Assembly (NCBI GenBank): GCA_903872345.1
Contig: CAIQKM010000109.1
Span: forward strand, 1-64,000
Direction: 5' to 3'
DNA from: an uncultured Verrucomicrobia subdivision 3 bacterium
GTDB lineage: Bacteria; Verrucomicrobiota; Verrucomicrobiia; Limisphaerales; UBA11358
DNA length: 64,000 nucleotides
This document shows positions 1 to 64,000 of this stretch, piece by piece (within the stretch, counting starts at the first letter, position 1; each line of letters opens with the position of its first letter). A program made the position numbers and the translations under genes. The notes below the pieces were generated by a model. The model was not told the origin of the DNA, searched no databases, and worked only from the letters and a program-made list of their open reading frames with translations.

Positions 1-645
1 GGCGCTATGCACATTGCCATCGCGCAGCATGGACTGCTCCACATCGCCAAATTGATTGAAGCAAAACAACGGATGGTAGCAGGTGCAGCCGAAATGTCCG
101 TTGAACTCCGATCCTTCCTGCTCGCCATAGGTCTCGCTCACGGAACTGTCCATGTCCAAAATGAGTTCCCGCATCGGCTGGCGTTCCCGTAACCGGTCAA
201 TCCATTTGCCTGACATCTTCGTCAACGCCTTCAGGTTGCTCGGCTGGGTCAACACTTCGGTCTCGAACCGTCCCATCTGGCTGGTCGAAGCTGCCGTGTG
301 TTCCGTGGCTCGCCCACCAACTACTTGCCGCATGGTGGGATCCACAGCGAGCCGTTCGGCATCATTGGTGTCTTCGTAACCTGCCAGCCGACTGAAGATG
401 GACTGCCGCATCTGCGCCACCATCGAGTGTTGTGTGTTCTTACCCGTCCGCCCATCACTCAACAAGTTTTCACCCAGATCGGTCAGACCCAGCGCCGCGT
501 CCAGTTCCCGATAGGCCAGCAACCCGGCATCAGACGTGATCTTGGAACCGTGAAACTCCAGCTTCAAACGACTATCGAAAACCATCCGCAGACCCGGTTT
601 TTTACCTGCACCCGTTGGATTCGCCGTTTTTTGTTGGTTGGACAT
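1..645 (-). mobile_element. IS1380-type transposase, N-terminal 215 codons (runs off window)
   Basis: The frame is open from an ATG at 645 down to base 1, so the C-terminal half lies outside the window. The predicted protein begins [18 protein letters not shown] and contains [12 protein letters not shown] near residue 40 and [18 protein letters not shown] near residue 165. That last block is the first catalytic-Asp region of IS1380-family DDE transposases (the D of LDMD), followed by an [18 protein letters not shown] stretch also typical of the family. The transposase would cut and paste its own insertion sequence. The second Asp, the Glu and one terminal inverted repeat are out of view, so activity cannot be judged. 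The upstream end of the element should lie in 646-814, but I could not define an inverted repeat with only one end visible. It marks the edge of a mobile-DNA-rich stretch. Confidence 0.88.
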
Positions 646-814
646 AGATGAAAGCCTTTGTTTATGCGGCTTCAGTGTAAGTCAATAACATCAGCTTGTG
701 AAGCTTATTTGGGAAATATGGGTTAGTATGATTAACACAAAAACCATAGAAATAAAAATTCCCCAGTGCAGAGGAACCTTTGCCAAAGTGGTTTCTTGTC
801 GCTTTTCCATAGAT

Positions 815-1534
815 TTAGCCTATGCGCTTTTCAAGCATCGTCCCAACAATCCAGCAAAAAGCCGAAGGCAAAATCCAGAAAGTCAAAATCACCCATGAAA
901 AGTGCGGGAATGAAATAAGCGTTGATGCCAGAACAATTTCCAAGAAAATGATTTCAAAAGCATTTGCGTGTTCCCTTATATGCCGATAGGACTCCACGTA
1001 TTCTTTTATTTTATCATCGGGAACGCGCTTTTCTGTCAATTCTTTATAAAACTTTCTGTTTTCCTCTGGACTGAAAATAACGGTAATGATGAGAAATATT
1101 TGCCACAGCATAACGGCGCAAAAGGCGGTGAGTGATATGCCAAAAATGTAAGAATTACAGGAAAATATTTTCGGGATTTCACACGTAAAAAACTTTAAAA
1201 ATGTCCATGTTGCAATTGCGCTCAATATAAATGGCAGACCAATAACACAAAATAATTTCACTTTGTTATCTGATCCAACAACTCCTCGCGAACAGTGAAA
1301 AACAAGCCCCGGCGCACTGGCGATGTAACAAAACGCAAAACCTAAAGTTGCCAGAACTGTTGTTCCGCCAAATTCTGCGGCGCCTATTGAATTTTTTGGC
1401 AACAGGTTTTGGAAAAACGAACAGCCGATCATTTCACCGTGATTTGCAACAAGCCAAATCAAAGCTGCGCCAATAATTGTTCCCGCTCCGTAGCGCAGAA
1501 AATAGTAATTCCACTTGCCGACAAGTTCGCTCAT
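815..1534 (-). CDS. Multi-spanning membrane protein of unknown function
   Basis: I do not recognise a family. The 239-residue product has about six hydrophobic segments: roughly residues 12-30, 55-75, 92-112, 125-155, 195-212 and 215-232. A charged cytosolic-looking stretch (SPEENRKFYKELTEKRVPDDKIKEY, described here by position 155-185) separates the fourth and fifth segments. The start ATG at 1534 is the first available. Base composition is clearly more AT-rich than the core genes to the right, as for the neighbouring restriction-gene remnant, which fits acquisition by transfer. It lies between an insertion sequence and a truncated restriction gene and 46 bp beyond the end of the latter, in the same direction, so it may be cargo of the same element. 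No catalytic motif is visible. Confidence 0.6.
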   Translation of the reverse strand: MSELVGKWNYYFLRYGAGTIIGAALIWLVANHGEMIGCSFFQNLLPKNSIGAAEFGGTTVLATLGFAFCYIASAPGLVFHCSRGVVGSDNKVKLFCVIGLPFILSAIATWTFLKFFTCEIPKIFSCNSYIFGISLTAFCAVMLWQIFLIITVIFSPEENRKFYKELTEKRVPDDKIKEYVESYRHIREHANAFEIIFLEIVLASTLISFPHFSWVILTFWILPSAFCWIVGTMLEKRIG

Positions 1535-1579
1535 AAATTTACTACGTGGTTGTTTCTAAAATTTTAATCTGGTTGTCGC

Positions 1580-2320
1580 TCAAGAATTTTGCTGCGTCAT
1601 TCTTTGCTGAAATTCACCACTCCTGATGCGTCTTTCGATTTCGATTAAGATACTGTGTTTAAGTTGCGTCCAATTTAAATCAAATTCACGGCGATACCCG
1701 CCTTTGAATAAACCGCGTTGGATGGCTTTACCACGTTTCTTGGGCAGTGATTCGGCAAACTTGTCTAGGGAACCACCGGCAACCGCATCCCGCGAAATCA
1801 GGTGATAGATGAAAGCAAATTTTTCCCGGTCGGCATATTCCGAATAATGAAATTTTTGGATGCAATGATTCAGCGCGGCGTCAATATCCGGCTTGTAGCG
1901 GCAATCCAGAATCTGGAATTGTTCAAAGTCGGTCAGGATGGCAACCGGCGTTTGGGCATTCCACCCGTAGCGGATCGTCTGGAAATAATTTTGAGCGGTA
2001 GCAATGTCGCCAAATGGCTTTTTTGCTTCCACGAATAGCCGGACGTCCCGGAAATTCGGCGTTATGAAAAATGCGTAGTCTGCGCGGCGTTGCGATCCGT
2101 GCATGTTCACCCCGCGTTCAACCTTCACTTCCTGTTCAAACGGGCTTTTCTGCCAGTCGTGGTTGACGTCCCAGCCGAGGGCAATCAGGAATTTATCAAT
2201 AAAATCTTTTCGAACCTCAGATTCTTGGTAGCTGGGGGACAGGAAATGAGCCTTGTTTGCCTCAAAATCTTTGGCAAGTGCTTGAACCACCGAAAAGGCG
2301 TCATCAAATGTGGACGGCAT
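1580..2320 (-). CDS. Truncated restriction enzyme N-terminus (HSDR_N-type PD-(D/E)xK domain)
   Basis: The 246-residue product looks like the N-terminal nuclease domain found in type I HsdR and type IIG restriction-modification enzymes. The PD-(D/E)xK core is visible as RRADYAFF (Asp) around residue 80 and LFVEAKKPFGD (E-x-K) around residue 96, followed by YFQTIRYGWN and ILTDFEQFQILDCRY, strings typical of this domain. Full-length enzymes of this kind run to about 1000 residues with helicase or methyltransferase domains; here the frame stops after GEFQQRMTQQNS, so everything after the nuclease is missing. It could be a decayed remnant or a stand-alone nuclease fragment; without the methyltransferase the former is likelier. 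The first 23 codons are mirrored by a second remnant at 41879-41947, and the DNA just upstream of both ATGs is also similar. Confidence 0.72.
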   Translation of the reverse strand: MPSTFDDAFSVVQALAKDFEANKAHFLSPSYQESEVRKDFIDKFLIALGWDVNHDWQKSPFEQEVKVERGVNMHGSQRRADYAFFITPNFRDVRLFVEAKKPFGDIATAQNYFQTIRYGWNAQTPVAILTDFEQFQILDCRYKPDIDAALNHCIQKFHYSEYADREKFAFIYHLISRDAVAGGSLDKFAESLPKKRGKAIQRGLFKGGYRREFDLNWTQLKHSILIEIERRIRSGEFQQRMTQQNS

Positions 2321-2388
2321 GACTGGGAGCGTAACAAATCGGGCGAGCCGGGCGCAAGCGCAGCAATATCAACCTTATAAAAACCGCC

Positions 2389-2624
2389 GGGATACAACAC
2401 GGGATACAATGGCAAACACCCAAATTTGCAGTTTTACCGGGGATACAATGGCGGGATACAATCAAAAACACCCCGTAAACCCTATTGATTCGACATCAAT
2501 TCGCACATTTCAAACATGCGAAAAACGGGCTTTTTTGCCACTTTTTGGACTGGAAAATCTGCGAATTGAAACCGCCGTTTGGTTTTCTTTGGCTGGCGGC
2601 AAATTGTATCCCGCATTGTATCCC
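2389..2624. repeat. Clustered GGGATACAA repeats, four direct and two inverted (candidate integrase arm sites)
   Basis: GGGATACAA occurs at 2389-2397, 2401-2409, 2440-2448 and 2453-2461, and its complement TTGTATCCC at 2604-2612 and 2616-2624. Several copies extend to GCGGGATACAATG. Six copies of a nonamer in 236 bp cannot be chance. Copies arranged in pairs, in both orientations, 130-360 bp from a tRNA split at its anticodon loop, is how arm-type binding sites of tyrosine recombinases and their excisionases are arranged around an attachment core. No integrase gene is visible next to them in this window. The stretch 2321-2749 carries no convincing gene. Confidence 0.6.
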
Positions 2625-2749
2625 GCGTCGTTTTTTTGGAGCTAAAACGAGCTAAGGCCGGGACAGAGAGGAAACGGAAACGCTTTTATTATCAATGGTT
2701 TGCTAACGGGGGATCAAGCCGGAAAAAACGTGAAAAATGCGTTTTAAGG

Positions 2750-2786
2750 TTAAGAGTCAACTGCTCTACCATTGAGCTACCGAGGC
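2750..2786 (-). pseudogene. 5' half of tRNA-Lys(CUU), cut at the end of the anticodon loop
   Basis: Read on the minus strand from 2786, the sequence gives a 7-nt acceptor strand GCCTCGG, TA, D-stem GCTC, D-loop AATGGTA, D-stem GAGC, A, anticodon 5' strand GTTGA and loop CTCTTAA with anticodon CTT. The expected TCAAC partner strand, variable loop, T-arm and 3' acceptor strand are absent; the sequence continues CCTTAAAACGCATT instead. The break falls at the anticodon loop, a favoured crossover position for tyrosine recombinases. The fragment marks the junction between core chromosome (right) and an integrated element (left). It cannot make a functional tRNA by itself. Confidence 0.75.
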
Positions 2787-2900
2787 AAAAACCGGACGGA
2801 AAGAATATCAAAAATCCGGTGGGCTGCAAGTGGAGATTTTGCCTCAGTTGAAAAAAAGTTGGTTTAAGCCAGTCGGCCGCTCAGTCCAAGTTTCGACGCC

Positions 2901-2919
2901 TTGGACAGCAATTGTCCAA
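2901..2919. promoter_or_regulatory. Perfect 7-bp palindrome TTGGACA-N5-TGTCCAA
   Basis: The dyad lies 22 bp upstream of the ATG of the small ORF at 2942. Arm length, spacing and position suit a dimeric repressor operator. No regulator can be assigned from sequence. A partial related half-site (CAGTCCAAG) lies just upstream. Confidence 0.35.
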
Positions 2920-2941
2920 CTGCCCCGGCTAGGCTGCGGGC

Positions 2942-3157
2942 ATGAAATCAAATCAAACGGGTTCAAGTTCCAACGACAGTCGGGTGATCCAGCAATTCGG
3001 CAAGGCCTTGCTGGTGCAGCATCAAAACGGCCGGCATGAGCTGGTGGGCGGCAGTTTTTCCGATCTGATTGCCGCCGGCGAATGGGTGTCCCTGTTCGCC
3101 CATGACATTGTGTTCTCGGTTCCCGGGCGGCCGGCGCGGTCTACGTACGTTTCGTAA
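2942..3157 (+). CDS. Small conserved-looking protein, 71 aa, unknown function
   Basis: The ORF runs from ATG to stop with a clean start downstream of a palindrome and is followed by a strong inverted repeat. The product has a pattern I associate with small verrucomicrobial proteins: IQQFGKALLVQHQNGRHELVGG followed by SDLIAAGEWVSLFAHDIVF, a beta-rich then helical arrangement. No signal peptide, membrane segment or metal motif is seen. The last 13 residues (PGRPARSTYVS) look low-information, so a frameshifted C-terminus is possible. Family recognition is from memory of similar short proteins and is not certain. Confidence 0.55.
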   Translation: MKSNQTGSSSNDSRVIQQFGKALLVQHQNGRHELVGGSFSDLIAAGEWVSLFAHDIVFSVPGRPARSTYVS

Positions 3158-3233
3158 CACTGTGCCAACTGCCGAAGCGGGTGCCAATGCGGAGGAGCCC
3201 CCGCCATGGAGGGCATGAAAGTTTAGGGTTCAA

Positions 3234-3270
3234 GGCCGGGCCGACCTGGTGGCATGGATATGGCCCGGCC
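3234..3270 (+). terminator. Hairpin after the 71-aa ORF
   Basis: GGCCGGGCC at 3234-3242 pairs perfectly with GGCCCGGCC at 3262-3270 and is followed by ATTTTGCG. This can act as an intrinsic terminator, though the T run is short. It also argues that the long ORF to the right does not start at 3254, which lies inside the loop, but further downstream. Confidence 0.5.
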
Positions 3271-3334
3271 ATTTTGCGTTGGCAAAGTAAATTTCAACTT
3301 TCGCCGGGAGGGGCGATTCTGCCATCCTCCTGTC

Positions 3335-5926
3335 ATGCTAAAGGTTTCCCGGTGTGGGTGGAAGGCCGTGGGAGGTGGCAGGCATCCATTGGTTATGGTT
3401 GTGTTACTAGGCTGGCTGACTGGGTGGCCGGCTTTTGCCCAATCCCTTTCAATGCTGGTTAGTACCGGCGCACCGCCAGCTTGGGTCATCCCGCTGGCTT
3501 CCAACGCGGCAGACGGCAGTCTGGCGGAGTCGGCAGCCAGCGGTCAGATTTACCGTCTTTATGATGAGCAGGTGAATGTGGCGACGGCGGAGACGTACGA
3601 TCATGTGGAGGCGGAGATTATCAGTGAAAACGGAGTGCAACAGGGAGGGAACCTTGTTTTTTCTTTCGATCCATCCTACCAAACTCTGGAAATTCACCAA
3701 ATTGTCATCCACCGGGATGGCCAAACTTTTGACCGGCTGGATCCGGCCAAATTCAAAATGATCCAGCAGGAAACGGATTTGAACCGGCAAATCTATAATG
3801 GCACGGTTTCAGCGGTACTTTTTTTGGAGGATGTTCGGGTAGGAGACCGGATTGAATATTCGATTACCATCCGGGGGCAAAATCCTGCGTTCAAGAAACA
3901 TTATTCAAAGATCAGTCTCACCCGGTTTATGGTGCCGGTGAGCCAGTGGCATTTACGCTTGCTGTGGCCGTCGGGACGAACTCTGCATTATCAGTCCCGA
4001 GGGGCGGAGATTACCCCGGTGGTAGCAAACCACCCAGATTTCACGGAATATCTTTGGGATCAAAGCAATCTTCCGCCGGTGGACTATGAAGAGCAAACGC
4101 CATCGTGGTACCCGGTGTTTCCCTGGATTCAACTGTCGGATTTTGAAAACTGGCACGAGGTTTCAAGTTGGGCGGGGGAATTATTCCAGCCGGCTGGCAA
4201 ACTGTCTCCCGCCCTACAAGAGCGGGCATCCAGTCTGAAACTATCCAATCAGGACACCGATGGAATGATTCAGGCGGCATTGGATTTTGTACAAAAGGAT
4301 ATCCGGTATCTGGGGATTGAATGGGGCCCAAACTCATATCATCCGACGGATCCGGCGACAGTGCTGGCACGCCGGTTTGGCGATTGCAAGGACAAGGCAG
4401 TGTTGCTTTGCGCCCTGCTGCATGGCATGGATATCCAAGCGGTGCCGGTCCTGGTTTCCACGACCCTGCGGAAGTCGTTGTCACAAGTGCTGCCGGCACC
4501 GGATGTCTTCAACCATGCCATTGTTCATGTCCTGGGTTCCCGGGAATACTGGATCGATCCGACCAGCCAATATCAAAGCGGGCCGGTCATCTACCGGCAC
4601 CTCCCAGACTATTATTACGGGATGGAAATTCAGCCTGACGAAGCGGAGTTGACCCGGATTCCCCTACTGCTGGAAAGTAAACCGACGGCGATTACAACGG
4701 AACAGTTTCAACTTGGCGGGCAGCAGGAGCCCGCCCGGCTGAAAGTCTACAGCCTTTACTTAGGCGGTGACGCAGATTACCTGCGAACCATGCTGGCGGT
4801 GTCCGGTCAGGCGGCCCTGGCCAAGGATTATCTCAACGATTATGCGCAACGCTATCCGGGGGTGGCGGCGGATGGCATTTTAACCGTTCAGGATTCAACC
4901 AATGCTGACAAGCTGTTAATCATCCACAATTATGTCATATCCCATTTCTGGAAGCTCACGTCCGACCAGCAAAAATACACGGGTAGTTTTTATCCGCTGG
5001 CCATCCACTCTTGGATTATGCGTCCGCCGACCGCCTTGCGAAAAATGCCGCTGGAGTTGTCCTATCCGCGCGAGCGGGTGGTGCGCACACTCATAGATCT
5101 GCCTAGATTTTTCCGGCTTTCAAATTATACCAACACCATCTCCGGTCCGGAGTGTTCCTTGTCGGTCGAGCGGGTGCAGAACGGCACGAACGTCGCACTG
5201 ACGTATGTTTATCAATCGCTGTCCGATTATGTGCCAGTTTCCAAAATGGCGGCGCATCTGGACAGTCTAGACCGGATGGAAAATGAGTTGGGGTACCAGC
5301 TGACCTGGCAGAATCCGGCGATGGTCAGTAAGACTTCCAAATTGAACTGGCCGGTTATTGGCTTGACGTTGGTTTACGGATTGCTGCTGGCTGGCGTGGC
5401 GATTTGGCTGGTCCGGCGTCCGGTTGCCAGTATGCAGCCGGTGATATTGAACGAGGCGGATGCGGCACTAGCTGGTCTGGGCGGCTGGTTGGTTATTGTC
5501 GGCATAAAATTGGTCATGGGGGCATTAATAGTGTTGTCGACCATCTTAACGACCGGACGCGCGTTTTCCCTGCCCGTCTGGCAGACCATGACCACACTAG
5601 GAAGTCAATTTTACCAACCTTGGTGGGGGGTTCTCATCGTCTTTGAACTGTTGTGCCAAATGACAGCTCTGGCATTGTGTTTGACGGCCGGATATTTGTT
5701 CTTCAATAAAAGAAAGCTTTTTACGTCCGTCATGAAATTCTATTTGCTTTTCATTCTTGGCTTTATGGTGGTGGATCATGTTTTGGCGTCCACCCTGATT
5801 AAGAGCGGCAACTACACAGACTCCGCCAAAGCCAACGGCAAGTTATTCGGCAACTTGCTGGGTTGTATCATCTGGATTGCCTATTTGCGATCTTCCCGGC
5901 GGGTGAAGGCCACGTTTATCCGCTAA
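3335..5926 (+). CDS. Exported DUF3857/transglutaminase-like protein fused to a C-terminal DUF2569 membrane domain
   Basis: I take the ATG at 3335 because it gives a signal peptide: positive MLKVSRCGWKAVGG, then PLVMVVLLGWLTGWPAFA-Q. The next ~220 residues match the beta-rich DUF3857 domain (QTLEIHQIVIHRDGQTFDRL, GDRIEYSITIRGQNP). A transglutaminase-like cysteine-protease fold follows, with catalytic Cys in RRFGDCKDKAVLL (about residue 350), His in VFNHAIVHV and Asp in YWIDPTSQ. After a TM near residue 680, the last ~170 residues carry LGGWLVIVGIKLV, several TMs and a terminal AYLRSSRRVKATF, which is the DUF2569 signature. The catalytic part would face the periplasm, anchored by the C-terminus. 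Substrate is unknown; DUF3857 proteins are often linked to cell-envelope or peptide modification. The fusion with DUF2569 is unusual in my experience. Confidence 0.85.
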   Translation: MLKVSRCGWKAVGGGRHPLVMVVLLGWLTGWPAFAQSLSMLVSTGAPPAWVIPLASNAADGSLAESAASGQIYRLYDEQVNVATAETYDHVEAEIISENGVQQGGNLVFSFDPSYQTLEIHQIVIHRDGQTFDRLDPAKFKMIQQETDLNRQIYNGTVSAVLFLEDVRVGDRIEYSITIRGQNPAFKKHYSKISLTRFMVPVSQWHLRLLWPSGRTLHYQSRGAEITPVVANHPDFTEYLWDQSNLPPVDYEEQTPSWYPVFPWIQLSDFENWHEVSSWAGELFQPAGKLSPALQERASSLKLSNQDTDGMIQAALDFVQKDIRYLGIEWGPNSYHPTDPATVLARRFGDCKDKAVLLCALLHGMDIQAVPVLVSTTLRKSLSQVLPAPDVFNHAIVHVLGSREYWIDPTSQYQSGPVIYRHLPDYYYGMEIQPDEAELTRIPLLLESKPTAITTEQFQLGGQQEPARLKVYSLYLGGDADYLRTMLAVSGQAALAKDYLNDYAQRYPGVAADGILTVQDSTNADKLLIIHNYVISHFWKLTSDQQKYTGSFYPLAIHSWIMRPPTALRKMPLELSYPRERVVRTLIDLPRFFRLSNYTNTISGPECSLSVERVQNGTNVALTYVYQSLSDYVPVSKMAAHLDSLDRMENELGYQLTWQNPAMVSKTSKLNWPVIGLTLVYGLLLAGVAIWLVRRPVASMQPVILNEADAALAGLGGWLVIVGIKLVMGALIVLSTILTTGRAFSLPVWQTMTTLGSQFYQPWWGVLIVFELLCQMTALALCLTAGYLFFNKRKLFTSVMKFYLLFILGFMVVDHVLASTLIKSGNYTDSAKANGKLFGNLLGCIIWIAYLRSSRRVKATFIR

Positions 5927-5944
5927 ACCGCCGGCGGACTCCGC

Positions 5945-5985
5945 CGCCAGAACATTTGTTTGCAGAACAAGTTTGCATTCTGGCG
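5945..5985. terminator. Hairpin between the transglutaminase gene and the next ORF
   Basis: CGCCAGAA at 5945-5952 pairs with TTCTGGCG at 5978-5985, and a GC-rich CCGGCGGA/TCCGCCG dyad overlaps just upstream at about 5931-5946. No T tract follows, so a processing or stability role is as likely as termination. Confidence 0.35.
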
Positions 5986-6017
5986 TGGCTGGGAGAAAAT
6001 TCACGCCCCATTGATAT

Positions 6018-6725
6018 ATGAGTGAGAAAAAAAAGTCGGCGAAGTCGAAGTCCAAACGCAATGAAGCGGCCCTGCTGCTGGAATTGCTGAAGCGGGTGCT
6101 GCCCAAGGCCGCGCCGGATCCGGCCATGGCCGAGCGCATCTATTACGCGGTGGAAGAAGAATTGAAGGCCAGTTCCCGCGTGAATGCCTTTGAACAGTTT
6201 TGTCAGAGAGTGGAATTGCCCGATCTGGATGACAAGACCATCGCGGAAGTGCAGCAGCAATTGAATGCGGCGTTTGGCGATGGCGACGTGACGGTGATTC
6301 CTGACGAGGAAAAGAAGGCCATTGCCGTGGAAGTTTCCCTGCCGGACGGCACCCAGTTGAATACCAATATCCCCGTGCGCCCGCTGGGACCGGATGACGG
6401 CGGCGAACAGGACGTGGTCCTCAAATTCGTCTCTTTCCCCGTCAGTCTGCCGGGTGATCCCGAACTGATCTGGGCGCTCGCCAAGCGCGAGAACATGAAT
6501 CATGACGAAGCCGGCATTGCCCTGGCCAAGGTGCAGGAAGATTTTTGGGCCTCGAAACCCGGGCAGAAGCTGCTCAAGGATCGCGTGGACCGCACGTTCG
6601 CGGAATTTATCGCCCGCGTGCCCGCCGGCCTGCTGGGTGATGTCGGCTTGAAGCGGCATTACAAGCTGCCGGAAGCGCTGAAAGTGCTGCGCGCCGGTCA
6701 GGTTGGCCCCGTAAAAAAGAGCTGA
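6018..6725 (+). CDS. Conserved hypothetical soluble protein, 235 aa
   Basis: No family is recognised. The product opens with a lysine-rich tail (MSEKKKSAKSKSKRNE), then helical segments ALLLELLKRVLPKAAPDPAMAERIYYAVEEELKA (described by residues 17-50), a central acidic beta-like part (DGDVTVIPDEEKKAIAVEV, PDGTQLNTNIPVRPLGPDDG) and a helical C-terminus ending in LKVLRAGQVGPVKKS. No signal peptide, membrane segment or cysteine motif is seen. The start ATG at 6018 sits 91 bp after the preceding gene with hairpins between them, so it probably has its own transcript. The coding pattern is clear from third-position GC. It may be a DNA- or RNA-associated factor given the basic ends, but that is only a guess. 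Confidence 0.65.
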   Translation: MSEKKKSAKSKSKRNEAALLLELLKRVLPKAAPDPAMAERIYYAVEEELKASSRVNAFEQFCQRVELPDLDDKTIAEVQQQLNAAFGDGDVTVIPDEEKKAIAVEVSLPDGTQLNTNIPVRPLGPDDGGEQDVVLKFVSFPVSLPGDPELIWALAKRENMNHDEAGIALAKVQEDFWASKPGQKLLKDRVDRTFAEFIARVPAGLLGDVGLKRHYKLPEALKVLRAGQVGPVKKS

Positions 6726-6753
6726 ACCAGTCCATTCAAACCGTTTGCATGAT

Positions 6754-6779
6754 GGCCGCCGGGAATCTTCCCGGCGGCC
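6754..6779 (+). terminator. Perfect 11-bp hairpin downstream of the 235-aa ORF
   Basis: GGCCGCCGGGA at 6754-6764, a 4-nt loop and TCCCGGCGGCC at 6769-6779 form a very stable stem 29 bp after the stop codon. No poly-T follows, so it could be a Rho-independent-like stop or an RNA 3'-end stabiliser. Confidence 0.5.
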
Positions 6780-6880
6780 GACGTCAATCAGCCGCCCGCG
6801 TCAAACAATAATTCTTCTCCGCGGCAGTTTTTAATTTTTACACCCCGCCTCGGGTTGGGTATTTCAAGAGCCCATTTGCA

Positions 6881-9151
6881 ATGAACGAAGCACATATCCA
6901 GAAAATCGCCGGTGAACTGAAAATTCAAAGCCGCCAGGTGGTCGCCACCGCGCGCCTGCTCGCGGAAGGCGCCACGGTGCCCTTTATCGCCCGCTACCGC
7001 AAGGAAGCCACCGGCCTGCTCGATGAAGTCGCCGTCACCAGCATTCGCGAACGCCTCCTGAGCCTCGCGGATTTGGACTCCCGCCGCGAAACCATCCTCA
7101 AGTCGCTGGCCGAGCGCAACCTGCTCACCGATGAATTAAAGGCCTCCATCGCCGCCGCCGATTCGGTGACGCGACTGGAAGATATTTATCTGCCGTACCG
7201 GCCCAAGCGCCGCACGCGTGCCATCATCGCCAAGGAGCAGGGCCTGGAACCGCTTGCAGACCTCCTGTTCGCCCAACAATCCACCGCCGACCCGCTAAAA
7301 GAAGCCGTGGCCTATGTCAGCACTGAAAAGGGCGTGGCCGATGTGAATGCCGCGCTCGCCGGCGCGCGGGACATTCTCGCCGAGCGCGTCAGCGACGACG
7401 CCAATGCCCGCGCCAAATTACGCGAACTGTTCTGGGCCGAGGGCGTGGTGAAGTCCAAGGTTTTGACCGACAAGCAGGAGGCCGGTGCGAAGTTTAAAGA
7501 TTATTTTGACTGGAGCGAACCGGTGGCGAAAATTCCGAGCCACCGTCTGCTGGCCATCCGGCGCGGCGAAACCGAAGGTTTTTTGATGCTGCGGATCAAT
7601 CCGCCCGAAGATTCGGCCCTGCTGGTGCTTGAACCCATGTTTGTGACCGGTCGCGGGCCCGCCGCCGAACAGGTGCGGCTGGCGGTGCAAGACAGCTACA
7701 AACGCCTGCTAGGCTCCGCCATCGAAGTGGAGTTGCGCATGGAAACCAAGAAGCGCGCCGATGTGGAGGCCATTCGGGTGTTTGCCGAAAACCTGCGCGA
7801 ACTCCTGCTGGCTTCGGCCTTGGGACGCAAGAACGTGCTGGCGATTGACCCCGGTTTCCGCACCGGTTGCAAGGTGGTCTGTCTCGACCGCCAGGGCAAG
7901 TTGCTGCATCACGATGTCGTGTATCCGACCGCCTCCTCGGTCGCCGAAATGCGCGAAGCCGCCGATGCGCTGCTCAGCATGATCCGCAAATACGAAATCG
8001 AAGCCATTGCCATCGGCAACGGCACGGCGGGTCGTGAGACGGAAGCCTTCGTCAAACAGCTCAAGCTGCCGGCCTCCATTCCGGTGGTAATGGTGAATGA
8101 AAGCGGCGCTTCTATTTACTCGGCATCGGAAGTGGCCCGCGAAGAATTTCCCACGCATGATGTCACCGTGCGCGGCTCGGTCTCCATCGGCCGCCGCCTG
8201 ATGGATCCGCTGGCAGAACTCGTGAAGCTGGATCCCAAATCCATCGGCGTCGGCCAATACCAGCATGACGTGGAGCAGGGGGCCTTGAAGCGCAGCCTTG
8301 ATGACGTCGTCATCAGTTGCGTAAACGGCGTGGGTGTGGAACTCAATACCGCCAGCAAACAATTGCTCGCCTATGTGTCCGGGCTGGGGCCGTCGCTGGC
8401 CGCCAGCATTGTGACACATCGCAATGAGCATGGTCCCTTCAAGTCGCGCGCCGAGTTAAAGACGGTGGCCCGGCTCGGCCCCAAGGCCTTTGAACAGGCC
8501 GCCGGGTTCCTGCGCATCCGCGATGGCCAGCATCCGCTGGATGCCAGCGCGGTGCATCCGGAACGTTATGAGCTGGTGGATGCGATGGCGAAAGATTTGA
8601 ACTGTTCCGTGAGCGATCTCCTGCGCGATGCCGGTCTGCGCCAAAAAATCAAACTGGACAAATATGTCACCGAAACCGTCGGCCTGCCGACGTTGAACGA
8701 CATTCTGTCTGAACTTGCGAAGCCGGGTCGCGATCCGCGCCAGAAATTTGAAGTGTTTTCCTTCCAATCCGGCGTGGAAAAGATGGAAGACTTGAAGCCC
8801 GGCATGAAACTGCCCGGCATTGTCACGAATGTCACCGCCTTCGGCGCGTTTGTGGATATTGGCGTGCATCAGGATGGCTTGGTGCATGTGAGCCAGTTGT
8901 CTGACAAGTTCATCAAGGATCCGTCGGAAGTGGTCAAGGTGTCGCAGAAAGTAATGGTCACCGTAACGGAAGTGGATTTGCCGCGCAAACGGATCGCGCT
9001 TTCGATGAAGGCCGCCCCGCAAATTGGTGCGAGCCGGCCGCCGTTGAATTCGCCGCGGCCGGCAAATGGTCCGCGTCCCTCGGCCGGTCCGGCCAAACCG
9101 GCTCCGGTGGACTGGTTTACGGCGGCGTTGAACCGCAACAAGAACGGGTGA
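6881..9151 (+). CDS. tex: Tex-family transcription accessory protein (S1 RNA-binding)
   Basis: The 756-residue protein shows the full Tex order. The Tex N-terminal helical region opens with VPFIARYRKEATGLLDEV (about residues 30-50). A YqgF/RNase H-like domain has NVLAIDPGFRTGCKVVCLD near 320 and IAIGNGTAGRETEAF near 380. Tandem helix-hairpin-helix motifs include SGLGPSLAASIVTHRNEHG near 505 and FKSRAELKTVARLGPKAFEQAAGFLRI (by position 520-547). An S1 domain follows at about 645-715 (PGMKLPGIVTNVTAFGAFVD). A Pro/Ala-rich tail (PPLNSPRPANGPRPSAGP) is added after S1. Tex binds nucleic acid and influences transcription and RNA handling. It stands alone, with a hairpin on each side. This is a confident core-gene call. 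Confidence 0.97.
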   Translation: MNEAHIQKIAGELKIQSRQVVATARLLAEGATVPFIARYRKEATGLLDEVAVTSIRERLLSLADLDSRRETILKSLAERNLLTDELKASIAAADSVTRLEDIYLPYRPKRRTRAIIAKEQGLEPLADLLFAQQSTADPLKEAVAYVSTEKGVADVNAALAGARDILAERVSDDANARAKLRELFWAEGVVKSKVLTDKQEAGAKFKDYFDWSEPVAKIPSHRLLAIRRGETEGFLMLRINPPEDSALLVLEPMFVTGRGPAAEQVRLAVQDSYKRLLGSAIEVELRMETKKRADVEAIRVFAENLRELLLASALGRKNVLAIDPGFRTGCKVVCLDRQGKLLHHDVVYPTASSVAEMREAADALLSMIRKYEIEAIAIGNGTAGRETEAFVKQLKLPASIPVVMVNESGASIYSASEVAREEFPTHDVTVRGSVSIGRRLMDPLAELVKLDPKSIGVGQYQHDVEQGALKRSLDDVVISCVNGVGVELNTASKQLLAYVSGLGPSLAASIVTHRNEHGPFKSRAELKTVARLGPKAFEQAAGFLRIRDGQHPLDASAVHPERYELVDAMAKDLNCSVSDLLRDAGLRQKIKLDKYVTETVGLPTLNDILSELAKPGRDPRQKFEVFSFQSGVEKMEDLKPGMKLPGIVTNVTAFGAFVDIGVHQDGLVHVSQLSDKFIKDPSEVVKVSQKVMVTVTEVDLPRKRIALSMKAAPQIGASRPPLNSPRPANGPRPSAGPAKPAPVDWFTAALNRNKNG

Positions 9152-9233
9152 TGGGAGGTGTGCCTCGCGTCGCTTTACCCTAAGCTGCGACGATACCGTG
9201 CCCGCACAGGGCAAAGCAGTTGCCACCCGCAAT

Positions 9234-9293
9234 GGCTCCATGATTACCCGTTCGGGTAATGGACTGGCGCAATGCCTCCCGTATCATGGAGCC
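9234..9293. repeat. Nested inverted repeats between tex and the GH43-like gene
   Basis: GGCTCCATGAT at 9234-9244 pairs perfectly with ATCATGGAGCC at 9283-9293. Inside it, ATTACCC at 9243-9249 pairs with GGGTAAT at 9254-9260 around a GTTC loop. The outer 11-bp arms and inner hairpin give a cruciform-like element in the 233-bp gap 9152-9384. It could be a terminator for tex, a small mobile-repeat remnant or a leader structure for the glycosidase gene. No other feature is seen in this gap. Confidence 0.55.
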
Positions 9294-9384
9294 TTAAGCA
9301 CCCCTTTCCCCGCGAGGCTGAATGGCCGCCGGAAGGGCAGGGGTTGCTGTCATTCAACTCCATCTAAAAACATCCACGGTACAC

Positions 9385-10500
9385 ATGCGGAACAAATTAT
9401 TAACGATTCTGGCCTGGTTGGCGCTGGCCATTTCCCCGGCCATTACGGGCCGGGCGGCGAATGAGTTTGTCCCCGGCATCGTTTGGAAAGACACCGGTGG
9501 CAATCCCATCAATGCCCACGGCGGCGGTATGTTGATGCACGACGGCGTGTATTATTGGTATGGCGAATTCAAGACCGGTCGCACCTATCTGCCGGATTGC
9601 AACAAATCCTGGGGCGGCACGCGTGTGGATCTGACCGGCATCTCCTGCTATTCCTCCACCAATCTGACCGACTGGAAGAACGAGGGCATCGTGCTGGCCG
9701 CCGTGCCCGGCGACCAGACCAACGACCTGTATCCCGGCAACGTGCTGGAACGGCCCAAGGTGGTTTACAATGCCGCCACCCGGCAGTTTGTGCTGTGGAT
9801 GCATGTGGACAGCGCCAACTATGCCGCCGCCCGCTATGGCGTGGCCGTGAGCGACCGCCCCGCCGGGCCGTTCAAATATCTCGGCAGCTTCCGTCCCGAT
9901 GCCGGCGTCTGGCCGCTGAATGTGACAGCGGAAGATAAACAGCCTTCGGCAACGAATATCCTCGCCCGCGATTTTGCCGCCGGCCAGATGGCCCGCGACA
10001 TGACGGTGTTTGTCGATGACGATGGCCAGGCCTACCTCTTCTATTCCTCGGAAGAAAATCCCACCATGCACGTGTCGCTCCTCACGGATGATTATCGGCA
10101 TACGACCGGCAAGTACGCGCGCATTTTCATCGGCCGCAGCATGGAGGCGCCGACGGTGTTCAAGCATGGTGGGAAGTATTATCTCATTGCCTCCGCCTGC
10201 ACGGCCTGGGCGCCCAACGCGGCGCGTTCAGCCGTGGCGGAAAATATTTTTGGCCCCTGGAAAGAGTTGGGCAATCCCTGCACCGGACCGGACGCCATCA
10301 ATACCTTTCATGCCCAAAGCACTTATGTGCTGCCCTTGCCCGGCCAGCCGGACCGTTTCATCTTCATGGCGGACCGCTGGAAGCAATGGAATCTGCCCGA
10401 CTCGCGCTACCTCTGGCTGCCGCTGGAATTTAGTGCGGAGGGCAAGCCGGTGCTGCCCTGGCGGGAGCGGTGGTCGCTGGCGGCAAGCGGAGCGCGGTAA
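9385..10500 (+). CDS. Secreted glycoside hydrolase, GH43-like (five-bladed beta-propeller)
   Basis: The ATG at 9385 gives a good signal peptide, MRNKLLTILAWLALAISPAITGRA-A, so I prefer it over the in-frame start 63 bp upstream. The mature protein starts with the block WKDTGGNPINAHGGGMLMHDGVYYWYGE, given here as residues 30-58, which is characteristic of GH43 exo-galactanase-like enzymes. Also visible are RPKVVYNAATRQFVLWMH (residues about 127-144), ARDMTVFVDDDGQAYLFYSSE (about 208-228) and EAPTVFKHGGKYYLIAS (about 260-276), the repeated Asp/Glu-bearing blades of the fold. The closest remembered group is exo-beta-1,3-galactosidase-type GH43, but substrate cannot be fixed by eye. It would work outside the cytoplasm on side chains of arabinogalactan- or pectin-type polymers, matching the rhamnogalacturonan lyase at 20 kb. 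Confidence 0.85.
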   Translation: MRNKLLTILAWLALAISPAITGRAANEFVPGIVWKDTGGNPINAHGGGMLMHDGVYYWYGEFKTGRTYLPDCNKSWGGTRVDLTGISCYSSTNLTDWKNEGIVLAAVPGDQTNDLYPGNVLERPKVVYNAATRQFVLWMHVDSANYAAARYGVAVSDRPAGPFKYLGSFRPDAGVWPLNVTAEDKQPSATNILARDFAAGQMARDMTVFVDDDGQAYLFYSSEENPTMHVSLLTDDYRHTTGKYARIFIGRSMEAPTVFKHGGKYYLIASACTAWAPNAARSAVAENIFGPWKELGNPCTGPDAINTFHAQSTYVLPLPGQPDRFIFMADRWKQWNLPDSRYLWLPLEFSAEGKPVLPWRERWSLAASGAR

Positions 10501-10628
10501 TTTTTTATCGTTCGTCCGTCGGTTCGACCAATCCAGCGGCTTTATTTTTTATCCAGACGCGGCAACCGTTTCTCCTTCTCCCGGGGGCAGGTAAATATAT
10601 ATATGACTCATGGCTGCGACTATTAAAA

Positions 10629-11198
10629 CTACATTCTCATTCGCGCGACCAATGCACGCCAGTTCTTGCACGACCAAAGGAGAGACGGAGGCATTTGTGG
10701 GTCGGGCGCGCCAGTCAGACACTTGTCTGCCAGCTTCCTTGCGGCATCAGCCACGGGGCGATCATGCTTTTGTCTTGGCCCTTCCTTTGATTCATCGGTT
10801 GCGCCGGTCAACAGGAACTCGACCCAGTTCTCGATGCGATCCTTGGCGAATATGAATACAACCTGATTAAACTCAGCTTTCGTGACTCCGGCTAGCTGCG
10901 CGGTCGTCCAGAATTTTGCCTTTAACACGTCCCCGTCGGCGGTGTCGTGATCCAGATCAGCCCAAACCATGAGCGTCGTATCGCCGCCCATCGCCAAACA
11001 ACTTCGCAGTTCGGCTGGCATCTTCGCAATCAAATCGGATCTTCCACCGCAAGGGATCGTACGGATCATGTTATTCCCCTTCCAAGGGCGGATCCACGCG
11101 GGATTAAGCTCTTTCAAAAGACTGCGGATGAAGATCGGGTCAATGCTTCGGCCTTTCTCGCCCTCGTGAAGGCAGAGGATTTGGGTGCGACTAGCCAT
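10629..11198 (-). CDS. TOPRIM-like nuclease candidate paired with an AAA ATPase
   Basis: The start is the ATG at 11198, which overlaps the last 8 nt of the ATPase gene (ATGGCTAG), implying translational coupling. The 189-residue product shows TOPRIM-type acidic motifs: Glu in ILCLHEGEKGRS near the N-terminus and a D-x-D in MVWADLDHDTADGD near residue 85. Such small TOPRIM-like proteins (DUF4276/DUF3226/RloB-like) are encoded next to AAA ATPases in antiphage systems, splitting the ATPase-plus-TOPRIM arrangement that OLD and GajA nucleases carry on one chain. RIENWVEFLLTG near residue 126 and SLLWSCKNWRALV at the end are conserved-looking but unassigned. I cannot place it in a named family by eye. 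The partner and overlap support a common function with the ATPase. Confidence 0.7.
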   Translation of the reverse strand: MASRTQILCLHEGEKGRSIDPIFIRSLLKELNPAWIRPWKGNNMIRTIPCGGRSDLIAKMPAELRSCLAMGGDTTLMVWADLDHDTADGDVLKAKFWTTAQLAGVTKAEFNQVVFIFAKDRIENWVEFLLTGATDESKEGPRQKHDRPVADAARKLADKCLTGAPDPQMPPSLLWSCKNWRALVARMRM

Positions 11199-12282
11199 GA
11201 ATCCACCCCCTCGTAATCGCTTCGCCAGCACTGATTCCCTCGGGAACTTTCAATGGGCCGATGCGGGTCGGCGACGAATGATTGTCCCGCCACAGGTAAC
11301 GCCCGGCATCCTCGCCTGCGTTATTCAAGATTTCGGGGTGATGCGAGATGAGTATCGCCTGATGGTCTTCATCCAGCAGTTCGCGTATCGCCAGCACCCA
11401 CGGCTGCAACTCAGGCAGGCCGACAAAGTTGTCAGGTTCATCAATCAGCACGGTCTGCACCGCCCCGGTGGCCAGCGCATCCCGCACCATGTAGAGGGCC
11501 ACCAGCAGTTTCTCACCATCGGAGAGTTGATGGAAGAATAACGACTCCTCGAAACGCAGTTGCAGCGCCTTGGCGGTGATCCCTAGGTTCTCAAGTTTGA
11601 ACGACTTGAAGTCTGGCCATACTTCTCGCAACGAATTGCGCAGCCGATCCGTCCAATCTTGTTCTTGCGAGAGGTAGCGATACCACGACATCACATTCCT
11701 CATGTGAAGGTCAGGATGCCGAGCCTCGGCTTTGCTCTCTTTTTCAAAACTCCGGGGGTTCGGTCTTAGGATCAGCAAGTTGGACATCGCCTGCTGGAGT
11801 ATCTCGATTTCACGACGACCGCCTTTCGGCTGAATGGAGGCCAGTGCCGCTTGCCGCCAGTCCAACGGAAATCCTGATGCTGCGCCATCGGCCCGTGGAA
11901 ATCGAACCCCCTCCAAATCCCTTTCAAACAAAGGTCTTCCGTCGCAGGTGGCCTTTTCCCGCACGATGCGGGGTTTTTCGTGAATGGCGATCTGTTCAAT
12001 ATGGATCAGGTATTCAAACTCATGGCCGCCTGATTTCACGCTCAATTCAAACTCCTGAACCTTGCTTTCTAGCCAATTGGTAAATTCAAGAAGGGTGATG
12101 TCCCGTTCACCTTCGCCACCAAGGAAACAGTCGCCGGTGGCCAGATTTCTAACGAGCGCCAGTGCGTCGAATACAGAACTTTTACCCGCGCCGTTCGGGC
12201 CACAAAGAACTCCAAAAGACTCGAACTGCGCCTTGAATGCCACCAAGCATCGAAAATTGTTGGCGTAGAGCCGGGTTATCAT
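11191..12282 (-). CDS. AAA/ABC-type ATPase of a putative two-gene defence module
   Basis: The 363-residue protein starts MITRLYANNFRCLVAFKAQF, the usual opening of OLD/RloA-like (AAA_15/AAA_21) ATPases, followed by Walker A GPNGAGKSS around residue 30. The ABC-type signature is HQLSDGEKLLVALYMVRD near residue 247. Walker B is TVLIDEPDNFVGLPELQPW near 270, and the switch His lies in AILISHHPEILNN near 300. Unlike SMC proteins there is no long coiled coil: Walker A and B are separated by a ~220-residue insertion. It reads through into a TOPRIM-like gene that overlaps it by 8 nt. By analogy with PARIS, RloAB and Gabija the ATPase would sense an invader and control the nuclease, but that role is inferred. 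The gene lies alone with its partner between a glycosidase gene and smc. Confidence 0.85.
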   Translation of the reverse strand: MITRLYANNFRCLVAFKAQFESFGVLCGPNGAGKSSVFDALALVRNLATGDCFLGGEGERDITLLEFTNWLESKVQEFELSVKSGGHEFEYLIHIEQIAIHEKPRIVREKATCDGRPLFERDLEGVRFPRADGAASGFPLDWRQAALASIQPKGGRREIEILQQAMSNLLILRPNPRSFEKESKAEARHPDLHMRNVMSWYRYLSQEQDWTDRLRNSLREVWPDFKSFKLENLGITAKALQLRFEESLFFHQLSDGEKLLVALYMVRDALATGAVQTVLIDEPDNFVGLPELQPWVLAIRELLDEDHQAILISHHPEILNNAGEDAGRYLWRDNHSSPTRIGPLKVPEGISAGEAITRGWIHG

Positions 12283-12441
12283 GGGTTAATGGTATTAAGT
12301 TTGGATTCATGTCGCACGTCAATTTTGCCGGTAACGACGGAGGCGTGATGAAGGCGGTGTGTCAGTCATATCAGTATTTACTATGAAAAGGCCGGGATAA
12401 GGGCGAGCATTACCATTGGCTTTTCCTCAACTACCAATTGC

Positions 12442-15400
12442 TCAGGCGGAAACCGGCGTCTCGGCGAGCTGCGCGGTTTCCTCGGCCTTGTGGAATTTCA
12501 CACTCACGATACGGCTCACGCCGTGTTCCTGCATCGTCACGCCGTACAGCACATCCGCCATGCCGATGGTGCGCTTGTTGTGCGTGATGATGATGAACTG
12601 CGAGTGGGCCAGAAACCGTTGCAGGATTTTTACGAAACGCACCACGTTGGATTCGTCCAGCGGCGCGTCCAATTCGTCCAGCACGCAGAACGGGCTGGGC
12701 TTCACTTGGTAGATCGAAAAGAGCAGGGACACGGCGGTCATGGTCTGCTCGCCGCCGGAGAGCAGGGTGATGCTTTGCAACTGCTTGCCGGGCGGGCGGG
12801 CCACGATGTCAATGCCGCTTTCCAGTACGTCGTTTTCATCCGAGAGCACCAGGTCGGCTTTGCCGCCGCCAAAGACTTCGGTAAACATCAGGCGGAAGTT
12901 GTCGCGGATCTTTTCAAAGGTTTCCACGAACATCTGGCGCGTCTGCGTATTGATGCGGTTGATGACTTCCATCAACTGGGTCTTGGCGGAAACCAAGTCA
13001 TCGTGCTGCTGGGTGAGGAACTGGAAGCGCTGCTCGGTTTCCTCGTATTCTTCGATGGCCACGAGGTTCACGGGTCCCATGTCATCAATGCGCTTTTGCA
13101 AGGCTTCGACCTGCTGGCCCACGGAGGCCCAGTCGGTGGCGATGCCGTTGGCGGCCATTTCCTCGGGAGTGAGGGTTTCCACGCGGGAGGGACCTTCATC
13201 GGCCTGGGTGATGGTGATGCATTCGCTGCGGATGTCCTCGAGGTTCAGGTGATACTTCTGCTGCACGCGGTCCCGGAGGTTCTGCACGCTCATGTTCTTC
13301 TGCGCGAGCTCCACTTCCACGCCGCCGCGCTGGTTCGTGGATTCGGTAAGCCGGTTGCGCTGGGTCCGCAGGCTTTCCTCGCGGGTCGTGATATCCGTCG
13401 CTTGGGCATCGCGCCGGGCGATGAGTTCGGCGGTCTGGGCGGCAACCTGTTCGCGCTCGTGGTCGAGGCGTTCGATTTGCAAACGGGCGGCCTGAATTTC
13501 GGACTCGGCCTGCTCCTTGCGCGCGATGAAGGAGGAACACTCGGCCTTGCGACGTTCCACGACCTGGGTGAGCTCGCGGATGCGTTGTTGCAGGGCGTTA
13601 TTCTGGTGGCGGAAGGACGCGGCGAGCTGTTCATCGGCCGCCATGGCCACCTTGCTCTCGGTGAGGGTGGCGTTGGCGGCATCGCGTTCCTGCCGGAGAC
13701 TTTCCAGTTCCGCCGTCAGGAGGGCGACCTGCTCCTGCCCGGTTCGTTCGCGGGATTCCACCTCGTTCAAACGTACGGCAAGGGCTTCGCGCTTCTGGTA
13801 GCCTTCCTGTTCCTGGGCGGCCAAATTGTCGGACTCAAATCCAACGGTTTCCAGCTTCTGGATCAGCAGGCGGTTGGAGTTTTGGAGCGCCTTGAATTCG
13901 CCTTCGCGCGTGGCGATGGCCACTTCCTGCTCGCGCAGTTCGGTCTGGGCCTGCTGGAGGCTGGCCTGCAATTCGGTCTGTTCGCTCAACAGGGCGCCAC
14001 GCTTGCGGCTGGCCTCGGCCACCAGGTTTTGCAACTGGGCGAGCTCGGCCTGCAATTCGGCAATCTGGTTTTTACGGCCGAGAATAGAGCTCGGTGCCTT
14101 GCCGCCGGACTGGCCCTTGCTGTTCGCACCGCCGGTATAAATGCCGTGGCGGTTCAGCAGTTCGCCGCCCATGGTCACGAAATCGCAGCCGGCATGGCCG
14201 TTCTGGATTTGCGCCGTGGCCGTGCCGAGATCGGCGGCAATGTAGGTGCGGCCCAGAAGTGATTTCAGCAGCGGCGCGATGGAAGGTTCCGCCTGAATGA
14301 TGCTCAGGGCGTGAACCATCTGGCCGGGTTGCAACCCGTCGGCGAGGGCGGAAACACCCTGGCTCGGCGCGAGGTCGCCCTCGAACGCGAGCTGCTTGTC
14401 GTCGAGATATTTGATGGCCAGGGCCGCGATGCTCGCGCGACCGGACTTGTTCGTGGTGAGATCGGCGATGATCTGCTGCGCGGATTCCGGCTGCTCGGTG
14501 AGGACGAGTTGCAGGTTGTGGCCCAGCGCATTTTCCACGGCGGTGATGAACCGGTCGGGCACGCGGATGCGGTCGGCGAATGAGCCCAGTACGGAGCCGG
14601 ACTGGCGCAGCGCCGCCACGGCGCCGGCATCAAAGCCCTCATGCGAACCTTCGAGCTGTTCGAGCACGGTAAGGCGCGAACGTTTCTCGGACTGCTGATG
14701 CAAATACTTGTCCTGCTCGGCGGAAGCCTGCTGGATTTCCGTGTGCAGTTCGCGCAACCGCGCCTGCCGCTGTTCCACGGAACCGCGCGTCGTGGCCACA
14801 TTCAGTTTTTCCACCTCCACGCTGGCGGTGAATTCCTGCAACCGCAGATCCAGGCGCATGCGCTCCTCTTCGAGCTGCAGTTTTTCGGCGGAAAGTTTTT
14901 CCAGCCGGATGATATTGCCCTGCTTCTGCATGTCCAGCGTGTTGATCTCATTGCGAATGCGGGAGAGATCCTGCGCGGCGGAAAAGGCGGCGGACTGCGC
15001 ATGGCGCAGGCTTTCCTGCCGTTCGCGAAGCTGGTTTTCAATCTGCTGGAGCCCTTCGCGCTTTGCCGCGAGATCCTGCTTGTGCTGTTCCAGCGCGGCT
15101 TCGGCCACGGCGAGACGTTCGGTCACGCTCTGCAATTCATTGGCCGCCGTGTGGCAGCGTTCCTCGGCCTGGGTGATTTCACCCAAGGCGCGGGCATTTT
15201 GGGAATCAATTTCCCCGAGGCGTTCCTCGTTGTACTGGATGCGGCTGTCGTTGCGCTCGATCTCCGCCTTCAATTCCATCCCGCGCTGCTGTTGCGCGGC
15301 GACCTGATGTTCCAGCTCGGTCAGGAGTTCGCGCAACTGGGCGATTTCACTTTCGTAGCGGAGAATGTCATTGGAGCCCTGGTCAATCTGGCTCCGCAGA

Positions 15401-16167
15401 TTTTCCAGCGACTGCTGGCGTTCGGTGATTTCCCCCTGCAACACGTCGAACTGATGGCGTGCGAGCTGGGTTTCCAGATGCTGCAGCTCCTGCGAAATTT
15501 CCTTGTACCGGCGGGCCTTGCCGGCCTGGCGTTGCAGGGAGCCGATCTGCCGCTTCACTTCCTTGATCAGGTCGGCGATGCGCAAGAGGTTCTGCTCGGT
15601 ATATTCCAGCTTCCGCAGCGATTCCTTTTTCTGGGACTTGAACTTGGTGATGCCCGCCGCTTCCTCGAAAATCATGCGCCGGTCTTCCGGCTTGCTGGAG
15701 AGAATCTGGGTGATGTGACCCTGTGCCAGAATGCTGTAGCTCGTCCGACCGATGCCCGTGCCCATGAACAACTGCTGGATGTCCTTCAGCCGGCACGCGG
15801 TGCGGTTCAGGAAATATTCGCTGCCACCGTCGCGATAAATGCGGCGGGTAATGCTCACCTCATCATAAGCCACCGTTACGCCGGCTGCCCGGAGGTTTTC
15901 TTCGCTGACACCGCCCAAAGTAAGGGAAACTTCGCCCATGCCCATCGGTTTCCGGCCATCGGTACCGTTAAAAATGACATCGGCCATCTCACCGCCGCGC
16001 AAGGCTTTGGCGGACTGTTCACCCAGCACCCAGCGGATGGCATCCGAGACATTGGACTTCCCGCAGCCGTTCGGCCCCACAATGGCCGTTACCCCGGGCT
16101 GAAAATTCAGCGAGGTCTTGTCCGCGAAGGACTTAAAGCCAAAAACCGTCAAATTCTTTAGATACAT
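12442..16167 (-). CDS. smc: Chromosome segregation SMC protein
   Basis: The protein is 1241 residues from the ATG at 16167, where MYLKNLTVFGFKSFADKT matches the universal SMC start; an upstream in-frame extension is spurious. Walker A is GPNGCGKSN near residue 32, with the expected DAIRWVLGEQSAKALRGG after it. A long coiled coil rich in Glu, Gln and Arg runs from about 170 to 500. The hinge is about 500-650 (GSFADRIRVPDRFITAVENALG). A second coiled coil follows to about 1000. The head closes with signature LLSGGEQTMTAVSLLFSIY and Walker B FCVLDELDAPLDESN near 1160. It forms the ring-shaped condensin that organises and segregates the chromosome with ScpA and ScpB, which are not in this window. 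Divergent from the ABC exporter genes. Confidence 0.98.
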   Translation of the reverse strand: MYLKNLTVFGFKSFADKTSLNFQPGVTAIVGPNGCGKSNVSDAIRWVLGEQSAKALRGGEMADVIFNGTDGRKPMGMGEVSLTLGGVSEENLRAAGVTVAYDEVSITRRIYRDGGSEYFLNRTACRLKDIQQLFMGTGIGRTSYSILAQGHITQILSSKPEDRRMIFEEAAGITKFKSQKKESLRKLEYTEQNLLRIADLIKEVKRQIGSLQRQAGKARRYKEISQELQHLETQLARHQFDVLQGEITERQQSLENLRSQIDQGSNDILRYESEIAQLRELLTELEHQVAAQQQRGMELKAEIERNDSRIQYNEERLGEIDSQNARALGEITQAEERCHTAANELQSVTERLAVAEAALEQHKQDLAAKREGLQQIENQLRERQESLRHAQSAAFSAAQDLSRIRNEINTLDMQKQGNIIRLEKLSAEKLQLEEERMRLDLRLQEFTASVEVEKLNVATTRGSVEQRQARLRELHTEIQQASAEQDKYLHQQSEKRSRLTVLEQLEGSHEGFDAGAVAALRQSGSVLGSFADRIRVPDRFITAVENALGHNLQLVLTEQPESAQQIIADLTTNKSGRASIAALAIKYLDDKQLAFEGDLAPSQGVSALADGLQPGQMVHALSIIQAEPSIAPLLKSLLGRTYIAADLGTATAQIQNGHAGCDFVTMGGELLNRHGIYTGGANSKGQSGGKAPSSILGRKNQIAELQAELAQLQNLVAEASRKRGALLSEQTELQASLQQAQTELREQEVAIATREGEFKALQNSNRLLIQKLETVGFESDNLAAQEQEGYQKREALAVRLNEVESRERTGQEQVALLTAELESLRQERDAANATLTESKVAMAADEQLAASFRHQNNALQQRIRELTQVVERRKAECSSFIARKEQAESEIQAARLQIERLDHEREQVAAQTAELIARRDAQATDITTREESLRTQRNRLTESTNQRGGVEVELAQKNMSVQNLRDRVQQKYHLNLEDIRSECITITQADEGPSRVETLTPEEMAANGIATDWASVGQQVEALQKRIDDMGPVNLVAIEEYEETEQRFQFLTQQHDDLVSAKTQLMEVINRINTQTRQMFVETFEKIRDNFRLMFTEVFGGGKADLVLSDENDVLESGIDIVARPPGKQLQSITLLSGGEQTMTAVSLLFSIYQVKPSPFCVLDELDAPLDESNVVRFVKILQRFLAHSQFIIITHNKRTIGMADVLYGVTMQEHGVSRIVSVKFHKAEETAQLAETPVSA

Positions 16168-16343
16168 AATCTCGTGCCCACCAGCCAACCAAAGTTTCCC
16201 GGCCAAGTAAAGTAAAAAACCACCATATACAGTACACTTAAAAGAACAGGCCACCACTAATTGTTGTGTTGATCGCTTTAGTGAATTGCAAAAAGGCGAA
16301 ATAATAACGTTAACGCCAATCGGCCTGGCGGTTCCCCTTCAGC

Positions 16344-16377
16344 GGAGCGTGACTGTGTCGGAGGTCAGTCGCAGCAA
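16344..16377. repeat. Hairpin repeat family, copy A
   Basis: This 34-bp unit aligns without gaps to copies at 37141-37174 and 63937-63970. The stem here is GTGACTG / CAGTCGC around a 10-nt loop; copy C has GCGGCTG / CAGCCGC. Differences between the copies keep the stem paired (G-C to A-U, and G-C to G-U), so RNA or DNA structure seems to be conserved. It lies in the 357-bp region between the divergent starts of smc (16167) and the ABC exporter (16525), in which I see no gene. Confidence 0.6.
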
Positions 16378-16524
16378 CGAGGCGAGCCAGCAACAACGCA
16401 AGTCCATGGCTAGGTTGAGTGGTGGACTTACTGAAGCTGACTTTTACCATAACCACCGTTCTCCGCCAAAAGGGCCGCCGTCATTGGATTGCGATTTTTG
16501 CCCGGTTAAGGCATTCTGGCGGAC

Positions 16525-18384
16525 TTGAAAACGACGGGAGCCACTCCAGCCGCCACCGACCAGTATTCCACATGGGTGCTGGTGCGCCGCCTGCTGGCCC
16601 TGGCCTGGCGGTTTCGCGGGCACTGCCTGTGGTCGCTCATTTTAAGCCTGGTGCTGCTGGTGCTGGGAATTGTCGGACTCCAATTGCTGGGCACAGTCAT
16701 TGACGTGATCCGGGCGGCGCTGAATCCGGCGCTGCCGCCGCCGGTTTTTCCGTTGGGATGGCATCTGCCGGTGGCATGGACGCCGCTGCACGTGGTGCTG
16801 GCCTTGTCGCTCGCCATCGTGGCGCAGGCGGTATTGCGCGCGGTGCTGACGTACAGTTACAACATGCTCACCGCCCGGCTGACGCAGGGAGAAATTGTCC
16901 CGGAACTGCGCGCGCAACTCTACGCCAAATTGCAGCGGCTGAGCTTCAGCTTCTTTGACGCCCACGGCTCCAATTCCATTTTTAACCGGGTGACCGGTGA
17001 CGTGCAGAATACGCGGCTGTTTGTGGACGGCGTGCTGTTGCAGGGCATCAACATGATCATGACGCTCGCGGCATACGCGTTTTTCATGTGGCGCATTCAT
17101 CCGTCGCTCACGCTGGCGTGTCTCTCGGTATCGCTGCCGCTGTGGTGGGTTTCGCGGTTCTATTCGTTGCGCTTGCGGCCGGGGTACATGCGGAACCGGG
17201 AATTGTCGGACAACATGGTGCTGTTGTTCAGCGAGAGCGTGCGGGGCATGCAAACGGTCAAGGGCTTCGCGGCGGAGGCGCATCAGGTGCGGCGCTTCGA
17301 AGCGGCCAATGACGAGGTCTCGGCACAGCAACGAAAAATCTTCTGGGACCTCTCAATTTTCACACCAGGCACGCAGATCCTTTCGCAGTTGAGCCTGGTG
17401 ATCCTGTTCGCGTACGGCGGCTGGCTCTATGTGCAGGGCCAGATTCCGCTCGGCAGCGGGTTGGTGGTGTTTGCCGGTTTGCTTCAGCAATTCACGGGGC
17501 AGGTGGCGACGCTCTCGACGCTGGCCAATACCGTGCAGCAAAGTCTGGCGGCGGCGCGGCGCGTCTTTGAGGTGCTCGACACCCCGGTGGAAGTCCAAAG
17601 CCGGCCGGGTGCCATCGTGCCGGGCAGGCTCACCGGCGATGTCGTGTTTGAAAATGTCGAATTCGGCTATCACCCGGACAAGCCGGTCTTACGCGGTTTG
17701 TCGTTTGAGGCCAAGCCGGGGCAGGTGATCGGTATCTTTGGCATGACCGGTACGGGAAAGAGTTCCTTGCTGGGGCTGATTCCGCGCTTTTACGATCCCA
17801 AGGCGGGACGGATTCTGGTGGACGGCGTGGATTTGCGGGATTTGGATCTGGATGCCTATCGCCGGCAAATCGGCATAGTCTATCAGGAGAGCTTTTTGTT
17901 TTCCAACACGGTGGCCGCGAACATTGCCTTTGGGCACCCGCACGCGACGATGGAGCAGATTTCGGCGGCGGCGAAGCTGGCCTCGGCGCATGAGTTCATT
18001 TTGGCGCTGCCGCATGGGTACGAGACGGTGCTGGGCGAGGCGGGCGTGGATTTATCCGGCGGCCAGCGGCAACGGCTGGCCCTGGCGCGGGCGCTCCTAT
18101 TGCAACCGCCGATTCTGATTTTAGACGATCCCACCGCCTCGGTGGATGCGCGCACGGAGAATGAAATTGTGTCCGCATTGCGCGAGGCGATGACCGGTCG
18201 CACGGCGTTTGTCGTGTCGAGCCGGCTGAGCCTGCTGCGCCGGGCGGATCGGGTGCTGGTACTCGCGGACGGGCAGGTCGTGCAGTCCGGCACGCACGAA
18301 GAGCTCGTGCATCAGCCGGGGCCGTATCATGAAACCGCCCTGCTCCAGATGATGGACCTCGGCGTTCCGGGAGGAAAAGCATGA
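16525..18384 (+). CDS. ABC exporter subunit 1 (fused permease-ATPase) with degenerate Walker B
   Basis: The 619-residue protein has an N-terminal six-helix permease domain (about 35-330) and a C-terminal nucleotide-binding domain (about 370-610). The start is probably the TTG at 16525, since an in-frame stop lies 16 bp upstream and no ATG precedes the first membrane helix. Walker A is GMTGTGKSS, Q-loop IVYQESFLFS, signature DLSGGQRQRLA and Walker B ILILDDPTASVD: the catalytic Glu after the Walker B Asp is replaced by Asp. The switch-loop His is replaced (VVSSRLSLL). These are marks of the non-hydrolysing site in heterodimeric type IV exporters such as TM287/288 and BmrCD. It overlaps the second subunit by 4 nt (ATGA), so the two are co-translated. 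The substrate, lipid or drug-like, is unknown. Confidence 0.9.
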   Translation: MKTTGATPAATDQYSTWVLVRRLLALAWRFRGHCLWSLILSLVLLVLGIVGLQLLGTVIDVIRAALNPALPPPVFPLGWHLPVAWTPLHVVLALSLAIVAQAVLRAVLTYSYNMLTARLTQGEIVPELRAQLYAKLQRLSFSFFDAHGSNSIFNRVTGDVQNTRLFVDGVLLQGINMIMTLAAYAFFMWRIHPSLTLACLSVSLPLWWVSRFYSLRLRPGYMRNRELSDNMVLLFSESVRGMQTVKGFAAEAHQVRRFEAANDEVSAQQRKIFWDLSIFTPGTQILSQLSLVILFAYGGWLYVQGQIPLGSGLVVFAGLLQQFTGQVATLSTLANTVQQSLAAARRVFEVLDTPVEVQSRPGAIVPGRLTGDVVFENVEFGYHPDKPVLRGLSFEAKPGQVIGIFGMTGTGKSSLLGLIPRFYDPKAGRILVDGVDLRDLDLDAYRRQIGIVYQESFLFSNTVAANIAFGHPHATMEQISAAAKLASAHEFILALPHGYETVLGEAGVDLSGGQRQRLALARALLLQPPILILDDPTASVDARTENEIVSALREAMTGRTAFVVSSRLSLLRRADRVLVLADGQVVQSGTHEELVHQPGPYHETALLQMMDLGVPGGKA

Positions 18385-20249
18385 GCACGCCCTTGCCAAA
18401 TAAACCGGCCGCCCCCGGCATTGCCAAAGGTGATTTGTCCATGCGCGAGGCGCTCACGTTTTATAATCCGCAAGAGGAGCGGGAGGCCGACAAGGCCCCG
18501 CTGCAAATGACGTTGATCCGCCGGATTTTCGGCTATACGACACCTTACGCGGCGCGTCGGAACTGGTTGTTTTTTCTGACCTTCATTCGGGGCGTGCAAC
18601 TGCCGGCGCTGGCGTGGCTGATTGGCCGCACCATCAACGGTCCGATTGCCGGACGCGACCTGCCTCATATCTATTGGTATGCGGCCGGGTATTTCGCGCT
18701 GGCGGTGGTCACGGTGGTCACCTTCCATTTCCGGCAGCGGTTCGCGCTGGAATTGGGCGAGGCCGTGGTGCATGACATGCGCTCGGATTTGCTGCGCAAG
18801 TTGATGACCATGCCGATGGCCTTCTTCAACCAGACCAAGTTCGGCCGCATCATCAGCCGCCTGACCTCGGACATCGACAGCGTGCGCGCCGGGGTGCAGG
18901 ACGTGGCGTTTGTGCTGGTGGTGCAGGCGCTGCAGATGACGGTGTCCGCGCTGCTGATGGCGTGGTACGACTGGAAACTGTTTGTGCTCATGCTGGTGCT
19001 GGTGCCGGTGATCTGGCTGGTGAATGAGCGCTATCGCCACGAGATGAGCCGCCGGCTGCGCAAAGTCCAGGAATCCTGGAGCCGCGTGGCTTCGACCCTG
19101 GCGGAATCCGTGAGCGGCATCCGCGTCACGCAGGCCTTCGTCCGGCAGGATGTGAACGCGGGCTTTTTCCGGAAGCTCATTGATATTCATGGCGAGAACA
19201 ACGTCGGCACCGCGCAGGCCTCGGCGGTGTTTGTGCCGCTGCTGCAATTGAAGAGCCAGCTTTTCCTGGGCGCAATGGCCTTGCTCGGCGGCTACGGCGT
19301 GCTGCAATGGCACGGCTGGCTGCACATGGAGGTGGGCGATCTGGTGATGTTCTTCTTCCTCGCCAACCTGTTCTTTGATCCGGTGCAGGTGATCGGCAAC
19401 CAATTAAATCAAGCGCTGATGGCGATGGCCGGCGCGGAACGTTTTTTCCGGATGATGGACCAGACGCCGGAATGGGCGGATGCGGCGGCTTCCCGCCCGC
19501 TGCCAGTCATTGCGGGCAATGTCGAATTTCGCGGGGTGAATTTTGAATACAAACCCGGCCGGCCCGTGCTGACGGATATTTCGTTCACCGCCGAAGCGGG
19601 GCAGACCGTGGCTTTGGTCGGCCAGACCGGCAGCGGCAAGACCACGCTGGTGGGGCTGCTTCAAAAATTTTATCTGCCTACGGCCGGACATGTTTTGGTG
19701 GACGGCATTGACCTCAGCCAGGTGACGGGCGATTCGCTCCGTTCGCAGATGGGCACGGTGCAGCAGAATAATTTTCTGTTCTCTGGCACGGTGCTGGACA
19801 ACATCCGGCTCGCGCGCCCGTCCGCCACCGAGGCCGAAGTGCGGTCGGTGCTCGCCGCTCTGGACTGCGTGGATATGTTGGAAGCCTTGCCGCATGGATT
19901 GCAGACACAGGTAGCCGAGCGTGGCGCCGCACTGTCCTCCGGGCAGCGGCAACTGGTATGCTTCGCGCGGGCGATGCTGGCGAATCCGCGCATCGTGGTG
20001 CTGGATGAGGCCACGAGTGCAATTGATACGGTCACCGAGGCGCGCCTGCAAAAGGCGCTGGAAATCCTGTTGCGCGGACGCACCGCGTTTGTGGTGGCGC
20101 ACCGGCTGAGCACCATCCGCAAAGCCGGTCTGGTGCTGGTGCTGGACCAGGGCCGGATTGTGGAACGCGGCACGCACGAAAGTTTGCTGGCGCAGGCGGG
20201 CATTTATGCCCGGCTGCACGAGGAATTCGTCAGCGCGCATCCGCATTGA
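18381..20249 (+). CDS. ABC exporter subunit 2 (fused permease-ATPase), catalytically competent
   Basis: The 622-residue protein is the partner of the gene it overlaps. Transmembrane helices span about residues 50-350 and the ATPase domain about 385-615. Walker A is GQTGSGKTT, Walker B IVVLDEATSAID with the catalytic Glu, and the H-switch is VVAHRLSTI. The signature is ALSSGQRQLV, a variant of LSGGQ. In a heterodimer this altered signature faces the degenerate Walker motifs of subunit 1, so the two defects fall in the same composite site and the other site remains consensus. That pattern is strong internal support for an obligate heterodimer. An extended N-terminus (about 45 residues) precedes the first helix, as in YheH/BmrD-type subunits. 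Confidence 0.92.
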   Translation: MSTPLPNKPAAPGIAKGDLSMREALTFYNPQEEREADKAPLQMTLIRRIFGYTTPYAARRNWLFFLTFIRGVQLPALAWLIGRTINGPIAGRDLPHIYWYAAGYFALAVVTVVTFHFRQRFALELGEAVVHDMRSDLLRKLMTMPMAFFNQTKFGRIISRLTSDIDSVRAGVQDVAFVLVVQALQMTVSALLMAWYDWKLFVLMLVLVPVIWLVNERYRHEMSRRLRKVQESWSRVASTLAESVSGIRVTQAFVRQDVNAGFFRKLIDIHGENNVGTAQASAVFVPLLQLKSQLFLGAMALLGGYGVLQWHGWLHMEVGDLVMFFFLANLFFDPVQVIGNQLNQALMAMAGAERFFRMMDQTPEWADAAASRPLPVIAGNVEFRGVNFEYKPGRPVLTDISFTAEAGQTVALVGQTGSGKTTLVGLLQKFYLPTAGHVLVDGIDLSQVTGDSLRSQMGTVQQNNFLFSGTVLDNIRLARPSATEAEVRSVLAALDCVDMLEALPHGLQTQVAERGAALSSGQRQLVCFARAMLANPRIVVLDEATSAIDTVTEARLQKALEILLRGRTAFVVAHRLSTIRKAGLVLVLDQGRIVERGTHESLLAQAGIYARLHEEFVSAHPH

Positions 20250-20338
20250 ACGGGCAGGGGAGGCGACTCCACCAGCCGTTCTTTCATCCCCGATTGTGGC
20301 GATAGGCAGACCTGCCCGTATCGGTTACCTTCAACTGA

Positions 20339-23300
20339 ATGACCCCGCTGGAAAACCGCCCACCAATGCCATTTTGGCGGCACTGTTTTTATTTTTTGTT
20401 GGCCCTGCTGGCGGTCAACCGGTTGCTGGCGGATACGGTTACCCTCACAGACAACGGCAACGGCACCGTGACCATGGCTAACGGTCTGGTCACTATGACA
20501 TGCAGTAAGGCAGCCGGGGATGTTTCCTATTTCGCGCTGAACTCATTAGCCACTACCAACCTGATTGATCCCAGCCAGGACTACGGTTTGAGCCTCACTC
20601 ACATCGGCAGCGGTACGAATGATTACTGGACCACCGTGGCCGGGGGCGGCACCGGGGCCATCTATAGTGTGGTCACGAATACGGGCCAGATCGTGGACAT
20701 CATGATCCGCAATCCGGTGGCGAGCGGTAATACCGCCCTGTATCCGAATGGTATTTGGGACTGGGCGGAGCACCATGTCATGCGTGCCGGGGAGGCGGGT
20801 TTTTACACATACCATGTCTGGCGGCATTGGGCGAACCAGCCGGCCGCGTACTTTTGGGCGGATAGCTGGCAAGGCCGGCTGAATGGAATATTCAGCGAAT
20901 CCACCAACGCCGACGGCTCGGTGAATCATGCGTGGGATTTTTGCGGTTCGGATGTGCCCATCGGCTACAGCATTGGCGGGAATCCGCCGGGCAGCACCTC
21001 TGCCGGGGTGCCGGCGGAAGTCGTGATCATGCCGTACACGAATTATTTCACCCAGCCCACCGGCACCAACTACGAGCCGGGCTGGCCAGCCTACACGCAG
21101 CCCTGCGGCCTGACTTCCGACTTGCATCCAACGTGGACCAAATATGACTGGAGCAGCTATCAGGGAGCATCCAATTCATTTCGGAATACGTGGGGCGCCT
21201 CCACGGAACAGGTGGGCGTATGGACGCTTTTGGGAAGCGCAGAATTCATCAATGGAGGTCCGACCAAGCTCAAAGGCGCCGTTTCTGGCAATTACATGTA
21301 CAATGACAATTTGGAAGGCCACGGCTTGGGTGCGGTTCCCAATCCGGGGGCGGCAGCCGGCGAGATTTATACCAAAGTAATCGGCCCGTATTTCATGTAC
21401 GCAAACGCGGGCACCAATCATTTGCAACTGTGGCAGGACGCCCAAAATCTGGGCGCGCAAATGGCCTCCAACTGGCCTTACGCGTGGATGAATGAGCGCG
21501 AGCCGGATTATCCCCGGCACCGGGGCACGGTGACCGGCACCATCACTGCGAAAACCGGTGAGTCCACGGCCAATCCGGTGGTGATTCTGGGCGACGCAGC
21601 GGATGGGGACTGGACGTTGCAGGGAGCGACCAATTTTCTGTTTTGGACGACCGGTGATGCCGGTGGAAAATTCACCATCCCCAAAGTCCGGCCCGGAAAT
21701 TATGTTTTGTTTTCCTATGTGCCAGGCATCTGGGGGCAGTTGCAATTATCCAACATTGTCGTGCTGCCCGACGGGACGAATAACCTGGGCGTCATCAACT
21801 GGAATCCGCCGCATTTGCAGCAGCGGCTTTGGCGGGTGGGCACGCCGGATCATACCTCGCGGGAATTCCGGTTTGGCAATCTGCCCAAGCAATTCGGCCT
21901 GTGGTGGCGCTATCTGAATGAGCGCGGCCAAAGCAATTTGAATTTCACCATCGGCCAGAGCGTGGAATCCAATGACTGGTATTATGCCCAGTGCGCCATG
22001 CCGATTACGCCGCAATCCGCGCCGAATCTGACGGATCATACCCAGACGAATGGCATCGAATGGGGGCCGACGTGGAACGTGATTTTTAATCTGACCAATC
22101 TCCCGCCGACAAACGTGCTGTTTACGCTGGCGTTGGCAGGTGGACGCGGCACGGCTTTTTATACGTACATCAACGGCGTCAATGCCACGCCGGCACCCTA
22201 CCAGAGCACGGGCTATTACACCACCGATGGGGCAAACATCTACCGGGAAGTGGTGGCGGTGGGACGATATCAGTATTACCAGATTTCGTATCCGACGAAT
22301 TTGTTCGTGGTTGGCACCAATACACTCGCCCTGAGCATCCGCCAACCGGGTGCGGCCGGCACCTGGAACATCGGCAATGTCACCAATGGTTATCCCGATC
22401 TGTTGCAGGGCGGGCTTATCTATGATTTTTTGCAAATGGAAACGGGGCCGCAGGTGGTGCTGGCCAGCCCGCCGACGGCACCGGGCGGACTTGCGGCCAC
22501 GGCAGTTTCCGGCTGCGAGATTGACCTGGGCTGGACCAACTCCACCACGAATGCAACGAGCATAATTGTTCAGCGTTCTCCGGACGGCGTGAATTATTCT
22601 CCGATCGGCGCGGTGATGCGAACATCAACCAATTACGCGGATACCAGTCTGCCGACGGGCACGGTGTTTTATTATCAGGTGGTGGCCAACAATGCGGATG
22701 GCAATTCGCCGGTATCGAATACGGCGCAGGCTTCAACCCAGGCGGCGCAACCGCCGGCGATGCCCGGCAGTTTAACGGCCGCCGGCGTGGCGACAAACCA
22801 GATTAATCTCACTTGGGCGGACAACTCCACCAATGAAGACGGCTTCAATTTGGAACGTTCCACCAACGGCGGAAATTACAGCACGCTGGCGATGCTCGCA
22901 GCGGGCAGCACAATCTACAACGATACCGGGCTCATGCCCGGGACTACCTACTTTTACCGTCTGCAAGCCTTTCGCTCCTGCTGGGGTAATTCCGCCTACA
23001 CAGCACCGGTGAGTGCGACCACCCTGTCGCCGCCGGCACCGGTGACACCAGCCGGCTTGGTGGCCGTGCCGGGGAATGCGCGGGTAAATCTGAGCTGGCT
23101 CACCGCTTCCGGCGCGGCCAGCTACAATCTAAAACGCGGCATCACCAGTGGGAACGAAACCAACTTGGCAAATACCACTGGCACCACATTCACCGACAGC
23201 AACGTCGTTAATGGGGTGACTTGTTATTACGTGGTCTCGGCGGTCAACGGCGGCGGTGAAGGCAAGAATTCCCGCGAAGCATTGGCCACGCCGCAAGCTT

Positions 23301-25291
23301 TGGTCGCGGCTTATTGGACCAATCTGGTCACCAGTGCACCGCAAAGCTGGGATGCAAATGCGAACTGGACGAATGTGGTGAACTATCCGAATGGCGCCAG
23401 TGTGGTTGCCAATCTCACGGCCAACATCGCGGCGGGACAGACGAATAATCTGGATCAAAACATAACCATCGGCTGGCTAAACCTTGGCGATGCCAATGCC
23501 TCCTCCGCATTCACTCTGGCACCCAATGGCGGGACGTTGAATTTTATCAGCGGGGCAAACAACAATGCCGGGCTGGTGCAGTTGGCCACGAGTGCGGGAG
23601 ATACCATTGCCGCCCCGATCACGCTCAGTAACAATCTGGTGGTGGTAAACAATGCCACGGCGCATACGCTCACGCTGGCGGGAACCATTTCGGGTTCGAA
23701 TACCGTTATGTATGTCGGGCCCGGTTCGGTGACGTTGACGGTAAGCAACGGTTACACGGGGGCAACCCTGATCAACGGCGGCATTGTCAATCTGGCCAAC
23801 GACACGGCCAATAATTACGCCTTCGGTACCAATATAATCACGCTGGATCAGGCGACGTTGAATTTGCATTCCGACAACAGCACCTACAACGATTATTACT
23901 GGAATCTGGCCGTGCCCACCAATTCTACCGCCACGCTCAACGGTGATGGCCGGTGCAATCTGCACGGTATACTTACGGGCGGCGGCACGCTGAATTATTA
24001 CGCGCCTTATGTGCGGATGGAATTGGACGGCGACTGGTCCGCCTTTGCCGGGCAGATCAATGCGAGCGGGTCGGATTTCCGTTTCAACAACGCGAACGGA
24101 CTGCCGAAGGCGGCACTGTCCCTGAACGGCAACACAGCCTATTCACTGGGCGGTTCACTGACCGTCGGCGAATTGTCCGGACTGGCCAGCGCGTATCTGA
24201 ATAGCACGGCATGGACCGTAGGCGGGCGCAATACGAGCGCCACGTTCGCCGGTATCATTCTCGGAAATTCGATCGTCAAGACCGGCACAGGGACTTGGAC
24301 GTTGTCAGGTAACAATACCTATACCGGACCGACGACGATCAACAGTGGCGCGCTCCAAATTGGCAACGGTGGCAATACGGGCACACTCGGCACCGGCAAT
24401 GTCACCGACAACGCCGCCTTGATTTTCAACCGCTACGACAATGTGGTTTGCACCAATGTGATCAGCGGCACCGGGAGTCTGACCCAGGCCGGTTTTGGCG
24501 TGCTGACGCTGGCGGCGGCAGAGACCTATTCCGGTGAAACGTTCATCAGCGCAGGTACGCTGGCATTGACGAATGGCGCGACGATTGCCAATTCGACGAA
24601 CATCAATCTCGATAACGGTGCCATTTTCGATGTAAGCGGCACGACCAGTCATGCCATGACCCTCGGCAGTGGCAAGCTGATTTCCGGCGACGGTACGGTG
24701 AACGGGAATTTTACCCTCGCCAGCGGAGCGGTGCTGATCCCGGGCAACAATGACTTGGGCACGCTGAATTTCAACAATGCGCTCACGCTTAATACGGGAA
24801 GCAAGACCTTGCTAACCGTCAGTCAGGATGCCCAGACAAATAGCCAGGTGACGGTGGGCGGAACCTTGACGGTGGGCGGAATGTTGGTAATTACAAATGC
24901 CGACGACCCGTTGTCGGGAGGCGGCACCTTCAAATTATTTACGGCCACAAATTACACCGGCAGCTTTTCCACTATCGTGCTCCCGGCTTTGACGCCGGGC
25001 CTTTATTGGAATACGGCTACGCTCAAACTGGATGGCACTGTCCACGTCATGGCGGAAACTTCGCCGGTCGTGGGTGCGGTAACCGCCGCCGGCGGGCGAC
25101 TGGTGGTGATCGGCACGGGTGGCATCACGAACGGAAGCTATTATTTGATCGGGACAACCAATCTGTTGAACCCCATGACCAACTGGCTCCGGCTGGCTAC
25201 CAATCCATTCGACGGCAATGGGAATTTTTCTTTCACTAATAATCTGGGTGCCGGTGGTGCTCGCTGGTTCTTTTCCCTACAATTGCCATGA
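20339..25291 (+). CDS. Secreted rhamnogalacturonan lyase (PL4-type) with FN3 and autotransporter-type beta-strand repeats
   Basis: The 1650-residue protein begins with a signal peptide (RHCFYFLLALLAVNRLLA-D). Residues ~30-370 resemble the PL4 rhamnogalacturonan lyase catalytic domain (VTMANGLVTMTCSKAAGD, YHVWRHWANQPAAYFWAD). Residues ~395-490 look like its FnIII-type domain II (HRGTVTGTITAKTG, GKFTIPKVRPGNYVLFSYV). Residues ~495-695 look like the carbohydrate-binding domain III (GTPDHTSREFRFGNLP). Three fibronectin-III repeats follow (about 705-1010), then a Gly/Asn/Thr-rich passenger with autotransporter-associated beta-strand motifs such as TGTWTLSGNNTYTGPTTING-like units (about 1035-1560). 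No beta-barrel ends the protein. It would cleave the rhamnose-galacturonate backbone of pectin by beta-elimination at the cell surface. Catalytic residues could not be placed by eye. Confidence 0.82.
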   Translation: MTPLENRPPMPFWRHCFYFLLALLAVNRLLADTVTLTDNGNGTVTMANGLVTMTCSKAAGDVSYFALNSLATTNLIDPSQDYGLSLTHIGSGTNDYWTTVAGGGTGAIYSVVTNTGQIVDIMIRNPVASGNTALYPNGIWDWAEHHVMRAGEAGFYTYHVWRHWANQPAAYFWADSWQGRLNGIFSESTNADGSVNHAWDFCGSDVPIGYSIGGNPPGSTSAGVPAEVVIMPYTNYFTQPTGTNYEPGWPAYTQPCGLTSDLHPTWTKYDWSSYQGASNSFRNTWGASTEQVGVWTLLGSAEFINGGPTKLKGAVSGNYMYNDNLEGHGLGAVPNPGAAAGEIYTKVIGPYFMYANAGTNHLQLWQDAQNLGAQMASNWPYAWMNEREPDYPRHRGTVTGTITAKTGESTANPVVILGDAADGDWTLQGATNFLFWTTGDAGGKFTIPKVRPGNYVLFSYVPGIWGQLQLSNIVVLPDGTNNLGVINWNPPHLQQRLWRVGTPDHTSREFRFGNLPKQFGLWWRYLNERGQSNLNFTIGQSVESNDWYYAQCAMPITPQSAPNLTDHTQTNGIEWGPTWNVIFNLTNLPPTNVLFTLALAGGRGTAFYTYINGVNATPAPYQSTGYYTTDGANIYREVVAVGRYQYYQISYPTNLFVVGTNTLALSIRQPGAAGTWNIGNVTNGYPDLLQGGLIYDFLQMETGPQVVLASPPTAPGGLAATAVSGCEIDLGWTNSTTNATSIIVQRSPDGVNYSPIGAVMRTSTNYADTSLPTGTVFYYQVVANNADGNSPVSNTAQASTQAAQPPAMPGSLTAAGVATNQINLTWADNSTNEDGFNLERSTNGGNYSTLAMLAAGSTIYNDTGLMPGTTYFYRLQAFRSCWGNSAYTAPVSATTLSPPAPVTPAGLVAVPGNARVNLSWLTASGAASYNLKRGITSGNETNLANTTGTTFTDSNVVNGVTCYYVVSAVNGGGEGKNSREALATPQALVAAYWTNLVTSAPQSWDANANWTNVVNYPNGASVVANLTANIAAGQTNNLDQNITIGWLNLGDANASSAFTLAPNGGTLNFISGANNNAGLVQLATSAGDTIAAPITLSNNLVVVNNATAHTLTLAGTISGSNTVMYVGPGSVTLTVSNGYTGATLINGGIVNLANDTANNYAFGTNIITLDQATLNLHSDNSTYNDYYWNLAVPTNSTATLNGDGRCNLHGILTGGGTLNYYAPYVRMELDGDWSAFAGQINASGSDFRFNNANGLPKAALSLNGNTAYSLGGSLTVGELSGLASAYLNSTAWTVGGRNTSATFAGIILGNSIVKTGTGTWTLSGNNTYTGPTTINSGALQIGNGGNTGTLGTGNVTDNAALIFNRYDNVVCTNVISGTGSLTQAGFGVLTLAAAETYSGETFISAGTLALTNGATIANSTNINLDNGAIFDVSGTTSHAMTLGSGKLISGDGTVNGNFTLASGAVLIPGNNDLGTLNFNNALTLNTGSKTLLTVSQDAQTNSQVTVGGTLTVGGMLVITNADDPLSGGGTFKLFTATNYTGSFSTIVLPALTPGLYWNTATLKLDGTVHVMAETSPVVGAVTAAGGRLVVIGTGGITNGSYYLIGTTNLLNPMTNWLRLATNPFDGNGNFSFTNNLGAGGARWFFSLQLP

Positions 25292-25370
25292 ATTCCAAGC
25301 GGGCATTGGGAAAATGCTTCATTCAAGGGACAGTTACATTACAATTTCAACGGCCATCATAAACAAACCA

Positions 25371-27578
25371 ATGAATCAATTTAAAATCCTGGCCATCCTG
25401 GCTGTTTTCTCCGCACTGGCTTTGCCTCGGTGTCACTCGGCTGATACCGCCCTGGCACCTTACCTGAATCTCAGCCAGCCCGTTGATGCGCGCGTCGCCG
25501 ATTTGATTTCGCGCCTGACGCTGGCGGAAAAAGCCACGCTGCTGAATCATCGCGGGCCGACGGTGGAACGTTTCAACATCCGGGCCGACCAGTGGAATCA
25601 GTGTTTGAACGGCGTGCAATGGGACCGGCCAACCACTCTGTTTCCCACCTGCATCGCCATGGCCGCGACCTGGGACACCAATCTGGTCCATGCGACCGCC
25701 ACCGTGCTTTCCGACGAAGCGCGGGCGATTTACAACGGCTGGCATCTGGACACCAACGCGCCGGGCCAGCACAAGGGGCTGATCTATCGCGCGCCGGTGA
25801 TTAACATCGAACGCAATCCGTATTGGGGTCGCAACCATGAATCGTGGGGCGAGGATCCGTTTCTCACGGGCCGCATGGCAGTCAGTTACGTTGAAGGGTT
25901 GCAAGGCGATGACGCGCATTACCTGAAACTGGCCGCCACGCTGAAACATTTTGCCGTGAACAATGTGGAGACCGACCGGCAGAAACTGAACGCCGTCGTG
26001 TCCGAGCGGATGCTGCACGAATATTGGCTGCCGCATTGGCGCGACGCGATTGTGGAGGGCCGGGCGCAGTCGGTCATGGCCAGTTATAATGCCATCAACG
26101 GCACGCCGGACAATATCAACCGCTGGCTGCTGACCGACACCTTGAAAAACGATTGGGGCTTCCAAGGTTTTGTCGTCTCCGATTTGGGCGGTGTGCGCAC
26201 CATGGTGGAGGGACACGAACAGAAAAAGATGTCCTATGAGGACGCGGTGGCGCAATCGCTCATGGCGGGCTGCGACTTCTCGGACAAGGAATTTCAGGAC
26301 AACATTCCGGCGGCGGTGACTGACGGCAAGCTGTCCGAGGCCCGCCTGAACGATGCCCTCACACGCGTGCTGCGGGTGCGTTTCCGGCTCGGCGAATTTG
26401 ATCCCTTTGACTCCGTGCCCTACAGCCATATTTCCCCGGCGGTAATCAACAGTCCGGAGCACCGGGCACTGGCGCTGAAGGTGGCGGATGAATCCATCGT
26501 CCTCCTGCAAAACCGGGGAAATCTGCTGCCGCTCGATAAGGGAAAAATCAAACGGCTGGCCGTGATCGGCCCCTTGGCAGACCGCCTCATGATGAACAAT
26601 TACAACGGCAAAGCGCCGCCATCCGTCACGGCCTTGCAAGGCATCAAGGATCGCGTCGCGCCGGGTACGGAGGTAGTTTACACCATGGGCGGACTGGTTG
26701 GCGGGAATCCGGATGCCCGCTGGAAAAAGGAATCGGCCGAGATCGCCGCCGATCCCGCCGCCGAACTGGCCAAGGCGGTCACCCTGGCACGTTCTGCCGA
26801 CGTGGCCGTGGTTTGCCTCGGCACCACCGCCGCCATTGAACAGGAGGCGCGCGACCGCCATACCCTCGGCCTGACCGGTAATCAGGAAGAACTCGTGAAG
26901 GCCATCATGGCGGCCAATCCCCGAACCATCGTCGTGGAAATGAGCGCCGGTCCGCTGACCGTTCCATGGCTGGCGCAGAATGTTCCCGCCATCTTGCAAG
27001 CCTGGTGGCCCGGTGAGGAAGGCGGCCACGCCATCGCCGACGTGCTCTTTGGCGACGTGAATCCCGCCGGCCGGCTCCCGCACACGGTTTATGCCAGCGA
27101 AGCCCAGGTGCCGCCGCTCACGGAATATGATGTGACGAAAGGTTTTACCTACATGTATTTGAACGGTACGCCCCTGTATCCCTTTGGCCATGGCCTGAGC
27201 TACTCGAAGTTCAACTATGACCATTTGAAAGTGTCATCGGAATCCATCAAGAACCGGGACACTGTAACCGTGAGCGTGGATGTCTCCAATACCGGTAATA
27301 GGGCAGGGGACGAAGTGGTGCAACTCTATGTGCATCAGGTCAATGCCAGCATTAAGTGCCCTGCTGAGGAATTGCGCGGGTTCCAACGTATTGGCTTAAA
27401 GCCCGGCGAAAGCGGTACGGTTAGTTTTTTGCTTCCGGCTGATAAGCTCGCTTACTGGGATGAGCGCACACATGGCTTTGTGGTTGAGCCCGGGGCCTTT
27501 GATATTCTGGTGGGCGCATCATCCTCCGATATCCGCCTCAAGGGCTTAATCAATGTAAACAAAGCGACTGTGGAATAA
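25371..27578 (+). CDS. Secreted glycoside hydrolase family 3
   Basis: The ATG at 25371 gives a lipoprotein- or Sec-like leader (MNQFKILAILAVFSALALPRCHSA), so I reject the longer in-frame start at 25218. The 735-residue protein shows the GH3 order. The TIM-barrel domain carries LAPVINIERNPYWGRNHESWGEDP-like text at residues 143-165, KHFAVNNVETDR near 200 and the nucleophile Asp in FVVSDLGGVRTM near 270. The alpha/beta-sandwich domain has VLLQNRGNLLPLD near 390 and AWWPGEEGGHAIADVLFGDVNPAGRLP near 545. The C-terminal FnIII-like domain has NTGNRAGDEVVQLYVH and ELRGFQRIGLKPGE. GH3 enzymes release terminal beta-glucose, beta-xylose or similar; the exact sugar is open. It follows the rhamnogalacturonan lyase by 79 bp on the same strand and may be co-transcribed with it. 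Confidence 0.92.
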   Translation: MNQFKILAILAVFSALALPRCHSADTALAPYLNLSQPVDARVADLISRLTLAEKATLLNHRGPTVERFNIRADQWNQCLNGVQWDRPTTLFPTCIAMAATWDTNLVHATATVLSDEARAIYNGWHLDTNAPGQHKGLIYRAPVINIERNPYWGRNHESWGEDPFLTGRMAVSYVEGLQGDDAHYLKLAATLKHFAVNNVETDRQKLNAVVSERMLHEYWLPHWRDAIVEGRAQSVMASYNAINGTPDNINRWLLTDTLKNDWGFQGFVVSDLGGVRTMVEGHEQKKMSYEDAVAQSLMAGCDFSDKEFQDNIPAAVTDGKLSEARLNDALTRVLRVRFRLGEFDPFDSVPYSHISPAVINSPEHRALALKVADESIVLLQNRGNLLPLDKGKIKRLAVIGPLADRLMMNNYNGKAPPSVTALQGIKDRVAPGTEVVYTMGGLVGGNPDARWKKESAEIAADPAAELAKAVTLARSADVAVVCLGTTAAIEQEARDRHTLGLTGNQEELVKAIMAANPRTIVVEMSAGPLTVPWLAQNVPAILQAWWPGEEGGHAIADVLFGDVNPAGRLPHTVYASEAQVPPLTEYDVTKGFTYMYLNGTPLYPFGHGLSYSKFNYDHLKVSSESIKNRDTVTVSVDVSNTGNRAGDEVVQLYVHQVNASIKCPAEELRGFQRIGLKPGESGTVSFLLPADKLAYWDERTHGFVVEPGAFDILVGASSSDIRLKGLINVNKATVE

Positions 27579-27707
27579 TCGCAAACGACTTGGAACAAGA
27601 AACCACAAACTGAACCAGTCAGCAAAATCATCCAATCGTTGAAATATACCAAACTGGCAAAAGGAACGCAGGACTAATATAGTTACACAATGTTTGTTAT
27701 ATTTAAT

Positions 27708-29156
27708 TCATTTCAATCCCTGAATGGATTGATAAGCCTTCAAATATTCCTCCACGGTCTTGTCCCACGAAAAATCCGCCTTCATCGCATTTTTTTGACA
27801 CTGTTTGAACAGCTCGGTTTGATTGTACAAAACCAGCGATTTGCGGATCGCCCGGGCCAGTGAACGTGCGGAATAGTCAAAAAACTTGATGCCGGTGGCC
27901 TGCGCCGCATTTTGCGTCCAATCGACGACACTGTCATCCAGACCGCCGGTGGCGCGCACCACGGGAATGGTGCCGTAGCGCAGGCTGTACATCTGGTTCA
28001 AGCCGCATGGCTCAAACCGGGACGGCATCAGGAAAAAATCACAGCCGGCCTCGATCCGGTGCGCCAGGGTTTCATCGTAGCCGATGGTCACGGAAACCTT
28101 GTCGGGAAACCGCCGGGCCAGATCGCGATAGCCGCGTTCGTATTCGGGCGAACCGCTGCCGAGTATCACGAACTGCATATTCGTATTCAGCATCTCCGCC
28201 AAGGCGCCCAACTGGATGTCCACGCCTTTTTGCTCGGCCAGGCGGGAAATGGTGCCAAACAAAGGAATGGCTTCACTTACCGGCAGACCCAGTTGCTTTT
28301 GCAATTCCAGCTTGTTGACCTGTTTTCCCGCCAGCCGCCCAACCGTGTAAGCCTTGGGCAAATGCTTGTTTTTGTTGGTGTTCCACTCGCTGTAATCCAC
28401 GCCGTTCAGAATGCCGATCAGGCGGTCCTGCCGCTGACGCAACAACCCATCCAGACCGCAGCCGAGCTCCTCGGTGCAGATTTCCCGGGCATAGCGCGGG
28501 CTGACGGTGGTGATGAGATCGGCATAGGCAATGCCGCCTTTAAGGCAGTTTAGCATGCCAAAATATTCCACCGCGCCGGGCTGGAAATATTCCAAGGGCA
28601 AATCCGTCAATTCAAAGGCTTCGCCCGGAAAAATCCCCTGATAGGCGAGGTTGTGAATTGTGAGGCAGGCGGGCGGGGGATTGCCCCACCCTGCCCCTTT
28701 TTCATGGGCCATCAGCACCGGCACCAGCGCGACCTGCCAGTCGTGGACATGCACCACGTCCGGCCGCCACGGCAGATACCGCGCGAGATTCACCACGCAT
28801 TTGGAAAAGAAAATGTAGCGCTCCGCGTTGTCGGCGTAGCTGAGGTTGTTCTCCAAGTAGATGCCCGCGCGATCGAAATAACCGGGCTGATCCACGAAAT
28901 AAATCGTCGCCTCGCGGCGACGTTTCAATTCCCACAATCCCGCCTTGATCCGGCGCCAGCCCAGCGGCAGGTCGAACTCCCAGTCCACTTTTTTCAGTGC
29001 GGGATATTTCGCCTGGATGCCGCGATACAGCGGCGTGACGATGATAACTTCGTGACCGGCCTTGACCAGCGCCCGGCCCAAGGCACCAACCATGTCCGCC
29101 AGCCCCCCCGTTTTGGAAAACGGATAAACTTCGCTGCTGGCGAGCAGGATTTTCAT
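27708..29156 (-). CDS. glgA: Glycogen (starch) synthase, GT5
   Basis: The 482-residue protein has the GT5 N-terminal ADP-glucose-binding signature KTGGLADMVGALGRAL at about residue 15. It also has VHVHDWQVALVPVL near 125, TIHNLAYQGIFP near 155, ILNGVDYSEWN near 250 and the GT-B C-terminal nucleotide-binding region MPSRFEPCGLNQMYSLRYG near 385 followed by VVRATGGLDDSV. It transfers glucose from ADP-glucose to alpha-1,4-glucan in the cytoplasm. Length is normal. It is the last gene of a minus-strand run (unknown exported protein, pdxJ, serS, glgA), starting 3 bp after the serS stop codon. Convergent with the GH3 gene; the 129 bp between them is AT-rich and holds no gene. Confidence 0.97.
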   Translation of the reverse strand: MKILLASSEVYPFSKTGGLADMVGALGRALVKAGHEVIIVTPLYRGIQAKYPALKKVDWEFDLPLGWRRIKAGLWELKRRREATIYFVDQPGYFDRAGIYLENNLSYADNAERYIFFSKCVVNLARYLPWRPDVVHVHDWQVALVPVLMAHEKGAGWGNPPPACLTIHNLAYQGIFPGEAFELTDLPLEYFQPGAVEYFGMLNCLKGGIAYADLITTVSPRYAREICTEELGCGLDGLLRQRQDRLIGILNGVDYSEWNTNKNKHLPKAYTVGRLAGKQVNKLELQKQLGLPVSEAIPLFGTISRLAEQKGVDIQLGALAEMLNTNMQFVILGSGSPEYERGYRDLARRFPDKVSVTIGYDETLAHRIEAGCDFFLMPSRFEPCGLNQMYSLRYGTIPVVRATGGLDDSVVDWTQNAAQATGIKFFDYSARSLARAIRKSLVLYNQTELFKQCQKNAMKADFSWDKTVEEYLKAYQSIQGLK

Positions 29157-29159
29157 GGT

Positions 29160-30461
29160 CTACGCGGTGATGCGGTCGGTTTTCAAATAAGGTTGCAATG
29201 CCTCGGGAATCTTGACGCTCCCGTCCGGCTGCTGGTGGGTTTCAATCAGCGCCACGAACAGCCGCGCCAGCGCGGTGCCGCTGCCGTTGAGAATGTGCGG
29301 GAATTTGTTGTCGCCGGCCTCGGTCTTGTAGCGGAGATTCATGCGGCGCGACTGGAAATCCTCGCAGTTCGAGCAGCTCGAAACTTCGAGATAGCTCCCC
29401 TGCCCCGGCGCCCAGACTTCAATGTCATACGTCTTGGCGCTGCCAAAACCCATATCCCCGGTGCAGAGCAAAATCACGCGATAATGCAGGCCGAGCAATT
29501 GCAAAACCTTCTCCGCGTTACCCACCATTTTTTCCAGTTCATCGTAGCCGTTTTCCGGCTTCACGAGCTTGATGAGTTCCACCTTGTCGAACTGGTGAAC
29601 GCGAATCATCCCGCGCGTGCCCACGCCCGCCGCGCCGGCTTCGCCGCGGAAGCACGGCGTGTAAGCGCAGTAATACACCGGCAACTGTTTTTCCGGCAGA
29701 ATTTCCTCGCGGTGAATGTTCGCCACGGGCGTTTCCGCCGTGGGAATCAAATACAGCTTGCCCAGATTCTTGGCATCGTCGCCTTCGGCCACGCCATAAT
29801 ACTGGTCCTTGAACTTGGGAAACTGGCCGACGCCCACCAGACAATGTTCACCAACCATGTGCGGCGGCGACACTTCCGTGTAATTATGCTGGGTGGTATG
29901 GAGGTCGAGCAGAAACTGGATCAACGCCCGTTCCAGCCGGGCACCCCAATTCGTGTAAAGCAGGAAACCACTGCCGGAAAGTTTGGCCGCCCGGGCAAAA
30001 TCCACCAGCTTCAGGGACTCGCAGAGTTCAACGTGCGACTTCGGTTTGAAGGCAAAATCAGGCTTGGCGCCATGCACCCGAACCTCGGGATTGTCCTCGG
30101 CCGTTTTGCCAAACACCACCGATTCGTGCGGGAGATTCGGCAACTGCAACATCAATACATCGCGGGCGGCTTCGCTCTCCGCCGCCTGCTTGTCGAGCGT
30201 GGCAATCTTCTCGCCCAAGTCTTTGGTCTCGGCCTTTTTGGCTTCCGCCTCGGCGATTTTTTTCTGCCCCATCAACGCGCCGATTTCCTTGCTCACCCGG
30301 TTGCGGAGGGATTTGAGCGTCTCCACTTCGGCCAGCAGCTTGCGGCGCTGCTCGTCAAATTTGAGCAATTCGTCAATTTTGGTTTCATCGCCGGCCCCGC
30401 GGCTGGCCAGACGGGCGCGAACGAAATCGGTTTTCTCGCGGATTAATTTGATGTCGAGCAC
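29160..30461 (-). CDS. serS: Seryl-tRNA synthetase
   Basis: The 433-residue protein starts with GTG at 30461 (MLDIKLIREKTDFVRARL), the standard SerRS opening. The N-terminal antiparallel coiled coil that binds the long variable arm of tRNA-Ser covers about residues 25-105. Class II motif 2 is GTRGMIRVHQFDKVELI near 275 and motif 3 is NGSGTALARLFVALIE near 390, preceded by LEVSSCSNCEDFQSRRM. It charges tRNA-Ser (and the tRNA-Sec precursor). It lies between pdxJ (100 bp upstream) and glgA (3 bp downstream), an unusual but apparently real operon arrangement. Confidence 0.98.
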   Translation of the reverse strand: MLDIKLIREKTDFVRARLASRGAGDETKIDELLKFDEQRRKLLAEVETLKSLRNRVSKEIGALMGQKKIAEAEAKKAETKDLGEKIATLDKQAAESEAARDVLMLQLPNLPHESVVFGKTAEDNPEVRVHGAKPDFAFKPKSHVELCESLKLVDFARAAKLSGSGFLLYTNWGARLERALIQFLLDLHTTQHNYTEVSPPHMVGEHCLVGVGQFPKFKDQYYGVAEGDDAKNLGKLYLIPTAETPVANIHREEILPEKQLPVYYCAYTPCFRGEAGAAGVGTRGMIRVHQFDKVELIKLVKPENGYDELEKMVGNAEKVLQLLGLHYRVILLCTGDMGFGSAKTYDIEVWAPGQGSYLEVSSCSNCEDFQSRRMNLRYKTEAGDNKFPHILNGSGTALARLFVALIETHQQPDGSVKIPEALQPYLKTDRITA

Positions 30462-30561
30462 GGGATAATTGTAAAAAAATTGCGGCCGCCGGGCAAGATG
30501 GAAGCCGCAGAAATCAGGTATTTCGACGGTACTGGGCCGGCTGGCCGGAAAAACCTCCGGC

Positions 30562-31314
30562 TCATTGCGGATAGCCGGCCATTAAGTTCAACATCTCCTT
30601 CACCGCTGCGCCCAGACCGTCGGTGATGGCCCGGCTCACAATACTGTGCCCGATGTTCAATTCCACCAGGTGCGGCACGGCAAACAAAGCGGGCAGGTTC
30701 TCGTAATTCAAGCCATGCCCGGCGTTCACTTGCAAGCCGAGCGAATGCGCCAATTTGGCTGCCTCCACCAGCCGCTGGAGTTCTATTCCCGGCGTCGGCG
30801 CCGCCAGTTCCGCAGCGGTGAACTTCTCGGCAAACTGGCCCGTGTGCAATTCAATGAACTGGGCGCCGGTGCGGGCGCTGGCCTCGATCTGACCGGCATC
30901 CGGGCCAATGAACAGGCTAACCTCGATGCCGGCAGCGTGCATTTTTTTGCACGTTTCCGTCAGGGCAGCTTCCGCCGCAACCACATCCAGGCCGCCTTCG
31001 GTCGTCACTTCCAACCGATGTTCCGGGACTATGCAAATGATATCCGGCTTCAGTTTCAAGGCGATGCCGACCATCTCCGGCGTGTTCGCCATTTCCAGAT
31101 TCAACCGGGTCTGGATAACCTCCCGCAAACGCCAGACGTCGCGATCCTGAATATGCCGGCGATCTTCCCGCAAATGCGCGGTAATGCCCTGCGCCCCGGC
31201 GGCCTCGCAAATCAAAGCGGCTGCCACGGGATCCGGCTCACCATGGCCCATGCCGCGATACCGCGCTTCACGTACGGTGGCGACGTGATCAATGTTAACA
31301 CCCAGTTTGAGCAT
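30562..31314 (-). CDS. pdxJ: Pyridoxine 5'-phosphate synthase
   Basis: The 250-residue TIM-barrel enzyme shows LGVNIDHVATVREARY at the start, HLREDRRHIQDRDV near residue 48, ELHTGQFAEKF near 155 and VNAGHGLNYENLPAL near 195, all diagnostic of PdxJ. It condenses 1-deoxyxylulose 5-phosphate with aminoacetone phosphate in the DXP-dependent vitamin B6 pathway. The start ATG at 31314 lies 5 bp after the stop of the upstream exported protein, so the two are co-transcribed. No holo-ACP synthase gene follows, unlike in proteobacteria. Confidence 0.98.
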   Translation of the reverse strand: MLKLGVNIDHVATVREARYRGMGHGEPDPVAAALICEAAGAQGITAHLREDRRHIQDRDVWRLREVIQTRLNLEMANTPEMVGIALKLKPDIICIVPEHRLEVTTEGGLDVVAAEAALTETCKKMHAAGIEVSLFIGPDAGQIEASARTGAQFIELHTGQFAEKFTAAELAAPTPGIELQRLVEAAKLAHSLGLQVNAGHGLNYENLPALFAVPHLVELNIGHSIVSRAITDGLGAAVKEMLNLMAGYPQ

Positions 31315-31319
31315 GATAA

Positions 31320-32894
31320 TTAGTGGGAAGGTGCGGGCAGGACGGGCATATTTCCCGGAACTGGCTGAACATGGGGACGGCGTTTAACCATCGGCATGCT
31401 TAAATCACATCCCGGAAAATTGGTCACCTCCAGCCAGTTCGCCAGCGCATACAATTCAACCGCTGTCAGGCCGGCAGGCGCGGCGCGGACCCCGGACAAC
31501 TCGCCCGGTCCGCTCAAGACCACTTCCGTGGTCGTGGGCCCCAAGGCGGGACCGATCCGGTTGATCCATTTGGCTGCCGCCGAAGTGGAATCCAACTGTT
31601 TATGCCGCGTCATCATCAGCCCCAGTTGACTGATTTGCAACATTTGCGGCAACCGCTGGCTGGTCAATTCCCAATGATAAAACACCAGATTGGTTTTCCC
31701 CAATTCAGCCTGCAATGGTGGCGGGAACGGCTTGGACCGCGTCGGTTTGGTGAAGAGTCCGGCCAATAAAAACTGCCCGGCCGGATCCTTCAGGGTGGTT
31801 ACGAAGGGGGAAATAAACGGGGGCGCTCCCACCACCGATATTTCATCGTTCGTCTGCAAGAGCAACAGTGGGGTGATAAAAGCCCGCCGCGCATCGCCAT
31901 CTTTGACGACCGGATTCAGCCGGGCAAACGCCTGCCCCAGCGCCTGACCGGCGTCCGGTACGGGTACTGCCAAAAAACTTAAAAACGGCACCTGCGGAAT
32001 GGCCCAGGCAAAGAACTGGTTCGGGGTCGGGGTCAGATCATAAGCCGGATCCCATGATTGTTGCCGCAACCAAGGCAGAAACCCCCGCACGGCCGTGAAC
32101 GTGTCAAAGGATCCCTGAATGGTATTGAAGGGTAACTTCCAAGCCTCCATGGCAATTGGCGCCGGCCCTGCAAAAATTGCCCGGCCATTCAGTTGCAAAT
32201 TGCCCTGGTGCCCCGTCACCTCCACGTGCGTGGCTGGCAAATCGGACAAGTTCAACGCCGGCCAGAGTTTGGCCAGCTTTTGCCAGTCCGCGTCCACGGT
32301 GAGCCACGTGCTGGTTTTGCCATCCTGCAGAATCTGCTTGTCCAAAGGCGAGGTTTTTTCCCACGCGGAAAAAATCACCCAATCCTTGAAATGCTCGAAC
32401 CGCACCGTCGTGGGCGGCACGTGCTTTTTCAATTCCCAACCGCCGGCGATGGGTTGGGACGGTATTGAGGTCCAGGATGACAGCACGGTCGCCAGATTCT
32501 TTTCCCATACCTGGTCTTTACCCGCCGGCAACCGCACCGCCAAGGCAAATTCCGGCACTTTGCGACCGGAATCGCGTACCGCCAGTCGCCATTCGGAGGT
32601 GACCAAGTCATTGAGCAGCGGCCGGAGCAAATCCGTGCCGTCCACCGCGCCCGGTGCCAGATTATCCTTCAGCCAGGTGCGGGGAAAACGCGCCAGCTTG
32701 TCCAAGGTTTGACCGCGCAACACTTGGGCTTCCGCGCAGTTGAAAATGTTGGTGAACGCGACCGACTCCGGGTCCGCCCCGATTTTCTGTGCCCCGGCAA
32801 AATGAATATGTACCAGCAGGTCACCCGTCAGGCCAGCCGCTTGGGCGGACCAAACCGACAACACGACTGTCAAAGTAATCAACAATTGCTTCAT
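31320..32894 (-). CDS. Exported protein of unknown function upstream of pdxJ
   Basis: The ATG at 32894 gives a clear signal peptide (MKQLLITLTVVLSVWSAQAA-G); an earlier in-frame start is rejected for this reason. The remaining ~500 residues form no family I recognise. Text such as LLVHIHFAGAQKIGADPESVAF, given as residues 20-42, LAVRLPAGKDQVWEKNLATVLSSW near 115 and LNGRAIFAGPAPIAMEAWKLP near 235 suggests a beta-rich periplasmic protein made of repeated domains. Conserved cysteines are few. The tail is basic and proline-rich (MVKRRPHVQPVPGNMPVLPAPS). Being first in the pdxJ-serS-glgA operon and divergent from comEC, it sets the promoter for that operon. The 215-bp divergent gap 32895-33109 contains no other feature that I could recognise. 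Confidence 0.7.
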   Translation of the reverse strand: MKQLLITLTVVLSVWSAQAAGLTGDLLVHIHFAGAQKIGADPESVAFTNIFNCAEAQVLRGQTLDKLARFPRTWLKDNLAPGAVDGTDLLRPLLNDLVTSEWRLAVRDSGRKVPEFALAVRLPAGKDQVWEKNLATVLSSWTSIPSQPIAGGWELKKHVPPTTVRFEHFKDWVIFSAWEKTSPLDKQILQDGKTSTWLTVDADWQKLAKLWPALNLSDLPATHVEVTGHQGNLQLNGRAIFAGPAPIAMEAWKLPFNTIQGSFDTFTAVRGFLPWLRQQSWDPAYDLTPTPNQFFAWAIPQVPFLSFLAVPVPDAGQALGQAFARLNPVVKDGDARRAFITPLLLLQTNDEISVVGAPPFISPFVTTLKDPAGQFLLAGLFTKPTRSKPFPPPLQAELGKTNLVFYHWELTSQRLPQMLQISQLGLMMTRHKQLDSTSAAAKWINRIGPALGPTTTEVVLSGPGELSGVRAAPAGLTAVELYALANWLEVTNFPGCDLSMPMVKRRPHVQPVPGNMPVLPAPSH

Positions 32895-33109
32895 TGCGGC
32901 GCATTCTGTGCCAAAAAACGGACCGATTTGCAAACCGAATCCGCTGATTCCGATCGGAGATTGCCCAGTTTCTGCTGCTGCGATGCCGGCCCAAAAGATT
33001 GCTTACTCCATTATAGCTTAACTGTTTTTGACATTTTCACTTTTGCTTTTTGGCCTCGCTGCTGGCATTTTTTGGCAAATGGATCTAAAAGCCTCCAACT
33101 GCGGCTGAT

Positions 33110-35533
33110 ATGGGCCGGCCATTCGTCGCCATCATCATCGCCTACGTCGCCGGTTTGTTGGGCGCACAAGTGTGCCAACTGCCGCTAACATTCCTTTTTG
33201 CAACTGCTTTTGCCCTCCTTCTGGCCACCCTGTTCGTCCGGCCATGGCGACCCGTTTTGATCTGGCCTTTGCTGGCGCTGGCGGGCTGGACGAATTATGC
33301 CATCAATACGGCCATCCTTTCACCCAACGACCTGCGCGTTCTGCTCGGCCAAGAACCCGCCATCGCCACCGTGCGCGGCGAATTGCTCGAAACGCCCCGC
33401 CTGAAAATCCGGATGCAGGACTCGGTCGAAAAATGGCGCGGCGTGGCCCGGGTCAAAATCTCCGCCATCCGCCGGGACGATCACTGGCAGCCCGCCGACG
33501 GCACCGTCCTGGTCAACACTCCCAACCTGCCCGACCCGCAATTCTTCACCGGCCAGCCCGTGGAAATAACCGGCGTCATCGCCCCGCCGCCGCCCCCGCT
33601 GGCCGAGGGCCTGTTTGATTTCCGCAACTACCTCGCCGCGCGCGGAATCTATTATCAACTCAAGGCCGATTCTTGGCACGACTGGAAACTGCTGGACCCG
33701 CATCTGCCCCGTCCTCCGCTCTCCGATCGCTTTCTGAAATGGTCCAAGGAAACCCTCGCGCTCGGCCTGCCGGTGGAAGATGAAACCTTGCGCCTGCTCT
33801 GGGCCATGACCCTCGACTGGCGCACCGCCTTCACCGGCGACCTCAGCGAACCCTTCCTGCGCGCCGGAACTTTTCACATGTTCGCAATCGATGGTCTTCG
33901 CATCGGGTTGCTGGCCGGGATGATCGTCACCCTGCTCGGCGCCTTGCGACTTTCCCGGGCCTGGTGCGGTCTCATTGCCGTGCCCATCATCTGGTTTTAC
34001 ACCGCCGCCACCGGCTGGGAATCTTCCGCCGTCCGCGCCTCCGTAATGATGACCGTCATTCTTGGCGGCTGGGCGCTGAAGCGACCCAGCGACCTGCTCA
34101 ATTCCCTCGCCGCCGCCGGCTTCATCATTTTGCTATGGGATCCGCGCCAGGTGTTTGAAGCGGGCTTTCAGCTCTCCTTCTGTGTGGTGATGGTCATTGC
34201 GGTCATGCTGAAACCGCTGAATGATTTTTGCGACCGCCGGTTGCAGGCCGACCCGTTATTGCCCGAGGCATTGCGTCCCGCGTGGCAACGAATCCTGCTC
34301 AAAACATTGCGCAAGCTCGCGCATTACGCCGCCCTCTCCTTCACCGCCTGGATTGGCTCGCTGCCGCTCTGCGCCAAATATTTTCATCTCGAAAACCCCG
34401 TTTCCACGCTCGCCAATATCGTCGCCGTGCCGCTGGGCACGCTCGCCTTGATCGCCAATCTGGGCGCATTGGTTTGCGGCCATTGGTTGCTGTGGGCCAC
34501 GGAATTGTTCAACCAGGCCGCCTGGGCCGGCATGTTGGCCATGACGCGCGTGAGTGAATTGTCCGCCCAAATCCCGGGCGCTTACTGGTATGTCGCCGAA
34601 CCCTCCGTAACCACCATCATCCTGTATTACGCCGTAATCATCGCCGCTTTTGGTGGCTGGTTCGCCACCCGTCAACGGCAACGGGCAGGTGGAATAATCC
34701 TGTTGCTCATCGGCCTGTTCTACGGCTGGCAATGGGAATCATCACGCGGGAAAAACACTTTGACCGTGCTTCCGCTCAATGGCAGCCAGGTGGTTTATGT
34801 CCCCGGCAACAGTCAACACCCCGGCCAGTTGATCAACGCCGGCAACGAGGAAGCCGTGGATTTCACCCTCAAACCGTTCTTGCGGGCGCATGGCGTGAAC
34901 CATCTTCCCCGACTCATTCTCACCGTCGGTTCCGCCGCCAGCGCGGGGGGCGCACCGCTGCTGGATGAGCTGTTTGGCATCGGCGAACTGTGGACCAGTC
35001 CGGCCCAATTCCGTTCCGCCGAATATCGCAGCGTGATTGAAGCCTTTGAGCAACCACCCGCCCGGCACCGGCTTTGGCATGAGGGAGAAGTCCGCGACGG
35101 CTGGCAGATGCTGCACCCCGCCGGGGGAACCGACCATGCGCGGGCCGAAGACAGCGCCATGGTGTTGCTGGGCAATTTTTCGGGCATGAAAATCCTCTTG
35201 CTCTCCGATCTGGGCCGGGCCGGTCAGGCCGACCTCCTGGCCACCACCAATGATTTTCACGCCGACATCGTCGTGGCGGATTTGCCCGGCGATGGCGAAC
35301 CCTTGCGCACCGCCCTGCTGCAGGCCGTCCAGCCCCAAATCATCCTGATCACCGACGCGGAATATCCCGTGACCCGCCGGGCCAAAGCCGCGCTCAAGGA
35401 GCGGCTCGCCGCCACCGGCATTCCCGTGATTTACACCCGCACCGCCGGCGCCGCCACCATCGTCGCCGACTCCAACGGTTGGAGTATACGAACCATGGAC
35501 GGCCAGACGTTTGGCAGCACGTTGAAAAAGTAG
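33110..35533 (+). CDS. comEC: ComEC/Rec2-type DNA-uptake channel protein, metallo-beta-lactamase motif eroded
   Basis: The 807-residue protein has a two-helix start (MGRPFVAIIIAYVAGLLGAQ), a beta-rich DUF4131-like domain (about 85-215) and the ComEC polytopic domain (about 215-540) containing FAIDGLRIGLLAGM where the family has SGLH. It ends in a beta-lactamase-like domain (about 545-800). ComEC transports single-stranded DNA across the inner membrane in natural transformation. In its C-terminal domain the expected H-x-H-x-D-H metal-binding loop is missing: the equivalent place reads LILTVGSAASAGGAPLLDEL. The canonical serine/His of SGLH is also changed to IDGLR. This suggests that the periplasmic nuclease-like domain is structural only, or that the gene has drifted. 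The stop codon overlaps a large hairpin. Confidence 0.88.
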   Translation: MGRPFVAIIIAYVAGLLGAQVCQLPLTFLFATAFALLLATLFVRPWRPVLIWPLLALAGWTNYAINTAILSPNDLRVLLGQEPAIATVRGELLETPRLKIRMQDSVEKWRGVARVKISAIRRDDHWQPADGTVLVNTPNLPDPQFFTGQPVEITGVIAPPPPPLAEGLFDFRNYLAARGIYYQLKADSWHDWKLLDPHLPRPPLSDRFLKWSKETLALGLPVEDETLRLLWAMTLDWRTAFTGDLSEPFLRAGTFHMFAIDGLRIGLLAGMIVTLLGALRLSRAWCGLIAVPIIWFYTAATGWESSAVRASVMMTVILGGWALKRPSDLLNSLAAAGFIILLWDPRQVFEAGFQLSFCVVMVIAVMLKPLNDFCDRRLQADPLLPEALRPAWQRILLKTLRKLAHYAALSFTAWIGSLPLCAKYFHLENPVSTLANIVAVPLGTLALIANLGALVCGHWLLWATELFNQAAWAGMLAMTRVSELSAQIPGAYWYVAEPSVTTIILYYAVIIAAFGGWFATRQRQRAGGIILLLIGLFYGWQWESSRGKNTLTVLPLNGSQVVYVPGNSQHPGQLINAGNEEAVDFTLKPFLRAHGVNHLPRLILTVGSAASAGGAPLLDELFGIGELWTSPAQFRSAEYRSVIEAFEQPPARHRLWHEGEVRDGWQMLHPAGGTDHARAEDSAMVLLGNFSGMKILLLSDLGRAGQADLLATTNDFHADIVVADLPGDGEPLRTALLQAVQPQIILITDAEYPVTRRAKAALKERLAATGIPVIYTRTAGAATIVADSNGWSIRTMDGQTFGSTLKK

Positions 35534-35609
35534 CAGCCGACGTGAGGAGGCTCCATATTAAAGGAAAGGAACGTTCCAAAAGATATTTGAGCCTCTTACG
35601 TCGGCTGCT
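35532..35609. terminator. Large near-perfect hairpin between comEC and folB
   Basis: The 22-nt arm at 35532-35553 (starts AGCAGCCGACGT) pairs with the 21-nt arm at 35589-35609 (ends ACGTCGGCTGCT) with a single bulge and one mismatch. The 35-nt loop contains a smaller GGAACGTTCC palindrome. It lies between two convergent genes and so can serve as a bidirectional terminator. The conserved look and long loop also suggest a dispersed repeat element of this lineage. Confidence 0.7.
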
Positions 35610-35622
35610 CAAGCGCAATTGA

Positions 35623-35976
35623 TTATTCCATTGTCCGCCGCGTCAAACTCACCGCCACATATCGCGCCTGCGGAATGATGAACTTCTTCACCTCCACCGT
35701 CACCGCCGCCGCCTGAAATTCCGTCAGCACCAGTTGCGCAATGTTATTGGCCAGCGTCTCAATTAATTTCCAACTCCGTCCCTCGCCCAGTTTTAACAAC
35801 CGCTGGGTGACGGCGAAATAATTGATCGTCTGCGTCAAATCATCCGTCTGCGCCGCCCGGGAAAAGTCATGCTCCATCTCCACCGTCAACAACAGCCGCT
35901 GCGCCTGCGCGCGCTCCTCGTCCGGCACGCCGACGTGGTAAAACACTTCCAGATCAACAATGGAGATTTTGGACAT
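35623..35976 (-). CDS. folB: Dihydroneopterin aldolase
   Basis: The 117-residue protein begins MSKISIVDLEVFYHVGVPDEERAQAQRL, residues 1-28, the normal FolB start with the pterin-binding region. It continues with SWKLIETLANNIAQLVL near residue 70, including the conserved Glu of IE(T/S)LAN, and VTVEVKKFIIPQARYVAVSLTR at the end, which includes the catalytic Lys region. It converts dihydroneopterin to 6-hydroxymethyl-dihydropterin and glycolaldehyde in folate biosynthesis. It is 9 bp downstream of the HAD-NUDIX gene and likely co-transcribed with it; a link between a NUDIX hydrolase and folate synthesis is known in bacteria (dihydroneopterin triphosphate pyrophosphatase), so the pairing may be functional. 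Confidence 0.95.
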   Translation of the reverse strand: MSKISIVDLEVFYHVGVPDEERAQAQRLLLTVEMEHDFSRAAQTDDLTQTINYFAVTQRLLKLGEGRSWKLIETLANNIAQLVLTEFQAAAVTVEVKKFIIPQARYVAVSLTRRTME

Positions 35977-35985
35977 ATGGGTGGT

Positions 35986-37071
35986 TTACTTGCGCCGGAC
36001 CGGTTTCCGCGCCAGCACGGCATCAATCAGAATCTTCGTGGGCTTATTCAGCTTTAATTGCTTTTTCGCCTCCGCCAACGTCAGCCAGCGGTATTCGAAC
36101 GATTCTTCATTCAGCGTCACGCGCGGGTTTTTGGCCGTGCATCGGCACGTGTAGTTGAGCAGCACAAAATGCGCATCCCGATAAAACTCCTTGGAACTGA
36201 TGCAATCCTGCACCAGCACGAACTGAATGTCCGTGATCTTCAGCCCCGTCTCTTCCATGAGTTCCCGGCGCAACGCCGTCTCGGATTTTTCACCGCGCTT
36301 GATCTTGCCGCCGGGAATGCCCCACAGGCCCGACCATTTATGCGTGCGGATCATCAGCGCCTCGTTCTTGGCATTGAAGATCAGCGCCCCCACCGTCGCC
36401 AGCGGCGGCTCCTCGTTTAGCACCGGATTCGCCGGCTTCAGCTTGCCGCCATTCTTGGTCAGAATCTTCCGCAGCTCCGTCAGATGCTCCACAATCACAT
36501 CCGGCCCGGCCGCGCGCAATTGATCCAGCGTATTGTATCCCGTCAGCACCGCGCAGGATTGAATGCCCCCGTGCTTGGCCGTGGCAATGTCATGCTCCAT
36601 GTCGCCGATGAAGATAGTCTCGTCCAACTTCAAATTGTTCTCCCGCAAAATTTCGTGAATCTTCTCCCGCTTGTCCCACACATCCGTGTACGGCTTGTCC
36701 AGAAACACATCAAATCCCGTCACGGCGCATTGCACCTTGAAATGATCCCCGTGCACCGTGCTCAGCAGGAACGTGCGGAATTTCTGTTCCCGGCAGAATT
36801 CCAGGAACTTGCGCGCATGCGGCAGTTCGCGCACCGAACCCTGCGCCCGCTTGAACTCCGCGTGAAACCATTCCTCCAATTGCGCCATCGGCACATGCGG
36901 CGTGTGCCGGTCGTAAAATTTCGTGAACGGCAGCGAAAACTCCGCGCGAAACTGGTCCAGCGACATCGCCGGCTTGCCCGCCTGCGTCAGCACATAATTC
37001 GAAGCCTGCAACACCGCCGGCAAATCGTCCACCAGCGTTCCCGACCAGTCAAAAATGATATTGCGAATCAC
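35986..37071 (-). CDS. Fusion of HAD-family phosphatase and NUDIX hydrolase
   Basis: The start is GTG at 37071. Residues 1-210 form a HAD phosphatase: motif I FDWSGTLVDD, motif II-like LLSTVHG, a Lys in VWDKREKIHEIL and motif IV IFIGDMEHDIATAKHGG. Motif I has Ser where the general-acid Asp is usual (DxS instead of DxD). Residues ~225-350 form a NUDIX domain with a perfect box, GKIKRGEKSETALRRELMEETGL, residues 275-297, matching G-x5-E-x7-R-E-x2-E-E-x-G. The two activities in one chain suggest consecutive steps, for instance pyrophosphate hydrolysis then phosphate removal. Next to folB this makes dihydroneopterin triphosphate dephosphorylation an attractive but unproven role. A general housekeeping nucleotide-cleaning role is the alternative. 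Confidence 0.9.
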   Translation of the reverse strand: MIRNIIFDWSGTLVDDLPAVLQASNYVLTQAGKPAMSLDQFRAEFSLPFTKFYDRHTPHVPMAQLEEWFHAEFKRAQGSVRELPHARKFLEFCREQKFRTFLLSTVHGDHFKVQCAVTGFDVFLDKPYTDVWDKREKIHEILRENNLKLDETIFIGDMEHDIATAKHGGIQSCAVLTGYNTLDQLRAAGPDVIVEHLTELRKILTKNGGKLKPANPVLNEEPPLATVGALIFNAKNEALMIRTHKWSGLWGIPGGKIKRGEKSETALRRELMEETGLKITDIQFVLVQDCISSKEFYRDAHFVLLNYTCRCTAKNPRVTLNEESFEYRWLTLAEAKKQLKLNKPTKILIDAVLARKPVRRK

Positions 37072-37140
37072 CCCCTGAATCTACTCCCCCCGCCGCCGCG
37101 ACGCCAAGCCAAACCATTTTTTTCTGCGCCTGGCCACCAA

Positions 37141-37174
37141 GGAGCGCGGCGGTGCTGAAAGTCAGCCGCAGCAA
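37141..37174. repeat. Hairpin repeat family, copy B
   Basis: This 34-bp unit is nearly identical to copy C at 63937-63970 (three differences) and aligns with copy A at 16344-16377. The stem is GCGGCGG / CAGCCGC with one internal mismatch. It lies at the start of the 536-bp region 37072-37607 between the HAD-NUDIX and RluE genes, which holds only repeats. Confidence 0.65.
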
Positions 37175-37310
37175 GGTGAATAGCACCAGTCGCGTGGAAT
37201 TACCGGCGCGTTTGAAGTTTGGAGTCCCGGCTTCAGCCGGTCCCCGCCGCCCCAACTGTCCCTCAATCCTGAACCGTAGTTTCGCCGCAAACCATTCGCA
37301 CGACAGGTCC

Positions 37311-37490
37311 TCCCCCTCTCCGCCATTGATAAATGGGGGAGAGGGTCGGGGTGAGGTGGCTCATTTTTCTCATGCCCCCGCCTCCGCCTCTGGAGAAAAA
37401 TCAAGCTGGAGTGACCGGACGAATGGACGAAAAATCAGAAAGCGTTGATGGTAAAAAGCCCTCTCCTTTGGGGAGAGGGTTGGGTGAGGG
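37311..37490. repeat. Pair of CCCTCTCC...GGAGAGGG dispersed repeats
   Basis: Two related hairpin units lie at about 37311-37357 and 37459-37490. Each has a pyrimidine arm (CCCCCTCTCC or CCCTCTCC), a short loop, the complementary GGAGAGGG arm and a conserved tail GTCGGGGTGAGG or GTTGGGTGAGGG. Such units are scattered through intergenic DNA of many high-GC bacteria. Upstream, at about 37220-37245, a smaller CCCGGCTTCAGCCGG dyad is also present. I see no gene in 37072-37607. Confidence 0.65.
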
Positions 37491-37607
37491 AGAGCGACAA
37501 AACTATCTTTTGCGGCCGCCTCCTCAATGTTGCAAATTGCCTTTTCACAACCAACCAAATTATTGTCATGCACCTGGCCTCCGCCTCTGGCAAATTTCCC
37601 CCACGCA

Positions 37608-38180
37608 ATGCTCATTGCCTTTAACAAACCCTACGGCGTGCTGTCCCAATTCACCGGCGACGGCTCGCCCAACCGTCCCCTCGCCGAATTTAAGTTCCCC
37701 AAAAACGTCTATCCCATCGGCCGCCTGGATGCCGACTCCGAGGGCCTGCTGCTCCTCAGCGACGAAGCCCGCTGGAACCAGCAGCTCCTGCATCCCCGTC
37801 ACGCCCACGAACGCGAATACTGGGCCCAGGTCGAAAAAATCCCCATACCCGACGCCCTCGCCCAACTACAACGCGGCCTTGTCATCCAGGGCCACAAAAC
37901 CCTCCCCTGTCGCGCCTGGCTGCTCGAACCCCAGCCCGAAATCCCGCCCCGCGTCCCGCCCATCCGCTTTCGGAAATGCGTGCCCGACTGCTGGATCGGC
38001 CTCGAACTCGTCGAAGGCAAAAACCGCCAGGTCCGCCGCATGACCGCCGCCATCGGCCACCCCACCCTCCGCCTCCTCCGCGTCCGCATCGGCAATTTCC
38101 GCCTCGCCCCCCTGCCCCCCGGCCAATGGCGGGTGCTGACGGCGGAAGATATTAAGATGGTGGCGGGGCAGGCTGGATAA
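37608..38180 (+). CDS. rluE: RluE-type 23S rRNA pseudouridine synthase
   Basis: The ATG at 37608 gives MLIAFNKPYGVLSQFTGDG, the usual RluE/RsuA-family opening without an S4 domain; a longer in-frame start is rejected. The catalytic Asp lies in YPIGRLDADSEGLLLLSDE near residue 40. The C-terminal motif GLELVEGKNRQVRRMTAAIGHPTLRL, residues 142-167, is family-typical. Length (190 residues) fits RluE, which modifies U2457 (E. coli numbering) in 23S rRNA; RluF/RsuA-type specificity is an alternative. It is monocistronic, preceded by repeat-rich DNA. Confidence 0.92.
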   Translation: MLIAFNKPYGVLSQFTGDGSPNRPLAEFKFPKNVYPIGRLDADSEGLLLLSDEARWNQQLLHPRHAHEREYWAQVEKIPIPDALAQLQRGLVIQGHKTLPCRAWLLEPQPEIPPRVPPIRFRKCVPDCWIGLELVEGKNRQVRRMTAAIGHPTLRLLRVRIGNFRLAPLPPGQWRVLTAEDIKMVAGQAG

Positions 38181-38243
38181 CTGGGCGGAATGCCAGTGAT
38201 AGTCGATTCCAGTTGAATGATATAGCATCAGCACCCAAGCCTG

Positions 38244-41200
38244 TTATGGTTCGCCAACATCAGCACCTCGCCTAAATAATTCTTCCCTGATTTGTTTTAG
38301 TTTCTCGTGGGCAATTCTACTGCTACGCAGACTGTCCCAAATGAACTTGAAATGTTCATCAAAGAAAAAATATGGAAGTGGTGCTTGCAAATAGATCAAA
38401 ATCAAATCCGCAACTGCATCAGGATATTTTGCTACAATTTCCCTTTTTTGGTCGAGGCGGTAAGGAATTGCAGTGTTCGCCAAGGTAAGTGTCCCCCTCA
38501 TGGAGGCAGCGAGCTTGACTGCTGCTGGAAAATAGCAACCAAGTCCGAACGTCCAACAAGCCATTTCATTTGCTTCTCCTTGCACCAAGGGCTTTGGCGT
38601 GTTTGATAGCCTCATTTGCCAATAGTCGGCCAACCATGTTTCCCAGATTTTTTCGGAAACAGAGTTTTCCACTTCGCTTAAATAGCGGTCAATCGTAGCG
38701 GCGAGTTGTGTTAAATCTTTATCCGAAAGATGCTGAATCACTTTGGGAAGCCAGCCGTTTGCTAATGGATTTTCGAGGCGAAACAATGCGACGCCAGCGA
38801 TTTGATAGATTATGTATTCGTGAACCCTGTCGCCAAATTGGGTATTGCGTGAAATGGTTTCCGAAAAAAATGGCAAAAGTTGTTCCGTAAATCCTGCCAG
38901 CCAACGTCCCCAGCACAAAAAGCCATGCCAACTTTGTTCAGCTCGCAGACTGTCAGCCTGCCAATCAAATAGTGGCAGCAATTCTGTCGTCGCAAAGTCA
39001 CGGTCTAGGGAAAAAAAGTAATGCAGTTGGCTTGTGAGAACTATTCTGTAATGGGCAGCCGCGTCAGATGTTCCGCGCAAAACCTCCGTAAGATGATTTT
39101 TAATCTGTTGTGGCAGGCCATTCCAGTCGTCTGCCGCTTCTTTTCGGGCAACAGAAATTCGCTGCAACCAAAATTCAGCCAGTTTTCCCCCAGGTCTGTT
39201 AATCGCTATACCTAACCAGTCATCAGATGGTTTTTCAGAAGAAGAAGAAGTCTTTAGAACAGAATCCCATATCCGAATTGCAATTTTCTCGGCTTGTTCC
39301 ATGAAACCGCTGGGCAAGGTGAATGATTCCTTGCGCGAGCCATTTTCCAAAACTTCAGCGAAGGCAGTGAAAAATTCAGAGGGCGCATCAATACTTTCGG
39401 TAGCGTCCAAAATAATTTTCCACATTTCAGGGGACAGGCTGGCATTTCGCCAACCTTGACAAACGCAATACCACAAGTCCGCATCAGGCAGCTTTCGAGA
39501 TTTCAACACTTCCAACCATTTGATTCCCCAATCTGGACTTTTTGCAACGGCTGCGGAAACAGCGTTGCAATAACTTGACCTGTTTCGTTCTGATGGCGAT
39601 GGTGATTTTGGCTTGTAGTTTAATAACTCGTTCAAAAACGCTTCGGGATTTTTCTGCAAAACCTCCTCAACATTTAGACCTGCCACGGGGTCAACTGATT
39701 GAACTTCAACCGACGAAAAATCAAATTGTGGCTGTTCTCTCTCTGCAAAATCTGGGTTTTTCTGCTTCAGTGCCTTCAGTGCTTCATTCGTAAATTCACA
39801 GTTTGGCGCGATACGGCGAAGCCATACGACCGCATTAAAAATTTCGTATTGCTTCGTGCGTTCCCCGACGTTTTCGTATTGCGACCAATCCCCACCAAGC
39901 AAAGCAATTTCAATTATCCGTTTTCGAGCATCCTCGGATGCTTTCGCAAAACTTTGTTCAAGCAGCCAAAAAACATCTGATTTGAAGGAATAGAGAAGTT
40001 TGTGTTTTCCAATCCAATCAAGTTTTTCATCGGGTGAAACATCCGCCCTTTTACCAAAACCATATATTGCCAGCCTTCGCAATATGGGCGTATCCGTTGC
40101 AAACCAAGTCTCAATTCGCCCAGCAGCGTATTGTGGGTTTGATATAATCCAATGATTCAAGATGTCCCGCGCTGCATCAATCAATATGTCAACTGCATTG
40201 GGAAACTGGGCTTGGCCGCTCGGATGAATGGCCTGACGGTGATAAGCGAACACGTCCAAATTTCGGCTTCGCGGATATGCCAATGTTTTGAGGGTGTTCG
40301 CGGCAGTCAAATTTGAAACCACTATCGGTTCAAGGTCATCTGCGAAGGATGCCAAATTTGGAGAAAATAGTTTTTGCCACGCCTCTCGCAACCAGTATTC
40401 CTCGTGTCGCCCATGTTCAAACTGAATGTCAAAATCTACCTTGTCCCCTTCGGCGGCATCCTCAAAAAAAACTCGGAAGGATTTTTTAAGAGCTAGACGT
40501 GGTTTTGTCACCCTTGCAAACAGGAGTGTGGAAATGGCCTTGTCATCAGGAAATTGGCAGACTGTTAAAAGTTCTGCCCAATGTTCTTCTGGCAGCGCGT
40601 CGTATGATTGCTCCAGTAAAATTGCAACCCATTGTGCAAAAACTGTGCTTGGAACCGTGCTTGCCGCATCCTTGTTTCTAACAAAAAGGCGTCGCCAAAT
40701 GCACCAACACACTGCTGGGTTTATCTGGCAGTGAAAGCGTTCTACCAAGAGCATCAGATGTTGCGAATGTGCGACCAGAAAAGTCTCGACCAGCCATGAA
40801 GCCAGTTCACGTTCAAATTGCTGCAACTCATTTTCCTTCTTAAAAAGTGGCTGGACAAGTTGCTGCTTTTCCAGCCACGAAATCCATTCTGGAGATTTTG
40901 CATGTTTCAGAAAAATTCGAGCGGTATCCAAATTGGAAAGGCAATACTTCAAATAGTCGGCATCTTCTCCTTCCAGCGGTGGCTTGTCTTCCGCAATTAC
41001 GCGAATGCGTTCTGCTTTTTCAAGTAGCCCTTGGCGGCTTTCCTTCACCCATTCTGTGACGCAATCTGTTATCGCACTATGTTGATTCTCCCCTTCGCAT
41101 TTCTCGTAAAGAACTGCTTTGATTCCAAGATAATCCCATTCTGAATTTCTATCTGCGATGGTAAAAGCGAATCTTCTGGCTTTTTGCGATGGTGGCAAGC

Positions 41201-41825
41201 CTCGTGCAAGATAATTCATTACTACGTCACCATGTCTATATCCGACGAACAATACAGTATATCGTGAGAACATGGACGCTAGAAATCTGCTTGCCCATGC
41301 TTGCGTAAGATAAGCACGGCCAAAATCTTCATCGGTCAAAATGCAGTTCTTTAGCTGTTTTCCCGCGCAACCATGTAAGTAAACAATTCCAGAAAAGTCA
41401 TCGCCTAGCGGTAATGCGGGAGCATAAAAGATGTCTGGGGACTTTCCGAAAACTTCTTTGCTGGCTGTCGTAAAATGTGTGTCAAAATTTGTGGTGACAA
41501 TCCGAACATTTTCCAGTGCTGGGAATAATTGCAACAGTTGGCGGTGAAGTTCGTGAGGTTTTGTCGCGCCATTGACAAGTATTCGCGCAGCCTTTTCATG
41601 GACGCTGATTCCCTTTTGCTTCAGCCTGCCTAAATAATGGTCTTCTGGCTCCTCTTTACCTTTGGCGACACCAGAGTTTTCCCCAATTTTCAAAGCCAAC
41701 TCTGTAAAAAGCGGGAGATTGGAAGGTGCCGGATACGATACGCCTGCGCCTGCAAACACGACAAGCTCATCTGCTTCTTTGGCACGAAGCAAAATCTCTG
41801 GTAAATCTATGCCTTTTATCAGCAC
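38244..41825 (-). CDS. Giant SIR2-domain protein, candidate antiphage NADase
   Basis: The 1193-residue protein starts with GTG at 41825; an in-frame stop lies 27 bp upstream. Residues ~20-240 are a SIR2-like domain: VVFAGAGVSYPAPSNLPLF (Gly-rich NAD site), VRIVTTNFDTHF (conserved Asn and Asp) and IVYLHGCAGK (His). TVLFVGYRHGDVVMNYLARGL follows. The remaining ~950 residues are helical, Trp-rich and without recognisable enzymatic motifs, resembling the long C-terminal region (DUF4020-type) of SIR2 proteins in defence islands. Such proteins deplete NAD+ when they sense a phage. The gene is distinctly AT-richer than its GC-rich neighbours, implying transfer. Its start lies 54 bp beyond the break of a restriction-gene remnant, and an RloA-like ATPase lies upstream, so it sits in a defence cluster. 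Confidence 0.85.
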   Translation of the reverse strand: MLIKGIDLPEILLRAKEADELVVFAGAGVSYPAPSNLPLFTELALKIGENSGVAKGKEEPEDHYLGRLKQKGISVHEKAARILVNGATKPHELHRQLLQLFPALENVRIVTTNFDTHFTTASKEVFGKSPDIFYAPALPLGDDFSGIVYLHGCAGKQLKNCILTDEDFGRAYLTQAWASRFLASMFSRYTVLFVGYRHGDVVMNYLARGLPPSQKARRFAFTIADRNSEWDYLGIKAVLYEKCEGENQHSAITDCVTEWVKESRQGLLEKAERIRVIAEDKPPLEGEDADYLKYCLSNLDTARIFLKHAKSPEWISWLEKQQLVQPLFKKENELQQFERELASWLVETFLVAHSQHLMLLVERFHCQINPAVCWCIWRRLFVRNKDAASTVPSTVFAQWVAILLEQSYDALPEEHWAELLTVCQFPDDKAISTLLFARVTKPRLALKKSFRVFFEDAAEGDKVDFDIQFEHGRHEEYWLREAWQKLFSPNLASFADDLEPIVVSNLTAANTLKTLAYPRSRNLDVFAYHRQAIHPSGQAQFPNAVDILIDAARDILNHWIISNPQYAAGRIETWFATDTPILRRLAIYGFGKRADVSPDEKLDWIGKHKLLYSFKSDVFWLLEQSFAKASEDARKRIIEIALLGGDWSQYENVGERTKQYEIFNAVVWLRRIAPNCEFTNEALKALKQKNPDFAEREQPQFDFSSVEVQSVDPVAGLNVEEVLQKNPEAFLNELLNYKPKSPSPSERNRSSYCNAVSAAVAKSPDWGIKWLEVLKSRKLPDADLWYCVCQGWRNASLSPEMWKIILDATESIDAPSEFFTAFAEVLENGSRKESFTLPSGFMEQAEKIAIRIWDSVLKTSSSSEKPSDDWLGIAINRPGGKLAEFWLQRISVARKEAADDWNGLPQQIKNHLTEVLRGTSDAAAHYRIVLTSQLHYFFSLDRDFATTELLPLFDWQADSLRAEQSWHGFLCWGRWLAGFTEQLLPFFSETISRNTQFGDRVHEYIIYQIAGVALFRLENPLANGWLPKVIQHLSDKDLTQLAATIDRYLSEVENSVSEKIWETWLADYWQMRLSNTPKPLVQGEANEMACWTFGLGCYFPAAVKLAASMRGTLTLANTAIPYRLDQKREIVAKYPDAVADLILIYLQAPLPYFFFDEHFKFIWDSLRSSRIAHEKLKQIREELFRRGADVGEP

Positions 41826-41878
41826 GGAAATACCTTTTGAATTAACCCCAAATTAGCCCTAAAAAAGCAGGGAAACAC

Positions 41879-41947
41879 CTCGTTCGCCTCGAAATCCTTC
41901 ACAAGCGATTGAACCACTGCAAACCCATCTTCAAACGAGCGCTGCAT
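41879..41947 (-). pseudogene. 23-codon remnant of the restriction-enzyme N-terminus
   Basis: From an ATG at 41947 the first 23 codons read MQRSFEDGFAVVQ then SLVKDFEANE. They align with the start of the truncated gene at 2320 (MPSTFDDAFSVVQ then ALAKDFEANK), with about 14 of 23 residues identical. After EANE the similarity ends at once, and the sequence runs into the leader of the SIR2 gene. The DNA just upstream of both ATGs is also alike (GGGAGCATAACA here, GGGAGCGTAACA at 2320). This is a replaced or deleted restriction gene of the same family. Confidence 0.75.
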
Positions 41948-42043
41948 CACGGGAGCATAACAGACGCAACGGGCAACGGGCAAGAAACCGCTGTCAGGAC
42001 GTGCGCTTAAATTGTTTTGCCGATGGATTTGCGCCGCCATGGT

Positions 42044-43237
42044 TCAACCGATGTGGGGCACGGCCCCCAGTTCGCCGGACAGGTATTTCCGCATCAGGCT
42101 GGGTTCGCGGCGAAGCCCCTTGATTTCGCGCGCGCCGTAAATGCGCGTGGGCTTGCCGCTGGGTTTTTTGGAAAAAAACACCTGCTCCTTTTCCAGTTGA
42201 TCCAAAATCGCCGGATTGTGCGCCGTGAACAGCAGTTGCGCCCCCTTGGGATTGCGCTCCGGGTCGTAAAACCAGCGGAACAGTTCCGGAACCAGCAGGG
42301 TGTGAATGTCGGCATCCATTTCATCAATCACCGCCACGCCGCCCACATCCAACACATATTGCAGGAGGGGAAAAATCTCGATAAACCGCCGCGTGCCCAT
42401 GGATTCCTGCGCTAGCACAATGTCGCAATCCAGCCCGTAATGCTTGAAGGTCGCCATGGGGCCATTGGCTCCGGGGTGGAGTTTCATTTCTTCCAGCCCC
42501 AGATCGAGGCGGCTGAGTTCCCGGTTCAATCGGTTCAGAAAATCGGGATTCTGCGCGTAAAAGGTCAGGGCGTTGTTCAGTCCGCCATTCGACTTTTCCA
42601 ACCCCAGAATATTGGTTTGCAATCCCCGCAGCGACAAAATGAAATCACCGGAAATCTTGTGGTTCAATTGCGCCAGCGTGCTGATAACGCTCGCATTCGC
42701 CCGGATGCTTTGAACTCGGGAATCACCGCCCGTCAAGCCAAACTCCCGACCAAATGTGAAAGTTTGCTGATGCCGTTCAAAAATCCGCCTGAATTTTCCC
42801 TGCGGCGCGTAGGACAGCGATTCGTAAAAAACTTCGCTGCCAAACTTGTTCGGCTCATTGGCAATCTGCAACTCATAGCGAAACACCGCCGGCGGCGCGT
42901 TTTCAGCAAGCTGACCGTCGTATTCGATGGCGATCTTGGACGGCTGCTGCCACCAATCGTTATGGGCGTAGGGATTGAAAAACGGAATGGCATTGTTGGG
43001 CGGCAGAGTAAAACTATGCTGCACAAACCAGGCCGTGGTGGATATGGCGCGGAGCACCGTGGACTTGCCGGAGGCGTTTGGCCCGTAAATGCCGACGATC
43101 AGCGGCAAACGCTGACCCGAAACGGCCCGCGAATCGCGGAAACAGCCCAAATCCGGCGCATTGGCCGGCACCCGAAAATTCAACTCTTGGCGGTCAGCCA
43201 CCGAAAAGAAGTTTTCAATGGTGATGCTGTGTATCAT
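42044..43237 (-). CDS. RloA-like AAA ATPase without visible partner
   Basis: I choose the ATG at 43237 (MIHSITIENFFSVADRQEL), the normal start of this AAA_15/AAA_21 family; a start 36 bp upstream adds an untypical leader. Walker A is GIYGPNASGKST near residue 48. Walker B is VAVIDEMDADIHTLLVPELF near 300, followed by QLLFTAHNPAILDQL. The tail RIYGAREIKGLRREPSLMRKYLSGELGAVPHIG ends in a pattern typical of RloA-type proteins. Length (397 residues) is normal. RloA usually works with RloB, a TOPRIM-like protein encoded directly downstream; here only the 23-codon restriction remnant and the SIR2 gene follow. It may be an orphan or may act with the SIR2 protein. Confidence 0.85.
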   Translation of the reverse strand: MIHSITIENFFSVADRQELNFRVPANAPDLGCFRDSRAVSGQRLPLIVGIYGPNASGKSTVLRAISTTAWFVQHSFTLPPNNAIPFFNPYAHNDWWQQPSKIAIEYDGQLAENAPPAVFRYELQIANEPNKFGSEVFYESLSYAPQGKFRRIFERHQQTFTFGREFGLTGGDSRVQSIRANASVISTLAQLNHKISGDFILSLRGLQTNILGLEKSNGGLNNALTFYAQNPDFLNRLNRELSRLDLGLEEMKLHPGANGPMATFKHYGLDCDIVLAQESMGTRRFIEIFPLLQYVLDVGGVAVIDEMDADIHTLLVPELFRWFYDPERNPKGAQLLFTAHNPAILDQLEKEQVFFSKKPSGKPTRIYGAREIKGLRREPSLMRKYLSGELGAVPHIG

Positions 43238-43668
43238 ATGGGACAACTTTGCACATTTTATGTCAAAGTACAATTATAAATATATAAATATATGAACCAA
43301 TGTAGTTGTTTGACGTAATTCGTGCCCATTGGTGAAATTCGTGTCCCGCCCCATTCCCCATCTGCGTTCATCGCCGTGCATCTGCGGTTTGTGTGGATTT
43401 CCGCCTTGCATCGCACTTGGACCGCCAATGTCCAACCCCTCTGCCATCATGGGCATATGAAACGAAACATTTCAACTCGGCCGACCAGCCCAACGTCCGC
43501 CGCCCAAATCTGCGCCGCTTCCATTGGATGTTAGGCGTGGTGGCCGTCCGCAAGGACTGTTGGCTGTTTTCTGAAAATTTGCCCCATAACCAATAATCAC
43601 TGCCTAAACCTTACCGCACCGCGAATCATTCCATCCTCAACCCTCCACCCTCAATCCTCGTTTATCTT
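43238..43668. other. 430-bp intergenic region with degenerate repeats
   Basis: At 43317-43345 there is a degenerate relative of the inverted repeats found around the GxxExxY gene (AATTCGTGCCCATTGG then TGAAATTCGTGTC). At about 43360-43392 lies a similar GTTCATCGCCGTGCATCTGCGG stretch, given in part. An AT-rich tract (TATAAATATATAAATATATG) at 43275-43294 may contain the ATPase promoter. I see no convincing gene; short open frames here lack coding signals. Confidence 0.4.
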
Positions 43669-44349
43669 ATGAAACGCACCGGCAAAATCGCCCGCCTCCC
43701 CCGCACCCTCCGCGACCAACTCAACCAGCGCCTCTACAACGGCGAACCCGGCGTGGACCTCATCCAATGGCTCAACAGCCTCCCCGAAGTCCAAGCCATC
43801 CTCGCCGAACATTTCAACGGCGTCCCCATTAGCCCCCAAAACCTCTCCGAATGGAACAACGGCGGCTTCCTCGACTGGCTCGCCATCCAGGATCTCCTCG
43901 AATCCGCCCGCGAATTCGCCGCCGACGCCGCCCAACTCCCCGGCTTCACCGACGGCCACCTCGCCGACTGCCTTGCCCACACCATCACCGCCCGCTACGC
44001 CGTCCTCTTGAATAAAATGCCCCTCGACGGCCCCATCCCGCCCGACGTCCTCGCCCAATACAACCTCCTGCTCCGCCTCCATCGCATGACGTTCCAAGTC
44101 CAGCGCCGCGCCCTCCAAGCCCGGAAAGACCGCCTCGCCGAAGCCCAAGCCGAACGCAAATCCACCCCCGTCGCGGCCGCGACGCCCCCGTCGCAGAAAG
44201 GTGGTAGCGCCGCCTCGTCGCAGAAGCCGACGACGCCTCCGTCGCCGCACGCCTCCGCCTGCCCAACGCCCACCATCCTCCCCCCGCTGGCCACCCCGCC
44301 CCGCCCCAAGACGTCCCCCATCCTCGCCGGCTTTTATCAAAAACCCTGA
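43669..44349 (+). CDS. Verrucomicrobial HTH-like protein (DUF3486-like), unknown role
   Basis: The 226-residue protein starts MKRTGKIARLPRTLRDQLNQRL and continues with GVDLIQWLNSLPEVQAILAEHFNGVPISPQNLSEWNNGGF, residues 28-67. This looks like a helix-turn-helix fold similar to phage Mu gp27 (DUF3486). I remember this protein type as present in many paralogous copies per verrucomicrobial genome, but cannot verify that here. Residues ~70-160 are helical. The last ~70 residues are low-complexity Pro/Ser/Thr/Ala with QKP and PPSPHASACPTP, and the DNA of this tail is extremely C-rich on the plus strand. It could be a phage-derived DNA-binding factor or an adapter. It stands alone, with AT-richer repeat DNA upstream. 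Confidence 0.7.
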   Translation: MKRTGKIARLPRTLRDQLNQRLYNGEPGVDLIQWLNSLPEVQAILAEHFNGVPISPQNLSEWNNGGFLDWLAIQDLLESAREFAADAAQLPGFTDGHLADCLAHTITARYAVLLNKMPLDGPIPPDVLAQYNLLLRLHRMTFQVQRRALQARKDRLAEAQAERKSTPVAAATPPSQKGGSAASSQKPTTPPSPHASACPTPTILPPLATPPRPKTSPILAGFYQKP

Positions 44350-44401
44350 AAATCAGGGTAAATCAAACCAAATCAAACCAAGATATATCGGTGTCTCCCC
44401 C

Positions 44402-44812
44402 TCACTTCAACCACTGCCGCCACCACGAAACATCCTGGTACGCCTCCACCTGGTTGTCCGACCAGATCCGGATCGTCACGGACATCCCGCCATGCGGTTT
44501 GATACTTTGCCCTTCCCACGTCCACGGCGGATCCTTCGCCAGCGCCAGATGAACCGGCGACGGCTGGCCCGTCGGTTTCAGCATAAAACAGACCGATCCC
44601 TGGTCATCCAGCGTCGTAAACGTCCGGCTTTGACCGCACGCCTGGATCAGCAACGGCGGCAGCGTATGGCCCGTCATATTGTAAACCACCACCTTGGAGC
44701 CGTCCGAATTCAGGAAGGCAATGATCACCGCCAGCCCAATGGCAATCGGAAACGCCAGCGCAAAGAGCACCCGCTTGCGGAGCCACCACGGACGTAGTTG
44801 TTTTGGATTCAT
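44402..44812 (-). CDS. Small single-pass membrane protein coupled to an O-antigen-ligase-like gene
   Basis: The 136-residue product has one N-terminal membrane anchor (RVLFALAFPIAIGLAVIIAFL, residues 14-34) and then a beta-rich outer domain (KVVVYNMTGHTLPPLLIQACG, given as 40-60; SIKPHGGMSVTIRIWSDNQ). It overlaps the upstream ligase-like gene by 4 nt (ATGA), so the two are translationally coupled. The family is not recognised. A role as accessory to surface-polymer assembly is suggested only by position. Confidence 0.65.
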   Translation of the reverse strand: MNPKQLRPWWLRKRVLFALAFPIAIGLAVIIAFLNSDGSKVVVYNMTGHTLPPLLIQACGQSRTFTTLDDQGSVCFMLKPTGQPSPVHLALAKDPPWTWEGQSIKPHGGMSVTIRIWSDNQVEAYQDVSWWRQWLK

Positions 44813-46299
44813 ACGGTTTCTTCAGGTTGATTTTTAGCCGCTTTCCGTTCTTTGATGGTTTCCAGCCGCATCGTTGCCAGCCGGCCGGTAATCCCCATCA
44901 CGATCAGCCACATCATCAGATTGCGCGGCTGCACCAGCACCCGCTCCAGCATGCTCTGGGTATAATTCAAGGCGCAGCCGGCCGCCACTCCCAGCGCCAG
45001 ACATCGTCGGAACGAGTGGCCAAACGTGAGGAACTGCCGAAAATTGCGATACAAGCCCACAAACATCACCGCCAGCCAGCTCCACAGCCCCACGTACCCC
45101 GTCTCCGCCAGCAGCAGATAATAATGGCTTTCCACCACCGAATTCGGCTCATCCTCGTTCGGCCGCTGCCCCATCCCCCGCAGCCAGTCATAATAAATCT
45201 CCGCGTAACGGTACGGCGGATTCACCACCAGCGCGTAATTGTTCCAGCCGATCCCCAGCGGATGGTCCGCCACCATCGCCCGGCACGCGTCCTTCATCAC
45301 CTCGCGCAACTCGCCGCTCGCCTGGTTGCCCTTGTCGTTGAACCGCGCAATGATCGTCCCCATGGCCAGCACCGCCCCCACGCTCCCCAGCAGCGCCATC
45401 GTCATCGTCAGCGCCATCCGCCGCGGCGTGATCTTTTCCACCAGGCTCGCCCCCGTCACCACCACCGCCCCCAGCCCGAACATCACCAGCGCCCCGCGCG
45501 ACAGCGTACACTCCACAATGATCCCGCACGCCAGAAACGCCACCAGCAGCAGGTTCGCCCCCTTGTACGCCGGCCCGAGCCCCACCGCCAGAAACAGCAT
45601 CCCCATCAGCACCGAATACATCGCCAGCGGATTCTGATGCTCAAACGTCCCGTTCACCTGATAAACCCCCATCAGATATTTCATCTTCAGGCATACGAAC
45701 AGCTCCCATAGCATCGTGTACGCCATCACTTTCAGGAAAAATTTGAGGTCATCGTCCGTCCGCAGCGTGTTGTACGTGGCCACCATCAGCAGCGCCGTGA
45801 AAATGCTCTTGTGCGCCGCCATCAGCGCCAGATTGAAATCCGGCGCATTCACCATGGACAGCATGGACATTCCGCAATACAGCAGATACCAGCACAACCC
45901 CGGCGGAAAAAAACGGACCGACTTCGGATCCTCCAGCCATTTCGCCACGATCAGCGCAATCGCAATCGCATTGTTGAAATAGAAGTGATACCCCTTCGTG
46001 TGCCCGCGGTAGGATTCAATCGAAGCCAGCGTCAGCCCCCAGTTGCCCGGCCCCAGCAACCCGTTCAACGTCATGAAGCACATCATCCCGAAAGCCACCC
46101 GCTGCCAGGAGACCTTGCCCTTCAAAACAAAGCCCATTGCCGGTGCCAGCATGAAAAACAGCGGGCCGACAATCGCAAGCTTGATCCAATCAATCGTCGT
46201 CAATGCCGCAGCATAACCGGCTCCCCCGCCCCAACGCAATCCCGCAAGGCCTTCATTGGCGATTGGGGCGACTGACACCGCCCCTGTAGCGGCGGGCAT
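44809..46299 (-). CDS. O-antigen ligase/polymerase-like membrane protein
   Basis: The protein has about eleven membrane helices with a large loop between residues ~330 and 430. This is the layout of the Wzy_C/WaaL superfamily that joins or polymerises surface glycans in the outer leaflet of the inner membrane. The loop holds HPLGIGWNNYALVVNPPYRY and ESHYYLLLAETGYVGLWSWL, which fit the loop His/Arg region of the superfamily. The annotated start at 46299 is doubtful: it lies inside a hairpin repeat, and the first 25 residues lack membrane character. A downstream start such as a GTG near 46278 or the ATG at 46152 is possible. Its coupling with the 136-aa protein suggests a two-gene unit. Confidence 0.75.
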   Translation of the reverse strand: MPAATGAVSVAPIANEGLAGLRWGGGAGYAAALTTIDWIKLAIVGPLFFMLAPAMGFVLKGKVSWQRVAFGMMCFMTLNGLLGPGNWGLTLASIESYRGHTKGYHFYFNNAIAIALIVAKWLEDPKSVRFFPPGLCWYLLYCGMSMLSMVNAPDFNLALMAAHKSIFTALLMVATYNTLRTDDDLKFFLKVMAYTMLWELFVCLKMKYLMGVYQVNGTFEHQNPLAMYSVLMGMLFLAVGLGPAYKGANLLLVAFLACGIIVECTLSRGALVMFGLGAVVVTGASLVEKITPRRMALTMTMALLGSVGAVLAMGTIIARFNDKGNQASGELREVMKDACRAMVADHPLGIGWNNYALVVNPPYRYAEIYYDWLRGMGQRPNEDEPNSVVESHYYLLLAETGYVGLWSWLAVMFVGLYRNFRQFLTFGHSFRRCLALGVAAGCALNYTQSMLERVLVQPRNLMMWLIVMGITGRLATMRLETIKERKAAKNQPEETV

Positions 46300-46336
46300 C
46301 TTGCCTGCCGTAGAGCCGGTGCTTCCAGCCCGGCGG
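46290..46336. repeat. Double-hairpin intergenic repeat
   Basis: CGGCGGGCA at 46290-46298 pairs with TGCCTGCCG at 46302-46310 (one G-U pair), and GCCGG at about 46315-46319 pairs with CCGGC at about 46329-46333. The text resembles a dispersed repeat common in this phylum. The rest of 46337-46564, between the divergent ligase-like gene and the convergent aldolase end, is low in coding signal and contains more small dyads; no gene is seen. Confidence 0.5.
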
Positions 46337-46564
46337 AACTTGCTCCGCAGACACCAGTGGCTGTTTTTTTACCATGGGCCGGGCAATTTTACGGTTCTCC
46401 CCGGGCGGCAAGCTGCCCCTCCGCGACTCCGAATTAAACCCATTGGCGACCGTCTGCCAAGCCCCGCTCCGCCGCTTAAAAGCGGAACTCCAACCAAAAA
46501 AAATCCCAAATGGCGCCTGCGCACCACTTGGGGTTGAAATACGGAAACAGTTATGATTCGCCGA

Positions 46565-47653
46565 CTACGTTTTGAGCTTCGCCAGAATCTGCTCGGTGAT
46601 CGCCTTTACGGCGGCTTCGGCATCGGCGTCGTAGCCGACCACGGCTTCCGCCTTCGGTTCCACGGCGCAGGCCACGCCCGGGCGCCATTCCGCGTTGTCG
46701 CAGAGTTCGCATTCCTTCATGCCGTAGCGGGGATCCACATAGCCGAGGCTCTGCTTGATCTTGAGCAGGTCGTTGAGCTGCGTGGGGGTAAAGGTGTTCG
46801 GGATCTTGCCCAACTGCGCGGTCACCAGCAGGGTGCGGCAGTAGGCCTCGATGATTTCCATGCGCCAGTAGGCTTCCTCGATGCCGTTATGGCTCCAAGT
46901 CACCACGCCGTGGTTGGCCATGAGAATCGTGTTGTGCTTGTCCACCAGTTCGGCGACGAGCTGGCCCATTTCCGGCGTGCCGGGGGTGCGATACGGCGCA
47001 ATGGCAACGCTCGCAAACACTTCATACTCGGGAATCATGCACGTCGGCGGCACGATGCCGGCCACGGCGAACCCGGTGGAATAAGGCGGATGGCAATGGC
47101 AGGTGGCAATCGCCTTCGGCTGCTTTTGCATGATCTGCAAATGCATCAGAATTTCGCTGGTGCGCTTCTTGGTGCCGAACAGTTGGTTGCCTTGAAAATC
47201 AACGAGGCACATGTCCTCGGGCTTCAGGGAACCTTTGCTGACGAGTGTGGGCGTGCAGATGGCAATGTCTTCGCCCACGCGAATGGCCATGTTGCCGCCG
47301 TTGCCGTCCACATAGGCGCGCTGCCAGAGGCGGCGGCCCATTTCGCAGATCTGTTCCTTGAGATTGTGCGCGTAAGGCGAATTGAAAAACGCCTCCAGTT
47401 CCGCCTTGGGCGACTTGGAGTTCAGCACCTTGGTCGGCGGGGTAAGTTTGTCGTTGCTCGGCGCCGCCGCCGGCGCCGCCGCCTTGGGCGCACCGGTCGG
47501 TACGGGCGCGGGCGTGCGCGGGGCGTTGCTTTCCAGCTCGTGCAAATAATCACGGGCGGACGGCGTGATGATGGCGTCGGCCGGCAGGTTTTTGACATCC
47601 TGGCCGGTACGGACCATTTCCTGCAAATCGCGAAGACTGATGACTCTGCTCAT
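46565..47653 (-). CDS. Microcompartment class II aldolase (fuculose/rhamnulose-phosphate aldolase type)
   Basis: The ATG at 47653 (MSRVISLRDLQEMVRTGQ) is preferred over a start 18 bp upstream. After a helical N-terminal segment with ITPSARDYLHELE and an Ala/Pro linker (about 45-75), residues ~95-310 form the class II aldolase fold. Zinc ligands are in ATCHCHPPYSTGFAV and MANHGVVTWSH, and NGGNMAIRVG is the phosphate-binding region. The aldolase would split L-fuculose-1-P or L-rhamnulose-1-P into DHAP and L-lactaldehyde. A cysteine-bearing stretch (GMKECELCDNAEWRPG) and a C-terminal amphipathic helix (AEAAVKAITEQILAKLKT) follow; the helix resembles encapsulation peptides that dock enzymes into microcompartments. 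It is the last gene of the compartment operon. Confidence 0.9.
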   Translation of the reverse strand: MSRVISLRDLQEMVRTGQDVKNLPADAIITPSARDYLHELESNAPRTPAPVPTGAPKAAAPAAAPSNDKLTPPTKVLNSKSPKAELEAFFNSPYAHNLKEQICEMGRRLWQRAYVDGNGGNMAIRVGEDIAICTPTLVSKGSLKPEDMCLVDFQGNQLFGTKKRTSEILMHLQIMQKQPKAIATCHCHPPYSTGFAVAGIVPPTCMIPEYEVFASVAIAPYRTPGTPEMGQLVAELVDKHNTILMANHGVVTWSHNGIEEAYWRMEIIEAYCRTLLVTAQLGKIPNTFTPTQLNDLLKIKQSLGYVDPRYGMKECELCDNAEWRPGVACAVEPKAEAVVGYDADAEAAVKAITEQILAKLKT

Positions 47654-47671
47654 AAATATATAGTTCCCCAA

Positions 47672-47977
47672 TCAACCCTTCCACGGGTTGTAAAACATGG
47701 TGTCCACCAGCGCGGCGTTGATCGCGTCGATGGGCGGATAGACCTCAAACGGCTGCGCCGCCTCCCGGCCTTCCTCGTATCCGATCACATGGCCGACCCC
47801 GGCCCCGAGATTGTCATAGACCACCAAGCTGGGGTCTTTGCCCATGCCCGCGCCCTTGTCCAAGCCTTTGGCATACTGCTCGCGGCTGAACGGGCTGACC
47901 ACCAGGTAACGGCCGCCCTTGAGCAATTCCGAAGATTTGCTCAGCGTAACCCGACCGATGACCGTTCCCAGTTTCAC
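47672..47977 (-). CDS. Microcompartment vertex protein BMC-P (EutN/CcmL family), copy 1
   Basis: The start is GTG at 47977 (VKLGTVIGRVTLSKS); the in-frame ATG at 48019 would overlap the preceding gene and adds an untypical leader. The ~101-residue beta-barrel has GRYLVVSPFSRE, SLVVYDNLGAGVGHVIGYEEGREA and a C-terminal PIDAINAALVDTMFY, as in EutN/CcmL pentamers that close the twelve vertices of the shell. The gene follows the second BMC-P gene by 7 bp and precedes the aldolase by 18 bp. PVM compartments carry three BMC-P paralogues, and this window has three. Confidence 0.93.
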   Translation of the reverse strand: MKLGTVIGRVTLSKSSELLKGGRYLVVSPFSREQYAKGLDKGAGMGKDPSLVVYDNLGAGVGHVIGYEEGREAAQPFEVYPPIDAINAALVDTMFYNPWKG

Positions 47978-47984
47978 AATAAAA

Positions 47985-48263
47985 TCAAATGCGCACACCC
48001 GGCTCCGACTCGTCCACAATGCCCACCACCAGCCAGCGGACCGGACTCTTGTCCACGCCCACCGCCTTGCGGGCGGCTAGGCCGTCCGACGAAATGATCA
48101 CCTGCTGGTGCATGCCCGCACCGTGCGAATCAATCGCAATGATCGGCACGCCTTCCGGTTCGCCCTTGCCGCCAATCGGCTGGCAGATCACCAAGCGCCA
48201 CGCATCGAGACTCGGATGTTTCCGGGTCGCCACGATGTTGCCTTCGACGCGCGCTAACTGCAT
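47985..48263 (-). CDS. Microcompartment vertex protein BMC-P, copy 2
   Basis: The ATG at 48263 (MQLARVEGNIVATRKHPSLDAWRL) fits the EutN/CcmL start; an upstream in-frame ATG lies within a repeat and is rejected. The 92-residue product has LVICQPIGGKGEPEGVPIIAIDSHGAGMHQQVIISSDG (residues 24-62) and ends WLVVGIVDESEPGVRI. It would form a pentamer at a shell vertex. Immediately upstream (48271-48366) is a 96-bp inverted-repeat unit that separates it from the aldehyde dehydrogenase gene. Confidence 0.93.
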   Translation of the reverse strand: MQLARVEGNIVATRKHPSLDAWRLVICQPIGGKGEPEGVPIIAIDSHGAGMHQQVIISSDGLAARKAVGVDKSPVRWLVVGIVDESEPGVRI

Positions 48264-48270
48264 AAAATCA

Positions 48271-48366
48271 AACCACGAATGGACACCAATGAACACCAAT
48301 CAGCAGAGCCAAGGAGGCTCCCCGCTTTGGTTTTCAATTCGTGTGAATTCGTGTTCATTCGTGGTT
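48271..48366. repeat. 96-bp gene-less inverted-repeat unit with ends like the GxxExxY unit
   Basis: The left end 48271-48300 starts AACCACGAATGGACACCAAT. The right end 48337-48366 ends TTCATTCGTGGTT. The complement of the right end matches the left in about 25 of 30 positions. Between them lie 36 bp that code for nothing. The same 30-bp ends flank the GxxExxY gene at 49867-50310, so this is a MITE-like derivative or relic of that unit. The aldehyde dehydrogenase stop codon (48365-48367) lies within its right end. Confidence 0.75.
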
Positions 48367-49858
48367 AGTAAATCCGCAGATTGTCCACCATCACGCAGCG
48401 GCGGACGCGCGTGAACGTGCGCGGATTGGTGATGCCTTCGCCCGTCGGCGTGGCAATGCTGAAACTCAGGTAACCTTCGCCGCCCAGGCCGAGGCCGCAG
48501 GGTGATGCGCCGTTCTTGACGAACAGCGTGGTATCCAGCGCGCGCGCCATGGCGGTGATGGTTTCCACGTCGTGCGAATGGATGATGGCCGTGTGTTTGT
48601 AGCCGTGCTCGGCCTTGAGCGATTCCTCAATGCCTTCCTCCACGCTCTTCACGCGGACAATCGGGATGAACGGCATCATCTGTTCCTCGTCCACGAAGGG
48701 ATGCTTCGCATCCGTTTCCGCGAACAGCAACTGGGTGCCGGACGGCAGGTTGATGCCCGCAGCCTGCGCCAGTACCGAGCAATCCTTGCCGATGAAATCA
48801 CGGTTCACACTGGCATGGGCGCAGCCGCCGCCCTGCCCTTCCTTGAAGGTAAACGCCGCCTTGGTGAGCCGTTCGAGCTGCGCTTCGTTCAACTTCACGG
48901 CGCCGTTCTCGGACAGCTTCTGCATCAGTTTGTCGGCGGTGTTCTCCAGGACGAACACTTCCTTCTCGCCAATGCACAGGAGATTGTTATCAAACGCGCC
49001 GCCGGAAATGATGGCCTTCGCCGCGCGGGTGGGACAGCAGGTGTCATCGACAAACACCGGCGGATTGCCGGGGCCGGCGCAGATGGCGCGCTTGCCCGTT
49101 TGCATGGCGGCTTTCACCACCATCGGTCCGCCGGTGACGAGCAGCAGGCGGGTAAATTCGTTTTTGCAGAGGGCGTTGAAGGAATCCAGCGTGGGCTTCT
49201 CGATGATGCACGCGATGTTCTCAATGCCCGTTTCGCGGTAGATGGCCTCGTTGTAGGCCCGCACGGCGGCGGCGGCGCACTTGGCCGCGCTCGGATGCGC
49301 GTTGAACACCATCGCATTGCCGGCGGAGGCAATGTTGACAATGTTGCCGCTCAGGGTGGGAATGGAATGCGTGCTGGGGGTGATGCAACCCACCACGCCA
49401 AAAGGCGTGTATTCTTCCAGGGTGATGCCGTGGTCGCCGCTGCGGGCGTCGGGGCGCAGCCAGTCCACGCCGGGCACCAGCTTGATCAGGCCCAGCTTGG
49501 CGATCTTGTGATCCAGCCGGCCGATCTTCGTTTCGTCATATTCCAGTTTGCCCCACGCCTCGGCGTTCTTTTCCGCCAGCGCCTTGACGATCTCCTCGAT
49601 CTTGCGCCGGGCGGCCACGCCCTTCTCGCGCAATTGCAAAAAGGCTTCCTGCGCCGCGGCACAGGCTTCGTTCGCATCCTGAAACACGCCGAATTTGCCG
49701 CGCAACGCGACGTCGGCGCGGTTCACTTTGCGGGTGGAGCAGCCGCAGTTTGATGACGGCGCCGGGGCCGCCGGGGCGGGTGCCGTCGCTGCGCCGCCGA
49801 GGCGGCTGAGGACCTCAGACACCACGTCACGGATCAAAGTTTCGTTTACTGAACTCAT
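48365..49858 (-). CDS. pduP: CoA-acylating aldehyde dehydrogenase of the microcompartment (PduP/EutE type)
   Basis: The 497-residue protein begins with an amphipathic helix MSSVNETLIRDVVSEVLSRL followed by a flexible Ala/Pro linker. This is the classical encapsulation-peptide design of PduP. The catalytic Cys is in NNLLCIGEKEV near residue 290; the NAD-site motif is FGVVGCITPSTHSIPTL near 155, with GNAMVFNAHPSA after it. It oxidises the aldehyde released by the aldolase, probably L-lactaldehyde, with NAD+ and CoA to an acyl-CoA. Cys residues at SSNCGCSTRK in the linker are notable. It is separated from its operon neighbours on both sides by inverted-repeat units. Confidence 0.93.
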   Translation of the reverse strand: MSSVNETLIRDVVSEVLSRLGGAATAPAPAAPAPSSNCGCSTRKVNRADVALRGKFGVFQDANEACAAAQEAFLQLREKGVAARRKIEEIVKALAEKNAEAWGKLEYDETKIGRLDHKIAKLGLIKLVPGVDWLRPDARSGDHGITLEEYTPFGVVGCITPSTHSIPTLSGNIVNIASAGNAMVFNAHPSAAKCAAAAVRAYNEAIYRETGIENIACIIEKPTLDSFNALCKNEFTRLLLVTGGPMVVKAAMQTGKRAICAGPGNPPVFVDDTCCPTRAAKAIISGGAFDNNLLCIGEKEVFVLENTADKLMQKLSENGAVKLNEAQLERLTKAAFTFKEGQGGGCAHASVNRDFIGKDCSVLAQAAGINLPSGTQLLFAETDAKHPFVDEEQMMPFIPIVRVKSVEEGIEESLKAEHGYKHTAIIHSHDVETITAMARALDTTLFVKNGASPCGLGLGGEGYLSFSIATPTGEGITNPRTFTRVRRCVMVDNLRIY

Positions 49859-49866
49859 AAAAAATT

Positions 49867-50310
49867 AACCACTAATGGACACCAATAAACACTAATTAAA
49901 GAACCAAACGTTCCCATTCCAGTTTCGGTTGTTTAAAGTTTAAAATAACTCCAACCCTTAACTTGGTTATTCTCAAATAGTTTAACATCTGTCCTCGCTC
50001 TATCCCGGTAATCTGGTCAATCACTTTGGTATCAACCACTATGCGGTCAAACACAACCAGGTCAGGGACGAACAGCCCAACTTTGTTGCCTTTATAGAGA
50101 ATTTCAAAATTAACCTGCTGCTTGAACGGGATTTTCCTGATTCCAAGTTCAAGGGCCAGCGCATTTTCATAGGGTTTCTCATGTAAGCCATGCCCGATTT
50201 CATTCAGGACTTCCATGGCCGCACCAACAACCTGAAACACCTCTTCTTTCAATAGAAGTTTGGCATCCGGATTTGTATTCATTGGTGTGCATTGGTGTTT
50301 ATTCGTGGTT
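49867..50310 (-). mobile_element. 444-bp unit: GxxExxY gene between 30-bp inverted repeats
   Basis: Left end 49867-49896 (starts AACCACTAATGGACACCAAT) and the complement of right end 50281-50310 (starts AACCACGAATAAACACCAAT) agree in about 24 of 30 positions. The unit exactly fills the gap between the BMC-P gene (stop codon 50309-50311) and the aldehyde dehydrogenase start (49858). The encoded gene starts inside the right repeat and its stop overlaps the last base of the left repeat. This compact design looks like a mobile or formerly mobile cassette. A relative without the gene lies at 48271-48366. Confidence 0.7.
49896..50282 (-). CDS. GxxExxY protein inside the microcompartment operon
   Basis: The 128-residue protein matches the GxxExxY family (TIGR04256 type): the name-giving motif is GLHEKPYENALALEL near residue 33, followed by KIPFKQQVNFEILYKG. 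A likely nuclease-type core is VPDLVVFDRIVVDTKVI near residue 72, that is an Asp followed by D-x-K where most relatives have E-x-K. This resembles a PD-(D/E)xK active site with a conservative change. The end, GQMLNYLRITKLRVGVILNF, is also family-typical. The biochemical function of the family is not established. Its start ATG at 50282 lies within one inverted repeat of the flanking unit. It has no evident link to compartment metabolism. Confidence 0.88.
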   Translation of the reverse strand: MNTNPDAKLLLKEEVFQVVGAAMEVLNEIGHGLHEKPYENALALELGIRKIPFKQQVNFEILYKGNKVGLFVPDLVVFDRIVVDTKVIDQITGIERGQMLNYLRITKLRVGVILNFKQPKLEWERLVL

Positions 50311-50620
50311 ACGCCTTCGCGCTAAAAATTTGTTTCCCGAACACATCCACACTGTCCACGATGCCGATGATCACGGCGTCCACGGGGGAATCCTTCATCC
50401 CGCCGGCGAGCCGCGCGCTGCTGCCCTGGCAGAACAGCACCATCTCGCCTTCGCCACAGCCCACGCTGTCCACCGCCACGATGGTGTTCTGGCCCGGACG
50501 GAACTTCGTCGGATCCTTTTCATCCACGAGTTGCGGCCGCACGAGCAGCAGCTTGCGCCCGTTCATGGACGGGTCTTTCTTCGTGGCCACCAGCGTGCCT
50601 TCGACAATGGCTAAAAACAT
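50309..50620 (-). CDS. Microcompartment vertex protein BMC-P, copy 3
   Basis: The 103-residue product (MFLAIVEGTLVATKKDPSMNGRKLL) is an EutN/CcmL-type pentamer subunit with LVRPQLVDEK, TIVAVDSVGCGEGEMVLFCQGSSAR and VIIGIVDSVDVFG. It lies 81 bp downstream of a BMC-H gene, and its stop codon overlaps the right end of the GxxExxY unit by two bases. Three distinct BMC-P paralogues in one operon match the PVM compartment type rather than Pdu or Eut, which have one. Confidence 0.93.
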   Translation of the reverse strand: MFLAIVEGTLVATKKDPSMNGRKLLLVRPQLVDEKDPTKFRPGQNTIVAVDSVGCGEGEMVLFCQGSSARLAGGMKDSPVDAVIIGIVDSVDVFGKQIFSAKA

Positions 50621-50701
50621 AAGCGTTAAGAGTTAGAAGTTGGCGCGGAAACGTGGCTGGCAGAAATCGTCCGCCAGTTGAATCCCCACCCGGTCTTCCA
50701 A

Positions 50702-50983
50702 CTACTTTTTCTTGGGCAACACCGCTTCCACATCGGCGTGGGGGCGGGCAATGACATGCACGCTGACCAGTTCGCCTTTGATGGCTTTGATCGCCTGCGC
50801 ACCGGCGTCGGTGGCGGCTTTCACGGCGGCGACGTCACCGACCACACACGCGGTGCAGAGGGCGTTGCCGACCTGCGTCATGGGGCCGACGAGTTCGACA
50901 TTCGCGGCCTTCAGCATGGCGTCCGTGCCTTCGACGAGGGCAACGAGACCGCGGGTTTCAATGAGTCCAATGGCTTGAGGCAT
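50702..50983 (-). CDS. Microcompartment shell protein BMC-H, copy 3
   Basis: The 93-residue single-BMC-domain protein starts MPQAIGLIETRGLVALVEGTDAML and has the conserved [37 protein letters not shown] core (residues 25-61) and RPHADVEAVLP at the C-terminus. It forms hexamers tiling the shell facets; the central pore passes small metabolites. Cys at CTACVVGD is unlike the Gly/Ser usual in the pore region and may affect conductance. Its leader (50984-51025) is AT-rich and shares AACTCTCAACCA with the leader of BMC-H copy 1. Confidence 0.95.
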   Translation of the reverse strand: MPQAIGLIETRGLVALVEGTDAMLKAANVELVGPMTQVGNALCTACVVGDVAAVKAATDAGAQAIKAIKGELVSVHVIARPHADVEAVLPKKK

Positions 50984-51025
50984 ATATTGTGTTTTGGTTA
51001 TTGGTTGAGAGTTATTGTTGATAAA

Positions 51026-52213
51026 TTATTTTTTCGCGAGCAGATACCGGCGGGCCTCGCGGGCCACGACCAATTCTTCGTTGGTCGGAATAACAAAGAC
51101 TTTTACGGCCGAGTCGGCGGCGCTGATCACAGATTCCACCGCGCGCGCGGCATTGTTCTTGTCCGCATCAATCTTGATGCCGAGATTTTCCAAGTTGGCG
51201 CAGATCGCGGCGCGCAGGGCGGCGCGGTTCTCGCCGGTGCCGGCGGTGAAGACGATGGCGTCCGCACCATTCAATTGCAAATAGTAACTGCCGAGCCAGT
51301 GACGCGCACTGGCCACAAACACATCCAGCGCGAGCTGCGCCTTGGCATTGCCCTTGGCGGCGGCATCGGAAATATCGCGGATGTCATTGGAAACCCCGCT
51401 CACGCCGAGCAAACCGGACTGCTTCGTGAGCTGTTTCTGGGCTTCTTCCACCGTCAGACCGAGCGTCTTGATCGCGTAGGGTATGGCTTCCGCATCCAGA
51501 TCGCCCACGCGGTTGTTTTGCGGCAGACCCGACTGCGGGCTCATGCCCATGCTAGTGCCGATGGACGCGCCATTTAAAATACCGGTCACGCTCGAACTCC
51601 CGCCCAGATGGCAGGAAATCACCCGCAGGGGCGCACCCTTAATGGTGGCGGTGCCACCCTTCACATAAAGCTGACGGGCGCGTTCCGCCACATCCGGACG
51701 GCACAGCAGCTCCGCCGAACGTTCGGCAATGAACTTGTGGCTCGCGCCATGAAACCCCCAGCGGCGCACGCCAATTTCCACCCAGGCGTCGGGCACCGCA
51801 TAACGTTGCGACGGCTCGGGCGCAAACTGGTGAAACGCCGTTTCAAACAAACCGATCAGCGGCACCGACGGCATCCGCTGCGCAAACAGCTTGATGCCCG
51901 TGATGTACGGGGGGTTGTGCGCGGGGGCCAGACCATTGTAATCCGCCATCGCCTGCAACACCGCTTCATCCAGCAACACGCAGCCGGTCACGTTTTTGGC
52001 AATGACCGTTTTAAACCCGATCGCGTCCAGTTCGCTTTCGTCCACAATGGCGCCCGCCTTTTTCAATTCGGCGAGGCAATCCTCGATGGCCTTGGAATAG
52101 TCCGTCACCCGCTCAAAGCCGCCCTTGTGCATCAGGCGTTCGGTGCCGTCCGTAAAATCGAACAGCCGCCACTTGAGCGAAGTGGATCCAATGTTGGCAA
52201 CGAGAATCTTCAT
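51026..52213 (-). CDS. ackA: Acetate/propionate-kinase-type acyl kinase of the microcompartment
   Basis: The ATG at 52213 (MKILVANIGSTSLKWRLFDF) starts directly in the phosphate-binding motif of the ASKHA fold, so the longer frame is rejected. Further motifs are RYAVPDAWVEIGVRRWGFHGASHKFIA (residues 148-175), ISCHLGGSSSVTGILNG near 215, GMSPQSGLPQNNRVGDLD near 235 and IVFTAGTGENRAALR near 325. It moves phosphate from an acyl-phosphate to ADP, giving ATP and the carboxylate (lactate expected in this pathway). It differs from ordinary AckA in several motif residues (for example IGSTSLKW), as is usual for compartment-linked copies. Length of 395 is normal. Confidence 0.9.
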   Translation of the reverse strand: MKILVANIGSTSLKWRLFDFTDGTERLMHKGGFERVTDYSKAIEDCLAELKKAGAIVDESELDAIGFKTVIAKNVTGCVLLDEAVLQAMADYNGLAPAHNPPYITGIKLFAQRMPSVPLIGLFETAFHQFAPEPSQRYAVPDAWVEIGVRRWGFHGASHKFIAERSAELLCRPDVAERARQLYVKGGTATIKGAPLRVISCHLGGSSSVTGILNGASIGTSMGMSPQSGLPQNNRVGDLDAEAIPYAIKTLGLTVEEAQKQLTKQSGLLGVSGVSNDIRDISDAAAKGNAKAQLALDVFVASARHWLGSYYLQLNGADAIVFTAGTGENRAALRAAICANLENLGIKIDADKNNAARAVESVISAADSAVKVFVIPTNEELVVAREARRYLLAKK

Positions 52214-52230
52214 TGTATTTACGATATGTG

Positions 52231-52305
52231 ATTTACGATTTGCGATTTTCAAACACGCGCGAAAACCACTAACGGCGCGTCAATCGCAAATCGGAATTCG
52301 TAAAT
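52231..52305 (-). promoter_or_regulatory. Long hairpin in the operon between BMC-H copy 2 and the kinase gene
   Basis: ATTTACGATTTGCGATT at 52231-52247 pairs with AATCGCAAAT and TTCGTAAAT within 52282-52305, with a small internal bulge, leaving a ~34-nt loop. The arm overlaps the stop codon of the BMC-H gene. Placed between highly expressed shell genes and an enzyme gene, it may partly stop or stabilise the transcript and so set the ratio of shell to enzyme. The AT-rich words also look like a dispersed repeat. Confidence 0.5.
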
Positions 52306-52583
52306 TACTCCAGCCATTTGCCGAGACCGCTGAGACCGTCGTGCGGACGGGGAATCACCTGGACGCTGACGACCGAGCCCACCTGGGCGGCGGCGGCGGC
52401 GCCGGAATCCGTGCCGGCCTTCACGGCGGCGACATCGCCCCGGAAGAACACGGTCACATACCCGCTGCCGACCTTTTCCCAGCCCGTGATATGAACATTG
52501 GCGGACTTGAGCGCGGCATCGGCGGCTTCCACGGCGGCGCAGAAACCTTTGACTTCAATCATTCCAACAGCTTGCTTTGACAT
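52305..52583 (-). CDS. Microcompartment shell protein BMC-H, copy 2
   Basis: The 92-residue product starts [25 protein letters not shown] and has the BMC fold core [36 protein letters not shown] (residues 27-62) with [11 protein letters not shown] near the end. [12 protein letters not shown] matches the pore-lining region of canonical BMC-H such as PduJ/EutM. It forms a facet hexamer. The C-terminus (SGLGKWLE) is short. Confidence 0.95.
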
Positions 52584-52616
52584 AATAAATAAGGTGTAAA
52601 AGTGGGGGTTGGTTAA

Positions 52617-52901
52617 TTACTTCTTGGGGGCGGCGCCGAGGAAGGCTTCCAGCAGTTCCTCATGCGGACGGGCGATGATGTGGGAGCTCACGAGTTCGCC
52701 GACCTTGGCCGCGGCCTTGGCACCGGCATCCACGGCGGCTTTCACGCTGCCGATGTCGCCCTTGGCGATCACGGTGATCAGCCCGCCGCCGATGGCGATG
52801 GTTTTGACCAGCGTTACATTGGCCGCCTTGACCATGGCGTCACTGGCTTCCACGCTGCCCACATAGCCCTTGGTTTCGATCATTCCTATTGCTTCGCTCA
52901 T
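52617..52901 (-). CDS. Microcompartment shell protein BMC-H, copy 1
   Basis: The 94-residue product, MSEAIGMIETKGYVGSVEASDAMV, has VTLVKTIAIGGGLITVIAKGDIGSVKAAVDAG (residues 29-60) and SSHIIARPHEELLEAFLG, a canonical BMC-H of the PduA/EutM type with the GGG pore loop. It is the second gene of the operon after pduL and probably the most abundant shell protein. The leader before its ATG is AT-rich with no purine-rich Shine-Dalgarno. Confidence 0.96.
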   Translation of the reverse strand: MSEAIGMIETKGYVGSVEASDAMVKAANVTLVKTIAIGGGLITVIAKGDIGSVKAAVDAGAKAAAKVGELVSSHIIARPHEELLEAFLGAAPKK

Positions 52902-52946
52902 AATTGTATTTGTTTGATGGTTGAGAGTTGTTTGAAATTAAATTGT

Positions 52947-53624
52947 TTATTTGACGAGTTCCACCTTGGTGTCCGGCAGCAGATTGCAGGCATTGCCTTC
53001 ATCCGTATCAATGTGCACTTCCAGTTTGAAGCTCTTGTCCACGCGCACCAGCAACTGTTCCAGCGTGATGGCGCAGGGACCGCCGATCTTCAGCTTCATC
53101 ATGTCGCCGGCTTTCACGCCGTAATATTCGGTGTCCGTCGGGTGCATGTGCACGTGACGAAGGGCGCGGATGACGCCGTCCGGCATTTCAAAAAAGCCGT
53201 TGGGACCCATCAGCATCGCGCCGGGCGTGCCTTTGATATCGGCCGAAGCGCGCAGCGGAATGTCGAAACCGAGTGCAATCGAATCGGTATAGGCCAGCTC
53301 GACTTGGTTCAAAGTGCGGCACGGACCGAGAATGCGGAGATTGGAAATCACGCGGCTGCGTGGTCCGATCAGCGTCACCGTTTCCTTCGCGGCGAACTGG
53401 CCGTCCTGGTAGAGCCACTTGTGTACTTGCAACTTGTGGCCTTTGCCAAAAAGAGCTTCCACCGCTTCCTGCGTTAGATGACAATGGCGCGCGCTGATGT
53501 TGACCAGCAGCGGATTCGGCGCCGCCGCCGTGCGCGGAAGCGGTTTGCCGAGTCGGGAATAAACCGCTTGGCGAACGAGGTGTTCGACAACGGCTCTATG
53601 TGGTGCTGGCGCAGCTACGGACAT
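52947..53624 (-). CDS. pduL: Phosphotransacylase of the microcompartment (PduL)
   Basis: The ATG at 53624 (MSVAAPAPHRAVVEHLVRQAV) is preferred; an earlier in-frame start would run into the divergent regulator. The N-terminal helix HRAVVEHLVRQAVYSRLGKP has encapsulation-peptide character. Two PduL domains follow: PLLVNISARHCHLTQEAVEALFG with zinc-binding His residues, and VIRALRHVHMHPTDTEYYGV and EVHIDTDEGNAC with the second set. It exchanges CoA for phosphate on the acyl group, regenerating CoA inside the shell and passing acyl-phosphate to the kinase. It is the first gene of the minus-strand operon. Its 225-residue length fits the family. Confidence 0.94.
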   Translation of the reverse strand: MSVAAPAPHRAVVEHLVRQAVYSRLGKPLPRTAAAPNPLLVNISARHCHLTQEAVEALFGKGHKLQVHKWLYQDGQFAAKETVTLIGPRSRVISNLRILGPCRTLNQVELAYTDSIALGFDIPLRASADIKGTPGAMLMGPNGFFEMPDGVIRALRHVHMHPTDTEYYGVKAGDMMKLKIGGPCAITLEQLLVRVDKSFKLEVHIDTDEGNACNLLPDTKVELVK

Positions 53625-53711
53625 AATGTATGCGATGACTTTGACATTTTTCAGTGCTAAGTCAACATTTATCTTGCAAATTCTTCCAAAATCTTCCAAA
53701 GTAATGGAAAT
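53625..53711. promoter_or_regulatory. Divergent control region between pduL and the DeoR-type regulator gene
   Basis: The 87-bp, AT-rich gap contains imperfect direct repeats CATTTTTCAGTGC (53645-53657) and CATTTATCTTGC (53666-53677). It also has TTCTTCCAAAATCTTCCAAAG with two tandem TCTTCCAAA units (53681-53701, given in part), which together with AATGGAA make a dyad before the regulator start. TTGACA at 53641 and TTGACT (minus strand, 53665-53660) are candidate -35 boxes; -10 boxes are not clear. The repeats are likely operators for the adjacent DeoR-type protein. Confidence 0.45.
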
Positions 53712-54503
53712 ATGACGGCAGAAGAGCGCAAACATCGCATTGAAGCCTACCTTCAGGGCGTTGAATTCGCGTCTTTGGAAGAATTATCCCAACATGTTGG
53801 GGTATCCACTTCCACAGTTCGCCGGGATCTGACTGTTTTGGAAGCGGCGGGAAGTTTACGCCGGACCCATGGAGGTGCACGGGTTTTGACCCCCAAATCC
53901 GATGAGTTTGCCTTCAGCGCGCGGGACAGCCACCAGTTTTCCGAGAAAGAAGCCATTGGTCGGGCCTGCGCGGAGCTAATCGGGTCCAATCAAAGCGTGA
54001 TTTTGGATGCCGGTACCACAGTGTATCATGTGGCGCGTCATCTCGAAGAGAAGGCTCCGCAGATCGTGACCAACTCCCTGCCGGTGGCGAATCTCTTCGC
54101 CTCCGCGAACAAAGTGGAAGTGATTCTGGCCGGCGGTGTGATTTATCCCCGCCTCGGTGTGTTGGTCGGACCGATGACCGTGGAAGCATTTTTGAAGATG
54201 CGCGCGGATGTGGCCATCATGAGCGCCGGCGGCATTACGCTGGAAGGCATCACCAACTCGCATGCACTGCTGATTGATATTCAGCGTGCGATGTTGAAAG
54301 CCGCGCAGAAGATTGTATTCTGCCTGGACCACTCCAAGTTCGGCCGGCAATCGGTGTCGCCACTGTGCGGTCTGGATATGGTGGATGCCATCGTGACCGA
54401 CAGCCTCGCCCCGGCGGAATTGGTGGCCGGCCTGCGCGAGCGAGGCGTGGAAGTGATTCTCGCCCCGGCCCCGGTGAATCCAGCTCCGGTGGCGGCCCAC
54501 TGA
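53712..54503 (+). CDS. DeoR-family transcriptional regulator of the microcompartment locus
   Basis: The 263-residue protein starts MTAEERKHRIEAYLQGVEF and has an N-terminal helix-turn-helix (LEELSQHVGVSTSTVRRDLTVLEAAG, residues 18-43) with the DeoR signature RRTHGGARVL. The C-terminal sugar-phosphate-sensing domain (about 80-250) contains IGRACAELIGSNQSVILDAGTT (by position 85-107), LPVANLFASANKVEVILAGGVIYP and VAIMSAGGITLEGITNSHALLIDIQRAM. It probably represses the compartment genes until an intermediate such as fuculose-1-P or rhamnulose-1-P is present. It is encoded divergently from pduL and co-directionally with the PduS-like gene, 22 bp ahead of it. The Ala/Pro tail (APAPVNPAPVAAH) is unusual. 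Confidence 0.93.
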   Translation: MTAEERKHRIEAYLQGVEFASLEELSQHVGVSTSTVRRDLTVLEAAGSLRRTHGGARVLTPKSDEFAFSARDSHQFSEKEAIGRACAELIGSNQSVILDAGTTVYHVARHLEEKAPQIVTNSLPVANLFASANKVEVILAGGVIYPRLGVLVGPMTVEAFLKMRADVAIMSAGGITLEGITNSHALLIDIQRAMLKAAQKIVFCLDHSKFGRQSVSPLCGLDMVDAIVTDSLAPAELVAGLRERGVEVILAPAPVNPAPVAAH

Positions 54504-54525
54504 AAAATTTTAACCATTATCTAAA

Positions 54526-55839
54526 ATGAACCTGGCAGAAAAAGTTCGGCTCGCCGGCGTGGTCGGCGCGGGCGGCGGCGGTTTTCCGACGCACGTCAAA
54601 CTCAACGCGAAGGCCGAGACCGTGATCGCCAACGGCGCGGAATGCGAACCGCTCCTGCACAAGGACGCCGTGATCATGGAAGAAGGCGCCGCCGAACTCG
54701 TGCGCGGCATGCTACTCGCCATGGAAGCCGTCGGCGCGCGCGAAGGCGTGATCGGCATCAAGGGCAAGAAGAAGCACGCCGTGGAAGCCGTGACCGCCGC
54801 GAGCAAGGGCACCAATGTACGCGTCCAGTTGCTCGGGGATTATTATCCCGCCGGTGACGAATACGATCTCGTTTACAATGTCACCGGCAAACTGATACCG
54901 CCCGGCGGCATTCCCATTAACGTCGGCGTGGTCGTCAACAACGTCGAGACCTTCATCAACATCGCCGCCGCCAGCGACGGCAAGCCGCTCACGCATAAAA
55001 TGCTCACCATCGCGGGCGCGGTGAAATCGCCGGCCACGCTCAAGGTGCCCATCGGCATCAGCTTTCGTGAATGCATCGAATACGCCGGCGGGTTGGACAC
55101 GGATGATCCCGTGCTCGTGCTCGGCGGTCTGATGATGGGCCAGCATACGGATGATCTGGACACGCCCGTCACCAAGACCTCCACGGGCGTGGTGATTCTG
55201 CCCCGCTCGCATCACACGATTGAACGCAAGCTCAAGCCGGCCAAATCCCAGGCCAAGATCGGCAAGTCCGCGTGCGACCAGTGCCGCTATTGCACCGAGT
55301 ATTGCCCGCGCTTTCTGCTCGGCTACGCGGTCGAGCCGCATCAGGTCATGCGCACACTGGCCTTCACCGGCACGGGCGAAGATTATTTTAATCAATGGGC
55401 GGCCATGTGCTGTTCCTGTGGTCTGTGTACGCTCTATTCCTGCCCGGAAGAACTCTTCCCCAAGGAAGCCTGCGACGACGCCAAGGCCATGATGCGCGCC
55501 AAGCAGATGAAGTGGACCGGCCCGATGAACCCCAAGCCGCACGCCATGCACGACGGCCGCCGCGTGCCCATCAAGACGCTGGCCAAAAAACTCCACGTGC
55601 TCGACTACGATTTGCCGGCACCGCTGGTGCGACAGGAAATTTCCGTGAATCGCCTGGTGCTGCCGCTCAAACAGAGCGCCGGCACGCCGGTGATTCCCTC
55701 GGTGAAAGTGGGCGACCGCGTGACGGCCGGTCAGGTGATCGGCGAACCCGCGCCCAAGGCGCTCGGGGCCATTTTGCACGCGCCAATTTCCGGCGTCGTC
55801 AGCGCGGCGAACGACAAACACATTGTACTGGAGAAATAA
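54526..55839 (+). CDS. RnfC/PduS-like Fe-S flavoprotein of the microcompartment
   Basis: The 437-residue protein has the RnfC-type flavin/NADH fold at the N-terminus (VGAGGGGFPTHVKL, near residue 12; NGAECEPLLHKD). Two ferredoxin-like [4Fe-4S] cluster motifs are CDQCRYCTEYCPRF near residue 247 and CCSCGLCTLYSCPE near 297. The C-terminal domain looks like a biotinyl/lipoyl-type barrel-sandwich hybrid (VKVGDRVTAGQVIGEPAPKALGAILHAPISGVV, residues 391-424). PduS-type proteins shuttle electrons into or across the shell, in Pdu for cobalamin reduction. No B12 enzyme is visible here, so re-oxidising NADH inside the shell is the more fitting role. It is followed 5 bp later by BMC-T. Confidence 0.92.
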   Translation: MNLAEKVRLAGVVGAGGGGFPTHVKLNAKAETVIANGAECEPLLHKDAVIMEEGAAELVRGMLLAMEAVGAREGVIGIKGKKKHAVEAVTAASKGTNVRVQLLGDYYPAGDEYDLVYNVTGKLIPPGGIPINVGVVVNNVETFINIAAASDGKPLTHKMLTIAGAVKSPATLKVPIGISFRECIEYAGGLDTDDPVLVLGGLMMGQHTDDLDTPVTKTSTGVVILPRSHHTIERKLKPAKSQAKIGKSACDQCRYCTEYCPRFLLGYAVEPHQVMRTLAFTGTGEDYFNQWAAMCCSCGLCTLYSCPEELFPKEACDDAKAMMRAKQMKWTGPMNPKPHAMHDGRRVPIKTLAKKLHVLDYDLPAPLVRQEISVNRLVLPLKQSAGTPVIPSVKVGDRVTAGQVIGEPAPKALGAILHAPISGVVSAANDKHIVLEK

Positions 55840-55844
55840 TATTT

Positions 55845-56396
55845 ATGTCCGAAAGATCCATTGGCTTGGTTGAACTTTCCAGCGTGGCCGCCGGCTTTCA
55901 AGTCGCCGACACCATGCTCAAGGCCGGCAACGTGCGGCTGATTTTATCGCGCTCCATCTGCTCCGGCAAATACATGGTCCTCATCGGCGGCGAAACCGCC
56001 GGCGTGGAAGCCGCCGTGAATGCCGGCGTGCTCGTGGCCAACGGCTGCCTCATTGACAGCTTCGTGATCGCGAACGTCCACCCGGATGTGTTCGTCGCGC
56101 TCGGCCGCACCCAGCCCTCGCAACCGGACGGCGCGTTTGGCGTGCTCGAATCTTTCAATGTCGCCACGCTCATTCAGGCGTCCGATGTCGTTGCCAAATC
56201 CGCCGACGTGCAACTGCTGGAAATCCGCCTCGCCATGGCGCTCGGTGGGAAGGCATTTTGCACCATGACCGGCGACGTCGCCTCCGTAAACGCCGCCATC
56301 GCCGCCGGCCGCCAGGTTCTCGCCGACGCGGGCGTGCTCGTCAATGCCATCGTGCTCTCCCGCCCGCATCCGGACGTCTATCGCGAAGTGGTGTGA
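55845..56396 (+). CDS. Tandem-domain shell protein BMC-T
   Basis: The ATG at 55845 (MSERSIGLVELSSVAAGFQVAD) gives a 183-residue protein. A longer frame from 55395 is only the out-of-frame shadow of the preceding gene. There are two BMC domains, residues ~1-90 and ~95-183. Domain 1 has AGNVRLILSRSICSGKYMVLIGGETAGVEAAVNAG (residues 24-60) and domain 2 SADVQLLEIRLAMALGGKAFCTMTGDVASVNAAIAAG (by position 115-151). BMC-T forms pseudohexameric trimers with larger, sometimes gated or Fe-S-bearing pores. SRSICSGKYMVLIGG has a Cys at the central-pore position, which in PduT binds a [4Fe-4S] cluster. Being next to PduS, its classical partner, this suggests an electron conduit through the shell. Confidence 0.93.
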   Translation: MSERSIGLVELSSVAAGFQVADTMLKAGNVRLILSRSICSGKYMVLIGGETAGVEAAVNAGVLVANGCLIDSFVIANVHPDVFVALGRTQPSQPDGAFGVLESFNVATLIQASDVVAKSADVQLLEIRLAMALGGKAFCTMTGDVASVNAAIAAGRQVLADAGVLVNAIVLSRPHPDVYREVV

Positions 56397-56522
56397 GGGC
56401 AGTTTGTTTGGGGCCAATGATAAAGTCTGCCGGGCGATTGTAAGCGCCTCTTTGCCCGCCCCGACAACCTCCTCAACCGAAACGGGAAGCCGTTGCCGTT
56501 AATTGCCAATAGGCGCGATTCC

Positions 56523-58850
56523 TCAATTGGAATCCGGCAACCATAAAATCGGCTGGGTGATGGCGATATTTCGCTGCACTTCCTCATCGGCGGGATCCGG
56601 TTTAAGGGTTTTCCAAAGCTCCAGATATTTCGCCTCATTCAACGCCAACCCGGCAAACAGCAGCGCCGATTGCCGCGCAGGCCAACCGTCCCAAGCCTGC
56701 ACATCCGGCTTGAGCGGCCACTTTGATTTGTCCGCCACGAAGGGATACAGATATTCGACCGCCCGGTGAATATTGCGTCCATCCGGCAAGGTGTAATTCC
56801 AGAGATTGTCCGCCGGGGTGCTCAGCACCTGGCACATCGTGACCATGTTATCGAGCTGAAACAGGGAATAGCCATAAGGCTTCGTGCGCCGCAATTCCTG
56901 CGGAAAGCTGCCATCCGCAGCCATCTGGCCGGGCACGAAAACTTCCTTGAACTGCCGGCGACATTCCGCCAGCGGCGCCGTCTCGCCGGCGAACTTGGCA
57001 AACACCGCCACTTGCAGCCAATAGGCGACCGCATGGTTGTTCTTCGCGGCGGCTTCCGCGCGGCCATTCTCGCTGGCCAGCATCCAGTCCGTGTACTCGC
57101 GAAACCATTGTTTCAGACCCGACACGGTTTCGGCCGGAAAGGTGCCGGATTTTTCAAGTTTTTCAACGGCAACCGGCACTTCGATGAGGTGAAGGGTATC
57201 AATGATGCCGATGCCGCGACCGGGAGAAACCCCGGGCACCGCCTGCGCATATTTCAGGTGCGGGTTCATACGCGTGGCCGGATCCAGAAAAAATACGCGC
57301 AGCAATTCATTCGCTTTGGCGGCGTAACGGTCATCGCCCGTCAACTCATAGGCGGCCCCGAGCGCCGCCACGGCATCCCGCAAGTGGCGGAGGGCCAGCC
57401 GGTGCTGGTTGAAATTGGCGGGGTTGGTCTGGCCATCCCGTTGAATGTAGGGCAGACCGTCGGGTTTATTCGGATCCGGCCACCAGTAATCACCATTGGA
57501 ATAATAGTCATTGGTCCCGCCGGCGCTAAACCGCGCGGTATAGGCAGTGATGGTGATGGGCGCCAGCGACAGCGCCTCCCCTGCCCTTTTCAAGATGCGT
57601 TCGCGGTCTATCGCGCCAACCTCAAGACGATGCGTTGCCGGGGATGGATCAAGCAGTTGCATTCGGTCAGCCGCCGCCTCCGAAAATCCGGCCAGCACCT
57701 GCTCGTATTTAGGCTGCCGATACTCCCGCGCCGCCGCCCGCAGTTGCGGCGCAAAGGAAGCCGGGTCGAAATCCTTGATCTGTTCGAAAGGCCAGGTCTT
57801 GGACGTATCGGCGACATACGGCAACATAAAATCCAGCGCCTGGGCCAGGGCATATTGCCCGCCGGCCAGTCGCACCCGCCAAAGATCCACGCCCACATGC
57901 TCGGACAACGTGGCCAGCGTATAGAGCGCTTCCAGATTGAAATGCGAATAGCCAAAGGACGCCGTCCGCGCCAGTTCCAACGGCTGCCGGCCATCGGCTT
58001 CGATTTGTACGGCAATGCGCTTCACCTTGGCCACTTCCGCAATTTGCCGGGCCAAGTCGGTCCTGCCCAGCACCAGCGCCAGTTCCATGGCCTGCACATC
58101 ATAAAAGGTGCCATGATTGTTGCGGGCCGCCGCCTCCGCCATGCCATTCCGGCTGGTCAACAGCCAGTTCAAATAGCTTTCCAGCCAGGTTTTGAAAGCG
58201 CTCCGGTCCGCCGGCGTCCAGTGCGCTGAACCAGCCAGGAGTTGGGCCGCATCGGCGGCAAGCGATAGGGACCGGCCTTCCAGAATTCCCGTGCCGCGCC
58301 CCGTATTCTCACCGGGCACCGCCTGGGCAAATTGCAGACTGGGATTCATGCGCGTGGCGGGATTCAGAAACCAAACCCGCAAATCTTCCGCCGCATGTTG
58401 GGCGTAAGCCTCCTTGCCCGTGAAATAATAAGCCAGTGCCAGCGTTTCGACATTCCCAGCCATTTTACCCATGCGACCATGGTCAAACGCCTCATCCCGG
58501 CTTTCCGGATTCACCTTCCCGTCATGCCGGATGTACGGAAGCCCATCCGGCTTGGCGGGGTCGGGCCAGAAATAGGGCGCCTGGCTCATGTAATCATGCT
58601 TGTCCCCGCTCGGCGGAACTTTGCCTTTGTCCATCACCGAAGCCGGCGGCATTTTAAGCGCCTTGTCGGCCGCTTTCACCAAAGCGGCCAGCGCCGGTCC
58701 CAAGACCGGGTCATGGGCGGCCAATCGGGCCTTGGCTTCGGCCAACGCTCCCGGTCGGCCGGCAAAATAGACCGGGACCGGGCTGTCATCCGCCCGGGCC
58801 AGCCGTACAATCATGAAAACCAAACCGAGTAACAGACAGATTTTTTTCAT
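56523..58850 (-). CDS. Exported tandem alginate-lyase-superfamily protein (two PL38-like halves)
   Basis: The 775-residue protein has a signal peptide (MKKICLLLGLVFMIVRLARA-D). Residues ~60-390 and ~410-770 are repeats of one another. First half: YFWPDPAKPDGLPYIRHDGK, FLNPATRMNPSLQFAQAVPG, NTGRGTGILEG, EAAARNNHGTFYDVQAMEL. Second half: YWWPDPNKPDGLPYIQRDGQ, FLDPATRMNPHLKYAQAVPG, SPGRGIGIIDT, EAAAKNNHAVAYWLQVAVF. Each half carries the NNH motif and the (alpha/alpha) toroid pattern of the alginate lyase superfamily (pfam05426, PL38-like). It would cut uronate-rich polymers by beta-elimination in the periplasm. Single-copy relatives of about 390 residues are usual, so this is an internal duplication. 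It is convergent with the BMC-T gene. Confidence 0.85.
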   Translation of the reverse strand: MKKICLLLGLVFMIVRLARADDSPVPVYFAGRPGALAEAKARLAAHDPVLGPALAALVKAADKALKMPPASVMDKGKVPPSGDKHDYMSQAPYFWPDPAKPDGLPYIRHDGKVNPESRDEAFDHGRMGKMAGNVETLALAYYFTGKEAYAQHAAEDLRVWFLNPATRMNPSLQFAQAVPGENTGRGTGILEGRSLSLAADAAQLLAGSAHWTPADRSAFKTWLESYLNWLLTSRNGMAEAAARNNHGTFYDVQAMELALVLGRTDLARQIAEVAKVKRIAVQIEADGRQPLELARTASFGYSHFNLEALYTLATLSEHVGVDLWRVRLAGGQYALAQALDFMLPYVADTSKTWPFEQIKDFDPASFAPQLRAAAREYRQPKYEQVLAGFSEAAADRMQLLDPSPATHRLEVGAIDRERILKRAGEALSLAPITITAYTARFSAGGTNDYYSNGDYWWPDPNKPDGLPYIQRDGQTNPANFNQHRLALRHLRDAVAALGAAYELTGDDRYAAKANELLRVFFLDPATRMNPHLKYAQAVPGVSPGRGIGIIDTLHLIEVPVAVEKLEKSGTFPAETVSGLKQWFREYTDWMLASENGRAEAAAKNNHAVAYWLQVAVFAKFAGETAPLAECRRQFKEVFVPGQMAADGSFPQELRRTKPYGYSLFQLDNMVTMCQVLSTPADNLWNYTLPDGRNIHRAVEYLYPFVADKSKWPLKPDVQAWDGWPARQSALLFAGLALNEAKYLELWKTLKPDPADEEVQRNIAITQPILWLPDSN

Positions 58851-59238
58851 GTATGATTTTTCTTACGGCCTATTGGCGGTCAGAGTCAATACGGCGGTTT
58901 CGCCCGGCGTGGCGACACTCGCCACCGCAACTGTTTCCGTCATTGGCATAATTATACGTCTCCGGCCTGCATATAGTTACAGTTACGCCGCCGGTGAACC
59001 AGCGGACGATCCCATATTGTCGAGCAATTGACCGTCTCCCGCCAGTCCGAATCGAACTGTATTGACCGCCTCCAGACAGGCAACCCCGGCCCGGCGGTTT
59101 CGCAAGACAGCGTGGCATTGAGTTTTGGTTTTCATGGTGGGTGGTTGATTCGTGATATGAAATAAGAGCATGGCTGACATGCCGACGTTCTCCCCTGGGC
59201 GTAATCCGTCTCCCGCACCATTGCGGCATACTACCGGG
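58851..59238. other. 388-bp gap without a supported gene
   Basis: Between the tandem lyase and the RNase II-like gene no frame shows coding character. Minus-strand frames at about 58983-59131 (starting MKTKTQCHAVLRNRR) and 58870-58953 (ending VASVATPGETAVLTLTANRP) look vaguely like a decayed surface-protein gene but are too short to support. A promoter for the lyase may lie at about 58860-58990, where AT-rich words (CATAATTATACG) occur. Confidence 0.35.
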
Positions 59239-60756
59239 TCACGCGCGGGCAAAATCAATGAACCCGCGTTGCACATCCGTGTGGATCAGTTTGACGCGGA
59301 CGTGGTCGCCCACTTTCAGCCCTTGGAAGCCGAGGGTCAGCCGGCCTTCGGCCGGTGGCTGGAGCAGCCGTACCCACGTGCCTTTGTCCGCCGCCCCGGT
59401 GACAACGGCATCGAATAGTTGCCCGTTCTTCCCCGATAGCAGCAACGCCGCCGCCGACTTGCCAACCCGGCGCTCCACCTTGGTGGCGGCATCTTCCTGG
59501 CTGGTGCAGTGCTTGGCGAGTTCAGCCAGATCCGCAATGGCATACGGGAGCGGCGCCCCGGCCAGTGCGGCTTTCAGGAGCCGTTGTGTAATGAGATCGG
59601 GAAAACGGCGGTTGGGCGCGGTCGAATGGGAATAATCCTTCACGGCCAGCGCAAAGTGTCCGGGGGCGTCACCACCGGGCAGATCCAGCGCATATTCGCC
59701 CCGCCCCATCAGTTTGATCACGGCCAGGGAGAGATCGCCAAATTTCTCCGGAGCGGCGGCGCGACGCCGGGTGAGAAAACCTTCGAGTGCGACACCATCC
59801 GGAGCGGCGGGAAGCTGCTCTTTCAGATCGGCCGCGAGTTGCACGATGCGCGCCCAGCGTTCCGGATCACGCAACACGCGCCGGAGGGAGGGAAAGTTAT
59901 TCTTTGCCAGAAAAATCGCCGTGACGGCATTTGCCGCCACCATGAACTCCTCAATCAACTGCGTCGCCCGGTTGGCTTGGTCCAGTTCCAGCGCCGCCAG
60001 GGCGTCGCCGGTGAAAACTGTTTGCACCTCCTGCGACTCCAGGCTGAGCGCACCCAGCTGATGGCGCCGTCCGGTGAGACGCTGCGCCATGCGATCTTGC
60101 AGACGGAGATTCTCCGCCAGCCCGGGAACATCCACGATGCGCTTGGGAGCCGGACCAGAGCCGGTCAGCCACGCGGCGGCACTGTTATAGGCCAGCTTGG
60201 CGTGATTGTTTACCTGCGCCCGGTAAAGCGCCGAGGCAACGGGTGATCCGTCAGCATTGAATGTCATGTCCACCACGAGGGCGAGGCGATCTTGATCTTC
60301 GCTTAATGACGTAAGATCGGTGGAGAGCGCTTCCGGCAGCATGGGAAAATTAATGGCCGGCGTATAAACCGAAGTCGTATTCCGCGCCGCATGGGCGTCG
60401 AGCGCCGAGCCTTGGCGCACCAATGCGTCCACATCCGCAATCGCCACCAAAATGCGCACCTGCCCGCCGGCGAGCGATTCGGCCACCGTCAGTTGGTCCA
60501 AATCGCGGGAGTCATCATTATCAATGGAAGCCCACGGCAGGTGGCGCAAATCACATGCCTGTTCCGGTACGGCGGCCGGATGAACCATGCCCGCCAACTC
60601 CTTTTGCGCCGCCGGCGGAAAATCCGGTTCCAGACCGCGCTCAATCATGGCCTGACGCGCAATGGCGGCAAGCGTGGCACGATCCGTCGCCACGCTGCCG
60701 GCAACCGCGACTGGTTCATGGCGTCCGGCGGCGTTGGCGATCGGATATGGTTTCAT
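59239..60756 (-). CDS. RNase II-family exoribonuclease (RNB domain)
   Basis: The 505-residue protein carries the RNB catalytic core: HLPWASIDNDDSRDLDQLTVAE (residues 69-90) holds the metal-binding Asp cluster, followed by VAIADVDALVRQGSALDAHAARNTTSVY and FPMLPEALSTDLTSLSEDQDRLALVVDM. The family HSTAPNRRFPDLITQRLL string is at about residue 375. A C-terminal S1 domain lies at about 440-505 (LGFQGLKVGDHVRVKLIHTDVQRG). It lacks the N-terminal cold-shock domains of RNase II and RNase R, as in shorter RNB proteins of plastids, cyanobacteria and Verrucomicrobiota. It degrades RNA 3' to 5'. Confidence 0.93.
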   Translation of the reverse strand: MKPYPIANAAGRHEPVAVAGSVATDRATLAAIARQAMIERGLEPDFPPAAQKELAGMVHPAAVPEQACDLRHLPWASIDNDDSRDLDQLTVAESLAGGQVRILVAIADVDALVRQGSALDAHAARNTTSVYTPAINFPMLPEALSTDLTSLSEDQDRLALVVDMTFNADGSPVASALYRAQVNNHAKLAYNSAAAWLTGSGPAPKRIVDVPGLAENLRLQDRMAQRLTGRRHQLGALSLESQEVQTVFTGDALAALELDQANRATQLIEEFMVAANAVTAIFLAKNNFPSLRRVLRDPERWARIVQLAADLKEQLPAAPDGVALEGFLTRRRAAAPEKFGDLSLAVIKLMGRGEYALDLPGGDAPGHFALAVKDYSHSTAPNRRFPDLITQRLLKAALAGAPLPYAIADLAELAKHCTSQEDAATKVERRVGKSAAALLLSGKNGQLFDAVVTGAADKGTWVRLLQPPAEGRLTLGFQGLKVGDHVRVKLIHTDVQRGFIDFARA

Positions 60757-60873
60757 AAATTGGGTGACCTGACTCGGTGGCTAATGATCGATTCTTTACC
60801 CGCCAACTCAAGAGCCTTTTTTGCAAAACAAATTTCAGGCATGGCAAGAGGCGACGAGCCGTTGCCTCCCCGG

Positions 60874-63837
60874 TCACGGCAGCACGCTTTTCAAATAACG
60901 CCCCGTGTGGCTGGCGGGATTTTTGCAAACTGCTTCTGGCGTCCCTTCGGCCACGATCTTGCCGCCGCCGGAACCGCCTTCAGGCCCGAGGTCAATGACC
61001 CAGTCGGCGGTTTTGATGACATCAAGGTTGTGCTCGATGATGACCAGGGTGTTGCCGGTGTCGCGCAGACGGAACAGCACTTCCAAGAGTTTGGCCACGT
61101 CGTGGAAATGCAAGCCCGTGGTGGGTTCGTCCAGAATGTATAATGTGCGACCGGTAGCTTTGCGGGAAAGTTCGGTGGCCAGTTTCACGCGCTGGGCTTC
61201 GCCACCGCTAAGTGTGGTGGCTTGCTGTCCGAGCCGCAGGTAGCCGAGGCCAACTTCGGCCAGGGTTTGCAAGGGATCGGCAATCTTGGGCACGGCGCGA
61301 AAGAAGTCCACGCCCTCGTCCACGGTCATGTCGAGTACGTCAGCGATGTTCTTGCCCTTGTAGGCGATCTCGAGCGTTTCGCGATTGTAACGCTTGCCGT
61401 TGCAGGCCTCGCACGTGACGTACACAGCCGGCAGAAAGTTCATCTCAATTTTGAGAATGCCGTCGCCTTCGCATTTTTCGCAGCGACCGCCCTTGACGTT
61501 GAAGCTGAAACGGCCGGGCTCATAGCCGCGCACCTTGGCGGCGGGCAGTTTCGCAAAGAGGTCGCGGATGTGATTAAACATGCCGGTGTAGGTGGCGGGA
61601 TTACTGCGCGGCGTGCGGCCAATGGGGGTCTGGTCGATGACGATGACCTTGTCCAAACTCTCGTAGCCCTTGAGGGCGCGATGTTCACCAGGACGTTCCT
61701 TGGAACCGTAAAATTTGCGGAACAACGCACGGCGCAAGATGTCATCCACAAAGGTGCTCTTGCCGGAACCGCTCACGCCGGTCACACAGGTGAGGGTGCC
61801 CAGCGGAATCCGAACATCAATGTTCTGCAGATTGTTTTCCTTGGCCCCGAGGATTTCGAGCCAGCCTTTTTCCTCGGTGGGGGCAACGCGCTTTTTGGGC
61901 ACGGGAATGCACAGTTCGCCGGTCAGATACTGGCCGGTGAGCGAGGTGCGGTGGGCGAGGATTTCCGCGAGCGTGCCGGCGGCGACGAGTTCGCCACCAT
62001 GAACCCCGGCACCGGGGCCGAGATCGAGAATGTAATCGGCGGCGCGGATGGTGTCGGCGTCGTGTTCCACCACGAGCACGGTGTTGCCGAGATCGCGCAG
62101 GCCCTTGAGCGTGGCGAGCAGACGGTCGTTGTCGCGTTGATGCAGGCCGATGCTGGGTTCGTCGAGCACATAGAGCACGCCGACGAGTGCCGCCCCAATC
62201 TGGGTGGCCAGGCGGATGCGCTGGGCTTCGCCGCCGCTGAGGGTACCGCTCTCGCGATCCAGGGTGAGGTAGCCGAGCCCGACGTTGCGGAGGAATCCGA
62301 GCCGGGCGCGGATTTCCTTAACCACTTCGCCGGCGATTTTTTGCTGGAATTCGGTGAGCTTGAGCGCGACAAAAAACTCGTCCGCCTTGTCCACGGACAG
62401 GCCGCAGACATCCATGATAGACAGCCCGGGAATTTTGATTTTGGACCGCTTGTTTTTGAACTGCGAGGTGAACTCCTCGCCGCCGAGGGTCACCGCCAGA
62501 ATTTCCGGCTTAAGCCGTTTGCCATTGCAACCATCACAGAATTCCGGGCTCATGTAGGCCTTGAGCCGGTTGCGGATGAATTCGCTTTCGCTGTCGGTGG
62601 CGAGGCGTTCCAGATTGGGCAGCACGCCTTCAAAGGGCCGGTCAATCTTGCTCACCTTGCCGCTGCGCCAAAAAGAAAACTCAACATTATCCTCGCCGGA
62701 CCCATGCATCAGAACCTTGCGGAAATTCTCCGGCAAATCCTTATAAGGAGTTTCCAGACTCACATTGAAATGCCCGGCCAGAGAGCGCAACATGGCCTTG
62801 TAATACATGATCAGGCGCTTGCCGGCGCGCCGCCACGGCTGGATGGCACCATCCAGCGGAAGCTCCATATCAGGAACGACCAGCGCCTCATCAAAGACCA
62901 TCTTCTGACCAAGTCCATGGCAGATGGGACAGGCCCCGGCGGGGGCGTTGAACGAGAAATGCTTCGCCGTGGGCGGGTCGTAGCTCTTGCCGGTGGCCGG
63001 TGAGCACATCTTGTTGGAGTGCAGCGTCTCAATCCATTCGCTGGCGGCGGGCGTGGTAGCGGTTTCCCCAGCCTTGGCTTTGATTGCCGCCACCCCTGCC
63101 CCTTCGGGCAATTGGTGCAGCGTGAACATCACGCCCTCACCCCAGCGCAGTGCGGTTTCGGCGGAATCGCCGAGGCGCACGCGGATCTTGTCGTCAATGA
63201 CCAGGCGGTCCACCACCACCTCGATGTTGTGATATTTCTTTTTGTCGAGCTTCACGCGAGCGACGTTTTCGCCGAGCTCGATCATCTGGCCATCCACGCG
63301 GGCGCGGACAAAGCCTTCGCGCGCCAGGCGTTCAAAGACATCGCGGAACTCGCCTTTCTGACGGCGGATCACCGGCGCGAGCAGCATCACCTTGGTCTTG
63401 GGCGGCAGCGCGAGAATTTTATCCACGATGTCGCTGGTGGACTGCGTGGAAATGGGCACGCCGGTCTCGGGACAATGCGCCTGCCCAATGTGCGCGTACA
63501 GCAGGCGCAGGTAATCGTAAATCTCGGTGGTGGTGGCGATAATCGAACGCGGGCTGCTGCCGGAACTGCGCTGTTCGATGGCGATGGCGGGCGAGAGCCC
63601 CTCGATGAAATCCACATCCGGCTTCTGCAACTGGTCCAAAAACTGGCGGGCATAGGCGGAAAGCGACTCGACGTATTTGCGCTGCCCCTCGGCGTAAATG
63701 GTGTCGAAGGCGAGCGACGATTTGCCGCTGCCGCTCAGGCCGGTGATCACCACCAGCTTGTCGCGGGGAATTTCCAGCGTCAGGTTCTTGAGGTTGTGCT
63801 CGCGCGCCCCTCCGATTTTAATGAATGCTTTGCTCAC
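60874..63837 (-). CDS. uvrA: Excinuclease ABC subunit A
   Basis: I take the GTG at 63837 ([19 protein letters not shown]) because the longer frame opens with TTG and an untypical leader. The 987-residue protein has two ABC ATPase units: first Walker [22 protein letters not shown] (residues 29-50) and second [16 protein letters not shown] near 640. The two signature regions are [21 protein letters not shown] and [21 protein letters not shown]. Zn-binding Cys pairs are in [27 protein letters not shown] and [10 protein letters not shown]. It recognises bulky DNA lesions with UvrB in nucleotide excision repair. Its upstream gap holds repeat copy C. Confidence 0.98.
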
Positions 63838-63936
63838 AATGGTCAATTTTGCTTCGTACCGAAAAATCAACCTACGCGAGGCCGGAAAAAAAGCAAAGCC
63901 GGAGTTGAAAATTCAACCCGGGCGGCTGCATTTATC

Positions 63937-63993
63937 GGAGCGCGGCTGTGCTAAAAGCCAGCCGCAGCAATGTCCGAACGTTCAGCCGCTCCG
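63937..63993. repeat. Hairpin repeat family, copy C with extended second arm
   Basis: The core 63937-63970 matches copies A (16344-16377) and B (37141-37174). GCGGCTG at about 63942-63948 can pair with CAGCCGC at about 63959-63965. Alternatively the longer CGGAGCGCGGCTG can pair with CAGCCGCTCCG at 63983-63993, so two mutually exclusive hairpins are possible. The element lies upstream of uvrA at the window end. Confidence 0.65.
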
Positions 63994-64000
63994 GATTGTT

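Follow-up and report, generated by a model that had tools for sequence, protein, structure and literature searches.

In the REPIN-RAYT systems, the RAYT protein is thought to act on REPINs (PMC3116915, PMC2817692). The cognate gene is flanked by the repeat, and dispersed inverted pairs and solo repeats are found in the same genome. Each repeat family has one copy of the gene, and repeat and protein types go together. A different kind of unit is the intervening sequence (IVS) with an S23 ORF in the rRNA of Coxiella: it has ~430-440 nt, one small ORF and ~28-30 bp terminal inverted repeats, and its mobility has long been suspected (PMC4990558). MITEs and classical insertion sequences also have terminal inverted repeats, gene-less derivatives and internally deleted copies.

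The DNA analysed here is a stretch of 64,000 nucleotides from an uncultured Verrucomicrobia subdivision 3 bacterium, referred to as the window. It contains a 444-bp unit in a microcompartment operon, with one gene of the GxxExxY family between inverted arms. This element shares the listed features of the REPIN-RAYT systems, which it resembles in logic, and those of the Coxiella IVS, which it resembles in size and anatomy, but it lacks a defining feature of each and of the insertion sequences and MITEs. Its protein is a predicted PD-(D/E)XK nuclease, in contrast to the Y1/HUH transposase of REPIN-RAYT, and the repeat is not seen near the five Y1_Tnp loci of the genome. The arms consist of three heptamers, not of a palindrome, and the repeat pair is not conserved as a hairpin; furthermore, the inverted pair encloses the gene and lies in an operon gap. 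In comparison with the Coxiella IVS, the element is located in operon gaps instead of rRNA (no Rfam match at 20 loci), encodes GxxExxY and not the unrelated S23 protein, and has arms in which heptamers, and not a stem, are conserved. One copy (L164) is internally deleted here as well, but, unlike MITEs and insertion sequences, the element has neither a target-site duplication nor a DDE transposase, and its gene-less pairs have no common interiors. The protein is similar to the RecB/Cas4/lambda-exonuclease nucleases in predicted fold and motifs, including QxxxY; it differs from them in being stand-alone, 110-130 aa long and tied to cognate DNA repeats. In the open-access literature searched, GxxExxY is mentioned incidentally in two papers, PF13366 appears in one, TIGR04256 and the repeat strings are absent, and no description of the association of GxxExxY with repeats was found.

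The reading that we prefer, with a probability of about 0.58, is that of a ~440-bp minimal mobile element whose single gene encodes a RecB/Cas4-fold nuclease that moves both the element and gene-less arm pairs.

Structure of the element

The features of the locus are given in Table 1. Both arms match the pattern AACCACNAATNNACACNAATNNACACNAAT, that is, three CACNAAT heptamers spaced 10 bp, and this pattern had no match in 100 dinucleotide-shuffled versions of the window. A preliminary description of this DNA had noted imperfect 30-bp inverted repeats (about 24/30) around exactly one gene, and this was confirmed: the arms are identical at 24/30 positions, and only one ORF lies between them. All six differences are on the free fourth base of the heptamers or in the two-base spacers, and none is on the conserved positions (CRCNRAT, three per arm). 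The start codon overlaps one arm by two bases and the stop codon overlaps the other by one base, in agreement with the earlier account. It also holds that the unit fills the gap without breaking an operon gene: both the aldehyde-dehydrogenase-type (ALDH) gene and EutN are intact. The gene-less pair in the next gap and the 84 genome copies of the repeat were not noticed in the preliminary description.

Table 1. Positions of the element, its parts and its neighbours in the window
Feature	Position	Strand	Basis and remarks
Whole element, one gene between inverted arms	49867..50310	- (gene strand)	444 bp; arm match and 10-13 bp gap in relatives without the element
Arm 1	49867..49896	+	0 mismatches to pattern; 0 expected in shuffles
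Arm 1 heptamers	CACTAAT 49870-49876; CACCAAT 49880-49886; CACTAAT 49890-49896	+	Unit structure analysis
Arm 2, inverted	50281..50310	-	0 mismatches to pattern
Arm 2 heptamers	CACGAAT 50301-50307; CACCAAT 50291-50297; CACCAAT 50281-50287	-	Unit structure analysis
GxxExxY gene, 128 aa, predicted PD-(D/E)XK nuclease with QxxxY motif (RecB/Cas4/lambda-exonuclease type)	49896..50282	-	TIGR04256, PF13366, invariant residues, AlphaFold2 model, Foldseek
Gene-less pair, same arms as element; next operon gap	48271..48366 (48271-48300 +, 48337-48366 -)		Pattern match; absent from closest relative (G027)
Aldehyde-dehydrogenase-family gene, microcompartment operon, intact neighbour	48365..49858	-	PF00171
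EutN/CcmL shell gene, intact neighbour	50309..50620	-	PF03319; two bases of its TAA stop codon belong to the element

Empty and occupied sites

The ALDH gene was searched in 49 genomes of the genus, and the adjoining gaps were compared. In the closest relative (G027; ALDH 97% identical), EutN and ALDH are separated by 12 bp, and in most of the genus by 10-13 bp. This means that the 444-bp unit of the window is a clean insertion. Neither of the two insertions of the window is present in G027, where the empty sites read GCGAAGGCG-CAGTAATAAACC-ATG and GGATTTAC-TGAG-ATG. In G013, the same EutN-ALDH gap holds a degraded copy whose GxxExxY gene has an internal deletion.

The comparison of orthologous operons proposed in the preliminary description gave pairs of empty and occupied sites in several groups. 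Among related bacteria, some have an empty deoC|ALDH gap of 12-23 bp and others a full GxxExxY element in it; in further relatives, it holds short arm pairs (CACGAAT, CACAGAG, CACGGAG, CACTAAT, CACTTAT and CACGGAT units). Beyond these bacteria, an element of Bacteroides finegoldii occupies the radA|FAD gap, for which Parabacteroides distasonis has 13 bp; another, of Sphingomonas parapaucimobilis, occupies fabD|fabG, a gap that is short in S. paeninsulae and Rhizobium. Occupied gaps such as deoC|ALDH and ALDH|ALDH2 recur across many genomes.

Boundaries and placement

All-against-all comparison of 75 loci yielded 321 alignments spanning the whole element. In 183 of these, the DNA similarity ends no more than 12 bp from the arm end on both sides; both flanks are syntenic in 75 and one flank in 34. 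This means that the unit occurs in unrelated surroundings and that some insertions are old. Together with the empty sites and the inverted repeats around most GxxExxY genes, these sharp ends strongly support the earlier view of a discrete, minimal element. Mobility over evolutionary time is well supported.

Outside the arms, the sequence is T-rich on the left and A-rich on the right, with nothing further in common. A target duplication did not appear: in 69 elements there was no excess for any length of 1-9 bp, TA included. The upstream neighbour has the orientation of the GxxExxY gene at 59 of 62 loci and the downstream neighbour at 62 of 70. The upstream stop codon is mostly no more than ~10 bases away from the element and often overlaps the first bases of the latter, and the downstream start codon is usually 5-20 bases past the other end. 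The units thus occupy operon gaps in the sense orientation. As a distribution, this agrees with the suggestion that insertion is targeted to gaps between genes; as to targeting itself, selection against harmful insertions could produce the same pattern.

Distribution among GxxExxY genes

Among the first 80 homologues, which were found by a protein-pattern search, almost every gene is surrounded by the repeat of the window, mostly facing inward; this set is slightly biased because the search pattern MNTNPDAK overlaps arm-encoded bases. Relatives with the same arms are mostly from Verrucomicrobia-type bacteria. HMM-picked GxxExxY genes of the same genus at first seemed to be without this repeat. 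A motif-free test revealed that most of them have other inverted repeats with the same three-unit build; the families around GxxExxY include CCACAGAG, CCGCCAAG, CCGCAGAT, ACAAAG, ACAGGAT and more. Strong flanking inverted repeats (score >=13) are present at 121 of 149 GxxExxY genes and at 34 of 40 further ones (16/20 and 18/20). As for the controls, one of 121 neighbouring ORFs has a score >=14, and none of 49 EutN and BMC genes of the same size reaches 13. About half of the nine plasmid loci are without a clear repeat; clear ones are found on plasmids of Bacteroidota, Gemmatimonadota and Pseudomonadota. The design of the element is shared by most GxxExxY relatives tested, in several phyla.

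It should be mentioned that the flanking units face outward at a minority of loci (L033, L055, L065, L308, L314, L309, L322), as if the gene were between two short pairs. A GxxExxY gene on a Fusobacteria plasmid (L331) is flanked by a near-identical direct repeat, AGATTTAATCCGTGTACCTAT, and not by an inverted one. In several GxxExxY copies of G043, TAG codons are the sole interruptions, which might reflect read-through or the decay of related copies.

The S23/four-helix-bundle genes of the same genus (TIGR02436; L177-L206) have inverted arrays of short tandem units at both flanks, and were therefore dropped as a negative control. Their units (GTGATGA, GTTTCAG and similar) differ in sequence from those of GxxExxY, and 18 of 24 tested genes score >=13.

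Repeat copies and gene-less pairs

In the 6.5-Mb draft genome of the window, 84 copies of the repeat were found at <=3 mismatches, versus one for a reversed-pattern control. One GxxExxY gene of this genome has the arms of the window, and the two others are without them. Of the family CCACTAAT, there are 31 copies in G170, which has a GxxExxY gene inside the family, 10 in G177, one in G180 and none in 142 other genomes. The family CCACGAATCACACGAAT has 64 copies in G107 and eight in G129, both with a GxxExxY gene inside the family, five in G108 and 0-3 in the remaining genomes. Gene-less pairs and solo arms are thus abundant mainly where the cognate gene is present. An exception is G027: it has 28 copies of the family of the window, partly at sites common with the window genome, although both of its GxxExxY genes are without this repeat.

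The GxxExxY genes within one genome are diverse (median ~40% identity), most with their own repeat family, and each family has one gene-bearing copy per genome. The interiors of 13 gene-less pairs are mostly unrelated: only the arms are common. In orthologous gene-less pairs of G000 and G027 (L005/L286, L010/L284), the arms or the site are kept and the interiors can differ wholly. The window genome also has ~49 solo arms (L001-L030, L207-L246), some followed by the CGCGGAG family or a longer repeat with CAAGACGCGGAGAAGCGGGG.

The GxxExxY protein

The family assignment made earlier was upheld by the profile matches to TIGR04256 (1.2e-36; 125.6 bits against a curated cut-off of 35) and PF13366 (1.2e-33). 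In 78 diverse sequences, G30, G32, E35, Y38, D74, K86, N115 and F116 are invariant: Gly32, Glu35 and Tyr38 make up the G-x-x-E-x-x-Y motif. Q98 and Y102 of the QxxxY motif are nearly invariant. The AlphaFold2 model, for which six rows from plasmid records were left out of the alignment, has a pLDDT of 94.8. Its best Foldseek matches are lambda exonuclease, Cas4 SSO0001 and LHK-Exo (E ~1e-3, probability 0.99-1.0), and a sequence search of the PDB gave insignificant matches only. The PD-(D/E)xK-like core seen in the preliminary description is borne out by D74, K86, the QxxxY motif and the predicted fold, as for RecB/Cas4-type enzymes. The protein is thus predicted to be a RecB/Cas4-fold PD-(D/E)XK nuclease.

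The dN/dS values of ten GxxExxY pairs are 0.04-0.10. With the invariant residues, this indicates that the protein is under purifying selection. Identity as a phage or defence gene was rejected: PHROGs and PADLOC gave no match for GxxExxY, and a scan of viral contigs with one relative was negative.

Concerted change of the heptamers

The two A/G positions of the heptamers match between the arms in 88-97% of 75 loci, versus 52-59% expected (z 7-8). Agreement among all six heptamers of an element is seen at the second base in 58 of the 75 loci and at the fifth base in 65. At the spacer positions of the same loci, matching between the arms is not above chance. Concerted change at six sites with free spacers fits constraint from a sequence-reading protein, not from a hairpin; pairing was rejected as the conserved feature. 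In addition, the repeat type tracks the protein tree with 17 changes, versus 55 when shuffled (kinship of near-copies adds to this clustering), and the T/G last base changes only four times. The repeat and the protein thus co-diversify.

Possible mechanism and alternatives

The protein, probably as an oligomer, would bind the six heptamers, three mirrored at each end (here CRCNRAT), and would cut at or near the element ends (AACC...GGTT). The cut unit might be joined in again at a different place, in an AT-rich gap, with no target duplication. Gene-less arm pairs would be mobilised in trans by the same nuclease. Sense copies in operon gaps would persist because no gene is broken and the nuclease gene is transcribable from the host operon. 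The role of mobilising nuclease, which the preliminary description had suggested for GxxExxY, is plausible: we infer it from the conserved active site, the purifying selection, the co-diversification, and the occurrence of the repeats mainly with the cognate gene.

Some observations do not favour our reading. Besides the missing target duplication, a single gene-bearing copy per family and genome is unlike a spreading insertion sequence, and gene-less pairs without common interiors are unlike a MITE family. The absence of a duplication speaks against a standard cut-and-paste DDE element, and so do the unrelated interiors. Old, syntenic insertions are numerous, G027 keeps its copies without a cognate gene, and several plasmid GxxExxY genes are without a clear repeat.

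The main rival is that the unit is or was mobile and GxxExxY is now retained as a binding, processing or maintenance factor that acts on the heptamer arrays for a host function, movement being due to another activity or having ceased. The strong purifying selection, the old syntenic copies, the unrelated interiors and the single gene copy per family, as in RAYT, would fit this. We consider it rather unlikely: in related genomes the same gap is empty, full, or occupied by short pairs of different families, which suggests continuing turnover.

A homing-type process, in which the nuclease would cleave the unoccupied operon gap and repair from an occupied allele would copy the element into it, seems improbable. 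The nuclease is the only gene and some gaps are reused in many genomes (deoC|ALDH, ALDH|ALDH2), yet the element is found at many sites that are unrelated to one another, and the similarity does not extend beyond the element. The conserved sequence is inside the element, not in the target, and dispersed gene-less pairs exist.

Slightly more improbable still is an RNA-level element like the rRNA intervening sequences, whose arms would base-pair in the mRNA and undergo processing (by RNase III, for example), the DNA repeats serving the RNA. The sense orientation in operons and the likeness in size and terminal repeats to the Coxiella IVS (PMC4990558) are in its favour, but the spacers between the heptamers do not co-vary, so that pairing is not the conserved feature, and neither rRNA nor another Rfam family was found at the 20 loci.

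Movement of the repeats as REPs by a Y1/RAYT transposase, with GxxExxY as a passenger, is likewise improbable. The window genome has Y1_Tnp genes and REPINs are similar in layout (PMC3116915), but the repeat of the window is absent from the flanks covered for all five Y1_Tnp loci in this genome, on which ground RAYT was rejected as the mobiliser, and the repeat type tracks the GxxExxY tree. Many loci are from metagenome-assembled genomes, but chance or assembly artefact is excluded by the zero shuffle matches and by the same build in two genomes of one contig each (G170 and G129) and, in named isolates, on complete plasmids.

Implications

More broadly, GxxExxY might mobilise a new class of bacterial mobile elements that is widespread and uses a lone RecB/Cas4-fold nuclease to read heptamer arrays. 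The free-standing S23/four-helix-bundle genes with inverted tandem-unit flanks would then be a parallel class, offering an origin for the rRNA intervening sequences. This wider proposal is tentative, and we place it somewhat below even odds. What would be new here is the element family, rather than a proven new reaction.

GxxExxY, a common family, gains a testable role as a sequence-reading nuclease paired with its own repeats. This pairing would explain many dispersed repeats of the CACGAAT, CACAGAG and CGCAAAG types in these genomes. For protein-DNA specificity, the heptamer/protein pairs make up a natural data set. If mobilisation is due to the nuclease, this would add a transposition chemistry outside the usual recombinase types.
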